Shown here piece after piece: positions 1-64,000 of a stretch of 64,000 bases of DNA. The stretch lies in contig NZ_JAUXZY010000002.1 in NCBI RefSeq assembly GCF_030693775.1, positions 29,361-93,360 of the forward strand, read 5' to 3'. This DNA comes from Polynucleobacter sp. GTDB lineage: Bacteria > Pseudomonadota > Gammaproteobacteria > Burkholderiales > Burkholderiaceae. The notes below the pieces were generated by a model. The model was not told the DNA's origin. It did no database searches and saw only the letters and a list, made by a program, of their open reading frames with translations. Both the position numbers and the translations under genes were made by a program. How positions within the stretch are numbered: the stretch's first letter is position 1; every line of letters begins with the position of its first letter.

Positions 1-2222
1 TCGCTGCGACCATCCACCTCGGTTTTTACGAGACCATGGATATCGGTCTCAAAACCAGGAAACTGCGCATTAAAGTCGCGCGCAAAGTACAGATAGTCGA
101 CGATGCGTTTATTAAAGCGCTCGCCCGGAATCAGCAAGGGAATGCCAGGTGGATAGGGCGTAACCAACATCGCGGTAACGCGCCCTTCAAGCTGATCTAA
201 AGGTACGCGATCGACTTTTTTGTGCGCCATTTGCGCCCATGCATCCGAGGGCATCATTGCCGGTACCATGTCGGAGGTATACATCTCGGTCGTCATGCGC
301 GCAACATCACGGCCTTTATAGAAGGCATGAATTTGCTGGCAAATGTCATTTAGGCCAACCCGCTCATAGCGTGGGTGCTTAGCCACAAACTCCGGCAATA
401 CTTTCCAGAGTGGCGCATTTTTATCAAAGTGATCTTTAAATTGCTGTAGCTCGGTTACCAAGGTATTCCAGCGACCCTTGGTAATGCCAATGGTAAACAT
501 AATGAAGAAGGAATACAGCCCGCATTTCTCAACAATAATGCCGTGCTCAGCCAGATACTTGGTGACGATGCTCGCGGGTATACCAGTTGTGCCAAAGTTG
601 CCTTCAATATCAAGGCCAGGGGTAACGATGGTAGCCTTGATGGGGTCCAGCATATTGAAGTCGTTCGCCAACTTACCAAAATCATGCCAGCTAGCGTTGG
701 GCTCTAAAACCCAGTCACTGCGCTCACCAATCCCATCTTCGGCCAAATGATCAGGGCCCCAGACCTTAAACCACCAGTCAGCACCAAATTGCTCATCGAC
801 CTCCCGCATGGCTCTGCGGAAATCCATCGCCTCCGCAATCGATTCTTCCACTAAGGTGGTTCCGCCGGGGGCTTCCATCATCGCAGCCGACACATCGCAC
901 GAGGCAATGATGGCGTACTGTGGACTGGTGGAGGTGTGCATCAAATACGCTTCATTAAAGCAATCGCGATCCAATTTATGCTCATCCGCATCTTGCACCA
1001 AGACTTGCGATGCTTGCGATAAGCCAGCCAACAGTTTGTGGGTTGATTGGGTTGCGAACATCAAGCTTTTCTTAGTTCGCTTGCGGTCTGCGCCAATCGC
1101 ATGCATGTCTTTATAGAATGGATGGAAGGCCGCATGCGGTAACCATGCCTCATCGAAATGCAAGGAATCCACCTTGCCGTCGAGCATCTCTTTAATCATC
1201 TCGACGTTATAAATAATGCCGTCATAGGTACTTTGCGTGAGGGTCATCACGCGGGGTATGGCGTTTTTGTCTTGAATAAAAGGGTTGGCATCGATTTTCT
1301 TTTTAATGTTCGCCCATTCAAACTCTTCCTTCGGAATCGGGCCAATGATGCCAAGATGGTTACGCGTTGGCATCAGGAAAATCGGAATCGCGCCCATCAT
1401 CGTGATCGAATGAATCACCGATTTATGGCAATTGCGATCAACTAAAACAATGTCACCCGGGGCAACGGTCGAGTGCCAAACAATCTTGTTGGACGTGGAC
1501 GTGCCATTGGTGACAAAAAACAAGTGATCGGCATTGAAAATTCGCGCGGCATTGTGTTCGCTGGCTAGAACTGGGCCGGTGTGGTCAAGCAACTGACCTA
1601 ATTCTTCAACGGCATTACATACGTCGGCGCGCAGCATATTCTCACCAAAGAATTGATGAAACATGCGGCCCACTGGACTTTTAAGGAAAGCAACACCGCC
1701 CGAGTGGCCGGGGCAATGCCAGGAATACGAGCCTTCAGACGCGTAATGTGTCAGGGCACGGAAGAAGGGAGGCGCTAATGAGTCGAGGTAGACCTTCGCT
1801 TCGCGGATGATGTGGCGCGCCACAAATTCTGGCGTGTCTTCATTCATATGAATGAAGCCATGCAACTCACGCAAAATATCATTGGGCATGTGGCGTGAGG
1901 TACGGGTCTCGCCATACAAGAAAATTGGAATGTCTTCATTGCGCTTACGCACTTCGGCAACAAAGGCGCGCAGGTTATTCAAAGCGGGCAAATCATTGTC
2001 TTCGGTATCGCTGATGAACTCCTCATCATCAATCGATAAAACAAAACAGGAGGCGCGCGAGGCTTGCTGTGCGAATGACGTTAAGTCCCCATAACTCGTT
2101 AGGCCAATCACTTCGATGCCCTCGCCTTCGATGGCTAAAGCCAGGTCGCGAATACCGGAACCTGAAATATTTTCAGAGCGAAAGTCCTCATCAATAATGA
2201 TGATTGGGAAACGAAATTTCAT
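1..2222 (-). CDS. Arginine/lysine/ornithine decarboxylase, PLP-dependent (3' end outside window)
   Basis: The ORF track misses this gene because it runs off the left edge; I translated it by hand. About 740 codons are present. The N-terminal ~130 residues (MKFRFPIIIIDEDFRSEN onward) look like the response-regulator-like wing domain of biodegradative Orn/Lys/Arg decarboxylases. The PLP core follows, with STHKLLAGLSQASQ containing the Schiff-base lysine after a Ser-x-His and the upstream HFDEAW aspartate motif. Members decarboxylate a basic amino acid to a polyamine or agmatine in the cytoplasm, consuming a proton. The substrate cannot be told from sequence alone. It is the last visible gene of a minus-strand run fdhD-dcd-decarboxylase, 29 nt after dcd. 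The start is the ATG at 2222, with an AAAGG-like ribosome site upstream. Family is sure; substrate is open. Confidence 0.93.
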   Translation of the reverse strand, partial: MKFRFPIIIIDEDFRSENISGSGIRDLALAIEGEGIEVIGLTSYGDLTSFAQQASRASCFVLSIDDEEFISDTEDNDLPALNNLRAFVAEVRKRNEDIPIFLYGETRTSRHMPNDILRELHGFIHMNEDTPEFVARHIIREAKVYLDSLAPPFFRALTHYASEGSYSWHCPGHSGGVAFLKSPVGRMFHQFFGENMLRADVCNAVEELGQLLDHTGPVLASEHNAARIFNADHLFFVTNGTSTSNKIVWHSTVAPGDIVLVDRNCHKSVIHSITMMGAIPIFLMPTRNHLGIIGPIPKEEFEWANIKKKIDANPFIQDKNAIPRVMTLTQSTYDGIIYNVEMIKEMLDGKVDSLHFDEAWLPHAAFHPFYKDMHAIGADRKRTKKSLMFATQSTHKLLAGLSQASQVLVQDADEHKLDRDCFNEAYLMHTSTSPQYAIIASCDVSAAMMEAPGGTTLVEESIAEAMDFRRAMREVDEQFGADWWFKVWGPDHLAEDGIGERSDWVLEPNASWHDFGKLANDFNMLDPIKATIVTPGLDIEGNFGTTGIPASIVTKYLAEHGIIVEKCGLYSFFIMFTIGITKGRWNTLVTELQQFKDHFDKNAPLWKVLPEFVAKHPRYERVGLNDICQQIHAFYKGRDVARMTTEMYTSDMVPAMMPSDAWAQMAHKKVDRVPLDQLEGRVTAMLVTPYPPGIPLLIPGERFNKRIVDYLYFARDFNAQFPGFETDIHGLVKTEVDGRS

Positions 2223-2251
2223 GTGTGCCTTTGGAAAATTGCCTAATGCAA

Positions 2252-2818
2252 TTAGGTCTTCGGTAGCGTAACGCCCTGCTGCCCTTGGTACTTGCCGCCG
2301 CGGTCCTTGTACGAGGTCCCGCAAACTTCATCGCTTTCAAAAAAGAGGACTTGAGCACACCCCTCGCCCGCATAGATTTTTGCTGGCAGTGGCGTGGTGT
2401 TTGAAAACTCGAGGGTGACATACCCTTCCCACTCAGGCTCAAATGGAGTGACGTTCACAATAATGCCGCAGCGTGCATACGTGCTCTTACCAACGCAGAT
2501 CGTCAGAACGCTGCGTGGGATTTTGAAGTATTCGACCGTACGGGCCAGAGCAAAGGAGTTGGGCGGAATAATGCACACATCTCCTTGAAAATCCACAAAG
2601 GATTTTTCATCGAAATGCTTTGGGTCCACAATCGTGCTGTTGATGTTGGTGAAGATCTTGAATTCATTTGCACAACGAATGTCGTAACCGTAGCTCGAGG
2701 TACCGTAGCTCACGATTTTTTGTCCAGCGGCGTCTTGGCGGATTTGGCCAGGCTCAAACGGGCTGATCATGCCCTCTTCGGCCATACGGCGAATCCAGTG
2801 GTCGGATTTAATAGTCAT
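2252..2818 (-). CDS. dcd: dCTP deaminase
   Basis: 188 aa, the normal length for a bacterial dCTP deaminase, which converts dCTP to dUTP for thymidylate synthesis. The full family pattern is visible: [18 protein letters not shown] at the start, the [14 protein letters not shown] segment, the catalytic-region [11 protein letters not shown] and the C-terminal [10 protein letters not shown] tail that closes over the nucleotide. It works as a cytoplasmic homotrimer. It sits between fdhD and the decarboxylase gene on the minus strand with short gaps (41 and 29 nt), so the three may be co-transcribed. I see no strong Shine-Dalgarno before the ATG, but no other start fits the family better. Confidence 0.97.
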
Positions 2819-2859
2819 GGCGGAATTGTAAAACCAACCTGACCCCGAAGACCATCTAT

Positions 2860-3702
2860 TTACTGCTTGGGCGGACTAAAAACAACCCGCTCAGGGGCGT
2901 TGTAAATCTCAAAATGGGTTCCAGAGCAACGTGACAGAAGCGTCAGGTGGGTCTTTCGGGCAAGCTCAAGGCCCATCTGGGTTACACCGGAACGCGTCAG
3001 TAGAAAGGGGATGCCCATCTGCGCACCCTTAATGACCATCTCCGAGGTTAAGCGCCCGGTCGTAAAAAACACCAAATCCCGACCCGCCTTGTCAGCCAGC
3101 CACATCAGCCCAGAAATCGAGTCCACTGCATTGTGGCGGCCCACGTCCTCAATAAAGTGGAGCAATTCCACCTGATCCTCGCCCTTGCGCTCAAATACAG
3201 CGCAGGCATGCACTGAGCCGGATTTCTTGTAGATGGTGTCATGCTGGCGAATTTGGTCGATGAGGTCCACAATCGCCGCCTGATTCAAGGTGGGGCCATC
3301 CGCCAGGCGGATTTGCTCCATTTCCTCGATTAAGCCGCCAAACATCGTGCCCTGTCCGCAGCCGGTGGTCACAATGCGCTTACTGGTCATTTGATCGATA
3401 TCGACGGTGCTGCGCCGGGTTTTGACTGCGGCTGAATCCGTTTCCCAGTCAACCTGAATGCTTTCGATGTCATCCGGCGATTCCACCAAACGCTGGTTAC
3501 GCAAATAGCCCAGCACCAAGGCCTCAGGGGCGCTACCGAGGGTCATGAGGGTGACAAGCTCACGCTTGTCCAAATAAATCGTTAGCGAGCGCTCACCCGG
3601 TACATGGACGGTTTTATGACGGCCGGCCTCATCGATGATCTGGACCTCATGGATGAGAGGGACAGAAGCATTGGACATCGCAATTCGGGGATTTACTGCC
3701 AT
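2860..3702 (-). CDS. fdhD: Formate dehydrogenase accessory sulfurtransferase FdhD
   Basis: 280 aa. FdhD passes sulfur from the cysteine desulfurase to the molybdenum cofactor of formate dehydrogenase. Seen here are the TTGCGQGTM loop around residue 115 and the [10 protein letters not shown] motif near residue 190, both diagnostic. In the E. coli protein the loop carries two cysteines (CXXC); here Cys115 is followed by Gly at the second position. An AGGAAG ribosome site lies 7 nt before the ATG, fixing the start. It is divergent from metG. No formate dehydrogenase structural genes are in the window, so its client must lie elsewhere; formate from the nearby oxalate genes is a likely ultimate substrate (inference). 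Confidence 0.94.
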
Positions 3703-3842
3703 ACACGTCTTCCTTGATTCATTCTTGTCATTTTAAATGCGAGCTTTACTTTAACCGCAGTCTAAAATCCATGCTCTAGCAGCATAATTCACCCGATAAG
3801 CCTAATTTTGCCTTTTTACCCAAACCGTACCCCGCCTACAGT

Positions 3843-5513
3843 ATGAGTCGTTCGCCACGCCGCCTTTTAGTTACCTCTGCCCTGCCTTATGCCAATGGGC
3901 AGATTCACATTGGCCATTTGGTGGAATACATTCAAACCGATATTTGGGTTCGCTATCAACGGATGCAGGGTCACGAAGTGCATTACATGGGAGCAGATGA
4001 CACCCATGGCACCCCCATCATGCTGCGCGCCGAGAAAGAGGGACTGACCCCCAAAGAGTTAATTGCTAAGGTCTGGCAAGAACATAAGCGCGACTTTGAT
4101 GCATTTTTAATCTCCTTCGATCACTACTACACCACCGATAGCCCAGAAAATGAAAAGTTGGCAGGAGATATTTACCTCAAGCTTCGTGACGCAGGTCTGA
4201 TTGAAAAGCGCGCCATCGAGCAGGCCTACGATCCCGTAAAAGAAATGTTCCTCCCGGATCGCTTTATTAAAGGCAAGTGTCCTAAATGCAAAGCGCCCGA
4301 TCAATATGGCGACTCCTGTGAAAAATGCGGCGCCACCTACGCGCCTACCGATTTAATTGATCCCTTCTCGGTCGTCAGTGGCGCGACACCGATTCGCAAA
4401 GTATCTGATCACTACTTCTTCAAGTTATCCGATCCCCGCTGTGAAACCTTCTTGCGCGACTGGACTCAGGTCCGCACACCACTGCAATCCGAAGCCCGCA
4501 ACAAAATGAAAGAGTGGGTTGGGCAAGCTGGTGACAGTAAATTAGGTGATTGGGATATTTCGCGCGATGCCCCCTACTTTGGCTTTGAAATCCCCGATGC
4601 CCCTGGCAAGTATTTTTATGTCTGGCTCGATGCGCCCATTGGCTATTACGCCAGTTTCTTAAAATACTGCACTGACAAAGGTCTGGATTTTAATGAGTGG
4701 GTAAGAGCGGACAGCACAACTGAGCAGTACCACTTTATTGGCAAAGACATTTTGTATTTCCACACCTTGTTTTGGCCTGCTACCTTGCATTTCGCTGGCT
4801 ACCGCACCCCCACCAACGTATTCGCGCACGGCTTTCTGACGGTCGACGGTGAAAAGATGAGTAAGTCACGTGGCACTCTGATCTCAGCCAACAGTGTCAT
4901 TGAGTCGGGCTTTAATCCTGAGTGGTTCCGCTACTACTTTGCGACCAAGCTCAACGACAGCATGGAGGATCTTGACCTCAATCTGAGCGACTTCGTTGCA
5001 CGGGTCAATAGTGACTTGATTGGCAAGTACATCAATATTGCGAGTCGCAGCGCTGGCTTTTTGGTGAAGCGTTTTGGTGGTGTGGTTGTGGACGATGCCA
5101 TGCAACATCCCTTGCTGATGTCGATTCGATCAGCCAATACCAAGATTGCTGAACTGTATGAAGGACGCGAGTTTGCGAAAGCCGTTCGCGCCATTATGGA
5201 ATTGGCAGATCAAGTCAACGCCTTTGTCGATGAAAACAAACCATGGGACATCGCCAAAGATCCCGAGCGCACAGCCGATCTTCAGGCAATTTGCAGCGTG
5301 ACCTTGGAAGCATTTCGGTGTTTAAGTCTGTACCTCAAACCAGTATTGCCGCAGGTTGCTGCCGGTGTTGAACGTTTTTTATGTGTAGCGCCGATGGCCT
5401 GGAGCGACATCAATACACCCCTCTCTAGCCAGCAGCCCATCCTGCCCTATACCCATCTCATGAGCCGCGTTGAGCCGGCTCAAATTGACGCTCTATTAGC
5501 AGCCAATAGCTAA
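3843..5513 (+). CDS. metG: Methionyl-tRNA synthetase
   Basis: 556 aa class I aminoacyl-tRNA synthetase charging tRNA-Met. The HIGH signature ([11 protein letters not shown], residues ~20-30), the zinc knuckle pairs CPKCKAP and CEKCGA (~145-165) and the KMSKSRGT loop (~340) are all present, followed by the helical anticodon-binding domain. The protein stops soon after that domain, so it lacks the C-terminal EMAP-II/OB-fold tRNA-binding extension that gives the E. coli enzyme about 677 residues. The ORF ends cleanly and no remnant of the extension is seen downstream. First gene of the metG-DUF3460-scpA-panC block. Confidence 0.97.
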
Positions 5514-5573
5514 AAACGGGATGTCGACACAAATCTGACTTAGGCCATACAAAATCGTTAATAATGAGGGTTG

Positions 5574-5592
5574 CCCAGTTCCCTGGGATTTT
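5574..5592 (+). terminator. Possible weak hairpin between metG and the DUF3460 gene
   Basis: CCCAG-TTCC-CTGGG followed by ATTTTATAAG. The stem is only five base pairs and the T-run is interrupted, so it could be a weak terminator or attenuator after metG, or chance. Confidence 0.25.
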
Positions 5593-5628
5593 ATAAGTTA
5601 TTGAATTTATTGAGAATTAAGTATCGAT

Positions 5629-5809
5629 ATGCGTAAATACCAATCTGACGTCACCGTATTTCTTGAAAAACTCAAAGCGGCTAAACCCACCTTGGAGCAA
5701 GAACAGCAAGCTGGGCGCGCCCTCCTTTGGGACAAAGAACCAGTCAGCCTTGATGAGCAGCGCCGCCTAAAGGCCGCCAAAGTGAAACAACGGGCCTACG
5801 TTTATTCCA

Positions 5810-5817
<8 letters not shown>
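5629..5817 (+). CDS. DUF3460 family small protein
   Basis: 62 aa, highly charged and without signal peptide or membrane segment. The pattern YQSDVTVFLEKLKAAKP, then GRALLWDKEP near residue 35, and a C-terminal AYVYS is what I know from the DUF3460 family of Burkholderiales, normally encoded between metG and scpA as here. Its last 8 bases overlap the scpA start, suggesting translational coupling. No function is known to me; the conserved location hints at a link with chromosome segregation or simple operon hitch-hiking. Confidence 0.85.
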
Positions 5818-7521
<1,704 letters not shown>

Positions 7522-7551
7522 GCCTAATACTCCGGGCCTATTTCGCTTTTC

Positions 7552-8484
7552 CTAGGCAGTAAAAAATTGCTCTACCGCTAAGCCAAGGCTTTTAGCTAAC
7601 TCTGCACCGCTGACTTTACCAGCAGGTCCTTTGGCTTTTAATACCTCAATCTGACCACCATGGCAGGCCACAAAAAAGGATTCGGAACCAATCGCCGTGA
7701 TTTGCCCAGGCTTACCTTTGACGGCGCCGTAGGTCGCCGTGACGTGTTTCTTGACGTCATAAATCTGTACTTTTTGTTCGCCAACCATGGTCCAAGCGCC
7801 AGGCGCCGGATTGCAGGCCCGAATCAAGTTATGGATCTGCGTAATGTGGTTTGACCAATGGATGCGAGCGGCCGCCTGATCGAACCAGCCTTCGTAATTA
7901 GCAAGGGCCTCGTCTTGCACAACCTCTTGGTGCTTGCCTGCAGCAACCAGATCAGCAGCCTCTAATAGCGCCTGCACCCCAAGCGGAAATAGGTGATCAA
8001 AGTAAACCGATCCCAAGGTATCGTTCGCGCCAATGGCGACCTCTTTTTGCAAAATCACTTCGCCCTCATCCAGACCATCGGATGGCCGGAAAATGGTAAG
8101 GCCTGTCTTGGTCTCGCCTAAAGCAATAGCCCAGTTAATGGCGCTGGGACCACGGTACTTTGGCAGCAATGAGGGATGGTATTGAATCGTGCCCAAGCGC
8201 GGTATCTTGGCGAGCTCTTGGGGGACAAATTGCAACACATAGGCCATCACGCAAATGTCTGCGCCGCTGTTGCGCATTGCCTCAGCCGCCTCTGGCCCCT
8301 TGAGCGAGGCAAATTGCAAGGGCACGAGGCCTTTCGCAAGAGTTGCCTCTTTCAAAATCTCAGGCTTGGTGGCTTTGGGATTGTCCGGAGGACAAAACAC
8401 CGCAACCACCTCGTCACCACGCTCTAAAAAGGCCTCTAAAGCAGCCTTACCAAAATCTTGACTGCCGATTAGAGCAACTTTCAT
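7552..8484 (-). CDS. 10-formyltetrahydrofolate hydrolase-like formyltransferase
   Basis: 310 aa with an N-terminal formyltransferase fold (~1-180) and a C-terminal Fmt-like OB domain (~205-305). It is not the housekeeping methionyl-tRNA formyltransferase: instead of the NxHxSLLP signature it has YHPSLLPKYRGPSAINW, which matches the hydrolase domain of 10-formyl-THF dehydrogenase (ALDH1L1), including the downstream DGLDEGEVILQKE aspartate segment. The likely reaction is therefore use or hydrolysis of 10-formyl-THF, but a related formyl acceptor or donor is possible. Its ATG follows the frc stop directly (TAGATG), so it is translationally coupled to a formyl-CoA transferase. That suggests a role in handling C1 units made from oxalate (inference). 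Confidence 0.8.
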   Translation of the reverse strand: MKVALIGSQDFGKAALEAFLERGDEVVAVFCPPDNPKATKPEILKEATLAKGLVPLQFASLKGPEAAEAMRNSGADICVMAYVLQFVPQELAKIPRLGTIQYHPSLLPKYRGPSAINWAIALGETKTGLTIFRPSDGLDEGEVILQKEVAIGANDTLGSVYFDHLFPLGVQALLEAADLVAAGKHQEVVQDEALANYEGWFDQAAARIHWSNHITQIHNLIRACNPAPGAWTMVGEQKVQIYDVKKHVTATYGAVKGKPGQITAIGSESFFVACHGGQIEVLKAKGPAGKVSGAELAKSLGLAVEQFFTA

Positions 8485-9732
8485 CTAGATCACTTTCCGA
8501 TGGCGTAAATCGATCAGATCGTCGATGTTAAATCCGAGCTCTTGCAAGATCTCATCGGTATGTTCACCAAGCAATGGTGAACGCGTGACGTCAGTTTCGC
8601 TATCGGACAACTTGATGGGGTTGCCCACGGTTAAGTACTTGCCCCGAATCGGGTGATCGACTTCAACAATCGTGCCGGTAGCGCGCAAGGCTGGCTCTTC
8701 GGCGATTTCTTTCATCGACAGAATTGGGCCGCATGGCACATCATATTTATTCAATGTATCCATCACCTCAAACTTGGTTTTGGTCATGGTCCATTTTTCG
8801 ATCTCACCAAAGATTTGCATGAGCCTTGGCAAGCGCGCCATGGGAGAAGAGAAGTCATGGTCAGTAATCCACTCTTCTTTGCCAATCACCTTACAAATCG
8901 CTTCCCATACGGCAGCCTGAACGACGACATAAATGTAGGAGTTGGGGTCGGTTTCCCAGCCTTTGCATTTCAGAATCCAGCCGGGCTGTCCACCACCAGA
9001 CGCATTGCCGGCACGAGGCACTGCTTCACCGAAATGGCCATTCGGGAACTGCGGATACTCTTGCATGGTGCCATTGCGCTCGAGGCGCTGCTGGTCGCGC
9101 AACTTCACGCGGCACAAGTTCAATACGGCGTCTTGCATCGCAGCCTGCACACGTTGACCACGACCCGAGTGGGTGCGCTGATACAAAGCTGTAACGATAC
9201 CTAAGGCCAAATGCAAACCGGTTCCACTATCGCCAATCTGCGCGCCCGTTACCATTGGCGGGCCATCATCAAAACCAGTAGTGGATGCTGAGCCGCCTGC
9301 GCACTGCGCTACGTTTTCGTATACCTTGCAGTCTTCATAAGGTCCTGGACCAAAGCCTTTGATCGATGCCATGATCATGCGTGGATTGAGATGCTGTATG
9401 TGCTCCCAAGTAAAGCCCATGCGATCCAAAGCACCTGGAGCAAAGTTTTCCACTAAGACATCGCACTCTTTAATCAAGCGCTCGAGAATATCCTTGCCCT
9501 CAGGAGTTTTGGTATTGACTGTAATCGAGCGTTTATTGTGATTCAGCATGGTGAAATACAAACTATCCGCATCGGGTATATCGCGTAATTGACCGCGGGT
9601 AGCATCACCCTCACCCGAGCGCTCCACCTTAATTACATCCGCGCCAAACCAAGCCAATAATTGGGTACAAGTTGGCCCCGATTGAACGTGCGTGAAATCG
9701 AGGATTTTCACCCCCTCAAGTGCTTTTGCCAT
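8485..9732 (-). CDS. frc: Formyl-CoA:oxalate CoA-transferase, paralogue 1
   Basis: 415 aa, class III (CaiB/BaiF) CoA-transferase. The enzyme moves CoA from formyl-CoA to oxalate, giving oxalyl-CoA for Oxc. The [20 protein letters not shown] start, [14 protein letters not shown] and the catalytic aspartate in [10 protein letters not shown] (Asp168) are present. The glycine loop that covers the active site reads [10 protein letters not shown], with Ser replacing the first of the four glycines seen in characterised Frc enzymes and in the paralogue downstream of oxc. It forms its own unit with the formyltransferase-like gene, separated from the oxc unit by an intrinsic terminator. The start has an AGGA ribosome site. 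It could have a somewhat different acceptor from paralogue 2. Confidence 0.88.
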
Positions 9733-9896
9733 AACAGTAGTCCTAATAAGAATTGAAATTTTGAATTAATCAAATTCTACCAGTCGGCACTACCCTGAAT
9801 TCCAGGTGCGCCACAGGCCCTGTATCCCCTAGTTATCAAGCCCTGAAACTGGATTTCGCATTGTGCGATTTAGCCTGATTCTGGGTAAATTAAGCA
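9733..9896 (-). promoter_or_regulatory. Upstream region of frc paralogue 1
   Basis: About 165 bases between the frc start and the oxc-frc terminator, visibly AT-rich near the gene. It should hold the promoter of the frc-formyltransferase unit because transcription from oxc is expected to stop at the terminator just upstream. It contains TTTGAATTAATCAAA, a palindrome resembling an FNR box but with 5 rather than 6 bases between TTGA and TCAA. No confident -35/-10 pair was assigned. Confidence 0.4.
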
Positions 9897-9926
9897 ATAA
9901 AAAAGGCGCCCACATGGAGCGCCTTA
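9897..9926 (-). terminator. Intrinsic terminator of the oxc-frc operon
   Basis: On the minus strand AAGGCGC-loop-GCGCCTT is followed by an uninterrupted T-run (TTTTT), a classic rho-independent terminator. It lies about 25 nt after the stop of frc paralogue 2, so it closes the oxc-frc unit and separates it from the second frc unit. Confidence 0.88.
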
Positions 9927-9950
9927 AAGGATCAAACTAATTTATTGTTA

Positions 9951-11201
9951 TTAAACTGCTTTTGCCGCGTGCAGCTTGGCAATATCGTCTTTTCCGTAGC
10001 CAAGGTCAGCCAAAACCTCATCGGTGTGCTCGCCTAAAACTGGGGATGGCTTCACTTCGATCTTCAAATCAGAGAACTTGATTGGGCTACCAATCGTCAG
10101 ATACTTACCGCGTACCTTGTGATCGACTTCCACAATCGAACCACTTGCACGCAAGTCTGGTGATGCGGCTAGTTCTTTCATCGATAGTACAGGGGCGCAT
10201 GGAATATCAAACTTACGCAAGATATCGACTGCTTCGTACTTGGTCTTATCTTTGAGCCAATCTTCAATGGTTGCGAAGATGTCAAAAATCTTGTCTTGAC
10301 GCGCTTCTGCAGTCATGTAAGCAGGGTCGGTTGCCCACTCTGGACGACCTAAAGCCTTGGTAATTGGCTCCCAAGCGTGACCTTGAATGGTGAAATAAAT
10401 GTAGGCGTTAGGATCAGTTTCCCAGCCCTTACACTTTAAAACCCAACCTGGCTGACCGCCGCCGCCAGCATTACCGCCGCGGGGTACAACGTCGGAGAAT
10501 GTGCCATGGGGATACTGTGGGTACTCTTCCAAGTAACCAACGCGATCCAAACGCTGCTGATCGCGCAACTTCACGCGGCACAGGTTTAATACTGCGTCTT
10601 GCATCGAGCAAGCAACCTTCTGTCCACGGCCAGTCTTCTCACGGTGCATCAGCGCGGTCAAAATACCAATCGCCAAGTGCATACCAGTGTTGCTATCGCC
10701 CAAAGCAGCAGCAGATACGGTAGGAGGACCATCCCAGAAACCGGTGGTGGAGGCTGCGCCGCCAGCACACTGAGCTACGTTCTCATACACTTTTAAATCT
10801 TCGTATGAGTGGCCATCGCTGAAGCCCTTTACCGACGCCATAATCATGCGTGGGTTCAGTTCCATGATGCGTTCCCAAGAGAAGCCCATGCGATCTAAGG
10901 CGCCTGGACCAAAGTTCTCGACCATGACGTCAGAAACCTTAATCAACTTCTCCAATACTTCCTTACCTTCTGCGGTCTTGGTATCCAATGTCAACGAACG
11001 CTTGTTACCGTTGAGCATGGTGAAATACAAGGCGTCAGCATCTGGAATATCGCGTAATTGGCTACGGGTTACGTCGCCAGATCCAGGACGCTCTACTTTG
11101 ATTACGTCCGCGCCATACCATGCCAACAACTGGGTACATGCAGGGCCTGCTTGTACGTGTGTGAAATCGATGATGCGGATTCCGTCTAATGGCTTGCTCA
11201 T
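9951..11201 (-). CDS. frc: Formyl-CoA:oxalate CoA-transferase, paralogue 2
   Basis: 416 aa. This is the more canonical of the two Frc proteins: [10 protein letters not shown] puts the catalytic aspartate at residue 169, the same number as in the Oxalobacter formigenes enzyme as I recall it, and the active-site loop is the intact [11 protein letters not shown]. Residue 48 is Gln ([16 protein letters not shown]), as in E. coli YfdW, rather than Trp as in Oxalobacter. It transfers CoA from formyl-CoA to oxalate. It lies 40 nt after oxc and has a strong AAGGAG ribosome site, and it is followed by an intrinsic terminator, so oxc-frc is one operon. Confidence 0.94.
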
Positions 11202-11241
11202 ATTAAATCTCCTTAGGGTTGCGTATGACTTAGCTCGTCAA

Positions 11242-12951
11242 TTACTTCTTTGTAGCAGTACTTGCTGGGTTGAGATTCGTCAGGCGGCCACTTTCGGTGC
11301 CTGCTGTTTCATCAATGACAGCATTGATTAGTGCTGGCTTGCCTGCGGCTATTGCCTCAGTCAATGCCTTCTCTAATTCCTGCGGGGTGGTGACGTTGTA
11401 ACCGATCCCACCAAACGCTTCCATCATCTTGTCATAGCGTGCGTTTTTCACGAATACGGTTGGGGCAACATCAGCGCCGCCGGTTGGGTTTACATCGGTA
11501 CCACGGTAAACACCATTGTTATTGAAAATCACAGTGGTGATTGGTAAGTTGTAACGGCAGATGGTCTCGAGTTCCATGCCGCTGAAACCAAAGGCGCTAT
11601 CACCTTCCACTGCGATAACAGGCAAGCCACTGGTAACTGCTGCACCAATCGCATAGCCCATACCAATACCCATAATGCCCCATGTACCGGAGTCAAAGCG
11701 CTTACGTGGCTTGTACATATCGACAATCGAACGGCAATAGTCGAGGGTATTCGCACCTTCGTTAACGAGGTTGACATCGGGGTTTTTCTTCACAACATCA
11801 CGAATCACACGCAATGCACCATGGAAGTTCATTGGCGATGCTTCTTTGGCAAGTGTTTCTGCCATCTTCGCCATGTTCTTGTCTTTCTTCTCATTAATTG
11901 CGCTAATCCACTCTGCGCTTGGCTTAGGTACCGATGCGATACCTTTCAAGAGTTCGCCTACGCATGAGCCAATATCACCAATCAATGGAGCGTCGATTTG
12001 AACGTTGCTATCGACTTCGTTTGCCTGAATATCAATTTGGATAAATTGCTTACGCTCTTTACCCCAAGTCTTGCCTTTGCCGTGAGCAAGCAACCAGTTC
12101 AAGCGGGCGCCAACTAACAACACTGCATCGGCCTCGGCCAAAACGTATGAGCGGGCTGCAGAAGCAGATTGGGGATGGTTATCAGGCAACAAGCCTTTGG
12201 CCATCGACATTGGCAAGTAAGGGATGCCGGATTTTTCGATCAAGGCCTTGATGTCTGCGTCAGCCTGTGCATATGCAGCGCCTTTGCCCAGGAGAATCAA
12301 TGGACGCTTTGCGCCCTTCAATATGTTTAATGCGCGCGCTACTGCATCAGGCGCTGGAATCTGACGAGGCACTGGATCGATTACCTTGAAGATCGATTTC
12401 TTGGCTTCAGCAACCGACAAGGTCTGCGATAAGAGTTGTGCCGGCAAGTCCAAGTAAACGCCGCCTGGACGACCCGATACCGCAGCACGAATCGCACGTG
12501 CAATACCAATGCCGATATCTTCTGCGTGATTAATACGGTAAGCAGCTTTGGCATATGGCTTGGCTGCATTGAGCTGATCCATTTCTTCGTAATCGCCCTG
12601 CTGCAAGTCAACGATCTCGCGTTCGCTTGAGCCGCTAATCAGAATCATTGGGAAGCAGTTCACAGTTGCGTTGGCTAAGGCAGTTAAACCATTCAAAAAA
12701 CCAGGCGCAGAAACGGTCATGCAGATACCAGGCTTCTGTGTCATATAGCCGGCAATGGCTGCGGCATTTCCTGCGTGCTGCTCATGGCGGAAACCAATAA
12801 AGCGCAAGCCTTCAGCTTGAGCTAAGCGGCACAAGTCAGTAATAGGAATGCCCACCAATCCATAAATGGTGTCAATGTCATTTGCCTTAAGGGCGTCGAT
12901 AACGAGATGGAATCCGTCAGTGAGTTCTTGGTTTTGATTGTCGTTTGTCAT
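11242..12951 (-). CDS. oxc: Oxalyl-CoA decarboxylase
   Basis: 569 aa ThDP-dependent enzyme that decarboxylates oxalyl-CoA to formyl-CoA and CO2. The N-terminal Pyr domain has [11 protein letters not shown] and the catalytic glutamate in GFRHEQHAG (Glu57). The central domain has [10 protein letters not shown]. The C-terminal PP domain has the cofactor motif [18 protein letters not shown] ending in NNNGVYRG. Length and motifs match Oxc of Oxalobacter and YfdU of E. coli. It is the first gene of the oxc-frc operon. A 231-nt upstream region carries an FNR-type site, and a Crp/Fnr regulator gene lies just beyond it. No oxalate transporter is seen in the window. Confidence 0.96.
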
Positions 12952-13029
12952 AAAAGTTGTATTGGTTAGATTGCTTCACTCCGTTGGCAAGGCAATTTAG
13001 CTTCTGTCTTGTGTCTCCGATTAAAAATG

Positions 13030-13067
13030 CACCTAAACCCAGGGAATTAACAAACTGCATTTAGGTG
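13030..13067 (-). promoter_or_regulatory. Inverted repeat at the predicted 5' end of the oxc mRNA
   Basis: CACCTAAA and TTTAGGTG, eight perfect pairs around a 22-nt loop. The start-proximal arm (13060-13067) coincides with the transcription start deduced from the promoter (about 13066). The oxc message would therefore begin with a stem-loop, a feature known to protect mRNA 5' ends; alternatively it is a regulator-binding site. Confidence 0.5.
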
Positions 13068-13072
13068 GATGC

Positions 13073-13114
13073 ATCTTAGGCTTGGGGGTGTAGATCAGCA
13101 TTGACTTGCGTCAA
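13073..13114 (-). promoter_or_regulatory. Predicted FNR-type class II promoter of oxc
   Basis: TTGACTTGCGTCAA (13101-13114) has perfect TTGAC/GTCAA arms with a 4-base spacer, the geometry of Crp/Fnr-family boxes of the FNR class. Reading the minus strand, a -10-like TAAGAT (13073-13078) lies so that the palindrome centre is at -41.5 relative to a start at about 13066, which is the class II activator position. There is no need for a separate -35. The site lies between the Crp/Fnr-type gene and oxc. Geometry was counted by hand. Confidence 0.65.
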
Positions 13115-13182
13115 TTTCCTTTTAATTCCAATAAAAACAAGGCTTAGAGCCTGCTGGAGGCAAAGCCAAATCCATATAAAAA

Positions 13183-13800
13183 CTAGACAAATAGATCTTT
13201 GTGCTTTGTTTTTAGGCGACTTAGGGTCTCGGGGGACAAATTCAAATAGGCTGCAAGCTCTTTTTTGGGTAAAAGTCCAAAAAGGCTCTCGTACTTACGC
13301 AGAAAGCGCTCCACGCGGCCTGGTGCATCGAGCATATGCAAGGTAATGGTGTGGGCCATGATTTCACTCATCAGGCGCATTACCTCAAACTCAAAACTCT
13401 CTTTGAGGGGAACATGATTCTCTAGGAACTCAGTCCACTTTTTCATGGGCATGCGCGCAACCCTAGCCTTGGTAACGCAAGCAATACTGTAAGGGGCAGA
13501 CTTCTTGAGGCGCCATGCGGCATAGCTGGTTTCGATGTCTTTTTCGATCGAAAAACGCAAGATCATTTCTTTTGCATCCGAACTTGAAACGATGCGCTTC
13601 AAAATACCATCCAAAATAAAGTACTGCTCCATTTGATGGTCGCCCTGGTGCAACAAAATCTCTGATTTTTTTAGGTCAGAAATCACCAGATGGCGCTCTA
13701 GTTCGGCCATGCTTGCTGGATCCAGATGCTGCAAGACGATGTTTTGACTCAGCTGCAAGCGAATCAGGTTTTTTTCGAGGTGTTTGTCTAGTACTGTCAT
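13183..13800 (-). CDS. Crp/Fnr-family transcriptional regulator, cysteine-poor
   Basis: 205 aa. Residues ~25-120 form a cyclic-nucleotide-binding-like beta-roll (HQGDHQMEQYFILDGILKR), followed by a long dimerisation helix and a C-terminal winged helix (KKELAAYLNLSPETLSRLK, ~179-197). The recognition helix has Glu191, Ser194 and Arg195 in the E-xx-SR pattern used by FNR to read TTGA half-sites. It has a single cysteine, so it cannot hold the N-terminal [4Fe-4S] cluster of FNR, and it also lacks a clear cAMP-binding signature. Its ligand is unknown. It is encoded upstream of oxc on the same strand, and the FNR-type box lies between them, making oxc its probable target. Confidence 0.85.
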   Translation of the reverse strand: MTVLDKHLEKNLIRLQLSQNIVLQHLDPASMAELERHLVISDLKKSEILLHQGDHQMEQYFILDGILKRIVSSSDAKEMILRFSIEKDIETSYAAWRLKKSAPYSIACVTKARVARMPMKKWTEFLENHVPLKESFEFEVMRLMSEIMAHTITLHMLDAPGRVERFLRKYESLFGLLPKKELAAYLNLSPETLSRLKTKHKDLFV

Positions 13801-13824
13801 GTTTATTATTGTTTTTACTATGCC

Positions 13825-13853
13825 ATTGTAGGCTCAGTTAGTAAAAACCCCAA
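13825..13853 (-). promoter_or_regulatory. Candidate sigma-70 promoter of the Crp/Fnr-type gene
   Basis: On the minus strand TTGGGG and TACAAT are separated by 17 bases, about 25 nt before the ATG. The -10 matches consensus at five of six positions and the -35 at its first three. The start is therefore near the gene, with a short leader and no evident Shine-Dalgarno. Confidence 0.4.
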
Positions 13854-13875
13854 TATTTGGAGGTCTTAAATGCAG

Positions 13876-13881
13876 TAGAAT
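13876..13881 (+). promoter_or_regulatory. Candidate -10 element for the riboswitch-btu transcript
   Basis: TAGAAT lies just upstream of the first conserved riboswitch helix, at a distance that would start the transcript a few bases before the aptamer. I see no good -35, so this is tentative. Confidence 0.3.
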
Positions 13882-13887
13882 TGAAAT

Positions 13888-14072
13888 GTTATGGTGCTTT
13901 ATTGCATTGCAATAAAGTTAAACGGGAAACACTACTCAAACGTGTGCTGCCCCCGCAACGGTAAGCAAATGTGCCTTGTAGCGAGGTACGGAGAACTTGG
14001 ATATAGCCACTGTGCGCGTCAATCGCATGGGAAGGTCAAGTTCTTAAATTTGCCAGCCCGGATACCGGCCAA
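13888..14072 (+). ncRNA. Cobalamin riboswitch
   Basis: The conserved blocks occur in the right order: GGTGCTTT at the first helix, AAACGGGAAAC, then TGCTGCCCCCGCAACGGTAAGC, and the B12 box at the 3' end, GCCAGCCCGGATACCGGCC. Cobalamin (adenosyl- or other forms) binding normally lowers expression of the downstream uptake genes, here btuB-btuF-btuC-btuD. The 165 nt between the aptamer and the btuB ATG, which hold no other gene, must contain the expression platform. I see no clear intrinsic terminator there, so control of translation is more likely than termination (inference). Confidence 0.95.
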
Positions 14073-14237
14073 AACAGGTGGAATTTTGCGGACGGGGATC
14101 CTTCGCGCGCCGATAGAAGCGTTCGTACGGATTCCGTGCGCCGCACATATTGACGTTCTGGACTCACGCCCATGAAGTTCTGTTCGACTCGGCTAACGGG
14201 GAAGTTGGCCTGGTGATTCGACGGCAGAAGGTTCATC

Positions 14238-16172
14238 ATGAAACAGCAGTTCAGAAATACCCAGTGCAGATTTGCGCTGTTAGCAACGCTTTTATCGAGT
14301 GCTATTCCATTTCAAAACGCAGCAGCACAAGCATCATCGGTATCGGTATCCAATTCAGCAGACCCGCTCAATCCAATTGTTGTCACGGCAACACGAACAC
14401 CCACTAAGGCAAGTGATGTTCTTGCAGACAATATCTACATTGGCCCAGAGGAAATTGCACAGGCAGGACAAACTAGCCTAGTGGAATTACTTCAGAGGCA
14501 ACGGGGCGTCGAGATTACTGGTGGCACGGGTAGCGGGGGTAGCGGCACGAGCGTTTTCTTAAGGGGTACCAGCAACCAACAAACCTTACTCTTGATTGAC
14601 GGCGTTCGCGTTGAGGCAGGCTTTTTGGGTGGGCCATCATGGTCCGCCATTCCCCTTGCAATCATTGACCACATTGAAATTGTTTTTGGGCCACAAAGCA
14701 GTCTTTATGGTTCAGATGCCATCGGCGGCGTCATTCAAATCTTTACAAAAACAGGGGATGGGCCCTTTCAGGCAAGCGCATCGACTGGATACGGCACCTA
14801 TGGAACAACCATCTCAGAGGCTGGGCTATATGGCCGCGGGGGTGAAGATGGAAAGATAAAGTATTCCATCAGCGCTACTCAAGAAGTTTCATCGGGCTTT
14901 AATCTAATTGCAAAAAATAATCCATTTCGCTCAAGCTCCAACACTAGCCAAAATATGGGCTATACAAGGGATGGCGGCACAGGAAAAATTAGTTACGAGC
15001 TTGGCAAAGGCCAGGAAGTCGGATTGCAATTTTTTGCCAGCCGACTGAAATCCCAGGCTTCAGCAGATCCAACCACGCTTGCAGAGTCGATAGGTAGTGT
15101 CAGTAGTTTTTCAGTTTTCTCTAGAAATCAGATTACAGATATTTGGAAGAGTTATCTACAGGCATCTCAGTCATATGACTCTGGCCAAAATTTGTTTTAT
15201 AACTCCCTTTACAACACCAAGCAAAATATTTACACATGGCAAAACGATATTCAAATTGGGAAAGATATTCTTCAGCTATTAGCTGAGCGAAGAACGCAAA
15301 ATGTTTTCTCTGATGATGTCAATTACAACACCTCCTTCCAGCAGGAGCAGTTTTCGCAAACACGAAATACCAATTCGCTCGCCGGCCTATATCAACTAAA
15401 TCGAGGGCCGCATTTAGCGAATCTTTCGTTTAGGAATGATGGCATTACAGGCTATGGCTCTCAAAATACCGGCGGAGTTTCTTATGGATACTTCTTTACG
15501 AAACAGCTGAGAATAAATGTCAATTATGGAACCGGCTTTCGAGCCCCAACATTCAACGACCTCTACTACCCAGGGTACGGCAACACCAATATTCAAGCAG
15601 AAAAAAGTAAAAATACCGAGGCGGGTATTCACTATGAGTCCCGTACATATGATGCCCGAATCGTTGCCTATAACAACACGATTACCAATTTAATTCAATC
15701 GTCTGGTAGCAATACCAGCGCCTGCGCCCCAGGTGTTTATGGCACCTCTGGATGCGCGACCAATGTTGGGGCTGCCAAAATTACAGGCCTCTCGATTGGC
15801 GGGGCTTTAAGAACAGGAAATTTCAGTCTCAGAGGCTCATTCGATCAACAAAACCCAATTAATGAAACATCGGGCGAGGTATTAGCAAGGCGAGCAAAGC
15901 AATTTGGAAATGCGGGAATTGACTACCAAAAAGGCTTGATCAAAGCTGGAGTGGAAGGAAGCTTTGTAGGAACACGCTATGACAGCTATCCTGCCGGCGC
16001 AGCAATGGGAGGGTATGCAGTATTTAATCTCTATGGAGATTATCAATTAATGCGGGATTTATCTCTTTTTGCTCGCTGGAATAATGTATTCAACAAAGAC
16101 TATCAATTGAGTTATGGATATAACACGCCAGGTTCAAATATCTTCGTTGGCCTACGTTATGCGATGAAGTAA
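14238..16172 (+). CDS. btuB: TonB-dependent vitamin B12 receptor
   Basis: 644 aa outer-membrane receptor. It begins with a signal peptide ending near QNAAAQA (~residue 31). A TonB-box-like NPIVVTATRTPT follows at ~47-58. The plug domain has LLQRQRGVEITGGTGSG, FLRGTSNQQTLLLIDGVR and SLYGSDAIGGVIQIFT, all standard for BtuB. The remaining ~450 residues form the 22-stranded barrel, with a typical WNNVFNKDYQLSYGYN near the end. An AGAAGG ribosome site precedes the ATG. The upstream cobalamin riboswitch makes B12 the substrate with good confidence. It is the first gene of the btuB-F-C-D unit. Confidence 0.93.
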   Translation: MKQQFRNTQCRFALLATLLSSAIPFQNAAAQASSVSVSNSADPLNPIVVTATRTPTKASDVLADNIYIGPEEIAQAGQTSLVELLQRQRGVEITGGTGSGGSGTSVFLRGTSNQQTLLLIDGVRVEAGFLGGPSWSAIPLAIIDHIEIVFGPQSSLYGSDAIGGVIQIFTKTGDGPFQASASTGYGTYGTTISEAGLYGRGGEDGKIKYSISATQEVSSGFNLIAKNNPFRSSSNTSQNMGYTRDGGTGKISYELGKGQEVGLQFFASRLKSQASADPTTLAESIGSVSSFSVFSRNQITDIWKSYLQASQSYDSGQNLFYNSLYNTKQNIYTWQNDIQIGKDILQLLAERRTQNVFSDDVNYNTSFQQEQFSQTRNTNSLAGLYQLNRGPHLANLSFRNDGITGYGSQNTGGVSYGYFFTKQLRINVNYGTGFRAPTFNDLYYPGYGNTNIQAEKSKNTEAGIHYESRTYDARIVAYNNTITNLIQSSGSNTSACAPGVYGTSGCATNVGAAKITGLSIGGALRTGNFSLRGSFDQQNPINETSGEVLARRAKQFGNAGIDYQKGLIKAGVEGSFVGTRYDSYPAGAAMGGYAVFNLYGDYQLMRDLSLFARWNNVFNKDYQLSYGYNTPGSNIFVGLRYAMK

Positions 16173-16181
16173 TTTTTGCAC

Positions 16182-17072
16182 ATGAATATCACACGACAAA
16201 AGCGGAGCAAGAATTTACTGCTTAGTATTGCAGTGTGCTTTTTATTTGTCAGCACTTACACATCAGCAAGCATTGCTATCAATGATGATCGGGGAAGTGA
16301 GATTCGTCTGGCGAGCCCCGCCCAGCGCGTAGTCAGCATGCTGCCCTCTCTGACTGAGTCTGTTTGCTCTCTGGGTAAGTGTTCGGTTTTGGTTGGAGTC
16401 GATCGATTCTCCAATTGGCCCAAGTCCGTTGATGCTTTGCCACGCTTGGGCGGTATTGCCGATGCAAACATTGAGGGGATTGTTCGCCTAAAGCCAGACT
16501 TAGTCTTGGTTGAAAAATCATCCCCTCTGATTGCGCGCTTGCAGTCTTTGGGTGTTTCAGTAATGGCATTTGATGTCCAGTCGATGGCCGATGTGCAGCG
16601 CACCTTACGGAAGTTGGATGTGGTTTTAGGCTCTACTGAATCAGGCGCTGTATGGGAACGCATCCAACTGGATATTGCTCGGGCGAGTCGCGCCTTATCG
16701 CCTTCGCAAAAAGCTGCGCGCGTTTATTTTGAAGTAAACCCGGCGCCATTTGCCGCCGGCAAAACGTCCTTCATTGGCGAATTACTCGATCGACTGGGTA
16801 TGCAAAACATTGCTACGGAAAAGATGGGGGCGTTTCCGAAGATCAATCCAGAGTTTGTAGTTCAGTCCAGGCCCGATTTGATTATGACGACTGAAGCTTC
16901 GGCGAAACAATTGGCACAGCGGCCCGGCTGGAAATCCATTCCAGCGATTCAGAGCAATCGGATCTGCTTCTTTTCGGCAGCACAAAGTGACGTACTGGTT
17001 CGCCCTGGCCCGCGCATGGGTGAAGCGGCAAGCCTTATCGCGGATTGCGCGATGAAGTCACTGCCCAAGTGA
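16182..17072 (+). CDS. btuF: Periplasmic cobalamin-binding protein of the B12 ABC importer
   Basis: About 296 aa. The N-terminus is a signal peptide (basic MNITRQKRSKN, then a hydrophobic stretch to about TYTSASIA). The mature protein is a class III periplasmic-binding fold: RVVSMLPSLTESVCSLG, VGVDRFSNWP, LKPDLVLV and the second lobe RPDLIMTTEAS. It delivers B12 to the BtuC2D2 importer. The ORF track starts at a TTG (16176), but the ATG two codons later is the more natural start, 9 nt after the btuB stop. It overlaps or abuts btuC depending on the btuC start. Confidence 0.88.
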   Translation: MNITRQKRSKNLLLSIAVCFLFVSTYTSASIAINDDRGSEIRLASPAQRVVSMLPSLTESVCSLGKCSVLVGVDRFSNWPKSVDALPRLGGIADANIEGIVRLKPDLVLVEKSSPLIARLQSLGVSVMAFDVQSMADVQRTLRKLDVVLGSTESGAVWERIQLDIARASRALSPSQKAARVYFEVNPAPFAAGKTSFIGELLDRLGMQNIATEKMGAFPKINPEFVVQSRPDLIMTTEASAKQLAQRPGWKSIPAIQSNRICFFSAAQSDVLVRPGPRMGEAASLIADCAMKSLPK

Positions 17073-17083
17073 TAGTCTGCGGT

Positions 17084-18052
17084 ATGCGCCCTACTTTATT
17101 GCCCCGTGTTCTGGCCTTGCTGGTGATCAGCATTGCATTGCTATGCTTGGGTGCATTACTGGGTAGTGGTGGATTTGCCTGGAGTACTGACGCTGCAATT
17201 GTTTTTGACATCCGTGTGCCGCGCTCAGCCGGGGCATGGCTGGCAGGTGCACTACTAGGCTTAGCCGGTGCGATTGCGCAAGGTGTATTTCGTAATCCCT
17301 TGGCTGATCCGTATTTGCTTGGTAGTGCGTCTGGAGCCTTAATGGGGGTTGCGCTTGTTTTAGGTTTTTCTCAGGCGATGACGGATTCTGGGATTGATTT
17401 GATTGGACTGAACAGCGGTGCTTTTATTGGTGCACTCGTGGGCGTTGTTGCGGCGCTGATTCTGGCTGGTGGTTATCGCAGTTCCTTGCGACTTTTACTA
17501 TCGGGTGTCGTAATTAGCGTCATCCTTGGCGCCGGCAATGCACTCTTTACCTTTGTTCGCCCCGACCTCTATCAGCGCTTTCAGGCATTCATGCTCGGCA
17601 ACACTAGTCTGCTGGATTGGTATGGCGTCTTGCTCATGCTCTTGGTTTGGCTTGCGTGTATCGCAATCGCATTACTCTTGAGTGCGGCATTAAATGCCCT
17701 GAGTCTTGGAGAAAGTACTGCTAAAACGCTTGGCCTTCCGATTGATCAAATGCGCCTGGGTTTAATTGCTGTTCTTGCGCTGGCTACAGGTGCGGCCGTT
17801 GCGCAAACTGGGCTGATTGCATTCATCGGCCTTGCAGCACCCCACTTGGTTCGGCGCTTTGCCAATGGCTCGCAGCGCATGCATCTGCTGATGTCTAGCT
17901 TGGCAGGTGGCATCCTATTGCTGGCCTCCGATTTACTAGCGCGTACGGTCTTAGCCCCCCTGGAACTTCCCGTTGGAATAGTTACTGCAGTACTGGGAGG
18001 CTCTTATTTGCTGTTATTACTTCGGCGTCAGACTTTAGGGATGAGCACATGA
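17084..18052 (+). CDS. btuC: Cobalamin ABC transporter permease (FecCD family)
   Basis: About 322 aa, almost entirely hydrophobic, with roughly ten membrane helices. FecCD/BtuC signatures are seen: VPRSAGAWLAGALLGLAGAIAQG, NPLADPYLLGSASGA, and FIGLAAPHLVRRF, the last being the loop that contacts the ATPase. It forms the inner-membrane channel for B12. The track extends the ORF upstream to a TTG inside btuF (17045); I prefer the ATG at 17084, 11 nt after the btuF stop, which begins directly before the first membrane helix. A GTG at 17069 is another option. The stop overlaps the btuD start (ATGA). Confidence 0.88.
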   Translation: MRPTLLPRVLALLVISIALLCLGALLGSGGFAWSTDAAIVFDIRVPRSAGAWLAGALLGLAGAIAQGVFRNPLADPYLLGSASGALMGVALVLGFSQAMTDSGIDLIGLNSGAFIGALVGVVAALILAGGYRSSLRLLLSGVVISVILGAGNALFTFVRPDLYQRFQAFMLGNTSLLDWYGVLLMLLVWLACIAIALLLSAALNALSLGESTAKTLGLPIDQMRLGLIAVLALATGAAVAQTGLIAFIGLAAPHLVRRFANGSQRMHLLMSSLAGGILLLASDLLARTVLAPLELPVGIVTAVLGGSYLLLLLRRQTLGMST

Positions 18053-18819
18053 GCCAAATAGAGCTACGCAATGTGTCTTTATCCCGAAATAACACCGTTA
18101 TTTTGCAAAACATGAATTTGATCATCCCCGGGGGTGAGTGGACTAGCATTGTTGGTCCAAATGGAGCAGGCAAATCCACCCTCGCTCAGGCCCTTGCTGG
18201 ACTCTTGCAATATGAGGGCTCGATTCAGATTGGGGGAGCAGAGCTGCATTCGATTACAAACAAGGCACGCGCGCAACAGATTGCATGGCTTGAGCAAGCA
18301 ATGGCAACACCGGATAGCCTTGATTTTGGTCTGCGGGTATACGACATTCCGATGCTAGGTCGGTTACCCCATCAAAACTGGCTTTCTATTCCAAGTGCTG
18401 AAGATCACCTTGTGGTGGAAGAAGTGATGCGTCAAACGGCCGTGTGGGATTTGCGCGAGCGCTTTTTTAGTCAGCTCTCGGGGGGCGAGCGCCAGCGTGT
18501 TTTACTAGCTAGGCTCTTTGCTACTCAAGCCAGCATTCTCCTGATGGATGAGCCGATTGCCAACCTAGATCCGCCGCATCAAGCCGATTGGCTGCAATGG
18601 CAAACTACGCTCTCCGGTCAGGGCAAAACCAGCATCACCGTTTTGCATGAAATTCAGTTTGCCTTACAGGCCGAAAACCTGATTCTTGTGGGCAATAAAG
18701 GGGTCTATCACCAAGGCAAAAGTGATGATCCACTAACCCATCAGGCTTTAATTGACCTATTTGACGGCCGCATTGAGCTAAGTAAGCTAGGCAATCGCTG
18801 GGTTGCCCTGGCTCGCTAG
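18049..18819 (+). CDS. btuD: Cobalamin ABC transporter ATP-binding protein
   Basis: 256 aa ABC ATPase with Walker A GPNGAGKST (~38-46), Q-loop region, signature LSGGERQRVLLARL (~143) and Walker B ILLMDEPIANLDPPHQ (~164). The switch histidine is in TVLHEIQFAL. It energises the BtuC permease. Its start overlaps the btuC stop by four bases, so translation is coupled. It is the last gene of the riboswitch-controlled set. Because the close family also imports haem and siderophores, substrate assignment depends on the riboswitch and btuB. Confidence 0.9.
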   Translation: MSQIELRNVSLSRNNTVILQNMNLIIPGGEWTSIVGPNGAGKSTLAQALAGLLQYEGSIQIGGAELHSITNKARAQQIAWLEQAMATPDSLDFGLRVYDIPMLGRLPHQNWLSIPSAEDHLVVEEVMRQTAVWDLRERFFSQLSGGERQRVLLARLFATQASILLMDEPIANLDPPHQADWLQWQTTLSGQGKTSITVLHEIQFALQAENLILVGNKGVYHQGKSDDPLTHQALIDLFDGRIELSKLGNRWVALAR

Positions 18820-18874
18820 TCAAGCTGGCATTTGAGCAATGCTCATGGCCAAATTCAGGGGCTACAATGGAGTT

Positions 18875-19153
18875 ATGAGCGATGCATTCCAGTCCGCCGA
18901 GTCCTCCTTGGGTAATTTAAACCAAGCGATAGCTCGCCTAAAAGACAAACTTACTTTGGCTACAAAAGCCATAGAAGAGGCACGCCAAGATCGCGCGCGA
19001 CTCGAAACCAAGATAGCCGATGCGCAAAATCGCATTCAACACATTTTGAGCCGACTGCCCGAGCAAAACGATACGCGGCAACTGAACTTGCTAGCAACGG
19101 ACGAACCTAACCCCACCATTTCAGGCGATGATCATGAGCCAACAACGCATTGA
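18875..19153 (+). CDS. Small coiled-coil protein upstream of zapA
   Basis: 92 aa from the ATG at 18875 (MSDAFQSAESSL). The ORF track begins 12 codons earlier at 18839, but those residues look unlike the family and a GGAG lies just before 18875. Residues ~12-60 are predicted by eye to be one continuous coiled coil (LNQAIARLKDKLTLATKAIE, with heptad spacing). Small coiled-coil proteins like this are commonly encoded just before zapA in beta- and gammaproteobacteria and are sometimes called ZapB-like or TIGR02449-like. A role at the divisome with ZapA is plausible but unproven. Its end overlaps the start of zapA. Confidence 0.75.
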   Translation: MSDAFQSAESSLGNLNQAIARLKDKLTLATKAIEEARQDRARLETKIADAQNRIQHILSRLPEQNDTRQLNLLATDEPNPTISGDDHEPTTH

Positions 19154-19502
19154 AGTCACGCTCGCCGGTCAAAAAATCACGCTTGCCACTACCACTGAGC
19201 ATGAGCCCCTATTGCGCGAGGCCTGCACCTTGGTTGACGAACAAATTCAGCTAGCGATTACAGGTGGTAACCGCAGCATCGAGCGTGCCACCATGATGGC
19301 TGCCCTGAAGCTTGCCGGTGATCTGATTTCAAGTAAACGTCTGGCCGCAGATACTGCTGCGCAGCTATCAATGCAATCCGCTGCAATCCATCCAGATGAG
19401 GTAGCTCGGCTCGAAGCGGAAATCAAAGGCCTCGAGTTACAAGTGGATGCATTGCTGCAAACCCTTTCCCTGCCTGGCTCGCCAAGGCCAATAGATCTTT
19501 GA
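19134..19502 (+). CDS. zapA: Cell division protein ZapA
   Basis: About 122 aa. ZapA cross-links FtsZ filaments at the division ring. The globular N-terminus is IEVTLAGQKITLATTTEHEPLLREA, followed by the family's ATMMAALKLAGDLI helix and a C-terminal coiled coil (EVARLEAEIKGLELQVDALL). I chose the ATG at 19134, which has AGG at a good distance; an in-frame ATG two codons upstream (19128) is possible. It overlaps the coiled-coil gene by 20 bases and is followed directly by 6S RNA, a gene order conserved across Proteobacteria. Confidence 0.92.
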   Translation: MSQQRIEVTLAGQKITLATTTEHEPLLREACTLVDEQIQLAITGGNRSIERATMMAALKLAGDLISSKRLAADTAAQLSMQSAAIHPDEVARLEAEIKGLELQVDALLQTLSLPGSPRPIDL

Positions 19503-19684
19503 ACCGATGCGCAAGCATACGGAGCGATCTTTGCAATGTGGGCGTGAGCGTTTCGCAACCGTACAGTGGCAGCCTCGAGCTGTTCACTCCCTGCGCTGCT
19601 TAGTGCACCCGAAGCATGGCGGCCGCTCCACCTTGAACCCGAGGGTTCAGGATAAGGGCCTAGCGGCTAAGGCGGGGAATTCAG
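19500..19684 (+). ncRNA. ssrS: 6S RNA
   Basis: No protein gene fits this GC-rich stretch between zapA and the TauE gene. It contains CACCTTGAACCCGAGGGTTC, close to the 3' domain hallmark CACCTTGAACCAAGGGTTCA of E. coli 6S RNA, followed by an AGCGGC-rich 3' strand. The location directly after zapA is the usual place for ssrS. 6S RNA mimics an open promoter and sequesters sigma-70 RNA polymerase in stationary phase. Ends are approximate because I could not fold the terminal stem with confidence. Confidence 0.85.
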
Positions 19685-19685
19685 T

Positions 19686-20504
19686 TTGGAATTAATCGAC
19701 ATTCTTATTTTGCTTGCATGTGGCGCAGTGTCTGGCGTATTGGCTGGCATGCTCGGCATTGGTGGGGGGATGATTCTTGTACCCTTCATGATTATTGTCT
19801 TTAATCACCAGCAATTTGATCAGAGCATTATTGTTCATATGGCCATTGCTACTGGCATGGCAACCATTCTCTTCACATCGCTTTCCGCGATTCGGGCACA
19901 CCACAAACATGGCACCATCGATTGGAAACTGGTGACCGCTTTGGCACCCGGCATTATTGCGGGCGGCCTCATTGGCGGCAGTGAATTGTTTGATGCTTTT
20001 CCAACCAGCTGGCTCTCCTTGTTTTTCGCGCTCTTTATTGTCTACACCTCAATCCAGATGTTTATCAATAAAAAACCAAAACCAGGGCGTCAACTGCCGG
20101 GAAAGCTTGGTCTCTTTTCGTTTGGCGCTTTTACGGGAGCATTGTCCAGTCTTTTAGGCGCGGGTGGCGCATTTGTCACAGTGCCCTTCATGATTTGGTG
20201 CAACGTGAGTACGCATACAGCGATGGCATCCGCTTCGGGCCTAGGCTTTCCAATCGCAGTCGCAGCTACCATTGGTTACGTGGTGGGCAGCTGGAACCAC
20301 CCGGGGTTACCGGCAGGCTCTATCGGCTACATCTACTTGCCTGCTGTTGCCTGCATTGTTGCAGCAAGTATTTTTACCGCACCGCTTGGCGCCAAAATGG
20401 CGCGGAGCATGAATACCGTAAACCTCAAGCGGGTGTTTGGCGTCATGCTGTTTTTCCTTGCGGCCTTCATGTTTAATGAAAGTCGCAAGGCCTTTGGCAT
20501 GTAA
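19686..20504 (+). CDS. TauE/SafE family membrane exporter
   Basis: 272 aa with about eight hydrophobic segments. The two repeated family motifs are present: GVLAGMLGIGGGMILVPFM (~16-34) and GALSSLLGAGGAFVTVPFM (~150-168). Members are proposed to export sulfite, sulfoacetate or other small organic anions across the inner membrane. The start is a TTG preceded by GGCGGGG at a good distance; no ATG lies upstream. It ends 5 nt before the convergent end of the malonyl-CoA synthetase gene. Substrate is not predictable from sequence. Confidence 0.88.
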   Translation: MELIDILILLACGAVSGVLAGMLGIGGGMILVPFMIIVFNHQQFDQSIIVHMAIATGMATILFTSLSAIRAHHKHGTIDWKLVTALAPGIIAGGLIGGSELFDAFPTSWLSLFFALFIVYTSIQMFINKKPKPGRQLPGKLGLFSFGAFTGALSSLLGAGGAFVTVPFMIWCNVSTHTAMASASGLGFPIAVAATIGYVVGSWNHPGLPAGSIGYIYLPAVACIVAASIFTAPLGAKMARSMNTVNLKRVFGVMLFFLAAFMFNESRKAFGM

Positions 20505-20509
20505 TTGAC

Positions 20510-22033
20510 TTACGTGGTGTATTGCTGACGCAGAATATTTTTTTGTACTTTGCCCATCGCATTGCGCGGCAGATCTGAAACGATTTCAATGCGCTTGGGC
20601 ACTTTGAAGTTGGCAATTTGCCCCTTTAGTGCATCAATCATGGCTTTCGAATCCAGCTTAGCGCCTGGCTTAGCAACTACGATGGCCATAACTGCCTCAC
20701 CAAAATCCGGATGCGGCACACCAATCACCGCACTCTCATCGACGCCATCCATGTCATCAATAAAACTTTCAATTTCTTTTGGATAGACGTTGTAGCCGCC
20801 TGAAATGATTAAGTCCTTGCTACGACCGACGATGCACAAATAATTGTCTGGCACTTTGGCGCCGTTGGCTATGCCGCCGAAACGACCAACGTCGCCGGTT
20901 TTAAACCAGCCATCGGCAGTAAATTCTTCGGCTGTTTTTTCTGGCATGCGCCAGTAGCCCTTAAATACATTCGGTCCTTTAACCTGAATGCTGCCAATCT
21001 CGTTGACTGCACATGGCTTATTGTTTTCATTCACCACACGGACTTTCACGCCTGTGAGGGGCAAACCTACCGAGCCGCCAACGCGCGCGCCTTTGTATGG
21101 ATTCGAAACCAACATAACGGTTTCACTCATGCCATAACGCTCAAGAATGGTTTCACCGGTCAACTCTTTAAAGGTATTGAACGTCTCGGTGAGGAGCGGC
21201 GCTGATCCAGAGACAAAGAGGCGCATATTACGGCATACCGCCTTGGTAAAGTTTTTGTCGGCCAAGAGGCGAACATAGAAGGTGGGCACGCCCATCATCA
21301 CGGTCGAGCGCGGCATGTTCTGAATCAATGCCGCGGTATCGAGGCGAGGGAGCCAAATCATTTTGCTGCCGTTGATTAAGGCACCATGGGCTGCAACAAA
21401 CAATCCATGCACATGAAAGATCGGTAAGGCATGCAACAACACGTCGCCTTTTTTCCAGCCCCAAAACTTCTGCAAGACGAGGGCATTGCTGCTCAAGTTC
21501 TTGTGCGTGAGCATAGCGCCTTTACTGCGGCCAGTCGTGCCGGAGGTATACAGAATCGCAGCCAGATCATCGTCACCACAGGCGACGGTTTTAAAACGAT
21601 CGCTTTGTACGGCAGCCCGGTCTAACAGGGTTCCGGTGCGGTTGTCATCGAGCGTAAAGACGTGGTGGGTGCCTGACTTAAAGGCAATCTTCGATACCCA
21701 CGAAAAATTCTTGCTGCTGCAAACCATCACTGCGGGCTCGGCATTTTGTATAAAGTATTCGATCTCGGCAGCTTGGTAGGCGGTGTTCAGGGGCAGGTAA
21801 ACATAGCCGGCTTTGATAGTGGCCAAATATAAAAATAGGGCCTCAGGTGATTTTTCAACCTGAACCGCAACGCGCGAGCCCTTCGGTATGCCCAGTCCCT
21901 GGAGTAAGTTGGCCATCATCGCGGTGGCACGCTCCAGATCGCTCCAGGAGTAATACAAACCATCGTGCGTCTCTAAGGCGCAGGCCTGACGATCTTTTGG
22001 AAACCCTTTTTCTAATACCGAATACAAATTCAT
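20510..22033 (-). CDS. matB: Malonyl-CoA synthetase
   Basis: About 507 aa acyl-adenylate-forming enzyme. It activates malonate with ATP and CoA. ANL motifs are clear: ILYTSGTTGRSKGAMLTHKN (P-loop), ERYGMSETVM, and the C-terminal GGYNVYPKEIESFID. Across its length it follows characterised MatB proteins (VAVQVEKSPEALFLYLA, VYLPLNTAYQ, LPIFHVHGLF, GVPTFYVRLL). The track starts 11 codons earlier, but the ATG at 22033 has a GGGG ribosome site and begins with the family's usual N-terminus. It lies 98 nt after the malonyl-CoA decarboxylase gene, suggesting a malonate-to-acetyl-CoA pathway. Confidence 0.92.
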   Translation of the reverse strand: MNLYSVLEKGFPKDRQACALETHDGLYYSWSDLERATAMMANLLQGLGIPKGSRVAVQVEKSPEALFLYLATIKAGYVYLPLNTAYQAAEIEYFIQNAEPAVMVCSSKNFSWVSKIAFKSGTHHVFTLDDNRTGTLLDRAAVQSDRFKTVACGDDDLAAILYTSGTTGRSKGAMLTHKNLSSNALVLQKFWGWKKGDVLLHALPIFHVHGLFVAAHGALINGSKMIWLPRLDTAALIQNMPRSTVMMGVPTFYVRLLADKNFTKAVCRNMRLFVSGSAPLLTETFNTFKELTGETILERYGMSETVMLVSNPYKGARVGGSVGLPLTGVKVRVVNENNKPCAVNEIGSIQVKGPNVFKGYWRMPEKTAEEFTADGWFKTGDVGRFGGIANGAKVPDNYLCIVGRSKDLIISGGYNVYPKEIESFIDDMDGVDESAVIGVPHPDFGEAVMAIVVAKPGAKLDSKAMIDALKGQIANFKVPKRIEIVSDLPRNAMGKVQKNILRQQYTT

Positions 22034-22068
22034 GACTACCCCACAGCAAACAATTGATTGGCACAACG

Positions 22069-22091
22069 CCAGAACCCAGGGAGTTCTGGGT
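22069..22091 (-). repeat. Hairpin between mcd and matB
   Basis: CCAGAAC-ccaggga-GTTCTGG gives seven perfect pairs; an overlapping ACCCAG/CTGGGT pairing is also possible. No T-run follows on either strand, so this is more likely an mRNA processing or stability element than a terminator. Confidence 0.4.
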
Positions 22092-22131
22092 GACTAAAGT
22101 TCCATTTTACGGTCTAGCAGGTATGGATGGG

Positions 22132-23436
22132 CTAAACGCTCATGAGCTTGGCTACCGCCCTGGAATACATGATTTCGCCGTTCACAAAGCGCTCATGGTT
22201 ATCTTCCACGCTCGAGAGGTCATATAGGTAATTGACCATAATGCCGGCAGATTGACGCAAGCCCTTGCGTGATAAATCACCAGCCCAATTAATCAGATGT
22301 AACTTAGCGCCATTACCTAAATGAAACTTCGCCACCGGATTACCCTCGCGCCCAGTAGAGGCAAGTCCCAAGTAAATAGCCGTAAGGCAGAGCAATGCCT
22401 CCTTCTCCTTTGCTGAGGCATTGTCAGGATGCCAGCCACTGCTTAAACGCTCGGCCCAGGATTGTGCATTCAGGCCCAAGGCCTGCAAAGCACTGTCTCG
22501 CTTGCTCTTTAAGGCAGGCTTGAGGCGATCAGGCGGTACACCATCACCTAAGTGAGCACCCGCAGCAATCCATTCGATTAAACCAGGCACGGGTGAGAGC
22601 GTAATAAAGGTTTTTAAGCTTGGGAACTCCTGGTGCAGCTGCTCAGCAACCCGCTTAATTAAAAAGTTACCCATCGAGACGCCGCGCAAACCAGGCTCAC
22701 AGTTGCTGATGGAATAAAACACCGCCACCTTGTACTGCTGCGCCTGAGTTACTGTCTCGGCTTTTTTATCCACCAAGGGCGCAATCGCCAGTGGCACCTC
22801 CGGCAGCAAAGCAACCTCCACAAAGATCAATGGCTCATTAGGTAGCTGGGGATGAAAGAATGCAAAGCAGCGCCGGTCGGGCTGTAAACGGCGACGCAAA
22901 TCATCCCAGCCATCAATGGCATGCACCGCCTCATGTTGGATTAGCTTTTCCAAAACCTCGGCAGGCGACTTCCAATCAACCCGGTGCATTTTTAAAAAAC
23001 CGGGATTAAACCAAGAGGACAGTAGATGGCGCATATCAAAATCCACGGCAGCCAGTTCCGGTTTTTTGTCCAAGAGTTGCAATAAATCGCGGCGCATTTC
23101 GACAACGGCAGCCGTGCCATTAAGACCCCGGTTCAAACGACGCATAAATTCTTGGCGGGGTGACTCCGATACTTTTTGCAAACGAATGTAATTGCGGGCA
23201 TTGGCTTCTGCTGCAAAGGCTTGCGATGCTGCCATCACTTCCGCTGGATTGGGGCTGAGTTTATCAATCAGGGCAGTAAAAAATTTAACGTGCTGGTCTT
23301 TGGTGAGCTTGCGGTAGTTCTCAATCACGTCGTTGGCCATGCTCACCGCATTGGATTCTCCGCGCTCAGAAGTTAAACGCTGCACCGCACTCAGTGCTTT
23401 GGATAAATGGCGGGTTTTGGTAATTAACTCCAACAT
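22132..23436 (-). CDS. mcd: Malonyl-CoA decarboxylase
   Basis: 434 aa. It converts malonyl-CoA to acetyl-CoA and CO2. The helical N-terminal domain is followed by the acetyltransferase-like catalytic domain, with AVHAIDGWDDLRRRLQPDRR, CFAFFHPQLPNEPLIFVEVA, SISNCEPGLRGVSMGNFLIK (contains the family's catalytic serine) and FHLGNGAKLHLINW (the conserved histidine region). It is upstream of matB on the same strand, so together they convert malonate to acetyl-CoA. Neither a malonate transporter nor a GntR-type MatR regulator is visible nearby. Confidence 0.93.
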   Translation of the reverse strand: MLELITKTRHLSKALSAVQRLTSERGESNAVSMANDVIENYRKLTKDQHVKFFTALIDKLSPNPAEVMAASQAFAAEANARNYIRLQKVSESPRQEFMRRLNRGLNGTAAVVEMRRDLLQLLDKKPELAAVDFDMRHLLSSWFNPGFLKMHRVDWKSPAEVLEKLIQHEAVHAIDGWDDLRRRLQPDRRCFAFFHPQLPNEPLIFVEVALLPEVPLAIAPLVDKKAETVTQAQQYKVAVFYSISNCEPGLRGVSMGNFLIKRVAEQLHQEFPSLKTFITLSPVPGLIEWIAAGAHLGDGVPPDRLKPALKSKRDSALQALGLNAQSWAERLSSGWHPDNASAKEKEALLCLTAIYLGLASTGREGNPVAKFHLGNGAKLHLINWAGDLSRKGLRQSAGIMVNYLYDLSSVEDNHERFVNGEIMYSRAVAKLMSV

Positions 23437-23548
23437 AAAGCATCCTTAGGTTGCACAAGGTCAAAAAAATGGATTTTTCGGGTCAATTCACTTCAATAGA
23501 AGGTATTTAAGTAAAATAAGCGACTTTCTGTGATCTTAGCAACAAATG

Positions 23549-23572
23549 ATCTAAAAAAAGATATTTTTAGAT
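23549..23572 (-). terminator. AT-rich inverted repeat downstream of lgt
   Basis: ATCTAAAAA and TTTTTAGAT form nine pairs with a short loop about 22 nt after the lgt stop on the minus strand. It may act as a weak terminator of pepA-holC-lgt, although the stem lacks GC pairs. Confidence 0.35.
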
Positions 23573-23594
23573 GCAGTTAATGAAAATTATCGAC

Positions 23595-24368
23595 TTATTT
23601 GCGTTTCAGCAAGTAAATACCGAATAAAATCATAGGGATAGATAGCCATTGGCCCATTGAAAGACCTAGTCCGAGTAGGCCTAAGAAGGCATCGGGCTCG
23701 CGCGCAAACTCAACCAAGAAGCGGCAAATGCCGTAACCCAGTAAAAATAGGCCCGAAACCTGACCCAGGCGACGCGGCTTTCGCGCATAGATCCACAAGA
23801 CCAAACCAAGCAGGAGGCCTTCGAAGAGCAATTGATAAATTTGCGATGGATGACGCGGTATGGCATCGACTAATGGAAAAACCATGGCCCAAGGCAAATC
23901 GGTTGGCCTTCCCCACAATTCGCCATTGATAAAGTTGCCAAGGCGCCCAAAAGCCAAACCAAATGGCACCAAAGGGGCGACCAAATCACTGACGGTCCAA
24001 AAAGAAGTCTTCTTGCGACGTGCAAACCAAACCATCGCCAAAATCACCCCTAGCAGACCGCCATGAAAGGACATACCGCCTTCCCATACTTTCAAGATGC
24101 TGAGCGGATTGGCCAAATAGAATTCGGGCATGTAAAACAGGGAATAGCCAATCCGTCCACCCAGCACCACGCCGAGTACGCCCGCAAAGAGCAGATCCTC
24201 TAAATCTTTAGCGGTCCACCCCAAGGCAACATAAAAAGGTCGCTTAATGCAGAGACGGCCCAAAATAACAAATTGGGCAAAGGCCAGCAAATACATTAGC
24301 CCATACCAGTGGATTCCAAAGGATCCAATCTGAATAGCTACTGGATCGATTTGTGGATGAATCAGCAT
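23595..24368 (-). CDS. lgt: Prolipoprotein diacylglyceryl transferase
   Basis: 257 aa inner-membrane enzyme that attaches diacylglycerol to the lipobox cysteine of prolipoproteins. About seven membrane segments are visible. The HGGLLGV motif (~98) and the Lgt signature [20 protein letters not shown] (~140-160) are intact. It is the third gene of a minus-strand set pepA-holC-lgt with 6-nt gaps. In this window its substrates would include the lipoprotein encoded at 56.6-57.9 kb. Confidence 0.96.
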
Positions 24369-24374
24369 GGCGGT

Positions 24375-24839
24375 TTAGCTTTTTGCTTGGTCAAAATTAT
24401 GGAGCTCATGACCTAGGTCGCGGTAGGCTTTGTAACGCTCCCGTCCTGCAAGGCGCTCCGCCTCATTCACCGTAACCACCTCAACAATTCGCGGAAATCG
24501 GCCTACCAAGGCTGGGACATCGCTTGGCATCCGCATACCCAAATGAATCAGCACATCGGCATGCGGCAAGTTTGCCAAAGCTGGAGCAGCAGTATCGTCG
24601 AGGAGAACAATCGGGGTTTCAAACGCCGCTTCATGGTCGCCATAGCAGTGGGGCAAAAAATCGGTCTTACTAAAAGTCCACAGCAATTCATCAAGGCGCT
24701 TGAGGTCGGCTTTTTCCGCCACCATCACAATGTTGCGCACAGGCTCACCTTCAGTAGTTGTACTCCAAATCTTGCGCGTTAGCCTGCAGGCATATTCCAG
24801 CTTGTCACTCACGTTACTGTGAAAGTCGATGCGTGCCAT
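24375..24839 (-). CDS. holC: DNA polymerase III subunit chi
   Basis: 154 aa. HolC links the clamp loader (through HolD) to single-strand-binding protein. The sequence follows the family: IDFHSNVSDKLEYACRLTRK, VMVAEKADLKRLDELLWTF, DFLPHC and the C-terminal HELHNFD. It sits immediately downstream of pepA with a 6-nt gap, the standard arrangement in Proteobacteria, and 6 nt before lgt. Confidence 0.92.
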   Translation of the reverse strand: MARIDFHSNVSDKLEYACRLTRKIWSTTTEGEPVRNIVMVAEKADLKRLDELLWTFSKTDFLPHCYGDHEAAFETPIVLLDDTAAPALANLPHADVLIHLGMRMPSDVPALVGRFPRIVEVVTVNEAERLAGRERYKAYRDLGHELHNFDQAKS

Positions 24840-24845
24840 GCCAAC

Positions 24846-26465
24846 TTAGGACTGCGCAAGCAAGTAGTTCACCAAGAGGGGAACTGGTCTACCAGTAGAA
24901 CCCTTTGCTGCACCACCCTTCCATGCCGTACCGGCAATATCCAAATGTGCCCAAGGATACTTTTCAGTAAAGCGCTTTAAGAAGCAGGCGGCTGTCACGC
25001 TACCAGCAGGGCGCCCGCCGATATTGGCCATATCAGCAAAGTTTGATTTGAGCTGCTCTTGATAGGCAGCATCGAGCGGCATGCGCCACACTGTATCAAG
25101 GGAGTCATGACCGGCTTGGGTTAAATCCGCCAGCAAGTGACTATCGTCCGAGAACATACCGCTATGAACCGCACCGAGCGCAATCACGCAGGCGCCCGTT
25201 AAGGTCGCAATATCAATCACCGCCTTAGGCTTGAAGCGCTCTACATAGGTGAGTGCATCACACAGAATCAGGCGGCCTTCGGCATCGGTATTTAAGATCT
25301 CAATGGTCTGGCCTGACATGCTTTTCACAATGTCACCTGGTCGGGTTGCTTTGCCTGAGGGCATGTTTTCGCAGGTCGGAATGACTCCGATCACATTCTG
25401 CTTCAGACCTAGCAATGCCGTTGAGAGCATCGTGCCGACAACAGATGCAGCGCCGCACATGTCGTACTTCATCTCATCCATTGCCTCGCCGGGCTTCAGG
25501 GAGATACCGCCAGTATCAAAGGTGATGCCCTTGCCTACCAATACTGTTGGAGCTTCGCTCGCTTTGCCACCGTTGTGACGCATGATGATGAATTGCGGTG
25601 GAGTCTCTGAGCCCTGTGCCACAGAAAGAAAAGAGCCCATGCCCAATGCTTCCATTTGCTTTTTGGTCAGCAATTCAACCTTGAGCTTGGTTTTCTTCAT
25701 TAAGCCCTGTGCTGTTTTTGCAAGGTAGGTTGGAGTGCAGACATTGGGCGGCAAATTACCCAAGTCTTTGGCCAGGTTCATGCCTTCGACTAAGGCTTCG
25801 CCCTGATGCACTGCTACTTGAACCGCCTTAGCACCATCCTTGCAAACCACAAAACGAAGTTCTTGAAACGGATCAACATACTCCACTGCCTTGAACTTCA
25901 TGGCAGGCTGACGAACACCAAATCGATAGGTTTGCTCACCCGCCAGTTGTGCCGTTAAGCGAACTTGCTTTAGGACTGTATCGGCATCCGCACTAGACCC
26001 AAAGCTCGGCACAAACCACACTGCTGACTCAATGGCGCCACCACTTAATGTCTTGAGGGTGGCCTTAGCTAACTTGGCATAGGACTGCAAGGACAAACTC
26101 TCTTTTGCGCTCAGATCACCTAAGCCAACCAGTAAGACCCGCTTGGCCTTTACGCCCGCCTTTGACCAGCTCACCTCCGCCCTTAATAGACACTGACTGG
26201 CCTCTTTTCCGCTCAGATCGCCGGCAAGCTTTGCCCGAGCAACCGAGCCACCCAAGACGGCATCCAACTCAAGCAAAAGGCTGCCAGGCGTTTTTTTGTT
26301 TAAATCGGCTTTGCTGTAGCCCAAAATAAGGCAATCGGTGGCGAGGGCCACAAGACTAGCAATCGCCGGCTTTACCTGCTTTGCAGAATCAAAGTCGGCT
26401 TGGGGCAATGTTTTCGTGCTAAATTGAATTTGCATAGGGAAGTCATTTGTAGTGGTTTTTTCCAT
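24846..26465 (-). CDS. pepA: Leucyl aminopeptidase (cytosol aminopeptidase)
   Basis: Up to 539 aa, M17 family. It removes N-terminal residues from peptides; E. coli PepA also binds DNA. The C-terminal catalytic domain has [17 protein letters not shown] (metal-binding lysine and aspartate), and the signature [14 protein letters not shown] with its metal ligands and arginine. The first ATG has a strong but closely spaced GGAGG; an ATG ten codons later (26435, [12 protein letters not shown]) matches homologue N-termini better. It is divergent from lptF, as is usual, and heads pepA-holC-lgt. Confidence 0.94.
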
Positions 26466-26553
26466 TATCCTCCGAGCTGTAGGTTTCCCTCCGATTCGTG
26501 CCGCATTTCCCTACTAAACTAGACTTTTCTGCCAACGCCCTTGCATAGAACGC

Positions 26554-27657
26554 ATGATTTTTGACCAAGCCCTCCGCCGCGAACTGAGCTTAACCACTGG
26601 GGGGGTATTTTTGGTGTTGGTGACCATCATGGTCACCACCTTAGTCATCCGAATTTTGGGCTTTGCCGCGAATGGCGTCGTCAATCCAGAGGACGCGCTG
26701 GTATTGATCGCCTTGGCAACAATCGGCTACTTGGCTGTCCTGCTGACGGTTTCTCTTTTTATTGCGGTTCTGATCGTCTTGGTGCGCTGGTACAAAGACT
26801 CGGAAATGATTGTATGGTTTGCCAGCGGTCTGAGCATCATGAGTTTAATTCGGCCTATTCTGCGGTTTGCTATTCCACTCATCATCATCATTGCCCTGCT
26901 TGCCCTGTTTGCTTGGCCTTGGGCCAATCGCGAATCCGCCCTGATCAGCCAACGTTTTCAGCAACGCGATGATGTGTCGATGGTCACAGCCGGTCAGTTT
27001 CGAGAGTCAGCCAAAGCCGAACGGGTTTTCTTTATTGAGGAACTGAATGTCGATAATCGCGAAGTCAAAAATATCTTCGTTGCCGATTCCAGAAATCAAC
27101 GGCTGAGCATTGCGGTAGCAGCAACTGGATTTATTGAAAATACCCCGACGGGCGAAAAGAACATCATTCTCAAAGACGGTCGGCGCTACGAGGGTCTGCC
27201 TACCCAGCCCGACTTTCGCATTCTGGAGTTTGATGAGTACGAAACCAAATTGCGTAATAAAGAGCTAACCGAGCCACCACCACGCGACCGCGAACGCAGT
27301 GTTCAGGAACTTCTAAAAGACCCCTCACCCTCCAACCGCGGCGAGCTGCTCTGGCGTATAGGCTTGCCACTGATGGCTTTAGGCTTAGTCTTTATTGCGA
27401 TTCCATTGGCCTACGTTAATCCGCGCCTAGGCAATTACACCGCTATGTTTTATGCCGTACTGATCTATTTGATTTACAGCAACCTGCTTAATTTGGCACA
27501 AAATTTTGTTTCGCAAAATCGCTTTGATTTTTTTGTGGCCATCTGGCCAATTCATCTGCTTGCTTTACTCATAGCCGCAGTGTTGATTCGCAACCGGATT
27601 AATCCATCCCTTAAATGGTGGAAGCGGCAGTTGCCCGCTTTTCTGACGCGCCCATGA
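26554..27657 (+). CDS. lptF: LPS export ABC transporter permease LptF
   Basis: 367 aa YjgP/YjgQ-family protein. Three hydrophobic segments at the N-terminus, a periplasmic beta-jellyroll domain (~130-250) and three C-terminal membrane segments are visible. It opens with MIFDQALRRELSLTTGGVF, typical of LptF. With LptG and LptB it extracts LPS from the inner membrane. Its stop overlaps the lptG start as ATGA. The lptB and lptCA genes are not in the window. Confidence 0.93.
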   Translation: MIFDQALRRELSLTTGGVFLVLVTIMVTTLVIRILGFAANGVVNPEDALVLIALATIGYLAVLLTVSLFIAVLIVLVRWYKDSEMIVWFASGLSIMSLIRPILRFAIPLIIIIALLALFAWPWANRESALISQRFQQRDDVSMVTAGQFRESAKAERVFFIEELNVDNREVKNIFVADSRNQRLSIAVAATGFIENTPTGEKNIILKDGRRYEGLPTQPDFRILEFDEYETKLRNKELTEPPPRDRERSVQELLKDPSPSNRGELLWRIGLPLMALGLVFIAIPLAYVNPRLGNYTAMFYAVLIYLIYSNLLNLAQNFVSQNRFDFFVAIWPIHLLALLIAAVLIRNRINPSLKWWKRQLPAFLTRP

Positions 27658-28808
27658 ATTTTCTCTTTCCTTACATCTATGAGCGCTACCTAGCAAAGCA
27701 AATCTATGCTGCGTTTGGCTTTATTCTTTTCGCGCTCGTTGCCCTCTTTTTATTTTTTGATGTTTTGGCCGAGCTGGGCTCGGTCAATCAGCAATACACC
27801 CTCTTGCTTGCCCTAGGCCATGTTCTACTGAAGGCGCCGAGTCGCATTGTTGAAATTATTCCGATTGCCGGATTAATTAGCAGTATTTATGTATTTGCAA
27901 TGCTGGCTAGCCAATCGGAATTCACCATCCTGCGTATTGCTGGCCTCGATATCCGCCGCGGTCTTCTGATGCTGGGGAAAATCTCCTTGCCCATTGTGGC
28001 AGTCACTCTACTGATGAGTGAGTGGCTAGGCCCAATGGCGGAGTCCTTCTCTGAGCGCATGAAATTGAAAGCCATGGGCTCGAGCTTTTCATCGCAATTT
28101 CGTACAGGGGTATGGGTCAAAGACCAGCTTCGCGATGAGGAGGGCGTTGGATCCGTTCGCCCGGGTGTGCGCTATATCAATATTGGAAAGATTGAACCAG
28201 ACAAGCAAGTGAGGCAGGTTCGCATGTATGAGTTCGATGATGCCTACCGCTTGCTATCGATCCGTAATGCCGAGTCAGGTCGCTTTAATGAGGCCGGCTC
28301 ATGGGAACTGAATAATGTGACCGAGACTCGCTTCAAGGAGGCGCAAACCAAGAGTGCCTTAGATCCCGTGTACTCAGCCAACACCTCCATCAAGCCATCG
28401 ATGACCTTGGCATCCAAAGTCACCCCAGAAATTCTGGGCGTGTTACTCGTCAACCCGGAGCGCATGTCGATCTTTAGTCTGGGGCAATTCATTGCCCACC
28501 TAAACGAGAACAAACAGGATGTACAGCGCCACGCGATTGCATTCTGGAAAAAGCTCATCTATCCCTTCATCGTCTTTGTCATGCTGGCGCTTGCCTTGCC
28601 GTTTGCGTATCTAAAGGCACGCGCAGGTGGTATTGGCATTAAGATTTTTGGCGGCATCATGCTCGGCATGAGCTTTCAGTTATTCAACGCTCTTTTTTCC
28701 AACGTTGGCCTGCTGGGGGCATGGCCCGCCTACCTCACCGCCCTAACCCCGCCCCTGGCGTATTTTCTACTTGCCCTGATTGGCCTGAAATGGGTATCGC
28801 GGTCTTAA
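27654..28808 (+). CDS. lptG: LPS export ABC transporter permease LptG
   Basis: About 384 aa, second YjgP/YjgQ permease of the Lpt complex. The ORF track starts 13 codons upstream inside lptF; the ATG at 27654 overlaps the lptF stop by four bases and begins with the expected NFLFPYIYERYLAKQIYAAF. It has the same architecture as LptF: three membrane helices, a periplasmic domain (~105-265) and three further helices ending in FLLALIGLKWV. It is translationally coupled to lptF. Confidence 0.93.
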   Translation: MNFLFPYIYERYLAKQIYAAFGFILFALVALFLFFDVLAELGSVNQQYTLLLALGHVLLKAPSRIVEIIPIAGLISSIYVFAMLASQSEFTILRIAGLDIRRGLLMLGKISLPIVAVTLLMSEWLGPMAESFSERMKLKAMGSSFSSQFRTGVWVKDQLRDEEGVGSVRPGVRYINIGKIEPDKQVRQVRMYEFDDAYRLLSIRNAESGRFNEAGSWELNNVTETRFKEAQTKSALDPVYSANTSIKPSMTLASKVTPEILGVLLVNPERMSIFSLGQFIAHLNENKQDVQRHAIAFWKKLIYPFIVFVMLALALPFAYLKARAGGIGIKIFGGIMLGMSFQLFNALFSNVGLLGAWPAYLTALTPPLAYFLLALIGLKWVSRS

Positions 28809-28871
28809 ATACCTAAAGATAATTTAGAATCGAGTTCCTATATCGATCAAGATATATAAGGAAGGCTTTTC

Positions 28872-29813
28872 ATGAATTTGCATCAATTTCGCTTTGTCCG
28901 CGAGGCGGTTCGCCAGCAATTTAACCTAACCTCCGCTGCAAAAGCCTTATTCACATCCCAGCCTGGGGTTTCTAAGGCGATTATCGAACTGGAAGATGAG
29001 TTGGGTGTTGAGATCTTTCGTCGCCACGGTAAACGCATCCGCTCTCTCACTGAGCCTGGCAAACGCATCCTGCTCTCGATTGAGCGCATCCTGGATGAAG
29101 TCGAAACCTTAAAACGGGTTGGCCAGGATTTTGCAACGCAGGATCAAGGCAACTTTGTAATTGCGACCACCCACACGCAAGCCCGCTATGCCCTACCCAA
29201 AGTCTTGACGGAATTTACCAAACGCTTCCCGAAAGTCCGCGTCAGCATTGCCCAAGGCAGCCCTTCACAAATCGCCGATATGCTTTTGCACGATTCAGCG
29301 GATATTGCAATTGCAACCGAAGGTATTGCCAATTGTGAAGGCGTTATCGCACTCCCTGGTTATCAATGGCAGCATCTCTTGATTGTGCCGGTTAATCACC
29401 CCTTACTCAGTTCACGCTCGATTACGATCGAGGACCTTGGCAAGTACCCATTGATTACCTATGACAAAGCATTTGCAGGGCGCAACAAAATTGATGCCGC
29501 GTTTGCGCAGCGCAATGTGCAAGCAGACATCATTCTGGAGGCGATTGATGCCGACGTCATTAAGACTTATGTCGAAGTTGGTATGGGCATTGGTATTGTT
29601 GCAGGGGTTGCATTTGATGCAGAGCGTGATCGCAATCTGCGCGCCATCCCCGTGGGGCATTTGTTTGGCAATAACGTCACCCACTTGGGAGTGAAACAAG
29701 GCGCTTACTTACGCTCGTTTGTCTTTACCTTCATTGAATTATTCTCGCCCACCTTGACGAAAAAGATCGTTGAGCAGGCAATGTCAAATACGCCAGAGAA
29801 TTATCAGATCTAA
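28872..29813 (+). CDS. cysB: LysR-family regulator CysB
   Basis: 313 aa. The N-terminal winged helix (MNLHQFRFVREAVRQQFNLT, ALFTSQPGVSKAIIELEDEL) and the substrate-binding domain (VIATTHTQARYALPKVL, GSPSQIADML, LLIVPVNHPLL) follow CysB/Cbl closely, including the THTQARY segment that binds the sulfur-source inducer. CysB activates sulfate and cysteine assimilation genes in response to O-acetylserine or N-acetylserine. An AAGGAAGG-like site precedes the ATG. No cys biosynthetic operon is adjacent. Cbl- or SsuR-like paralogues are the alternative. Confidence 0.88.
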   Translation: MNLHQFRFVREAVRQQFNLTSAAKALFTSQPGVSKAIIELEDELGVEIFRRHGKRIRSLTEPGKRILLSIERILDEVETLKRVGQDFATQDQGNFVIATTHTQARYALPKVLTEFTKRFPKVRVSIAQGSPSQIADMLLHDSADIAIATEGIANCEGVIALPGYQWQHLLIVPVNHPLLSSRSITIEDLGKYPLITYDKAFAGRNKIDAAFAQRNVQADIILEAIDADVIKTYVEVGMGIGIVAGVAFDAERDRNLRAIPVGHLFGNNVTHLGVKQGAYLRSFVFTFIELFSPTLTKKIVEQAMSNTPENYQI

Positions 29814-29883
29814 GTTCAAATTTCTGGATTTGATAATCACTTATTCATTTGCTTACTGACACCATTACTTTGGAGAATACGTG

Positions 29884-30747
29884 ATGATGCAGTTCACTCC
29901 TTACTTTATTAAGCTACTTTTCCTTGCAATCGTGTTGCAAACTTATCCAGCTAGCGCCCAAGATGGCGCAACTCAGACTGTGAGCCTAAATGAGGAAATA
30001 GTATCGGTTGATTTAAGTGGCGATAGAAAACAAGTCGGGGTTTATACAACCAGCTCTAGTTCCAAAAACCCAACGCGGTTAGCGGTTTTACTTCCAGGGT
30101 ATCCCTCCGTAGTGCGGCCCGTTGTTGAGAACGGCGTGATGACTAACTCCAGATTGTCAGGTAATTTTTTAATCCGATCGCGGCAGTTCTTAGTGGATGA
30201 GATGATTGCTAGTCTTATTGTGGACTGCCAATCGGATAGTGGCGACCTTTGTTCGAGCACTTATCAAGCATCTCAGCAAAGGCAGGAAGATGTAGATAAA
30301 TTAATTGCCGAAGTCAAAAGACGGACACCATCCATTTCTGAAGTGTGGCTCATAGGTACCAGCATGGGGACGATTTCATCCTCATTTATGCCGATCCATA
30401 ATCCCAGCGGGTATGCCGGCGCTATTCATACGGCCTCTATCACCGAGCCCTATGCCAGAAATTCGTACCGTGAGTTAGGTGGCTTTGACTATAAAAAAAC
30501 AACGGTCCCACAGTACTTTGTTCATCACGCTGCGGATCCCTGTTTTTTAACTACCTATGCTGGCGCTAAGTCGATAACCGATAAATACAAAATTCCGTTG
30601 ATTACAGTTACAGGTGGCAGTGACTTTAAAGGGGATGCATGCAAAGCATTTACCGAGCATGGATTTCGCGGCAAGGAAAAAGACGTGATGCGCAATATTG
30701 GAGTGATTATCAAGACTGGTAGAGCTGACCAGCTTGTTATCAATTAA
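29884..30747 (+). CDS. Secreted alpha/beta-hydrolase-fold protein
   Basis: About 287 aa. A signal peptide is visible (FIKLLFLAIVLQTYPASA). After it come a strand-rich start with AVLLPGYP (oxyanion-region loop), the nucleophile elbow GTSMGT (serine about residue 160), DPC near residue 220 as a possible acid residue, and a C-terminal EHGF histidine. Together these indicate a serine hydrolase acting in the periplasm or outside the cell. Cysteines in DCQSDSGDLCS and DPCF...GDAC could form disulfides. The start was chosen at 29884, 8 nt after GGAG; a GTG at 29881 and an ATG at 29887 are alternatives. Substrate unknown; it stands alone. Confidence 0.72.
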   Translation: MMQFTPYFIKLLFLAIVLQTYPASAQDGATQTVSLNEEIVSVDLSGDRKQVGVYTTSSSSKNPTRLAVLLPGYPSVVRPVVENGVMTNSRLSGNFLIRSRQFLVDEMIASLIVDCQSDSGDLCSSTYQASQQRQEDVDKLIAEVKRRTPSISEVWLIGTSMGTISSSFMPIHNPSGYAGAIHTASITEPYARNSYRELGGFDYKKTTVPQYFVHHAADPCFLTTYAGAKSITDKYKIPLITVTGGSDFKGDACKAFTEHGFRGKEKDVMRNIGVIIKTGRADQLVIN

Positions 30748-30823
30748 ATCACAGCGCGCAGACCAGCTTGAATCAATACGTTCATAACGCATGCGCTTAA
30801 ACATACACATCGATTTCAAACGA

Positions 30824-30908
30824 TGGTGCCTCGGGTCGGACTCGAACCGACACGCCTTGCGGCACCGGATTTTGAGTCCGGCACGTCTACCAATTCCATC
30901 ACCGAGGC
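30824..30908 (-). tRNA. tRNA-Leu (anticodon CAA)
   Basis: Read on the minus strand, the 85-nt sequence starts GCCTCGGTGATGGAATTGGT and ends CCGAGGCACCA with an encoded CCA. The acceptor stem GCCTCGG/CCGAGGC pairs fully, and the anticodon stem CCGGA/TCCGG encloses CTCAAAA, giving anticodon CAA. The GCCGCAAGGC variable arm marks it as a class II leucine tRNA. Confidence 0.97.
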
Positions 30909-30974
30909 AGGTGAACTCAGCAGCATAGAACCGCTGAGAGGTGAGAGTGTAACAAATACTGCGCTGCTATCCGA

Positions 30975-31961
30975 TTATGGCAACAGAATGGTCGATCCCG
31001 TGGTTTTACGGCCTTCCAGGTCACGATGGGCCTCTACTGCATCTTTCAGGGCATAGCGCTGCTTGATCTCAATCTTGACCTTGCCCGAACTGACTTTATC
31101 GAATAAATCCGCTGCCATTGGCTCGAGCAGGCTGCGATTAAGTACATAGGTGGCTACTGTAGGTCTGGTGACCTTGAGCGAGCCCTTGCTGGCAAGAATG
31201 CCGAGATCGAGCAAGGGAGGCGAGCCTGAAGCGCCGCCAAAGGAAACCGCCATACCGCGCGGTGAGACGCAATCTAAGGTTTGCATGAAGGTGTCTTTGC
31301 CTACCGCGTCATAGGCCACGGGGACGCCTTTACCGTTGGTAATTTCCTTGACGCGTTTTACAAAGTCTTCCTCGCGGTACAAGATCACGTGGTCGCAACC
31401 ATACGCTTTGGCAATCTCGGCTTTTTCGGGGCTGCCAACCGTACCAATCACGGTGGCACCAATCGCTTTGAGCCACTGGCACGCAATCAGACCAACGCCG
31501 CCGGCAATCGCATGAAACAACACGGTGTCGCCCTTTTGCACCTTGTAGCTATCGTTCAACAGATATTGAACGGTCAGGCCTTGCAACATCATGGCCGCGC
31601 CCTGCTCAAAGGAGATCGAATCGGGTAACTTAACCAAGATATCGGCAGGCATGATGCGGGCTTCTGCATAAGCGCCAGTAGGGCGACCTGCATACGCCAC
31701 CCGATCGCCCACCTTAACGTGGGTAACATCAGGTCCGACTTTTTCAATCACGCCAGCGCCTTCCATGCCAATCCCACCGGGCAAGGGCTGGGCATAGTAA
31801 CCCGAGCGAAAGTACACATCGATGTAGTTCAGGCCACATGCATGGTGACGGATCAATACCTCGCCGGGGCCGGGCTCGCCAAGCTCCACGTCGACCCATT
31901 TCATGACCTCGGGGGCGCCTGTTTCGGTAATGCGGATTGCTTTGACGATTTCCTTGCTCAT
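30975..31961 (-). CDS. qor: NAD(P)H:quinone oxidoreductase, zeta-crystallin type
   Basis: 328 aa zinc-free medium-chain dehydrogenase/reductase. The sequence has GLNYIDVYFRSGYY, GMEGAGVIEKVG, the nucleotide-binding AIAGGVGLIACQWLKAIGA (~150-168) and the C-terminal RYALKDAVEAHRDLEGRKTTG. This is the QOR pattern of one-electron quinone reductases, using NADPH. It is monocistronic on the minus strand and divergent from yebC. Exact substrate is not certain. Confidence 0.9.
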   Translation of the reverse strand: MSKEIVKAIRITETGAPEVMKWVDVELGEPGPGEVLIRHHACGLNYIDVYFRSGYYAQPLPGGIGMEGAGVIEKVGPDVTHVKVGDRVAYAGRPTGAYAEARIMPADILVKLPDSISFEQGAAMMLQGLTVQYLLNDSYKVQKGDTVLFHAIAGGVGLIACQWLKAIGATVIGTVGSPEKAEIAKAYGCDHVILYREEDFVKRVKEITNGKGVPVAYDAVGKDTFMQTLDCVSPRGMAVSFGGASGSPPLLDLGILASKGSLKVTRPTVATYVLNRSLLEPMAADLFDKVSSGKVKIEIKQRYALKDAVEAHRDLEGRKTTGSTILLP

Positions 31962-32093
31962 ATTGATTCCTAATGTTGTGTGTTGTCTTGGTGGTCCAAT
32001 GCCCCATTGTGTGGGGTCGTTTTTTTCGTTCTAAAGCGCGCTACCGGGCTTGCAAGTACTAAATCCATAAAATTAATTGTACTTTTTGGCTTT

Positions 32094-32135
32094 AGACCCC
32101 GTATTTTGCCTAAAATTAGGGTCTGTAGGCAAAAT
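32094..32135 (+). promoter_or_regulatory. Interleaved inverted repeats in the yebC leader
   Basis: Two pairings interlock just before yebC: AGACCC (32094-32099) with GGGTCT (32119-32124), and ATTTTGCCTA (32103-32112) with TAGGCAAAAT (32126-32135), the latter ten perfect pairs. They cannot easily form together, so they may be alternative RNA structures; the ten-base palindrome could instead be a protein-binding site. Confidence 0.45.
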
Positions 32136-32157
32136 TACTCAAAAAGGATCAATCCGC

Positions 32158-32880
32158 ATGGCCGGTCACTCAAAATGGGCCAATATTCAGCATCGCAAGG
32201 GTCGTCAGGACGAAAAGCGCGGCAAGATTTGGACCAAACTCATCAAAGAAATTACCGTCGCCGCTAAATTGGGTGGCGGAGACCTGGCCACGAATCCCCG
32301 CTTGCGTTTAGCAATTGATAAAGCCAAAGACTCCAATATGCCCAATGACAACGTGCAACGCGCTATCCAGCGCGGTACTGGCTCGCTTGAAGGGGTGAAC
32401 TACGAGGAGATTCGTTATGAGGGCTACGGCATCAATGGCGCTGCAGTCATCGTCGATTGCATGACCGATAACCGCACCCGTACGGTTGCGGAAGTGCGCC
32501 ACGCCTTTACTAAGCACGGCGGCAATATGGGCACCGAAGGATCGGTGGCTTTTTTGTTTCAGCACTGCGGTCAGTTGCTGTTTGCCCCCGGCACCAATGA
32601 AGATCAATTAATGGAATGCGCGCTCGATGCGGGAGCGAATGACGTGATCACCCATGACGATGGCGCGATTGAAGTATTAACGTCGGTACCTGATTTTTCT
32701 AAGGTACAAGACGCCTTGCGCGCAGCAGGCTTTCAGGCAGAACTGGCCACGGTCACGATGCGGCCTGAGACTGATATTAGTCTCGAGGGTGATCAAGCCG
32801 AGAGCATGCAAAAGTTACTCGACGTTTTAGAAAATCTTGACGACGTTCAGGAAGTATTTACGAATGCTTCCATCCAATAA
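32158..32880 (+). CDS. yebC: YebC/PmpR family protein
   Basis: 240 aa. The start is fixed by the invariant [18 protein letters not shown]; the ORF track extends 27 codons too far upstream. An AAAAAGGATC ribosome site lies before this ATG. Three domains of the family are visible, with [33 protein letters not shown], and [11 protein letters not shown]. YebC proteins bind DNA as regulators in some bacteria (PmpR), and some members help ribosomes through polyproline stretches. It leads a long plus-strand run (yebC-purD-hemF-nadD-rsfS-rlmH-maf-rng). Confidence 0.95.
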
Positions 32881-32911
32881 ACATACCCACTCCATTTAAA
32901 AAAATAATCCC

Positions 32912-34189
32912 ATGAAGATTCTCCTTATTGGCTCCGGTGGCCGCGAACATGCCCTGGCATGGAAGTTAGCTCAATCTCCGCAGGTTCAAAAAGTCTATGT
33001 CGCGCCCGGTAATGGCGGCACCGCTAGCGCAAAGCAAACCGATGCCGGTATTGAAAATCTTCCGATCGGCGATTTGCAAGGGCTTGCTGATTTTGCCAAG
33101 CGCGAACAGATTCATTTGACAGTAGTGGGTCCAGAGGCGCCGCTGGCTGCAGGCATCGTCGATGTCTTTCGCAATGCCGGCTTACGCATTTTTGGACCAA
33201 CCCAATTAGCCGCGCAACTCGAATCATCCAAAGACTTTTCAAAAGCCTTCATGAAGCGCCACGGCATTCCGACTGCGGATTACCAAACCTTTTCCAATGC
33301 CCAAGAGGCACACGCTTACATTGATCTCAAGGGTGCGCCGATTGTGATCAAAGCCGATGGCCTCGCAGCTGGCAAAGGAGTTGTTGTTGCAATGGCCTTA
33401 GATGAGGCCCACGCTGCCGTCGACATGATGCTGGCCGACAATAAATTGGGTAATGCCGGTGCGCGCGTTGTGATTGAAGAATTTTTGACCGGCGAAGAAG
33501 CGAGTTTCATTGTCTTGGTGGACGGTAAAAATGCTTTAGCGCTCGCCACCAGCCAAGACCACAAACGTTTACTCGATGGGGATCAAGGTCCCAATACCGG
33601 CGGTATGGGCGCCTACTCCCCAGCGCCCGTAGTTACCCCTGAAATCCATGCCAAAGCCATGCGTGAAGTCATCATGCCGACCATTCAGGGCATGAAAGCC
33701 GATGGCATCCCCTACACTGGCTTTTTGTATGCCGGCCTCATGATTAGCCCCGAGGGTCAAATCAAAACCCTGGAGTTCAACTGCCGCATGGGCGACCCCG
33801 AGACGCAGCCGATTATGGCGCGCCTGCGCAGCGACTTGGTTCACGCTTTGGATAAAGCGGTAGATGGCAAGCTCAATGAAGTGGAGTTGGAATGGGATCG
33901 CCGTACCGCCCTAGGGGTTGTACTAGCAGCACACCTATATCCAGATACTCCTCGCAAAGGTGATGCTATTACTGGCATTCCCGAAGATACTGCTAGCGCT
34001 ATTACCTTCCACGCCGGCACCACCTTGGCAGACGGTGTGTTGCGCACCAACGGCGGCCGAGTACTCTGCGTTGTTGGCCTTGCCGATACCGTGCGGGGAG
34101 CCCAAAAAGAGGCTTACCAGGTAATTGAGCAAATCCATTTTGATGGCATGCAATATCGGCAGGATATTGGCCATCGCGCTCTAAAATAA
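32912..34189 (+). CDS. purD: Phosphoribosylamine--glycine ligase
   Basis: 425 aa ATP-grasp enzyme, second step of purine synthesis (phosphoribosylamine + glycine + ATP to GAR). Seen are the N-terminal [29 protein letters not shown], the ATP-grasp lysine region [40 protein letters not shown] and [14 protein letters not shown]. All catalytic motifs are intact and the length is standard. Confidence 0.97.
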
Positions 34190-34191
34190 GT

Positions 34192-35142
34192 TTGGCATTC
34201 ATTTCCCCACCAGTGAGCTCCATTTTGCAAATCGACACACAAGCACTTAAAGACTACTTCCTTGGCCTGCAGGACCGCATTGTTTCCGCTACTAGCGCAT
34301 TGGATGGCAAGGCATTTGTTGCGGATCACTGGCAAAAACCAGAGGACAGTCCGTTACGTGGATCAGGGCGAACCTGCATATTGGAAAATGGCAACATCCT
34401 TGAAAAAGGCGGCGTTGGCTTTTCGCATGTACGTGGCGACAAAATGCCAAGCACTGCCACCCAAAATCGTCCCGAGATGGCAGGCCGTAGTTTTGAGGCC
34501 ATGGGTGTTTCATTAGTGTTTCATCCGCGTAACCCAAAAGCACCCACCGCCCATATGAATGTGCGCTGTTTTATTGCACAGGCCCCAGATAAAGATCCGG
34601 TATGGTGGTTTGGTGGCGGCTTTGATCTCACTCCCTACTATGGCGTTGATGAGGACTGCAAACACTTTCACCAAACGGCGAAGAATGCGCTTGACCCCTT
34701 TGGCAGCGATCTGCATCCTAGATTTAAAAAATGGTGTGATGAGTATTTTTATTTAAAGCACCGCGATGAGCCACGGGGCATTGGCGGCGTCTTTTTTGAT
34801 GACTTTAATGAGCTTGGGTTTGAGCGTAGTTTTGCCATGACCCAGGCCGTGGGCAATGCATTCATCGAAGCCTATTTGCCGATTTTAGAACGTCGCTACC
34901 AAGAGCCATACACTCAGGCTGAGCGGGATTTTCAGGAATACCGTCGTGGCCGTTATGTTGAATACAATCTTATTTTTGACCGTGGCACGATTTTTGGCCT
35001 GCAGTCAGGCGGTCGCTCGGAATCAATTCTGATGTCAATGCCGCCCGTGGTAACGTGGCGCTACAACTGGACGCCCGAACCCAACACACCCGAAGCAAAA
35101 CTCTACGATTACTACTTAAAGCCCCGCGACTGGTTGGCCTAA
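34192..35142 (+). CDS. hemF: Oxygen-dependent coproporphyrinogen III oxidase
   Basis: Up to 316 aa. It decarboxylates coproporphyrinogen III to protoporphyrinogen IX using O2. Family motifs are present: [36 protein letters not shown], and [20 protein letters not shown] near the C-terminus. The start is uncertain: the track uses a TTG two bases after the purD stop; an in-frame GTG at 34213 ([14 protein letters not shown]) would give 309 aa, closer to usual length. No clear Shine-Dalgarno supports either. It depends on oxygen, so the organism makes haem aerobically. Confidence 0.94.
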
Positions 35143-35847
35143 TTGACTGCACCAGAAAAAATTGGCATCTTAGGCGGCACCTTTGATCCACCCCATTGGG
35201 CGCACTTGCGGGTTGCGGCGCACTTTGCAACCTTGTTTCAATTGGATCGCTTGCTATTGATCCCGAGTGGCAATCCATGGCAAAAATCCGCTTTTATTAC
35301 CCCACCAGAAACACGCTATCAGTTAACGCAAGCGGCTGCCATTGCACTGCACCGATTATTGGGTGAGGCGGGTATGCAGATCCCGATCGAAGTGGATCGC
35401 ATTGAGCTCGATCGCCAAGGACCAAGCTACACCATCGATACAGCGATTGCCCTGCGTCAGCGTTACAGCAGTAACACGTGCCTCATTTGGCTGATGGGCG
35501 CCGACAGCTTGATGCAAATCGATACCTGGCAAGATTGGCAGCATTTACTAAAAGAAGTCCATTTGGCCGTGGCGCGGCGCCCTGAATTCACCCTCAGCAT
35601 TGACCCCGCTTCTGAGCTGGGTGGCTTTATCGCGGAGCATCAAACCAGCGATGCGCATGCACTTGAGCTATCGCCCTGCGGCTCGATTTACTTAGACCAA
35701 AAGCTAGACATGTACCTCTCATCGATTGCCATCCGCAAACAACTGGCTGCAGGCAGTATTAACCCAAATACGCCTTTGGCAGAACAAATTCCCGACGAAG
35801 TATTGGATCTAATTAAGAAGTTAGGCCTTTATTCCCAATCACGATAA
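35143..35847 (+). CDS. nadD: Nicotinate-nucleotide adenylyltransferase
   Basis: 234 aa. It adenylates nicotinate mononucleotide in NAD synthesis. The nucleotidyltransferase signature GILGGTFDPPHWAHLRVA (with the HxxH pair) is at residues ~8-25, the WLMGADSLMQI segment at ~117, and the C-terminal LSSIAIRKQL is the family's SSTxxR variant. The TTG start directly follows the hemF stop with no gap. It is followed by rsfS, as in most Proteobacteria. Confidence 0.94.
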   Translation: MTAPEKIGILGGTFDPPHWAHLRVAAHFATLFQLDRLLLIPSGNPWQKSAFITPPETRYQLTQAAAIALHRLLGEAGMQIPIEVDRIELDRQGPSYTIDTAIALRQRYSSNTCLIWLMGADSLMQIDTWQDWQHLLKEVHLAVARRPEFTLSIDPASELGGFIAEHQTSDAHALELSPCGSIYLDQKLDMYLSSIAIRKQLAAGSINPNTPLAEQIPDEVLDLIKKLGLYSQSR

Positions 35848-35875
35848 GATCATCCCCTATTCTTTAAAAGACACT

Positions 35876-36271
35876 ATGGACCTACGTAAATTACAACGCA
35901 CCATTATTGATGCCCTGGAAGATGTCAAGGCACAGGACATTCGTGTCTATGACACCACCAAACTGAGTGAATTATTCGACCGCGTCATTATTGCAACGGG
36001 CTCCAGCAATCGCCAAACCCGCTCGCTGGCGATGTCGGTAAAAGAAGAAGTCAATAGCAAAGGTGGTGAGGTGATTTCCATTGAAGGCCTTGAAACAGGT
36101 GAATGGGTCTTGGTCGATTGTGGCGATATCGTGGTGCATATTTTGCAGCCCATGCTGCGCTCCTACTACCAGCTGGAAGGCATGTGGGGTGCTAAACCGG
36201 TCCGCGTTAAATTAGCGGGCGCTAAAGGCCTTGCCAAGGCCAGTGAGTTTTCCGATGAGGATGAGGACTAA
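35876..36271 (+). CDS. rsfS: Ribosomal silencing factor RsfS
   Basis: 131 aa. RsfS binds L14 and blocks subunit joining when nutrients are scarce. The Iojap fold is clear: DALEDVKAQDIRVYDTTKL, FDRVIIATGSSNRQTRSLA and WVLVDCGDIVVHIL. The C-terminal ~25 residues form an acidic tail (EFSDEDED). It is placed between nadD and rlmH, the classical order. Confidence 0.96.
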   Translation: MDLRKLQRTIIDALEDVKAQDIRVYDTTKLSELFDRVIIATGSSNRQTRSLAMSVKEEVNSKGGEVISIEGLETGEWVLVDCGDIVVHILQPMLRSYYQLEGMWGAKPVRVKLAGAKGLAKASEFSDEDED

Positions 36272-36310
36272 GTCAGCCTGCCTGGCTACATCGTCGTCCT
36301 CTAGTCACGC

Positions 36311-36754
36311 ATGCGGCTCATCATCATTGCGGTAGGCCATAAGATGCCCGACTGGGTATCGAGCGCTTGCAACGACTACCTCAAGCGCATGCCATCCGAT
36401 TGCAGCATCGAACTTAAAGAAATCAAACCCGACCTCTCCCCCGCCAAAGAGGCCATCAAGATCACTGCGGCCATACCCAAAGGAGTACGTCTGATTGCAC
36501 TCGATGAGCGGGGTAAGGACCTGAGCACGCAAGGTGTTGCTGAGCAATTAGCCCAATGGCGCCAAGATGGGGGTGATGTGGCTTTTCTGATTGGCGGTGC
36601 CGATGGCTTAGACGCCAGCATCAAACAAAAGGCGGATGCCATTTGGCGTTTATCCAGCCTCACCTTGCCGCATGCAATGGCGCGGGTCTTATTGACTGAA
36701 CAACTCTACCGGGCATGGACGATTTTGCAAGGCCACCCCTACCACCGTGAATAA
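36311..36754 (+). CDS. rlmH: 23S rRNA (pseudouridine1915-N3)-methyltransferase
   Basis: 147 aa SPOUT-class enzyme methylating pseudouridine 1915 of 23S rRNA. The knotted SAM site is visible in [15 protein letters not shown] and [20 protein letters not shown], with the C-terminal YHRE typical of the family (usually HPYHRE-like). Starts [16 protein letters not shown]. It sits 39 nt after rsfS and 16 nt before maf. Confidence 0.96.
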
Positions 36755-36770
36755 GTAACTTCTTTTAGCA

Positions 36771-37421
36771 ATGCATTCTTTTCTCTACCTCGCATCCCAA
36801 AGCCCCCGCCGCCAGGAATTACTGACGCAACTGGGTGTGCGTTTTGAATTGCTTTTACCCGATAGCAATGAGAATGCCGAGGCAATCGAAGTGCCACTCG
36901 CCAATGAAAATGCCAGAGCCTATGTTGAGCGCGTGACGCTCGCGAAATGTGCTGCTGCGGCACAGCGCTGGGCAAAGCGAGACCTACCTTGGGCGCCGAT
37001 TTTATGTGCCGACACCACCGTGAGCCTTCCCAATAGTGATATCGCCCAGATCCTCGGTAAGCCTTCGGATGCGGCCGATGCCGAGCGCATCTTACGCTTG
37101 CTCAGCGGCCAAACCCATCAAGTACTAACGGCGATTGCACTACTTCCCCAGCAATCGACAAAACCCATTAGCTTGGTACAGGTATCGGAAGTGGAATTTA
37201 TGCCGCTCAGCGATACGCTGATTAAGGCCTATATTGACAGCCAAGAACCCTATGGCAAAGCTGGCGCCTACGGCATTCAAGGCCTGGGAAGTGCCTTTAT
37301 CCGCAGAATTGTGGGGAGTTACAGCGGCATCATGGGGCTACCCCTATTTGAAATGGCTACCCTACTGCAACAGGCTGGCGTATCCTTTACGCTCACGCCA
37401 GAAATTGCAAACCAAGCCTAA
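36771..37421 (+). CDS. maf: Maf nucleoside-triphosphate pyrophosphatase (dTTP/UTP type)
   Basis: 216 aa house-cleaning pyrophosphatase. Motifs: LASQSPRRQELLTQLG at the N-terminus, CADTTVSL with the catalytic aspartate (~80), LSGQTHQVLTAIAL, and YGKAGAYGIQGLGSAFI followed by GSYSGIMGLPLFE. The C-terminal pattern is that of YhdE, which prefers dTTP and UTP, rather than YceF. The stop lies one base before the rng ATG. Confidence 0.92.
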   Translation: MHSFLYLASQSPRRQELLTQLGVRFELLLPDSNENAEAIEVPLANENARAYVERVTLAKCAAAAQRWAKRDLPWAPILCADTTVSLPNSDIAQILGKPSDAADAERILRLLSGQTHQVLTAIALLPQQSTKPISLVQVSEVEFMPLSDTLIKAYIDSQEPYGKAGAYGIQGLGSAFIRRIVGSYSGIMGLPLFEMATLLQQAGVSFTLTPEIANQA

Positions 37422-37422
37422 T

Positions 37423-38886
37423 ATGAACGAAGAAATTCTGATCAACATTACCCCCCAAGAAACACGGGTGGCATTGATTCAACAAGCAGCGGTACAAGAG
37501 CTGCAAATTGAGCGCACCCGCCAGCGGGGAATTGTGGGCAATATTTACCTAGCTAAAGTAGTTCGGGTTCTGCCTGGTATGCAATCGGCTTTTATTGAAA
37601 TGGGTCTCGAGCGCACAGCATTCATGCATGTCGCTGATATTGCGCAACAGAACCAGCAGACTCAAATTGAAAAAGTCCTCTACGAAGGCCAAACCTTAAT
37701 TGTGCAAGTCTTAAAAGACCCGCTTGGCACGAAAGGTGCACGCCTTACAACCCAGATCAGTATTGCAGGTCGCAACCTAGTCTATTTGCCACAATCACAA
37801 AAAGAATCTGGCAATGAGCCCTACATCGGCATCTCACAACGCATCGAAAATCCAGATGAGCGCGAAGCTATCAAGGCCCGCATCACTGGACTACTACCTA
37901 GCAATCAAACGGGCGGCATTATTGTGCGCACGATTGCACAAGATGCTACAGACGCCGAACTAACGCTCGATCTCCTCTACCTCAAAACAACCTGGGAAAC
38001 CATTTTGGCTTCGGTGAATCAGAAATCGGCGCCCGCTCTTCTTTTTCAGGATTTGAGTTTGGCAGAGCGGGTATTGCGGGATCTGGCTAGTGATAAGACC
38101 ATGCAAATCCGAGTCGACTCGGCAGAAAACTTTGAGCGCTTAAATCGCTTTGCGGAGATCTATACGCCCAACCTCGTTGGCAAATTAACCCTGCATCGCG
38201 GCGAGCGCGCCCTGTTTGATTTATTTGATGTCGATGCCGAAATCAATAAGGCCTTGGGCCGGCGCGTCGACCTCAAATCGGGCGGGTACCTGATGATCGA
38301 TCAGACCGAGTCGATGACTACCATTGATGTCAATACCGGCAGTTATGTTGGCGCGCGTAATTTGGATGACACGGTCTTTAAGACCAATCTAGAAGCTGCG
38401 CAGGCCATCGCACGGCAGCTGCGTTTGCGCAATTTGGGCGGCATCATCATTATCGATTTCATTGATATGCTCAACCGCGAACACCAAGACGCTGTATTGA
38501 GTGAACTCAAACGTAACCTAGAGCGGGATCATGCCCGCAGCACGGTCAGCCAGTTCTCAGCCCTTGGTCTCGTAGAGATGACCCGAAAGCGCACACGCGA
38601 GTCCTTAGCGCATATTTTGTGTGAGCCATGCGCAACCTGTAGCGGTAAAGGTGAAATCAAAACAGCCCAAACCATTTGCTATGAAATCCTGCGGGAAATC
38701 GTCCGCGAACATCGCCAGTTCAATCCGAGGGAGTTCCGTATTGTGGCGGCACCCGACGTCATTGATCTCTTCTTGGAGGAAGAGAATCAGTTCTTAGCCA
38801 TGCTAGGGGATTTTGTTGCCAAGCCCATTCGTTTGCAGGCAGAGGGCTCCTTCAGACAAGAGCAATACGATATTGTCTTGAATTAA
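37423..38886 (+). CDS. rng: Ribonuclease G
   Basis: 487 aa. The ORF track begins far upstream inside maf; the true start is the ATG at 37423 (MNEEILINITPQETRVAL). An S1 RNA-binding domain lies at ~35-125 (GIVGNIYLAKVVRVLPGMQS), followed by the RNase H-like and catalytic regions with TTIDVNTGSYVGARN and IIIIDFIDML (metal-binding aspartates), and the zinc-link CEPCATCSGKG. It processes 16S rRNA 5' ends and some mRNAs. Length and the absence of a long C-terminal scaffold identify RNase G rather than RNase E. It is the last gene of the run, ending 27 nt before the convergent end of msbA. Confidence 0.94.
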   Translation: MNEEILINITPQETRVALIQQAAVQELQIERTRQRGIVGNIYLAKVVRVLPGMQSAFIEMGLERTAFMHVADIAQQNQQTQIEKVLYEGQTLIVQVLKDPLGTKGARLTTQISIAGRNLVYLPQSQKESGNEPYIGISQRIENPDEREAIKARITGLLPSNQTGGIIVRTIAQDATDAELTLDLLYLKTTWETILASVNQKSAPALLFQDLSLAERVLRDLASDKTMQIRVDSAENFERLNRFAEIYTPNLVGKLTLHRGERALFDLFDVDAEINKALGRRVDLKSGGYLMIDQTESMTTIDVNTGSYVGARNLDDTVFKTNLEAAQAIARQLRLRNLGGIIIIDFIDMLNREHQDAVLSELKRNLERDHARSTVSQFSALGLVEMTRKRTRESLAHILCEPCATCSGKGEIKTAQTICYEILREIVREHRQFNPREFRIVAAPDVIDLFLEEENQFLAMLGDFVAKPIRLQAEGSFRQEQYDIVLN

Positions 38887-38913
38887 GCCTTGAAATAAGG
38901 CTCTATCTTGTAC

Positions 38914-40677
38914 TTATGCATTGGCAAACTGCAGCCGATGCAGATTGCTATACAAACCGCCTTTAGCAATTAACTCGGCGTGCGAGCCATTCTCCACCAC
39001 CTGCCCATGCTCTAAGACCACAATGCGGCTGGCATGCTCAATCGTCGATAGGCGGTGCGCAATCACCAAAGTGGTACGACCGGCCATCAGGCGATCTAAT
39101 GCTTCTTGCACTTGACGCTCGGATTCTGAATCGAGGGCTGATGTGGCCTCATCCAAGATTAAGATCGGTGCATCTTTATAAATGGCCCTGGCAATCGCCA
39201 AGCGCTGCCGTTGCCCACCAGAGAGTCGGTTGCCGTTATCGCCAATCAAGGTGTCGATTCCTTGCGGTAGCTCACTTAGTAGATTGGTGAGATTAGCCGC
39301 CTCCAGCGCCTCAATCACACGTCCCCGATCGATTCCGTTAACCGCATCGGTACCGTAAGCGACGTTTGCAGCGATTGAGTCGTTAAACAGGATGACGTCT
39401 TGGCTAACAAATGCAATTTGGCGTCGCAAATCGGATAAAGAGAGTTCCTCTAGATTGATGCCATCAAGCTCAATCGCGCCCAAAGTGGGCCTAAAAAAGC
39501 GTGGCAACAGACTCACTAGTGTCGACTTACCGCCGCCCGACGGCCCCACAAAGGCAACCACCTCGCCTGCCTGAATCGACAAACTGACGTGCTTCAGAGC
39601 ATCTTGCCGATCGGCATCTTGTTGATACGAAAAAGATACGTCTTTAAAAGTGATGGCGCCCTTTGCTTTTTCTATTCGCTGTACGCCCGCTTTACGCGAA
39701 TCGTCTTCCTCGATCGGCTGATCCATCAAACCAAAAATCATTTCGGCTGCAGTGAGACCACGCTGCAATGGCTGATTGATATCAGCCAGATGCTTAATCG
39801 GCGAAATGATCAACATCATGGCCGTGATAAACGCAGCGAAGCCGCCCACAGTAGTTCCTTCGGTGGAAGACTGTAAGAGCGCAATCACGAGCACAACGGA
39901 GAGCGCCATGGAGGCAATGAGTTGGGTAATCGGTTGATTTAAGCCGCCCACTACCGCCGTCTTGAGCGCAAAGCGTCTCAAGCGATCCGCCTTTTCGATA
40001 AAGCGGCTCATCTCATAGGCTTCACCGCCATGGACCTTAACAATCTTATGCCCCGAGACGGATTCTTCAACGATGTAAGCAAGCTCGCTAGTCATAGCCT
40101 GTTGCTCGCGATTGAGACCACGCAAGCGGCGATTAATCAGACTCATGATGTAGGCAATGATCGGGAAAATAATCAAGACAACCAGGGTCAATTTCCAGTT
40201 GAGGTAAATCAGGTAGCCCAATAAACCCAGCACCGTTAACGAGTCGCGCACCAAACTAATCAGCATCGTACCCATGATGCTCAGGACATTATTGACCTCA
40301 AACACAACCGCATTAATGAGGCTCGATGCAGAACTCTTTTGATAAAACTCGGTCTTGGCATGCAATAAGGTTTGGAACATCTGTTCACGCAGTCTTAGCA
40401 GCACTGCATTGATGACCCTCGATAACAAATAATTCGACAGAAATTGAGCGCCGCCGCGGATAAATGCAAGCCCAACCAAAAAGATCGGAACGAGCCATAA
40501 CCTGCCATCGAGCTCACCGGTAAAACCACGGTCCAATAGCGGCTTCATTAAGGCCGGTATCGATGTTTCTGCCCCAGCCACCAGTGCCATAGCCAAAATC
40601 GACCCAATAATCGTCTTGGTATGGGGTTTTAAATACTGGATTAGGCGGTTTAGGGCAATTCTGTCGTCGGCATTCAT
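38914..40677 (-). CDS. msbA: Lipid A export ABC transporter MsbA
   Basis: 587 aa half-transporter. The track's 643-aa version starts in the opposite-strand glycosyltransferase; the ATG at 40677 gives a normal N-terminus (MNADDRIALNRLIQYLKPHT). Six membrane helices fill residues ~20-310. The ATPase has Walker A GPSGGGKST, signature LSGGQRQRLAIARA, and Walker B ILILDEATSALD. It flips lipid A-core across the inner membrane. Its start lies 10 nt from the divergently read LPS glycosyltransferase, supporting the LPS role. Confidence 0.93.
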   Translation of the reverse strand: MNADDRIALNRLIQYLKPHTKTIIGSILAMALVAGAETSIPALMKPLLDRGFTGELDGRLWLVPIFLVGLAFIRGGAQFLSNYLLSRVINAVLLRLREQMFQTLLHAKTEFYQKSSASSLINAVVFEVNNVLSIMGTMLISLVRDSLTVLGLLGYLIYLNWKLTLVVLIIFPIIAYIMSLINRRLRGLNREQQAMTSELAYIVEESVSGHKIVKVHGGEAYEMSRFIEKADRLRRFALKTAVVGGLNQPITQLIASMALSVVLVIALLQSSTEGTTVGGFAAFITAMMLIISPIKHLADINQPLQRGLTAAEMIFGLMDQPIEEDDSRKAGVQRIEKAKGAITFKDVSFSYQQDADRQDALKHVSLSIQAGEVVAFVGPSGGGKSTLVSLLPRFFRPTLGAIELDGINLEELSLSDLRRQIAFVSQDVILFNDSIAANVAYGTDAVNGIDRGRVIEALEAANLTNLLSELPQGIDTLIGDNGNRLSGGQRQRLAIARAIYKDAPILILDEATSALDSESERQVQEALDRLMAGRTTLVIAHRLSTIEHASRIVVLEHGQVVENGSHAELIAKGGLYSNLHRLQFANA

Positions 40678-40687
40678 ATAATGAATT

Positions 40688-41461
40688 ATGCCCACCTTAT
40701 CCGTCATACTCATCACTCGCAATGAAGAGGCCAATCTTCGGGACTGCCTTGCCTCCCTAGAAGGGCTTGCCCAGCAGGTGGTCGTGGTCGATACGGCCAG
40801 TACCGACGGAACCATTGCGATCGCCCAGGAGTTTGGCGCCACCATCGCCCAGCCAGCCGATTGGCCTGGTTTTGGCCCTCAAAAGAACCGGGCGCTGGAC
40901 CTTGCCACGGGCGATTGGGTCCTCTCCCTGGATGCCGACGAGCGACTGACCCCAGAGCTTCGGTCGGAGATTTGTGCAGTACTAGCCAATCCGGGTCATA
41001 CCACCTGTTTTGCCATTCCCAGGCTATCTTGGTATTGCGGGCGCTTCATCCGCCACTCAGGCTGGAATCCCGACTACGTAGACCGCTTATTTCAGCGCAG
41101 TACCGCTCGGTTTTCGAATGACCTCGTGCATGAGCGGCTTATTCCAAGCGGTTCTGTTGTGAAGCTGAAAAACCACATGCTGCACTACAGCTTTATGAAC
41201 TACTCACAGGTACTGCAAAAAATTGATCGCTACTCCAGCGCCTCAGCCGAGCAAGCCTTTGCCAAAGGCAAGCGAAGCAGTCCGCTAGCAGCGATTGGCC
41301 ATGGGGCTTGGTCTTTTTTTAGAACCTACTTTATTCGCTTGGGTTTTCTGGATGGGCCTCAAGGCTTTTCACTGGCACTCGCCAATGCCCAAGGATCGTA
41401 TTACCGTTATATGAAAATCTGCGAACTAGCTAGAGCATCTCGCATGGAGCAAAAACCATGA
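40688..41461 (+). CDS. LPS core glycosyltransferase, GT2 family (WaaE/KdtX-like)
   Basis: 257 aa. The GT2 fold starts LSVILITRNEEANLRDCLAS, with VVVVDTASTDGT and the DXD-type LSLDADERLTPEL (~78-90). The WaaE/KdtX subgroup adds one glucose-like sugar to the inner core heptose of LPS; HSGWNPDYVDRLFQR and the C-terminal helix before RYMKICELA fit that subgroup. It is divergent from msbA and overlaps the next glycosyltransferase by four bases. Exact donor and acceptor unknown. Confidence 0.87.
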   Translation: MPTLSVILITRNEEANLRDCLASLEGLAQQVVVVDTASTDGTIAIAQEFGATIAQPADWPGFGPQKNRALDLATGDWVLSLDADERLTPELRSEICAVLANPGHTTCFAIPRLSWYCGRFIRHSGWNPDYVDRLFQRSTARFSNDLVHERLIPSGSVVKLKNHMLHYSFMNYSQVLQKIDRYSSASAEQAFAKGKRSSPLAAIGHGAWSFFRTYFIRLGFLDGPQGFSLALANAQGSYYRYMKICELARASRMEQKP

Positions 41462-42258
41462 GCATGATTTCGGTGATTGTGGCAACGTACAACTGGCCGC
41501 AAGCCTTGCGACTATCGCTTGAGTCCTTAAAGACGCAAACCGATCGCAATTTTGAGGTCATCATCGCTGATGATGGCTCACGCCCCGATACCCGTGAGTT
41601 GATTGATGGGATGCGTGCTGATTTTCCTGTGCCCATGGAGCACGTTTGGATTGAAGACGATGGTTGCCGCAAGACCGTGGTTGGCAACTTAGCGATTGCA
41701 GCATCAAAAGGCAATTACCTTATTTTTATAGACGGTGACTGCATTGTGCAGCCCGATTTTATTGCCCAGCATCGAAAGCTAGCAGAGCCTGGCCACATGG
41801 TAACGGGCAGTCGTATTCTGTCAAACAAAGCGCTCGCCCAAGAAATGCTGTCATGGCCGCATTGGAGTTTTGAGCGCTTCAAGCAGCATGCCCTTCGCTA
41901 TCGCTTACGCGGCGGCCTCAATAAATTACTGCCCTTGTTAATCAAGTTTGGTGATCACTCACGCAGGCTGTACAGCACGTTTGTTTGGCGGCGCATTAAG
42001 GGTTGCAATATGGCCTGCTGGCGTAGCGACGCCCTCGCGATTGGCGGGTTTGATGAAACGCTGCTTGGCTGGGGACATGAAGATGCCGACTTTGTATTTA
42101 GACTACAAGCCCATGGTGTGATTCGTAAATCCGGCGCCTGGGCAACCGAAGTCATTCATATTTTTCATAAAGTGCGCGATCAATCAAATGACAAAAGCAG
42201 CAGAGAGCGCCTTAATGAAAAAATTCGTGCGCATGCGGCCTTAAAAGCAGCGCAATAA
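41458..42258 (+). CDS. GT2-family glycosyltransferase with C-terminal galactosyltransferase-like region
   Basis: 266 aa. The GT2 start is ISVIVATYNWPQALRLSLES, then VIIADDGSRPDT, the DXD motif in LIFIDGDCIVQPDF (~92-104), and a C-terminal GCNMACWRSDALAIGGFDE with GWGHEDADFVFRL, the pattern of the Glyco_transf_7C region. Proteins of this kind occur in LPS core or O-antigen loci. The ATGA overlap with the upstream gene indicates coupled translation. Specific sugar not predictable. Confidence 0.86.
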   Translation: MSMISVIVATYNWPQALRLSLESLKTQTDRNFEVIIADDGSRPDTRELIDGMRADFPVPMEHVWIEDDGCRKTVVGNLAIAASKGNYLIFIDGDCIVQPDFIAQHRKLAEPGHMVTGSRILSNKALAQEMLSWPHWSFERFKQHALRYRLRGGLNKLLPLLIKFGDHSRRLYSTFVWRRIKGCNMACWRSDALAIGGFDETLLGWGHEDADFVFRLQAHGVIRKSGAWATEVIHIFHKVRDQSNDKSSRERLNEKIRAHAALKAAQ

Positions 42259-42270
42259 ATCCAGTATTTT

Positions 42271-45200
42271 TTACGCGTACTGCACCGTCACCGGATCTGC
42301 CTGTGTTGTTGCAAGCAATTGATGCAGGCTATGCAGACAAGCATCATCCGGATAGAGCCGTAACTCATCCGGAAACTGCACTAAGCAAGCACTGCCACTC
42401 GTAGTGACTACCGCAGTCAGCGGCAATCCCTTAAAGCCATCTAATGGGCTAGGTGCCATATTTGAGGGCATACCTGGCTTTGCCTGTTGCTGGCGATTGC
42501 TGATTAAGTAAGGGTTGATTTGACTGCGGAAGAGTTTCAGATCAACCCCGGAATCCATCCGCACATGCACATTACGGCCAAAGCGCAAACGCGCACCCGC
42601 GATATCCATCACAGCCTCTGCCACGATCCGAGTGCCACCGGAAAACTTATCAGGCGTGACATTCACTTTTGCGATAACCAGCTCATCTTCTTTTAACCAG
42701 GATCGATTGGGTTCGTACACCTCGCTATAGAGCATGACTTCGATTGCCGCTGTACCGTCGTCAATCGTGGCAACCATCATTCGCCCACGTTGCCCAGTCA
42801 GCATGCGTGCTGACGTAATAATGCCGGCCAGCAATTGGTCTTTTCCTTCGGCTACCTTGACCAAAGGTTGCCGTACAAAATGCGCTACCTCATTGCGGTA
42901 TGCATCAAACAAATGGCCGGTAAGGCATAAGCCAAGCGCGGTTTTTTCTTCTTGCAGTCGTTTCTTTTCAGGCCAAGGCGGCTCACTCACGAGCTCAGGC
43001 AAGTGGCGATCGGATTCACCTGCAGTCTCAAACAAACTCACCTGATGAATCGATGCCTCGGCCTGCTCTGCTGCCTCAATCGCCCGCGCCAATGAAGCGA
43101 GTAAGGTAGAGCGAATATCGTAGGGCTTGCCTTTTTGATTGGGTCCTGCGGCATACAAACTATCAAAGGCGCCAGCGCGCATCAATGCCTCAATTGCACG
43201 GCGATTGACTTGGCGGCGATCGACACGCGCACAGAAATCAAACAGATCAGTAAAGGGGCCGCCGGTTTCGCGCGCTTTAACAATTGCCTCAATCGCTGCT
43301 TCGCCGGTGCCGCGTACCGCACCTAAGCCGTAGCGTATATCGGTCAAGGACTGCTCTAATGGCGCCCCTTGCGTGCGCAGGGGAGTAAATTCATAGGTGC
43401 CGGTATTGATATCCGGCGGCAATACCCGTAAGCGATTTTGCAGGCAATCGTCGTACAGAATTTTGACCTTATCGGTGTCGTCCATGGCGAGCGATAAGTT
43501 GCCCGCCATAAATTCAGCAGGGTAATGGGCCTTGAGCCATGCGGTTTGATAAGCGAGTAAGGCATATGCAGCAGCATGGGATTTATTAAATCCATAACCC
43601 GCAAAGCGCTCCATCAGGTCATAAATCTCATTGGCTTTGGCTTCAGTAATGCCGCCTTTTTTGGCGCCCTCACTAAAGATCTTGCGGTGCTGCGCCATCT
43701 CTTCTGGCTTTTTCTTGCCCATCGCCCGGCGTAATAAATCAGCGCCGCCCAACGAGTAGCCCCCAATCATTTGGGCCATCTGCATCACCTGCTCTTGATA
43801 AACCATGATGCCGTAGGTTTCGCGCAGAACCGGCTCAATACGGGGATCGGGGTATTCAACCTGTTGGCGGCCGTGTTTACGCGCAATAAAGTCCGGAATC
43901 AGATCCATTGGGCCAGGACGATAAAGCGCTACGAGAGCGATGATGTCTTCAAAGCGATCGGGCTTGGCATCGCGCAGCATGCCCTGCATGCCGCGGCTTT
44001 CCAGCTGGAAGACTGCAACGGTATTAGCGGATTTCAGAACTTCAAATGCAGCAGGATCTTCCAAGGTGATGTCGCCGATAGTCCAGTCTTTGCGATCGGC
44101 ATGCAATGCTTTAATCCATCTCTCTGCTGCAGCCAAGATGGTCAGCGTGGTTAAGCCCAAGAAGTCGAACTTGACGAGGCCAATCGCCTCTACGTCATCT
44201 TTATCGTACTGACTGATGACCGAGCTGCTGTCTTGGTCTTTGGAGTCTTGCGTATACAGCGGACAAAAATCCGTTAGCTTTCCCGGGGCAATGAGTACGC
44301 CGCCGGCATGCATGCCCACGTTACGGGTCATGCCCTCGAGTTGCTGTGCAAGCGCCAAGAGTTGCCGCACTTCATCCTCATTACGCTCCCGCTCAGCCAA
44401 TTGCTTTTCTTCTTTTTTGGCCATCTCAATCGTGACCAGTTGACCGGGCTTAAATGGCACGAGCTTTGCGATGCTATCGACAAAGCCATAGCCCTGCTCC
44501 AAGACCCGGCCCACATCCCGAATAGCTGCTTTCGCTGCCATGGTGCCAAAGGTGGCAATTTGACTCACGGCATCTTTGCCGTATTTGTCTTTGACATACT
44601 GAATTACACGATCGCGCCCGTGCTGGCAAAAGTCGATATCAAAGTCGGGCATCGATACCCGCTCTGGATTTAAAAATCGCTCAAACAGCAGGTTGTATTT
44701 AAGGGGATCCAGATCCGTAATCCCAAGTGAATAAGCTACTAAGGAGCCGGCACCCGAGCCGCGGCCAGGACCCACGGGTACGCCATTGTTCTTTGCCCAG
44801 TTAATAAAGTCGGCAACGATTAAAAAGTAACCCGGGAATCCCATTTGCTCAATAGTCTTCACTTCAAACGTCAAACGCTCGCGATAACGGGGCTCTTCTG
44901 CAGCGCGCTGCTCTGGATCGGGAAAGTTACGTGCCATATGCCGAACCAACCCGACCTCGGCCTGCTTAAATAAATAATCGCCGAGCGAGATGCCGGCCGG
45001 AATCGGAAACTCCGGCAAACGAGGCTGACCCAATACCAAGGAGAGGTTGCAGCGTTTGGCAATCTCAACCGAGTTAGCGAGCGCGCTTGGTAAATCAGCA
45101 AAGCGCTTTTCCATCTCGGCTTGGCTTAAAAAGTATTGCTCGGGATTGAATTTTTTCTGGCGACGTGGATTGCCGAGTAACTCGCCCTCTGCGATACACA

Positions 45201-45888
45201 CCCGCGCTTCATGGGCATTGAAATCATCCCGATGCATAAACTGGACGGCATGGGTCGCAACTACCGGTATAGCAAGGGTGCTCGCAAGCTGGCAAGCTAG
45301 CTGCAGGTGTTGTTCATCTTGCGGATGCCCGGCACGCTGCACTTCAATAAAGTAAGCGCCCGGAAAAAGGGTTTTCCAGCGCTCGGCAGCGGCTCTCGCC
45401 TGCTCTTCCTGGCCCGCCAATAGCGCGGTACCCACATCACCCAAATGCGCGCCCGATAAGGCAATCAATCCATAGGACAGAGTTCGGCCAACCGCCTGAT
45501 CTTCTTTTTTTGCAGCCGGCTCACTAAACCACCGAGGATCTACTTCTGCGCGCCCCCGCGATTGGTTATCCAGCGATGCCCGGCTGAGCAGCTGGCATAA
45601 ATTGAGGTAGCCGGAGTGGTTTTGCACCAGCAGAAGCATCCGGTAGGGCTGATCAGGATCTTGTAGATTCGAGAGCCACACATCGGCGCCGGCAATCGGC
45701 TTGACTCCGCCTTCACGGGCAGCCATGTAAAACTTCACTAGACCAAATAGGTTGCTGAGGTCGGTAATGGCCAAGGCACCCATGCCATCACTGCTTGCTG
45801 CAGCAACCGCATCATCAATGCGCACGACTCCATCCGTAATTGAAAACTCGGAATGAACGCGCAGATGAACAAAACGGGGTACGGCCAT
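42271..45888 (-). CDS. dnaE: DNA polymerase III alpha subunit
   Basis: 1205 aa replicative polymerase. The N-terminal PHP domain (FVHLRVHSEFSITDGVVRID), the polymerase palm with GPGRGSGAGSLVAYSLGITD and PDFDIDFCQHGRDRVI (catalytic aspartates), the fingers region (YQEQVMQMAQMIGGYSLG, GYGFNKSHAAAYA) and the C-terminal OB domain (LAGIITSARMLTGQRGR) are all present. Length is that of DnaE of Burkholderiales. It is monocistronic on the minus strand; its ATG is three bases from the divergent gluQ start. Confidence 0.97.
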   Translation of the reverse strand: MAVPRFVHLRVHSEFSITDGVVRIDDAVAAASSDGMGALAITDLSNLFGLVKFYMAAREGGVKPIAGADVWLSNLQDPDQPYRMLLLVQNHSGYLNLCQLLSRASLDNQSRGRAEVDPRWFSEPAAKKEDQAVGRTLSYGLIALSGAHLGDVGTALLAGQEEQARAAAERWKTLFPGAYFIEVQRAGHPQDEQHLQLACQLASTLAIPVVATHAVQFMHRDDFNAHEARVCIAEGELLGNPRRQKKFNPEQYFLSQAEMEKRFADLPSALANSVEIAKRCNLSLVLGQPRLPEFPIPAGISLGDYLFKQAEVGLVRHMARNFPDPEQRAAEEPRYRERLTFEVKTIEQMGFPGYFLIVADFINWAKNNGVPVGPGRGSGAGSLVAYSLGITDLDPLKYNLLFERFLNPERVSMPDFDIDFCQHGRDRVIQYVKDKYGKDAVSQIATFGTMAAKAAIRDVGRVLEQGYGFVDSIAKLVPFKPGQLVTIEMAKKEEKQLAERERNEDEVRQLLALAQQLEGMTRNVGMHAGGVLIAPGKLTDFCPLYTQDSKDQDSSSVISQYDKDDVEAIGLVKFDFLGLTTLTILAAAERWIKALHADRKDWTIGDITLEDPAAFEVLKSANTVAVFQLESRGMQGMLRDAKPDRFEDIIALVALYRPGPMDLIPDFIARKHGRQQVEYPDPRIEPVLRETYGIMVYQEQVMQMAQMIGGYSLGGADLLRRAMGKKKPEEMAQHRKIFSEGAKKGGITEAKANEIYDLMERFAGYGFNKSHAAAYALLAYQTAWLKAHYPAEFMAGNLSLAMDDTDKVKILYDDCLQNRLRVLPPDINTGTYEFTPLRTQGAPLEQSLTDIRYGLGAVRGTGEAAIEAIVKARETGGPFTDLFDFCARVDRRQVNRRAIEALMRAGAFDSLYAAGPNQKGKPYDIRSTLLASLARAIEAAEQAEASIHQVSLFETAGESDRHLPELVSEPPWPEKKRLQEEKTALGLCLTGHLFDAYRNEVAHFVRQPLVKVAEGKDQLLAGIITSARMLTGQRGRMMVATIDDGTAAIEVMLYSEVYEPNRSWLKEDELVIAKVNVTPDKFSGGTRIVAEAVMDIAGARLRFGRNVHVRMDSGVDLKLFRSQINPYLISNRQQQAKPGMPSNMAPSPLDGFKGLPLTAVVTTSGSACLVQFPDELRLYPDDACLHSLHQLLATTQADPVTVQYA

Positions 45889-45891
45889 GAG

Positions 45892-46860
45892 ATGATTTTA
45901 GCTGTGTCTAGCTTAAAACCACCCCATCCACGCTACCGTGGGCGCTTTGCGCCCTCACCGACCGGGCCTTTGCATGCCGGCTCCCTAGCCAGCGCCCTGG
46001 GAAGCTGGCTGGATGCCCGCTCCAATCAAGGCGCTTGGCTCGTCCGCATCGAGGATTTGGATGCGCCGCGCTGCATTGCCGGAATGGACCAGCGCATTTT
46101 GGCTCAGCTACAGGCCTGTGGGCTTACCTGGGACGAGGAAGTGCTCTGGCAATCCCAGCAACTCAAGACTTACCAAAACGTCTTAGAAACGCTTTACAGC
46201 GATCGGCAGATCTACCCCTGTACTTGCTCGCGCCAGCAGATTACTAGCGCCCTGAGCAGCCAAGGCAAGCTACGCGCCCGCAATCAAGAACAGATCTATC
46301 CGGGCACCTGCCGTCATGGCTATGTTTGGCAAGCACAGCTTCCTGAAGCGATGCCGCCTTCTGCATGGCGCCTTGCCCTCAAACCCGAGCAAGTGATTCG
46401 CTTTAGCGATGCGGAGCTTGGGTCACAAGAGCAAAACCTCAATACTGATGTGGGGGATTTTGTACTGCTTAGGGCCGATGGAATTGTTGCGTATCAACTC
46501 GCCGTGGTGGTTGATGATGCACGACAAGGCATCACGCACATTGTGCGGGGCGCCGATTTACTCAGCAACACTGCGCGGCAAATTTATTTGCAAGGGATTT
46601 TGGATTACCCAACCCCACAATACCGCCACTTGCCACTCGTCTTAGATCCGCATGGGGAGAAGTTAAGTAAGCAGACTCAGGCTACTGAAATCAATACCGC
46701 AAGTGAGGCGGCTGCTTTACAAGCGCTACAGGCAGCTGCACTGCATCTGGGTTTAAGGAATCTCAGTGATGGACAAGACCAAACGATTGCAGAGTGGCTA
46801 CTGCAGGCCACGCATGCTTGGGCTGATCGGACTAAGCAAATCAGCCGCACTCAAAACTAA
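45892..46860 (+). CDS. gluQ: Glutamyl-Q tRNA(Asp) synthetase
   Basis: About 322 aa. This truncated GluRS paralogue attaches glutamate to queuosine at the wobble base of tRNA-Asp. It has GRFAPSPTGPLHAGSLASAL (HIGH-type motif), the zinc site YPCTCSRQQI with a later YPGTCRHGY, and KLSKQTQA in place of KMSKS. There is no anticodon-binding domain. The track's ATG at 45853 overlaps dnaE; 45892 is more likely. queG, which completes queuosine, is also in this window (53.2 kb). Its stop overlaps the convergent rhlE stop by four bases. Confidence 0.93.
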   Translation: MILAVSSLKPPHPRYRGRFAPSPTGPLHAGSLASALGSWLDARSNQGAWLVRIEDLDAPRCIAGMDQRILAQLQACGLTWDEEVLWQSQQLKTYQNVLETLYSDRQIYPCTCSRQQITSALSSQGKLRARNQEQIYPGTCRHGYVWQAQLPEAMPPSAWRLALKPEQVIRFSDAELGSQEQNLNTDVGDFVLLRADGIVAYQLAVVVDDARQGITHIVRGADLLSNTARQIYLQGILDYPTPQYRHLPLVLDPHGEKLSKQTQATEINTASEAAALQALQAAALHLGLRNLSDGQDQTIAEWLLQATHAWADRTKQISRTQN

Positions 46861-48272
46861 CCGGTCTTTTTTTTCATGCCGCCGAGTAAAGCACCAACCG
46901 GTGATTTAGCGGGTGTGATGCCTGCTTTTTTAATGGGGTTGGCGATCGGCTGATCAGGGTTGCGATCATCAAGACTCGCCTTTGGCGCTGCTTGTGCGGC
47001 ACCGGCTGGAGCTGCGCCGGCTTGATAGGGCTTATAGAAAAATGGATCTGCCGTTTTGCCGCCCTTTAATTCTGGGAGTGGCATCACTTGCAATTTGCGC
47101 TTCATCAATTTTTCGATGTCGTCTAACAAGCGCTTTTCACCATCGTCGACTAAGGCAATTGCATCGCCGGTGCTACCTGCCCGTCCTGTACGGCCAATGC
47201 GGTGAATGAAGTCCTCGGCGTTGTAAGGCAACTCGTGATTAATCACGCAAGGCATCGCTGGAATATCCAGACCACGCGCTGCCACATCGGTTGCCACCAA
47301 AGCCTCAATAGCGCCCGACTTAAATGCATCCAAAGTCAGTGTACGTTCACCCTGACTCTTATCGCCATGAATCGATCCCGCCTTAATACCATCGCGCTCA
47401 AGTGCCCGCGAGAGTTTGGCGCAGCCTAAACGGCTATTGGTAAAGATGATGCACTGACGCGATAAACCCTGGCGGGTACGCGCCTCCAAGATGGTGGTAA
47501 TCGCACGCTGCTTATCGGCCGCAGAGACCAAGTGCACCACCTGCCTGACGGTATCGGCAGCGGCATTTTGGCGTGCCACTTCAACCGTAACGGGGTTGCG
47601 CAAATAACTCTGTGCTAATTTTTTAATCTCAGGAGAGAAGGTGGCTGAGAACAATAAGGTTTGGCGCTGTGCTGGGATTAAATTAATGATGCGCTGCAGA
47701 TCAGGCAAAAAGCCCATATCGAGCATGCGATCAGCTTCATCCAAGACCAAGATCTCGACTTGCGATAAGTTCGCGGTTTTAGAGCCAAGGTGATCGAGTA
47801 AACGTCCAGGCGTAGCAATCAGTATTTCGATACCACTGCGTAGCTGAGCCACTTGGGGCTGCATGTCCACACCACCAAAAACGACGGTTGAGCGCAGATC
47901 CGTATGCCGAGAATAGTTAGCCGCATTATCGGCAACCTGCACTGCCAGTTCGCGGGTTGGCGTTAAGACCAGTGCGCGAATGGGATGGCGCGCTGGCGAT
48001 GCGCTACTACTTGAACCCGGAAGCAACTTTTGAATGATGGGCAACACAAAGGCGGCAGTTTTGCCAGTACCCGTTTGCGCGGCACCCATTAAATCTTTGC
48101 CCGCTAGCACATGAGGAATCGCTTGCGCTTGAATGGGGGTTGGGGTGTTATAGCCCTGTTCGCCGATTGCCTTTTGAACGCGTGGGTCAAGGCCAAAATC
48201 GGCGAAGGTAATGCTAACTGGAGAGTCGGCAGACTCTGCGGGGGTGTTTGTATCTACAGTGGTATTGGTCAA
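46857..48272 (-). CDS. rhlE: DEAD-box RNA helicase RhlE
   Basis: 471 aa. Motifs in order: Q motif FADFGLDPRVQKAI...TPTPIQ, Walker A AQTGTGKTAAFVLP, PTRELAVQV, VLDEADRMLDMGF (DEAD), SATF, and the second RecA domain with ATDVAARGLDIP and HRIGRTGRAG. The C-terminal ~80 residues are a low-complexity, Ala/Pro/Lys-rich tail ending in a Lys-rich segment, as in RhlE. It remodels RNA in ribosome assembly or decay. A 24-residue Thr/Ser-rich leader precedes the core. Confidence 0.93.
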   Translation of the reverse strand: MTNTTVDTNTPAESADSPVSITFADFGLDPRVQKAIGEQGYNTPTPIQAQAIPHVLAGKDLMGAAQTGTGKTAAFVLPIIQKLLPGSSSSASPARHPIRALVLTPTRELAVQVADNAANYSRHTDLRSTVVFGGVDMQPQVAQLRSGIEILIATPGRLLDHLGSKTANLSQVEILVLDEADRMLDMGFLPDLQRIINLIPAQRQTLLFSATFSPEIKKLAQSYLRNPVTVEVARQNAAADTVRQVVHLVSAADKQRAITTILEARTRQGLSRQCIIFTNSRLGCAKLSRALERDGIKAGSIHGDKSQGERTLTLDAFKSGAIEALVATDVAARGLDIPAMPCVINHELPYNAEDFIHRIGRTGRAGSTGDAIALVDDGEKRLLDDIEKLMKRKLQVMPLPELKGGKTADPFFYKPYQAGAAPAGAAQAAPKASLDDRNPDQPIANPIKKAGITPAKSPVGALLGGMKKKTG

Positions 48273-48278
48273 GGTAAC

Positions 48279-48686
48279 TTAAATAATGGCCGCGATCCCA
48301 GCCTTAGCAGTGCTGGCATCTTCGGAAGACTTCACGCCGGAAACGCCGACTGCGCCGATGGTAAATCCATTTACATCGATATTGACGCCACCCTCTAGCA
48401 TCCCTTGAATGTGGGGTGCGGACAAAAAGGAGGTGCGGCCGTTGTTAATAATCTCTTCGTATACGCGAGTCTCGCGCTTACCCATAGCCGCCGTACGGGC
48501 TTTCTCTTGGGCAATGTAAGCGGATACAGGAGCGCAGCCATCGCGGCGAATCATGCCGAGTACGTGGCCGCCATCATCACAAACCGCAATCGTCACTGCC
48601 CAGTTGTTTGCAGCAGCGTGCGCATTGGCGGCGTCCAGAATGGCTTGAACGTTTGCTTGGGTCAGGTAAGGTTTGTTTGCCAACAT
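48279..48686 (-). CDS. GlcG/HbpS family haem-binding-like protein
   Basis: 135 aa. The family pattern is LTQANVQAILDAANAHAAAN, VAVCDDGGHVLGMIRRDG (here IAVCDDGG), KARTAAMGKRE and GAVGVSGVKSSEDASTAKAGI. Relatives include GlcG of the glycolate operon and the haem-binding HbpS; their biochemical role is not firmly established. There is no signal peptide. It lies 6 nt upstream-to-downstream of rhlE on the minus strand and is divergent from a large FAD/Fe-S 2-hydroxyacid dehydrogenase, which recalls the glc locus. Confidence 0.87.
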   Translation of the reverse strand: MLANKPYLTQANVQAILDAANAHAAANNWAVTIAVCDDGGHVLGMIRRDGCAPVSAYIAQEKARTAAMGKRETRVYEEIINNGRTSFLSAPHIQGMLEGGVNIDVNGFTIGAVGVSGVKSSEDASTAKAGIAAII

Positions 48687-48914
48687 GATGGTCTCCTAAT
48701 GGTGTTTTGGTCTGAATTCGGTGGAATACCGCAACGGTCGCTGTTGTAGCTCAAAATCCCTTGTTCAATCCGACGCGGGTCAATTTTAAGAAAACCAATT
48801 GCCACGTAAAATCAAAAATCTGTAAAAAAACAGGGGATCAAGCTGAAATAGTCGGTCTTTTGTAGAATTTCACTCGATTCTGAATGTATTTGCCATTTTC
48901 CCATACCTTGAGCC

Positions 48915-51900
48915 ATGCCAACAAAAACCGCCCTGCCCCCTGAAATCAGCTCCCAATTGCAAAAGCACATCCGTGGGCAGGTGCTAACCGACACCCCAAG
49001 CCGGGGTCGCTACGCTACGGATGCATCGATTTATCAGCAATTTCCGGTTGGGGTTGTGATCCCCGAAGATGCAGCTGATATCGAAACGGCTTTAGCAGTA
49101 GCGCGGGAGCATTCGATCCCAGTATTGCCCCGTGGCGGCGGCACGAGCCAATGCGGCCAAACCACTGGGGTTGCGCTGGTCATTGATAACAGCAAGGCCT
49201 TTCGCAAGATCCTCCACGTCGATCCCGAAAAAGCCACTGCTGAAGTGGAGCCCGGTTTAGTTCTGGATCACCTCAATGCCAATCTAAAAAAACATGGCTT
49301 GTGGTACCCCGTTGACGTTTCTACCGGAGCGCAAGCAACGATTGGCGGCATGGCCGGAAACAATTCCTGCGGCAGTCGCTCGCTTGCATACGGCAATATG
49401 GTGCACAACGTCTTGGGCATCGATGCATGGCTGGCCGATGGTCAACTGGCGCAATTCGGTAACTATGCTCAGAGCACGGGAAGCGCAAAACAGCTGGGTG
49501 ATTTTGTCAAAGGCTTAGCCAATCGCTTGCAACCCGAAATTGAAGCGATGTTTCCGAAAGTCATGCGCCGTGTCGCTGGCTATAACTTGGATGTATTTCA
49601 TCCGCAAAGCGAAAAACCGTACACCACTGATGGCAGCGTTAACTTGGCCCACTTGTTAGTCGGCAGTGAAGGGACGCTGGCGTATTTCAAATCACTGCAA
49701 CTGAAATTGGCTCCATTACCGCAGCACAAGGTGCTCGGCATTGTGAATTTCTCCAGCTTCTATCGCGCCATGGATAGCGCGCAGCACATTGTCAAACTAG
49801 GTCCTACCGCGGTGGAATTAGTCGACCGCACCATGATTGATTTAGCGCGGCACAACCCCAGCTTTAAAAAGACCATTGAAAGCGCACTGATTGATGCAGC
49901 TGGCCCAACACCCGAAGCGATCTTACTCGTGGAGTTTTCGGGTGAAGCGCATGCCCCACTGTTAGAACGCGTTGCAGCACTCAAGGAATTGATGAGTGAC
50001 TTGGGTTTACCGAATACTGTGGTGTCAATGCCCGATGCAGGTCTCCAAAAAAATCTGTGGGAAGTTCGTAAAGCGGGCCTGAACATCATGATGAGTCTCA
50101 AAGGCGATGGCAAGCCGGTGAGCTTTATTGAGGACTGTGCCGTACCACTCGAGAACCTAGCTGACTACACCAGTGCACTCACCGACGTCTTTTCAAAATA
50201 CGGCTCACGCGGTACCTGGTATGCCCACGCATCCGTGGGCACTTTGCATGTTCGGCCGATCTTGGATATGCGCCGTGATGGCGCGCAGAAGATGCGGGCC
50301 ATGGCAGAAGAGGCGTCTGAACTAGTACGTCGCTATAAAGGCGCGTACAGCGGCGAGCACGGCGATGGCCTGTGCCGCGGTGAATGGATTAGCTGGCAAT
50401 TTGGTCCGAAGATTACCGATGCCTTGCGTGAGATCAAACATGCATTTGATCCGGATAATTTATTTAATCCCGGAAAAATCATTGATCCACCGAAGATGGA
50501 TGATTCGAGTTATTTCCGCTTTCCGCCGGAATACAAAATCATTCCCCTCAAGACCAATTTAGATTGGTCGGCATGGAATGTGCAAAACAATCCCGTTACC
50601 GAAGAGACGAGCGCGCCGGGTAGTGGCGGCGATCCAGCGCATGGCTTTTCCAAAGCAGTCGAGATGTGCAATAACAATGGCCATTGCCGTAAGTTTGATG
50701 CAGGTACCATGTGCCCCAGCTACCGCGTTACCCGCGATGAAAAACACCTCACCCGCGGCCGTGCCAATACCTTACGCCTTGCCGTATCGGGTCAACTCGA
50801 TGCTGCGCCCGGTGAAGATCCGCTGACTACTGCAGCCGTCAAAGATGCCATGGATTTATGCGTCAGCTGCAAAGCCTGTCGCCGCGAGTGCCCTACGGGT
50901 GTCGATATGGCGAAGATGAAAGTGGAATACTTAAGCCACTACAAAAAACGCCATGGCCATACGCTGCGTGATCGCCTAGTAGCGCACTTGCCGCACTATG
51001 CGCCGATGGTGAGCCGTATTCCAGGCCTACCCGCTTTACTGAATATTCGTAACCGCATCCCCGCCATTGCCAAGATACAAGAGTGGCTCACTGGCATTTC
51101 AGCCGAGCGCACCCTACCCGTCTGGCGTAGCGATACTTTTTGGAATGCACCAATCGATTCCGCGGCAAGTGCAGCGCAATACCGTTTCACACCAGAGCAA
51201 CTGCAAGCCGAGAGTAAGGCAGTCGTCCTTTTAGTCGATACCTTTAATGCCTACTTTGAGAACGAGAACGTGCATGCAGCAATTGCCGTGCTGCGCTCCG
51301 CTGGGTATCAAATTCATATTCCGCAAATGGATACAGCGAATAGCGCTTCTGCCACAGAACAGAAATGCTCAAAGCAGTTTTGTTGTGGTCGTACCTACCT
51401 TGCTGCTGGCATGGTGGATGAGGCCAAAGCCCGCTTGGGCGCCTTGGTAGACCACTTGGCACCCTATGCCGAGCGCGGTATTGCCATCGTTGGATTGGAA
51501 CCCTCTTGCCTCTTCACCTTAAAGGACGAAGCCTTAGTGATGGGCTTTGGACAAAAGGCAGTGAGTGTCAGCCAAAAAGCGCAGCTATTAGAAGAATTCT
51601 TAGTCGATCAATCCAAGGCCGGCAAACTCAATCTCAATCTCAAACCAGCCGATCGCGCAGTGCTGTTTCATGGCCATTGCCATCAAAAAGCATTTGCTGC
51701 CGTGACGCCAGCACTCGAACTGCTGCAACTGATTCCGAATGCAAAGCCCACTCTGATTGAATCGTCTTGCTGCGGTATGGCTGGAAGTTTTGGTTATGAA
51801 GTCGAGCACATTAGCGTGTCAAAGCAAATGGCAGAACTGAGTTTATTGCCAGCCATTCGGCAAGCGCCGGATAGCTGGGTGGTTGCCGATGGTACGAGTT

Positions 51901-51977
51901 GCCGTCATCAGATTCATGATGGTACGCAGCGCGATGCGGTGCATATTGCTCGCATCTTGGCAGCCCACCTGCAATAA
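48915..51977 (+). CDS. FAD-linked oxidase with Fe-S domain (YdiJ-like D-2-hydroxyacid dehydrogenase)
   Basis: 1020 aa fusion. Residues ~40-480 are a VAO/PCMH FAD domain (PVLPRGGGTSQCGQTTG, IGGMAGNNSCGSRSLAYG) with its C-terminal FAD-oxidase cap (GEHGDGLCRGEW). Residues ~600-690 are a ferredoxin-like Fe-S region (CVSCKACRRECPTGVDMAK), and the last ~250 hold two CCG-type domains (KQFCCGRTYLA, ESSCCGMAGSFGYE). E. coli YdiJ has the same size and order and oxidises D-2-hydroxyglutarate; D-lactate or glycolate are other options. It is divergent from the GlcG-like gene. Likely inner-membrane-associated, passing electrons to quinone. Confidence 0.9.
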   Translation: MPTKTALPPEISSQLQKHIRGQVLTDTPSRGRYATDASIYQQFPVGVVIPEDAADIETALAVAREHSIPVLPRGGGTSQCGQTTGVALVIDNSKAFRKILHVDPEKATAEVEPGLVLDHLNANLKKHGLWYPVDVSTGAQATIGGMAGNNSCGSRSLAYGNMVHNVLGIDAWLADGQLAQFGNYAQSTGSAKQLGDFVKGLANRLQPEIEAMFPKVMRRVAGYNLDVFHPQSEKPYTTDGSVNLAHLLVGSEGTLAYFKSLQLKLAPLPQHKVLGIVNFSSFYRAMDSAQHIVKLGPTAVELVDRTMIDLARHNPSFKKTIESALIDAAGPTPEAILLVEFSGEAHAPLLERVAALKELMSDLGLPNTVVSMPDAGLQKNLWEVRKAGLNIMMSLKGDGKPVSFIEDCAVPLENLADYTSALTDVFSKYGSRGTWYAHASVGTLHVRPILDMRRDGAQKMRAMAEEASELVRRYKGAYSGEHGDGLCRGEWISWQFGPKITDALREIKHAFDPDNLFNPGKIIDPPKMDDSSYFRFPPEYKIIPLKTNLDWSAWNVQNNPVTEETSAPGSGGDPAHGFSKAVEMCNNNGHCRKFDAGTMCPSYRVTRDEKHLTRGRANTLRLAVSGQLDAAPGEDPLTTAAVKDAMDLCVSCKACRRECPTGVDMAKMKVEYLSHYKKRHGHTLRDRLVAHLPHYAPMVSRIPGLPALLNIRNRIPAIAKIQEWLTGISAERTLPVWRSDTFWNAPIDSAASAAQYRFTPEQLQAESKAVVLLVDTFNAYFENENVHAAIAVLRSAGYQIHIPQMDTANSASATEQKCSKQFCCGRTYLAAGMVDEAKARLGALVDHLAPYAERGIAIVGLEPSCLFTLKDEALVMGFGQKAVSVSQKAQLLEEFLVDQSKAGKLNLNLKPADRAVLFHGHCHQKAFAAVTPALELLQLIPNAKPTLIESSCCGMAGSFGYEVEHISVSKQMAELSLLPAIRQAPDSWVVADGTSCRHQIHDGTQRDAVHIARILAAHLQ

Positions 51978-52020
51978 AGTATTGCTCTAAACGAATCCTT
52001 TTTGAAATCCTCTTACGGTC

Positions 52021-52365
52021 TTAGCGCATCAGGCCGTAAGAGACCATCAGCAGCGTACCAATCAGTAAGGCCGGAACAAAGCGCTGCTGGGGTTTTGACA
52101 GCATGATGCCAATGCTAAGCAAGCAAATCAAAATACGGATCCACAGCGGTACGGTATCGAGTAAACCAATCGGCAAAACAATCAAGCGGATGGTTAAGGC
52201 TGCAACCATGGCATAGGTGACTGCCGATAACCAGCGAAAGATCTCGCTTTCTTGGTTAATTTTTCCGGCAAGCATCACGCCGATGGCGCGACACAAGTAG
52301 GTGCCAATGCAGGCGCTTGCGAGGGCAATCCACAGCCCCCATCCTTGTAAGTGAGCGGCCATCAC
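52021..52365 (-). CDS. azlD: AzlD-family membrane protein
   Basis: 114 aa with four hydrophobic segments. The pattern LQGWGLWIALASACIGTYLCRAIGVMLA and repeated short helices match AzlD, the small partner of AzlC in branched-chain amino acid export. Its start overlaps the azlC stop by four bases (ATGA), as is normal for this two-component exporter. Confidence 0.87.
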   Translation of the reverse strand: MMAAHLQGWGLWIALASACIGTYLCRAIGVMLAGKINQESEIFRWLSAVTYAMVAALTIRLIVLPIGLLDTVPLWIRILICLLSIGIMLSKPQQRFVPALLIGTLLMVSYGLMR

Positions 52366-53147
52366 AACATGCCTCCATCCGATGCAGCTCTGCGCTTGCG
52401 CAAATATTGACGGTCAATCCAATAGGCTAAGGTGCCTGCCACAATGCCGGTAGTCAAAAGACTCGTATCGCGATCCAGCAAATAGAAGAAAGGGCCCATC
52501 ACACAACCCAGGGCAATCGCAATCCGATTAATCCATGGCTTGACCTCAGCAAAAGTCAGCAAGAAAAATAAGGGGTTAATAAAAATCAAGCCGAGCGTAA
52601 TAAAGACCGGCACTACACCTGCCAGCAAATAACCCAAGATCGTCCCCGGTACTGAAATCATCCAGCATAGTAAACCGAGGCCGGCAAAGTAACTTAAACG
52701 GTGCTGCGGCTCAATCCGCTGAAATTCCCGCATCGACACAGCCCATGCCGTCATCGCGAGCAAATGAACGGACGCATATAAACGTTTATTTTGATCGCGC
52801 CGATCCAGTTGCGGAAACAAGGTGATGGTCATGGTGATAAAGCGGGTAGATGTCAAGGTTACGGCTAGGGCAATCGCTAACAGCGACGCGCCATCGACCA
52901 TCATCTCCATTAATACAACTTGACCGGGTAGCGCAAACATCAGGAGGCTACTCAAGGCAGTAAAGCTGAGATCAAACCCGCTGGTTTTGCCCATCGCCCC
53001 AAAACCCACCATGCCGGCAAAGAGGACCATGGCAGGAGCACCGCTCGCATCTTTGAGACCATTACGAAACGCATCCTTGCGACTAGTAAAGCGATGCAAC
53101 TCAGCCCCTTGGGCAGGCTCTAGAACGGGGTCACGATCGGATTGCAT
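52362..53147 (-). CDS. azlC: AzlC-family branched-chain amino acid permease
   Basis: 261 aa with about eight membrane segments after a ~25-residue polar N-terminus. AzlC signatures are visible: FRNGLKDASGAPAMVLFAGMVGF, FALPGQVVLMEMMVDGAS and STRFITMTITLFP. With AzlD it exports branched-chain amino acids across the inner membrane. It is translationally coupled to azlD and starts 37 nt after the queG stop, so queG-azlC-azlD may be one transcript. Confidence 0.88.
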   Translation of the reverse strand: MQSDRDPVLEPAQGAELHRFTSRKDAFRNGLKDASGAPAMVLFAGMVGFGAMGKTSGFDLSFTALSSLLMFALPGQVVLMEMMVDGASLLAIALAVTLTSTRFITMTITLFPQLDRRDQNKRLYASVHLLAMTAWAVSMREFQRIEPQHRLSYFAGLGLLCWMISVPGTILGYLLAGVVPVFITLGLIFINPLFFLLTFAEVKPWINRIAIALGCVMGPFFYLLDRDTSLLTTGIVAGTLAYWIDRQYLRKRRAASDGGML

Positions 53148-53184
53148 ATTGGGATTGTATGAGTCCGAAGGAATGAGCAGATTT

Positions 53185-54318
53185 TTATGCCGAGAATGGG
53201 GCCTCTAGGGCCCAATCAATGTGCTCCTGCACCAAAGCATCAGCTGCTGCTTGGTCTGCTTGCAAGGCCCTGCGAAGGGCTGATTTCAGCTCAGGCGCAC
53301 TCTTGTCTGAACGCAGGGCATTGCCCATCGCCACCGCGAGATTGCGGCGCCAGCGGCTATAGCCAATCCGGCGAATGGCGCTCCCCTCATGGCGGCGCTC
53401 AAAATCGCTTGCAGTCCAAGACCATAACTCCAATAAAGAACTTCCGCCCATGCTATTCCGCTCAGCAAAATCCGGCAAGGCTGTTGCTTGGGCAAACTTA
53501 TTCCACGGGCAAGCCAATTGGCAATCATCGCAGCCGTACACGCGATTGCCCATCGCGATACGAAACTCTAAGGGAATGGGTCCCGGGTTTTCAATCGTGA
53601 GGTAAGAGATACATCGGCGCGCATCAACTACATACGGCGCGGTAATCGCCGCTGTTGGGCATACGTCGATGCAAGCGCTGCACGTGCCGCAGTGGGGCTC
53701 TACTGGCGGATCCACTGGCAAAGGCAAATCGAGCAATATCTCCCCTAAAAAGAAAACCGAGCCCGCTTCACGATTGAGTAGGAGGGTGTGTTTACCGCGC
53801 CACCCCAATCCCGCTTTTTGTGCCAACTCGACTTCCATTAGCGGCGCTGAATCCGTGAAGACGCGGTAGCCAAACGGACCGATGCGCTCTTCAATACGAC
53901 TTGCTAAATCCTGGAGGCGCTGGCGCAATACTTTGTGGTAATCCCGGCCGCGGGCATAAACCGATATCACTGCCTCACCGGGGCTAGCAATTCGATTCCA
54001 CTCCGCGTCAATATCAAGATCGGGGGCGTAATTCATGGAGACGCAGACAACGCGCAAGGTGCCGGGCTGAAGCAGCTCTGGGCTGGAGCGTAAGGCAGCA
54101 TGTCGCTCCATAAAGCCCATCTCACCATGGTAGCCAGCCGCTAACCAGGCGCGTAAGCGCTCTGGGGCAAGCCCTAAATCGGTATCGGCAATCCGCAGGC
54201 GATCAAATCTCAATGCCAATGCCTCGCCATCGAGCCAAGCCCGAAAGTCAGGGCCTGTGATGGCGTCCGGCGCAACGGAATGATCGGCAGCAGGAATCGT
54301 TTTAGGCGGGATCGGCAT
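53185..54318 (-). CDS. queG: Epoxyqueuosine reductase QueG
   Basis: 377 aa. It reduces epoxyqueuosine to queuosine in tRNA, using cobalamin and two [4Fe-4S] clusters. Cluster ligands are seen in CGTCSACIDVCPTAA and YGCDDCQLACPWNKFA. The N-terminal cobalamin-binding region has YHGEMGFMERH, VVCVSMNY and the RGRDYHKVLRQRL segment, and a HEAT-like C-terminus ends in AADALVQEHIDWAL. Its need for B12 connects it to the riboswitch-controlled btu import genes in this window, and gluQ acts on its product. Confidence 0.95.
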   Translation of the reverse strand: MPIPPKTIPAADHSVAPDAITGPDFRAWLDGEALALRFDRLRIADTDLGLAPERLRAWLAAGYHGEMGFMERHAALRSSPELLQPGTLRVVCVSMNYAPDLDIDAEWNRIASPGEAVISVYARGRDYHKVLRQRLQDLASRIEERIGPFGYRVFTDSAPLMEVELAQKAGLGWRGKHTLLLNREAGSVFFLGEILLDLPLPVDPPVEPHCGTCSACIDVCPTAAITAPYVVDARRCISYLTIENPGPIPLEFRIAMGNRVYGCDDCQLACPWNKFAQATALPDFAERNSMGGSSLLELWSWTASDFERRHEGSAIRRIGYSRWRRNLAVAMGNALRSDKSAPELKSALRRALQADQAAADALVQEHIDWALEAPFSA

Positions 54319-54366
54319 TTACTGAATAAACTACGCTACACGTTAGACACACAAACAGATTCCCAT

Positions 54367-54885
54367 TTGAAATCGATTAAAAGACATTGTAGGCAAGAAA
54401 GTGAAACGGCTGACCTCGCCAAGGCGCTTGGCGGCGTGCTGGCGCATTTTTTCGCAGACGCTCATTTACCAGAACAGCATGTCAATATCGCCCTAGAAGG
54501 CAATTTAGGCGCAGGCAAGACGGCCTTTACGCGCTATCTGATTCAAGGCATGGGCTACGCTGGTAGGGTCAAAAGCCCAACCTACTCGCTGTGTGAGTCT
54601 TATCCGATTGTGTGCAGTAAACAAATTGCTCAGGCCTTTCATTTTGATTTGTACCGCATGCGCACACCCCTTGAGTGGCAAGAAGCTGGTTTGGCAGAGC
54701 ATTTTGATGCGCCCGGCATGTGCCTGATTGAGTGGCCAGAAAAAGCAGCAGGCACCCTTCCCCAGCTTGATCTGCAAATTGCGATTACGACAGGCGAACA
54801 AGAGACCGAACGGCAATTTGAGCTCAAAGCCCTGAGCGATTTGGGCTTAAGACTGCTCACCCAATTGCAACGCGATCTCCCCTAA
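54367..54885 (+). CDS. tsaE: tRNA threonylcarbamoyladenosine biosynthesis protein TsaE
   Basis: About 172 aa. TsaE is the ATPase of the t6A complex with TsaB and TsaD. Walker A is EGNLGAGKTAFTRYL, followed by VKSPTYSLCESY and FHFDLYRM; the terminal EWPEKAAG completes the fold. The track starts at an ATG inside the divergent queG gene (54280); the only in-frame alternative is the TTG at 54367, which gives a normal length, so I use it with some doubt. It ends 11 nt before amiC. Confidence 0.88.
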   Translation: MKSIKRHCRQESETADLAKALGGVLAHFFADAHLPEQHVNIALEGNLGAGKTAFTRYLIQGMGYAGRVKSPTYSLCESYPIVCSKQIAQAFHFDLYRMRTPLEWQEAGLAEHFDAPGMCLIEWPEKAAGTLPQLDLQIAITTGEQETERQFELKALSDLGLRLLTQLQRDLP

Positions 54886-54896
54886 AATCAGGGCCA

Positions 54897-56213
54897 ATGG
54901 CAGATCACATTAACCCCAATCGGCGCAAACACCTTAAAGGCTCGGCTACAACGCTAGGCTTAATACTGCTATTAGGTAAAGCTGACATCGCGTGGGGAGC
55001 GACGATTTTGGGTGTGCGCGTTTGGCCATCCGAAGACTACACCCGCATCACCCTCGAATCCGATAACGCGCTTAAAGTCAGTCACCAAATTCTGACGGGG
55101 CCAGATCGCTTGGTTGTTGATGTAACTGGCTTGCAACTCAATCCAACCCTGCGGGATCTGGTTGCTAAAGTGAAGCCCAACGATCCCTATGTGTCGCAAA
55201 TTCGGGTGGGGCAATTTCAGCCCAATGTAGTGCGCTTGGTGTTTGATCTGAAAGAGCCGATTAAGCCGCAACTCTTCACCCTGGAGCCCGTTGCTGAATA
55301 CAAATTCCGCTCTGTGTTTGATCTTTACCCCACAACCCCGCCCGATCCACTCATGCAACTGGTTCGCAGCAGCGCAAAAAAAGAGCAGGCGCTGGAGAAA
55401 AAGAATGAGGAAGATCTGATCGCGCAATTTGCCCATCGCCAAGACGCGCCGGTTGCGCAAGCCATTCCAGCCCCCAAAGACACCGCTACCAGCCCCCGCT
55501 TTAAACGACTGATCACGATTGCCCTAGACCCAGGGCACGGCGGCGAAGACCCGGGAGCCATTGGCGCTAGGGGTAGTTATGAGAAAAACATTGTGCTGTC
55601 GATTGCCAAACGCCTCAACACCAAGATTGAAAACGAGCCTAATATGCGGGCCTTTATGACGCGCGATGGCGATTACTTTGTGCCGCTCCATACTCGGGTT
55701 CGCAAAGCCCGCCAAGTGGGTGCTGATTTATTTGTCTCGATTCATGCGGATGCATTTATTCAGCCGCATGCCCGGGGCGCCTCTGTTTTTGCCCTATCGC
55801 AACAAGGCGCAACCAGCACCACCGCGCGATGGATGGCCAATAAAGAAAACGCATCGGACCTCATTGGCGGCATCAATATCAAGACCACCGATACCCAAGT
55901 AGCGCACCTGCTTCTCGATATGTCGACCACCGCGCAAATCAAGGATTCGGTTCAGGTCGGAAGCGCAGTATTGCAGCGCATTGGCGGATTTGCAGCCCTG
56001 CATAAGCCCAAAGTAGAGCAAGCTGGCTTTGCGGTACTCAGGGCCCCAGATATTCCATCCATCCTGGTAGAAACGGCCTTTATTAGCAACCCAAAAGAAG
56101 AGGCAAAGCTCAATGATGAGGGCTATCAAGAGCAGATTGCAGAGGCAATTTTGCAGGGAATCAAGGACTACTTTGCCAAGAATCCCCCCGTAGCAAGGCG
56201 CTCTGCGGCTTAA
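54897..56213 (+). CDS. amiC: N-acetylmuramoyl-L-alanine amidase AmiC-type
   Basis: 438 aa. A likely Tat signal (NRRKHLKGSATTLGLILLLG) opens the protein, as in E. coli AmiC. An AMIN domain follows (~38-145; VRVWPSEDYTRITLES, DRLVVDVTG), then a linker and the Amidase_3 zinc domain with ALDPGHGGEDPGAIG, SIHADAF, and LVETAFISNPKEEAKL, including the expected histidine and glutamate ligands. It cuts septal peptidoglycan for daughter-cell separation and usually needs NlpD/EnvC activation. It is transcribed after tsaE, an order conserved in Proteobacteria, but here it is followed by tRNA-Lys and not mutL. Confidence 0.94.
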   Translation: MADHINPNRRKHLKGSATTLGLILLLGKADIAWGATILGVRVWPSEDYTRITLESDNALKVSHQILTGPDRLVVDVTGLQLNPTLRDLVAKVKPNDPYVSQIRVGQFQPNVVRLVFDLKEPIKPQLFTLEPVAEYKFRSVFDLYPTTPPDPLMQLVRSSAKKEQALEKKNEEDLIAQFAHRQDAPVAQAIPAPKDTATSPRFKRLITIALDPGHGGEDPGAIGARGSYEKNIVLSIAKRLNTKIENEPNMRAFMTRDGDYFVPLHTRVRKARQVGADLFVSIHADAFIQPHARGASVFALSQQGATSTTARWMANKENASDLIGGINIKTTDTQVAHLLLDMSTTAQIKDSVQVGSAVLQRIGGFAALHKPKVEQAGFAVLRAPDIPSILVETAFISNPKEEAKLNDEGYQEQIAEAILQGIKDYFAKNPPVARRSAA

Positions 56214-56256
56214 GAATAGGTGCCCGGCAATTTCAAGGCCAAAACAAAATAATTGC

Positions 56257-56262
56257 TATAAT
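56257..56262 (+). promoter_or_regulatory. -10 element of the tRNA-Lys promoter
   Basis: A perfect TATAAT lies 14 nt before the first base of tRNA-Lys. No good -35 hexamer is visible at 16-18 nt, so the -35 contact is weak. Confidence 0.6.
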
Positions 56263-56275
56263 TTCAGTCTTTACT

Positions 56276-56351
56276 GGGTCGGTAGCTCAGTCGGTAGAGC
56301 AGCGGACTTTTAATCCGTTGGTCGCGAGTTCGAATCTCGCCCGACCCACCA
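56276..56351 (+). tRNA. tRNA-Lys (anticodon UUU)
   Basis: 76 nt starting GGGTCGGTAGCTCAGTCGGT and ending CCGACCCACCA, with encoded CCA. The acceptor stem GGGTCGG/CCGACCC pairs fully, the anticodon loop is CTTTTAA (anticodon TTT) and the T-arm has GTTCGAATC. It lies at the edge of the AT-rich accessory block; tRNA genes are common integration points. Confidence 0.98.
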
Positions 56352-56358
56352 GTTATAC

Positions 56359-56393
56359 AAAGGGATCACAGCAATGTGGTCCCTTTTCTTTTG
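56359..56393 (+). terminator. Intrinsic terminator after tRNA-Lys
   Basis: AAAGGGATCACA-gcaat-GTGGTCCCTTTTCTTTT. The stem GGGA(T)CAC/GTG(G)TCCC is followed by a T-rich tail. It lies 8 nt after the tRNA. Confidence 0.85.
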
Positions 56394-56404
56394 GTGATGC
56401 GGAA

Positions 56405-56553
56405 TGTTGCTGTGACTGTTTGCAACAATAGATGATCTATTGGACCGTCTTGGGTGGGGATGTCAGGCGCTGGGACGAGACTGAGCTTCTCATAGGCGTC
56501 CTGTTTCGGGACGCTTAATATTGATTTGTCGGGTTAGCCGACAAATCAATATT
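56405..56553. repeat. Cluster of inverted repeats between tRNA-Lys and the accessory block
   Basis: This 220-nt gene-free stretch holds four hairpin-forming sequences. They are TGTTGC/GCAACA (56405-56427), the perfect palindrome CAATAGAT-G-ATCTATTG (56426-56442), GCGTCC/GGACGC (56496-56514) with a competing upstream GGGACG, and AATATTGATTTGTCGG with its exact complement (56517-56553, 16 pairs, loop GTTAG). None has a T-run like a normal terminator. It may be an RNA element or the remains of a mobile-element end. Confidence 0.7.
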
Positions 56554-56614
56554 GGGTCTATACCACTCTAAAAATACTCCACTAGACTCCATAAGCGCAT
56601 GCTATAGACAATAC

Positions 56615-57943
56615 TTAGTTAATAAGAACTGCTGGCGAAGGAGGGATGGAGCCAGGCACTTTACTGAGTGTAAGAATTTCAGAGAGCAAAATAAGCACTT
56701 CACGCGATCTACTTGCTCGGTCAGCGGGAATTGAATATGTATTACCACGATAGTTGACAACGGAAATTGGTCGAGTGGAATTATTATTTTTTAACACTTC
56801 AAATAATGGCACCGAAGAAGCATCATCATTTAAATCCTGAACTGTACTTGGGTTAGCTGCAAAATAGTCTGAATTTTTGATTTTGATTACTTTAGGGTTT
56901 GATTGAAGCTGCAGCGAAGCAATACTACCTAAGAAGGAATATATATTTCTGGGGGAGCGTAGCTTAATGGCAAGAGTATGCTTTCCATCGTGAGTAGCGC
57001 CGGGATTGGAAAGGTCACCAATAATATTCTGGGGGCGATCAGCATTTGCATAATGTGGATTACAAAATGCAGAATCAGTAAATTGTTTCTGCAAGTTTTC
57101 CTCTTTTTGGTTTTTTATCAAACACATTCTAGTAATGGGTGTAAAGCGGACAAACTCATACATGCGCGACTTATTCTTACCATCGGCAGGAACTAGCATG
57201 ACATTAGGCATTTCGTAGAAAGGGGCAACCTTATCCAGGTTTTGCGATATGAAATCAAGATTCATGGGGCCAGATAAGACCTCCCTTCGAGTCACTACCT
57301 CAGTTCTGAGGCCGCTATCGATCAGACGATAGAGAGTGCGTTGAAACTCAGCATATTGAGGGCTCGTCGGATCATTATTCCAGCTCTGTATTACATTTCC
57401 ATTACGATCACGAATCTGGACGTTTTCGATGACTAGAGAATACAAGATAGACTTTGGACCCGCATTGTTATTGGTAAGGTTGTTAATATCCTCCGGCTTT
57501 AGATCGCTTAAAAAAGACTGCATAAAAGACTGATTATCGAGCGATGATTGCGTAAAGTTAAAACTATTATTGACCCCCAAGCTGGCGTTTGGAGCATAGT
57601 ATGTCCCTGCGTTCGCTGCAGAGGATGAGAAAAAACCTGAAACACTGGCAGGATTTGTACTCATGATGTTGGTCCCAATGCCTACCGATGCGCTAACTGA
57701 ACCCGTTCCAATCACAGAAGGCATATCCAAAAAGCTCATTGGCAACTGCTCGGATGCTCTGATGACATTAATCAAAATATTATCGTTAGCATAGCTTTCT
57801 AATACCTCACGATATGAATTGGACATAGCCTGAAATGAAACTGACCCCGTCCCCGTCATGCCGCAACCAGTTACCAATACAGGTAGAGCTAACGCCAAAC
57901 AAAATGACTTAATTGAGTAATTATTTCGTTGGATAGAATTCAT
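56615..57943 (-). CDS. Putative lipoprotein of unknown function
   Basis: 442 aa. A lipoprotein signal is clear: SFCLALALPVLVTGC with the lipobox LVTGC at residue ~27. Gly follows the cysteine, so outer-membrane sorting is expected in a Proteobacterium. The mature part starts with SYREVLESYANDNILINVIRA, SEQLPMSFLDMPSVIGTGS and a Ser/Asn/Gly-rich stretch (~80-165); the C-terminal half is mixed alpha/beta (LYSLVIENVQIRDRNGN, TLYRLIDSGLRTEVVTRREVL). I do not recognise a named family. It is the last gene of the minus-strand block, 72 nt after the ABC exporter, so a role in export or anchoring of the block's product is possible. Confidence 0.75.
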   Translation of the reverse strand: MNSIQRNNYSIKSFCLALALPVLVTGCGMTGTGSVSFQAMSNSYREVLESYANDNILINVIRASEQLPMSFLDMPSVIGTGSVSASVGIGTNIMSTNPASVSGFFSSSAANAGTYYAPNASLGVNNSFNFTQSSLDNQSFMQSFLSDLKPEDINNLTNNNAGPKSILYSLVIENVQIRDRNGNVIQSWNNDPTSPQYAEFQRTLYRLIDSGLRTEVVTRREVLSGPMNLDFISQNLDKVAPFYEMPNVMLVPADGKNKSRMYEFVRFTPITRMCLIKNQKEENLQKQFTDSAFCNPHYANADRPQNIIGDLSNPGATHDGKHTLAIKLRSPRNIYSFLGSIASLQLQSNPKVIKIKNSDYFAANPSTVQDLNDDASSVPLFEVLKNNNSTRPISVVNYRGNTYSIPADRASRSREVLILLSEILTLSKVPGSIPPSPAVLIN

Positions 57944-58015
57944 AAAAACTCCTGAAATTTAATCTGATACATCCTTACAGCACACAAAAAAATAGTAGGC
58001 AATTAGAAATTGCGG

Positions 58016-59836
58016 CTACTTATAACCTTCCGCTTGTATGTCAAACATTTCTTTATACAAACCACCTCGCTGCATTAGCTCTGCATGGCTTCCAAAATCA
58101 ATGATTGCTCCCTCGTCCAGAACGATAATGATGTCTGCCGTCCGAACCGTACTAAATCTATGGCTCACGATGACTGTTGCCTTGCCTCGGTGCCCATCGA
58201 AAACATTGTTAAAAAATTCCATCTCTCCTTTTGCATCAATCGCAGAAGTTGGCTCATCGAGAATTAGGAGATCGGATTGCCTGACAAGCGCTCTAGCAAG
58301 AGAGATGCGTTGCGACTCTCCGCCAGATAACTCAGAGCCATCTTCATACACATTGAGCATTCTCTGGTCGTATCCATGACGCAATTTATTAATGAAATTG
58401 TCAGCTCCAGCTTTTTTGGATGCCTCGCGTATGTCATCTATAGACAAAGCTTTATTGGTACCGAGACGGATATTTTCAGCAATACTTAAGTGCTCAATAA
58501 GGCTGAAATTCTGCATTAAGGTGCTAATGCGATCATAAAAAGAGTTGATCTCTAACGTTTTAATATCGCGACCATTTATTAAAATCTGACCACTGGTTGG
58601 TAAATACTGGCGCAGTAGGAGCTTCAAAATAGTAGACTTTCCGGCGCCATTTTTACCAACTAGAGCAATTCTGCTATCGCTCTTGATATCAAAGCTCACA
58701 TTATTTAATAATGCTTTTTTTTCGTTCGGGTAATGAAAACATACATTTTTAAATTGAATATGCAAACTCTCTGATGATGGCAACTCAACAGTTCCATCCA
58801 AGATTAATGGTTTTGATTCTAGAATTACCCTTAAATTTTTAACCTCGATAAAGTTTTTATGGACACTTTGAATAGTGGAAGCTAGCGTATTTCCTGAGGA
58901 TGTGCTTTGTTGCAACAGTCCACGCAAGAAAAGAAAGGCTTCTAAGCTTAGGGCCCCACTAATCGCCATACCCAAAAACCAGATATTAGAAAATAATTCG
59001 CCCGCAAGGCTTACAGACTCAGCTAGCGACAAACTAACGACGGAAACTTTAGTGGTCTGCAGTTCCTTGTTAAAAATTCTCTCTTTGTGATACTTCCAGA
59101 TTTCAATGAGCTTAGTGTAGGAGCCTAGTAATCTAATTTCTGGCATGCGAGTTGGGTCAGTCAAAACCCAGCCTGTTCTTGACATAATGCGCCAGTCTTT
59201 ATCATTTTGTGTTTCGTCATTATCTCGACGATGATTGATTTTTATCTGAACAATCAACAATGGCAAAAGCGCCACTATCATCACAAAACCAACAATGGGC
59301 GCTTTGACCGTTATTGTGATGATTGATATGAAAAAACCAAATGAAGAGGAAATAATATCTAAAAACTTACGCAGGATATCAATCACAGAGTCCTTGCCCA
59401 TCATTGCCTTAGAAAGCTTTTGATTAAAAAGCTCTTCGTCAAACTGTGGTTGGCTAAGGGCATACACTTTTTCAGTCAGGCTTTGTTCGACAAATAACTG
59501 AAGAAGAAATTCGTACTTTGAGTTAACCAGCGCATTCAAACGACGAAAAATGATAGAAAAAATCGTGAGGGCCGCCATCAGTCCCAACCAGAAAAAAGCG
59601 GATGACTCTACGCCCCCTTCTTTAGAGATCAGCTTTGCCAATTCAGAGATAAAGTTGGCGGCTAAAAAAACTTGGGCAATAGGTTCGATACCCCTTATAA
59701 CTGCGTCAAATACTTGCCAGACAATGAATCGTCGACCAGGTACAAGAGCTGTTCTAAAAGCCCATATATAAAAATCCAGTTTTTGTGACCCCAACACTTG
59801 AACCGTCGTCATATTACTTACTGCAATTACAGACAT
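58016..59836 (-). CDS. ABC exporter, half-transporter (permease-ATPase fusion)
   Basis: 606 aa. Six membrane segments lie in residues ~30-330; the ATPase follows, with Walker A GKNGAGKSTILKLLL, signature LSGGESQRISLARAL, Walker B LLILDEPTSAIDAKG and the switch histidine in VSHRFSTV. The cytoplasmic loops (ALSQPQFDEELFNQKLSKAM, and MPEIRLLGSYTKLIEIW) resemble the exporter type found with lantibiotic and other modified-peptide systems (NisT-like), not MsbA. There is no N-terminal C39 peptidase. The start is uncertain by eight codons (second ATG at 59812). It sits in the block with glycosyltransferases and a PIG-L deacetylase, probably exporting their product. Confidence 0.85.
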   Translation of the reverse strand: MSVIAVSNMTTVQVLGSQKLDFYIWAFRTALVPGRRFIVWQVFDAVIRGIEPIAQVFLAANFISELAKLISKEGGVESSAFFWLGLMAALTIFSIIFRRLNALVNSKYEFLLQLFVEQSLTEKVYALSQPQFDEELFNQKLSKAMMGKDSVIDILRKFLDIISSSFGFFISIITITVKAPIVGFVMIVALLPLLIVQIKINHRRDNDETQNDKDWRIMSRTGWVLTDPTRMPEIRLLGSYTKLIEIWKYHKERIFNKELQTTKVSVVSLSLAESVSLAGELFSNIWFLGMAISGALSLEAFLFLRGLLQQSTSSGNTLASTIQSVHKNFIEVKNLRVILESKPLILDGTVELPSSESLHIQFKNVCFHYPNEKKALLNNVSFDIKSDSRIALVGKNGAGKSTILKLLLRQYLPTSGQILINGRDIKTLEINSFYDRISTLMQNFSLIEHLSIAENIRLGTNKALSIDDIREASKKAGADNFINKLRHGYDQRMLNVYEDGSELSGGESQRISLARALVRQSDLLILDEPTSAIDAKGEMEFFNNVFDGHRGKATVIVSHRFSTVRTADIIIVLDEGAIIDFGSHAELMQRGGLYKEMFDIQAEGYK

Positions 59837-59890
59837 GAATATTGGGGAAATGGTTAAAACTTAACGCCCATTTCACATGAGAAAGAATCT

Positions 59891-61165
59891 TCACCATAAG
59901 TTTTCGAATCCAGTCAAAACCCAGTTACACCCCACATCTTTTGTTGCGGCAACAGCAGATTCACTTAATATCTTTTCATTTGAAGTATCAGATCTAACTT
60001 TCGCACGAGGCCCTTTCTGTTCACCAATCCAAGAAACTGCTGCTACGGCCGTATACCGTCCACTTTCTTTTCTTATCATGGATAAATTGAGGCTGCCCTC
60101 TACAACTGCAAGCAAATGTCGATGTACGCGTATCCAGTTTTTCACTTCTTCTAAATTTCTATAGCCCGGATCAAAAAGCATAAGCGCTCTTTCGGGATCA
60201 TCTGACTTAAGTAGATTTGTAAAATCTATGAAGATGTTGGTAACAATCTCAAGTTCCGCGACGAGAGACTGATCTTCTGAATCGCCCCGGAGACTGCTTT
60301 GACGACTAATATCCCACTCCCTAATGACAGATGACTCTCCACTAGGGCGCCCCGCAAGATTTTGCCGGGCAAAGGATTGCTCTATTAAAAAGATATCTTC
60401 AATTTCATCCGTTACAGGACCCCAATGATGATTTGGAGCCCAGGATCTCAATAAATCCGCCATATGTTCCGCCGGCAAAATAGGAGGAATATGCGAGGAT
60501 CGATTTTTATATTTACTGACAAGGCCATCACGCTGAGCGCGCACAGTCGTCATGTGATGCATGATCACTTGATCATCTAATCGATGTGGATTATTTGTCG
60601 GTAATTTTCGCGTGGTATCTGCAATACAATAGTAATGTTCGTGATGCTTTTCGGCGGTAAAAGCAATATTGGGGCAAATTTTATAGATTAATGGAACATA
60701 TAGATAATCGCCCCACGCCTGAGCCAACCCCCTTACTTGATACCGTGGTGAAATCCAATAATCGATCAGCTTACACGCCGTTGCATCATAGTCATGCTCA
60801 ATTACTTGCTGCTTAGCATAGGCCATTGCATCGGGAAGAATGAACTCATCTGCATCCATAGTAATGAAGTGAGTCGCACCGAATTTTCGAGCTAGCTCCA
60901 ATCCACGAGTACGCTTATCCGCCTCAAAAACCTGTGGGTTTGCGAAAGGATCCGGCTCAAATTCGTATTCCAATACCTCATCTACCAACCCTTCTTGCAA
61001 TAAGTAGTCAAGCGTCCCTAATAGCAAAGGTGAACAAGGATTGCCGGCATATGAGCGTTTCTGATAGACGATTGAAATGTGATCAATCTGACATCGCAAA
61101 GCTCGAAGCTTTGCATCAAGCAACTCCTCGCCATCAAATAAGTTAATTGAAGCGGATAGAATCAT
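59891..61165 (-). CDS. Glycosyltransferase, GT2/GT92-like, with unknown C-terminal region
   Basis: 424 aa from the ATG at 61165. The track's longer start adds 30 residues unlike the family, and ATG at 61165 overlaps the PIG-L stop as ATGA. The N-terminal ~230 residues look like a glycosyltransferase: MILSASINLFDGEELLDAKL, HISIVYQKRSYAGNP, and a DXD motif in FITMDADEFILPD (~108), then HRLDDQVIMHHM. The last ~150 residues (from about RGDSEDQSLVAELE) resemble no domain I know. It probably adds a sugar to the molecule made by this block. Confidence 0.75.
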   Translation of the reverse strand: MILSASINLFDGEELLDAKLRALRCQIDHISIVYQKRSYAGNPCSPLLLGTLDYLLQEGLVDEVLEYEFEPDPFANPQVFEADKRTRGLELARKFGATHFITMDADEFILPDAMAYAKQQVIEHDYDATACKLIDYWISPRYQVRGLAQAWGDYLYVPLIYKICPNIAFTAEKHHEHYYCIADTTRKLPTNNPHRLDDQVIMHHMTTVRAQRDGLVSKYKNRSSHIPPILPAEHMADLLRSWAPNHHWGPVTDEIEDIFLIEQSFARQNLAGRPSGESSVIREWDISRQSSLRGDSEDQSLVAELEIVTNIFIDFTNLLKSDDPERALMLFDPGYRNLEEVKNWIRVHRHLLAVVEGSLNLSMIRKESGRYTAVAAVSWIGEQKGPRAKVRSDTSNEKILSESAVAATKDVGCNWVLTGFENLW

Positions 61166-62160
61166 ATGACATGCGGCTCCGAAAGCTCCCAAAGTCGCTC
61201 GACATAAACACCCTCCTTTTCGGATAGCTTCTCGGCATATTCCAAAACATCCCATGCGATATCAGCGGCAATATATTGAGAGCGATATATAGAAATCCCG
61301 GTTGCTTTTTGGGTGGGATCTATTGTGATAATTATGGGCTTGAGATTGTCAAAGTCTTCTAACCGATCGACTAATGCTGCTTGATCGTATTGACAGTAAG
61401 GCAAGTCTTCATAAAACATTACACGCGTTGCAGGGGCTTTTTTTAGCAAATCCGGCAAGATAGACTGAAGAGCTTGATAGGTAGCCGCGTGATCACTGTG
61501 CGCCCCGACCGCTAGTGGCGCCAGTATCACATCTGGAGTATGGCTTTCAAAGTGCGCTTTTAACCCAGATATATACTGATTCAGTCGAAAGTCGTCAGGC
61601 TTATCCATGATGCGCTCCGACCAACGTGATCCGCTTGCATCAATATACATTTCTACATCATGAATATTTGCGCACTCTACTTTAGCCGCGATAAACTCAC
61701 CATATAGATCATCCTCAGCCATGCGAATTTTTGTGACGACTTCAACGTCACCATAAAGTGGCGCACAGGTACCGGCACAGCGTGAAGGTCCGATCATGGT
61801 CAATATGGATATCTCGACCGAGCCTTTTAACTGAGCTAGGGTGCCCCCTATCGAAAGTGCCGCATCGTCTGAGTGTGGGCTAATTACGGACCACCTTTCA
61901 GTTGGAGATGTCAATTCACGATTGGCAATCCGACCGGGCGCTAATATAAGGATGTCTTGCTCAATTAGCTGATTGACTATGCGCATATCCACCCCAAGGG
62001 CAGCGAGGTCGCTTAAACTTTTAGTACCATCGATTAATGATGCAATCGCAGGCATTTCATCAGTTAGCTTTCCCTTAATTATATTGGGCTTCCACTCGAG
62101 ACATTGCCAGCCAATTGAGCGAAACAGAGGTAGAAGATGTGGCGTTTGATTTAAGCTCAC
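61162..62160 (-). CDS. PIG-L family deacetylase with extra N-terminal domain
   Basis: 332 aa. Residues ~88-300 form a PIG-L/LmbE-type zinc deacetylase, with SVISPHSDDAALSIGG (His96, Asp98/99) and GAHSDHAATY (His224) as likely zinc and catalytic residues. Such enzymes remove acetyl groups from N-acetyl-sugars or related compounds. The first ~80 residues are additional: MPAIASLIDGTKSLSDLAAL...LIEQDILIL resembles the helical half of PqqD-like (RRE-type) peptide-binding domains (inference). Its start overlaps the GT9-like gene by four bases and its stop overlaps the next glycosyltransferase, so the three are tightly coupled. Confidence 0.85.
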   Translation of the reverse strand: MSLNQTPHLLPLFRSIGWQCLEWKPNIIKGKLTDEMPAIASLIDGTKSLSDLAALGVDMRIVNQLIEQDILILAPGRIANRELTSPTERWSVISPHSDDAALSIGGTLAQLKGSVEISILTMIGPSRCAGTCAPLYGDVEVVTKIRMAEDDLYGEFIAAKVECANIHDVEMYIDASGSRWSERIMDKPDDFRLNQYISGLKAHFESHTPDVILAPLAVGAHSDHAATYQALQSILPDLLKKAPATRVMFYEDLPYCQYDQAALVDRLEDFDNLKPIIITIDPTQKATGISIYRSQYIAADIAWDVLEYAEKLSEKEGVYVERLWELSEPHVI

Positions 62161-63890
62161 TGCAAACCAGCTCCATCAAATTGATGCGAAGCGATATATC
62201 TAGAGTAGCGGTTAAGGTTGGAATTTTTCCAACCCATGGATGCAGTTCTCAATGCTCGAGTCTGCAAGTCAGATAGAGGCTCATCTTCCCCAAGAACCTT
62301 GACAACCCCCTTAAGAGATTCAATATGGCTCATTGAGTATTCGGTGAAAATTTTGGCCAACTTATGGTTATGTCTAAATAAGGATTGCGTTAGATGCAAT
62401 ATGCTTTCCAAACAATCATGCACGGCCCTACAAGAATTCCCGCGCTCCAATGACATCTCAAGTGAAGCTGTGATTTCGGCTATTTCACACAATATAGCCA
62501 CTGTGACAGCATCAGAGACGGGACGCAGCAGTAGCATTGCCAATTCTCCTGCCAGCAAACCTTCATCAGTAATCTGAAGATTAAGGACAGTCTCTTGAGG
62601 GACGCGCCAGCTATCACCAGAAGATCCAAAGAACACAGTCACGCAATTGACTTTACTGATCGTATTTATATGAGCCGTAAATGTGTCGAGGCCCAAAATA
62701 ATATCGTGGCTTAACGCTGTTTTGATGATTTCATCTAGTCCAGACTTCGGAAGCACCGCTACTTGAATATTTGAACTGTCAAGCAAGTCCGCAATAGCGC
62801 ATGAAAATTGTTGATTAGCCTCATTGAGGCCGGCAACAATAGTGATTTCAATAGGATGCTCAAAACTCAGATGATGAACGGCATCGGCCCACCACTGTGC
62901 AGTTACCGCACTTTTTTCCTTGGATGAATGAGGATTCAGAAACACACGAAAACCTGTTTTTTTATCCTCAACTCTGTGGGGCTTGATTAATGAGCCTAGC
63001 TTTGGCGTATCCATACCAATAGAGCTGAGTAGATCCTTAAGTGCGTCATAAATTGTCAAACCATCATCGCTGCTTTCATATTCGGTAATGCAACCCTCAG
63101 CCTGATTGACCATGCGGACCAACCTTGAGCCTATGTCTAAATAGAAAAATCGTTCAAAACCAGGGACGGTTTCAAGCTCTCTATATATCTTGTCTGATGC
63201 GAAATCACAAAATGCAATTAATGCATTAGGCTCTTCTTTTAGCAATTCTTGCGCACGTACAAAAGGTACTAAGGCATCCGTATCTATGTGATAAGCGGTG
63301 ATCTTCGGGTTCCATCTCCAAAGATCTTTTGAATGAGACCAGACCTCAACGCTGATACCTGGGAACTTTCTCATAAAAGCCTCGACCGCAAGAAATAGAA
63401 TCATTTCATCGCCGATACCAATATGGGGTCCAAAGGCAAAATATAATTTACTAGGCGCTGGCCACTCTTGCAAAAATGTTTTTTGGACTGGGCGCAGGCT
63501 TGACCATGAGCGATCATAGCGCTTGAAGTGGTAGTGACTCAATGTTTCAATGGCATCTGCAATATTTCCAGATCTACCTTTTAAACTCTGAGCAACAACA
63601 GCAGTGATTTTAGTAATACCCTGCTCGACGGTCGGCTCAGCAATTTCCCAACCAGGCTCGGACAAGCGCTTTAGGAGACGATCCGCAAATCGGGCTCGAC
63701 TAAAAAACCATGACTCGTACTCACGATTAATCGGCCGAACCGCTGAGGACCAAAGAATCACAAGTAAAAAATTCAGGATGAAATGTCGTGCCTCAACACT
63801 CTTCCAAGTGTCATGACTAGTCAAAGCATCTTCATTAAGCAGGGTCTGCTTGACTCCATCAAAATCTTTTTCAACCGCAGTTATGAACAT
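62157..63890 (-). CDS. GT9 (heptosyltransferase)-like protein with flanking unknown domains
   Basis: 577 aa. Residues ~150-460 resemble a GT9 glycosyltransferase: FGPHIGIGDEMILFLAVEAF at the start of the first Rossmann half, FRVFLNPHSSKEKSAV at the hinge, and LGLDTFTAHINTIS near the nucleotide-sugar site (GT9 enzymes have a G-DTG-H pattern here; this protein has DTF). The first ~145 residues and the last ~110 are unfamiliar and mostly helical. It is the first visible gene of the block and overlaps the PIG-L gene by four bases. It may transfer an ADP-heptose-like sugar, or may be a non-canonical homologue. Confidence 0.65.
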   Translation of the reverse strand: MFITAVEKDFDGVKQTLLNEDALTSHDTWKSVEARHFILNFLLVILWSSAVRPINREYESWFFSRARFADRLLKRLSEPGWEIAEPTVEQGITKITAVVAQSLKGRSGNIADAIETLSHYHFKRYDRSWSSLRPVQKTFLQEWPAPSKLYFAFGPHIGIGDEMILFLAVEAFMRKFPGISVEVWSHSKDLWRWNPKITAYHIDTDALVPFVRAQELLKEEPNALIAFCDFASDKIYRELETVPGFERFFYLDIGSRLVRMVNQAEGCITEYESSDDGLTIYDALKDLLSSIGMDTPKLGSLIKPHRVEDKKTGFRVFLNPHSSKEKSAVTAQWWADAVHHLSFEHPIEITIVAGLNEANQQFSCAIADLLDSSNIQVAVLPKSGLDEIIKTALSHDIILGLDTFTAHINTISKVNCVTVFFGSSGDSWRVPQETVLNLQITDEGLLAGELAMLLLRPVSDAVTVAILCEIAEITASLEMSLERGNSCRAVHDCLESILHLTQSLFRHNHKLAKIFTEYSMSHIESLKGVVKVLGEDEPLSDLQTRALRTASMGWKNSNLNRYSRYIASHQFDGAGLQ

Positions 63891-64000
63891 AATGAGAAAT
63901 GAGTATTAATTACTGATTAAAATTCAATTTTTCTAGAAAGCTTCAATAGAAAACAGTTTTTGAAAGCCTCAAAATATTCTCAATGCAGATGTTTTAATAT
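63891..64000 (-). other. AT-rich region upstream of the GT9-like gene
   Basis: About 110 bases to the window edge, very AT-rich (for example ATTACTGATTAAAATTCAAT). No ORF was seen. It probably contains the promoter of the minus-strand block, or the 3' flank of another gene outside the window. Confidence 0.4.

Follow-up and report, generated by a model that had tools for sequence, protein, structure and literature searches.

The window, the whole 64-kb stretch of Polynucleobacter DNA that was analyzed, carries an oxalate operon on its minus strand. Read in the direction of transcription, it consists of a gene for a 205-aa regulator of the Crp/Fnr superfamily (positions 13183–13800; assigned by profile match and alignment), the oxalyl-CoA decarboxylase gene oxc (11242–12951; TIGR03254, 993.8 bits), the formyl-CoA transferase gene frc (9951–11201; TIGR03253, 731 bits), a second frc copy (8485–9732; TIGR03253, 738 bits), and a formyltransferase-like gene (7552–8484; PF00551/PF02911, under the fmt cut-off). 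The tandem frc pair 3′ of oxc (8485–11201) has 218 bp between its copies, and the second copy directly abuts the formyltransferase-like gene, so these two are probably on one transcript. Elsewhere in the window are an fdhD gene (2860–3702), a cobalamin riboswitch (RF00174, 79.4 bits; 13875–14087, plus strand) upstream of a gene for a BtuB-like TonB receptor (14238–16172), and a 6S RNA (RF00013, 59.7 bits; 19464–19682, plus strand).

Between the regulator gene and oxc lies a minus-strand palindrome, TTGAC-GCAA-GTCAA, centered at 13107.5 (TTGACTTGCGTCAA at 13101–13114; TTGACGCAAGTCAA on the minus strand, 13114–13101), which from its sequence and conservation is a candidate operator and the proposed site of the regulator. 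Exactly 22 bp after it comes the putative −10 element TAAGAT (13073–13078; ATCTTA on the plus strand), which reads TAATAT or TAAGAT in relatives. When this element is placed at −12 to −7, geometry alone predicts that oxc transcription starts at the A at 13066 and that the palindrome is centered at −41.5. An earlier note had described a palindrome of FNR geometry with a TAAGAT placed for such a center, and this arrangement was confirmed at the exact coordinates, far beyond chance. The conserved footprint around the operator in the genus alignment (13095–13119, minus strand; consensus GGAAATTGACCGAAGTCAATGATGA) spans the −35 region, where the hexamer read from the conserved columns is poor (consensus ATGATG, 17-bp spacer, 3/6 matches to TTGACA) and is overlapped by the proposed activator site, as in class II activator-dependent promoters. 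A consensus scan listed no minus-strand sigma-70 promoter in the oxc upstream region. By itself, the 14-mer is weakly unusual and only suggestive: the window has a single exact copy of TTGACNNNNGTCAA against 0.10 expected, and the 1.94-Mb genome has five against three for the reversed control. Its significance comes from its conservation across the genus.

Loci were gathered by homology to the regulator rather than by the motif; 112 of them yielded both genes, and the regulator was followed by oxc in every one of these. TTGAC-N4-RTCAA was kept in each of the 94 distinct regulator–oxc intergenic sequences of the genus, with the GTCAA arm in 93 of them (one relative, L061, carries a single TTGAT half-site), and 16 further loci agreed with this pattern. 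The distance from the palindrome to the −10 element was 22 bp in 91 of the 94 sequences and 23 bp in the other three, and the −10 element itself was TAATAT (50 sequences), TAAGAT (40), TAACAT (2), TATTAT (1), or TAGTAT (1). Even three loci with divergent flanks (L108, L111, and L114) retained the palindrome, the 22 bp, and TAAGAT. When parsimony changes were counted on the tree of the regulator gene, the two half-sites accumulated 0,0,0,0,0 and 1,0,0,0,0 changes, a total of one over 10 positions, compared with 0–8 in the −10 element, as many as 27 across the spacer that separates palindrome and −10, and a mean of 29.2 (minimum 11) at 38 fourfold-degenerate sites of the regulator gene. The comparison of relatives with the same gene order, which the earlier note had proposed as a check, thus came out in favor of a conserved palindrome.

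In nearly all oxc-bearing Polynucleobacter, the regulator gene adjoins the oxalate operon. Among 186 genomes of the genus, the regulator was present in 148 and oxc in 153, and the gap is accounted for by contig ends (G123 and G175, where the site is still visible), decayed copies (G032 and G033), and seven genomes with a divergent oxc (L137–L143). In these seven, oxc was 73–77% identical and the regulator was missing, and no TTGAC palindrome was found when as much as 600 bp before oxc was searched; an ORF in one of them contains a TTGAT palindrome. In two (L137 and L138), oxc lies directly 3′ of an ORF resembling a formate dehydrogenase alpha subunit. Likewise, 20 oxc loci of other Burkholderiaceae genera showed no match to the regulator and no TTGAC palindrome within at most 600 bp before oxc; for two of these 27 regulator-less loci, the upstream sequence available was no longer than about 330 bp. 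At 12 of the 20 loci outside the genus (L156, L161, L166, and L168 among them), the gene upstream of oxc encodes a GntR/FCD homologue, confirmed by Pfam in four cases; as in Polynucleobacter, a regulator gene precedes oxc, but it belongs to an unrelated protein family and comes with no TTGAC palindrome. One further neighbor at these loci was confirmed as an MFS transporter. In some Polynucleobacter genomes (L146, L147, L149, and L151), stops or truncation have disrupted the regulator or oxc. Where the regulator was broken (L146, L147, and L149), the site was retained, with a spacing of 21 in L147; where oxc was truncated (G035, L151; the match in G035 covers only residues 1–362), the site had decayed to TTGACCGACGTTAA. 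Because a single locus carries both regulator and site and is inherited as a unit, their co-occurrence within the genus does not amount to many independent events.

The regulator has a cNMP-binding-like beta-barrel domain (PF00027, 31.9 bits; cut-off 27.5), and its PDB matches include CRP and DNR chains, with 3dn7 the best. It showed no Pfam match to HTH_Crp_2 or Crp, the winged helix-turn-helix (HTH) models, and the R of ETLSR is followed by only 10 more residues. This recognition helix (SPETLSR), with E191-T-L-S194-R195 invariant in the genus alignment, has the E-x-x-S-R pattern typical of FNR/FixK proteins that read TTGA half-sites. From this sequence and from the 3dn7 match, the aligned chain of which also stops just after the recognition helix, we infer a Crp/Fnr-like protein with an atypical C-terminus and a wingless HTH; since the usual wing and a Pfam HTH match are both missing, its DNA binding is itself putative. 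The N-terminal cysteine cluster of FNR is absent, and the single cysteine, C108, is unconserved in the genus. E. coli CRP contacts cAMP through E72, R82, and S83; in a phmmer alignment to a CRP chain, these positions are replaced in the regulator by S92, A102, and P103, which are invariant in 28 genus sequences. With a pLDDT of 58.8, the structure predicted from 28 close relatives was of unusable quality. The closest sequence relatives found outside the genus are short Crp/Fnr proteins of the Bacteroidota type (PDB 3dn7; Chryseobacterium, Hymenobacter), with about 29% identity (plasmid records only); no relatives outside the genus were found at 1e−25 in 399 genomes of the family Burkholderiaceae or at 1e−12 in 350 genomes of the class. 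Unlike these relatives, the regulator sits in a betaproteobacterium; there it is tied to oxc-frc and the TTGAC palindrome.

As judged from its residues, the regulator is not FNR. The label “FNR-type” given in the earlier note therefore holds for the geometry and the E-x-x-S-R recognition helix, but not for the protein, which lacks the cysteine cluster, nor for the half-site, which is TTGAC rather than TTGAT. The FNR/FixK-type class II promoters, such as those of E. coli FNR and Bradyrhizobium FixK2, likewise combine a 14-bp TTGA...TCAA palindrome centered at −41.5, a regulator with an E-x-x-S-R helix, and a poor −35 element. The oxc case differs from them in its TTGAC half-site, in a regulator without Fe-S cysteines or a wing, and in having apparently one target. 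This last point follows from a search of 14 genomes for TTGAC-N4-GTCAA, another check that the earlier note had called for, with a favorable outcome: 43 sites were found, including all 14 oxc sites, and the remaining 29 showed no excess over the 31 matches of the reversed control. A larger regulon was therefore rejected, and the regulator looks like a local, essentially single-target protein with oxc apparently its sole target. Across 80 loci, the 250 bp preceding the regulator gene itself contained no such palindrome that could serve autoregulation.

A terminator-like hairpin (AGGCTCTAAGCCT-TGTTTTTATT; 13140–13152, minus strand) between the regulator gene and the operator suggests a separate oxc transcript, although such hairpins are barely enriched (two in the region against 1.5 expected). 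From the predicted start, this transcript would have a 115-nt 5′ leader (12952–13066, minus strand). In most relatives, the leader contains a conserved RNA element composed of GGAGAC, the hairpin TTAGC-GAAA-GCTAA, and the stem ATTGCA/TGYAAT (e.g., L060:4703–4829 and L097:4712–4829). In this element, 88.7% of cells pair, and pairing drops markedly in slid versions; there is some covariation, with double changes at six pairs where shuffles give 3.0. There was no Rfam match above gathering for the leader, and its core sequence was absent from viral contigs. The element is missing from several clades, absent in short-leader clades, and degenerate in the window (12952–13066), and is thus not part of the core switch. 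For the leader of the window itself, a stable fold with a CACCTAAA/TTTAGGTG hairpin was rejected because it was no more stable than shuffles (z 0.16).

Taken together, the protein and promoter sequences make it likely that the adjacent regulator acts via TTGAC-N4-GTCAA as a class II activator, local and dedicated to oxc-frc. In the oxc promoter, the 205-aa protein would bind as a dimer to the site centered at −41.5 and, compensating for the poor −35 element, would activate transcription of oxc-frc-frc from 13066. Its effector may be an oxalate-linked signal; our guess is oxalate or an intermediate of its breakdown, for instance, oxalyl-CoA or formyl-CoA. The regulator stays with the operon across Polynucleobacter. 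A bolder reading, which we put forward tentatively and regard as rather doubtful, is that a wingless Crp/Fnr protein of the Bacteroidota type has become, in one betaproteobacterial genus, a single-target sensor-activator of the oxalate operon that acts via TTGAC-N4-GTCAA and senses oxalate or a CoA-thioester rather than cAMP or oxygen.

The genome also encodes a genuine Fnr (locus L036), with a CSTCVLGQFC cluster and the recognition helix ETVSR, which shares the E-T-x-S-R motif with the regulator. Since the site geometry suits FNR class II promoters and L061 carries one TTGAT half-site, this cysteine-rich protein might bind the site, so that oxc would be under oxygen control and the adjacent regulator would do something else. 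However, the canonical TTGAT-N4-ATCAA is itself enriched in the genome (10 against 1 for the control), with one copy placed 87 bp ahead of an ORF that resembles a cbb3 oxidase, and it occurred in none of the 94 intergenic sequences, in which TTGAC was present on at least one arm in all 94 and on both arms in 93. This difference throughout the genus argues for the neighboring protein as the binder, and the site is missing where the regulator is missing, despite the presence of oxc; control by the true Fnr is accordingly unlikely.

The conservation of the site is silent on the sign of regulation, and FCD-type GntR proteins, such as those upstream of oxc in the other Burkholderiaceae, are often repressors; the palindrome might thus be bound by the regulator or another protein as a repressor, with repression lifted by oxalate. 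Nevertheless, a center at −41.5, a fixed spacing to the −10 element, and no good −35 element form an activator arrangement, and a repressor would not need a 22-bp spacing held in nearly every sequence, so that we give repression a marginally smaller chance than binding by the true Fnr. It is highly improbable that the inverted repeat, which is found 3′ of the regulator stop codon, is an RNA hairpin, for example, at the end of the regulator transcript, instead of a protein operator: its 5-bp stem is weak and is not followed by a T run, its arms hardly vary and show no compensatory changes, the terminator-like hairpin at 13140–13152 is separate, and the fixed distance to the −10 element would be left unexplained.

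Dedicated input to such genes has a parallel in E. coli, where yfdXWUVE, which likewise includes oxalyl-CoA decarboxylase and CoA-transferase genes, is controlled by EvgA according to PMC6339873 (PMC3720670 deals with YfdE); EvgA, however, is the response regulator of an acid-responsive phosphorelay, and the Polynucleobacter regulator is Crp/Fnr-like instead. The open-license literature searched held nothing specific on a Crp/Fnr or other specific regulator of the oxc-frc pathway, and the earlier note likewise considered such control of oxalate use not known to be described. The pattern found here speaks for a switch of oxalate use that has one target, and no description of such a switch was encountered in that literature.

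Polynucleobacter is an abundant freshwater genus, and most of its genomes retain the oxalate operon with its putative switch. Described strains fail to assimilate oxalate (PMC5018217, four species; PMC3308952), yet the operon and its switch are under strong constraint in most genomes. The operon therefore probably serves to supply energy or to detoxify, for example, with oxalate from photo-oxidized humic matter, and the effector of the regulator offers a directly testable handle on that role.
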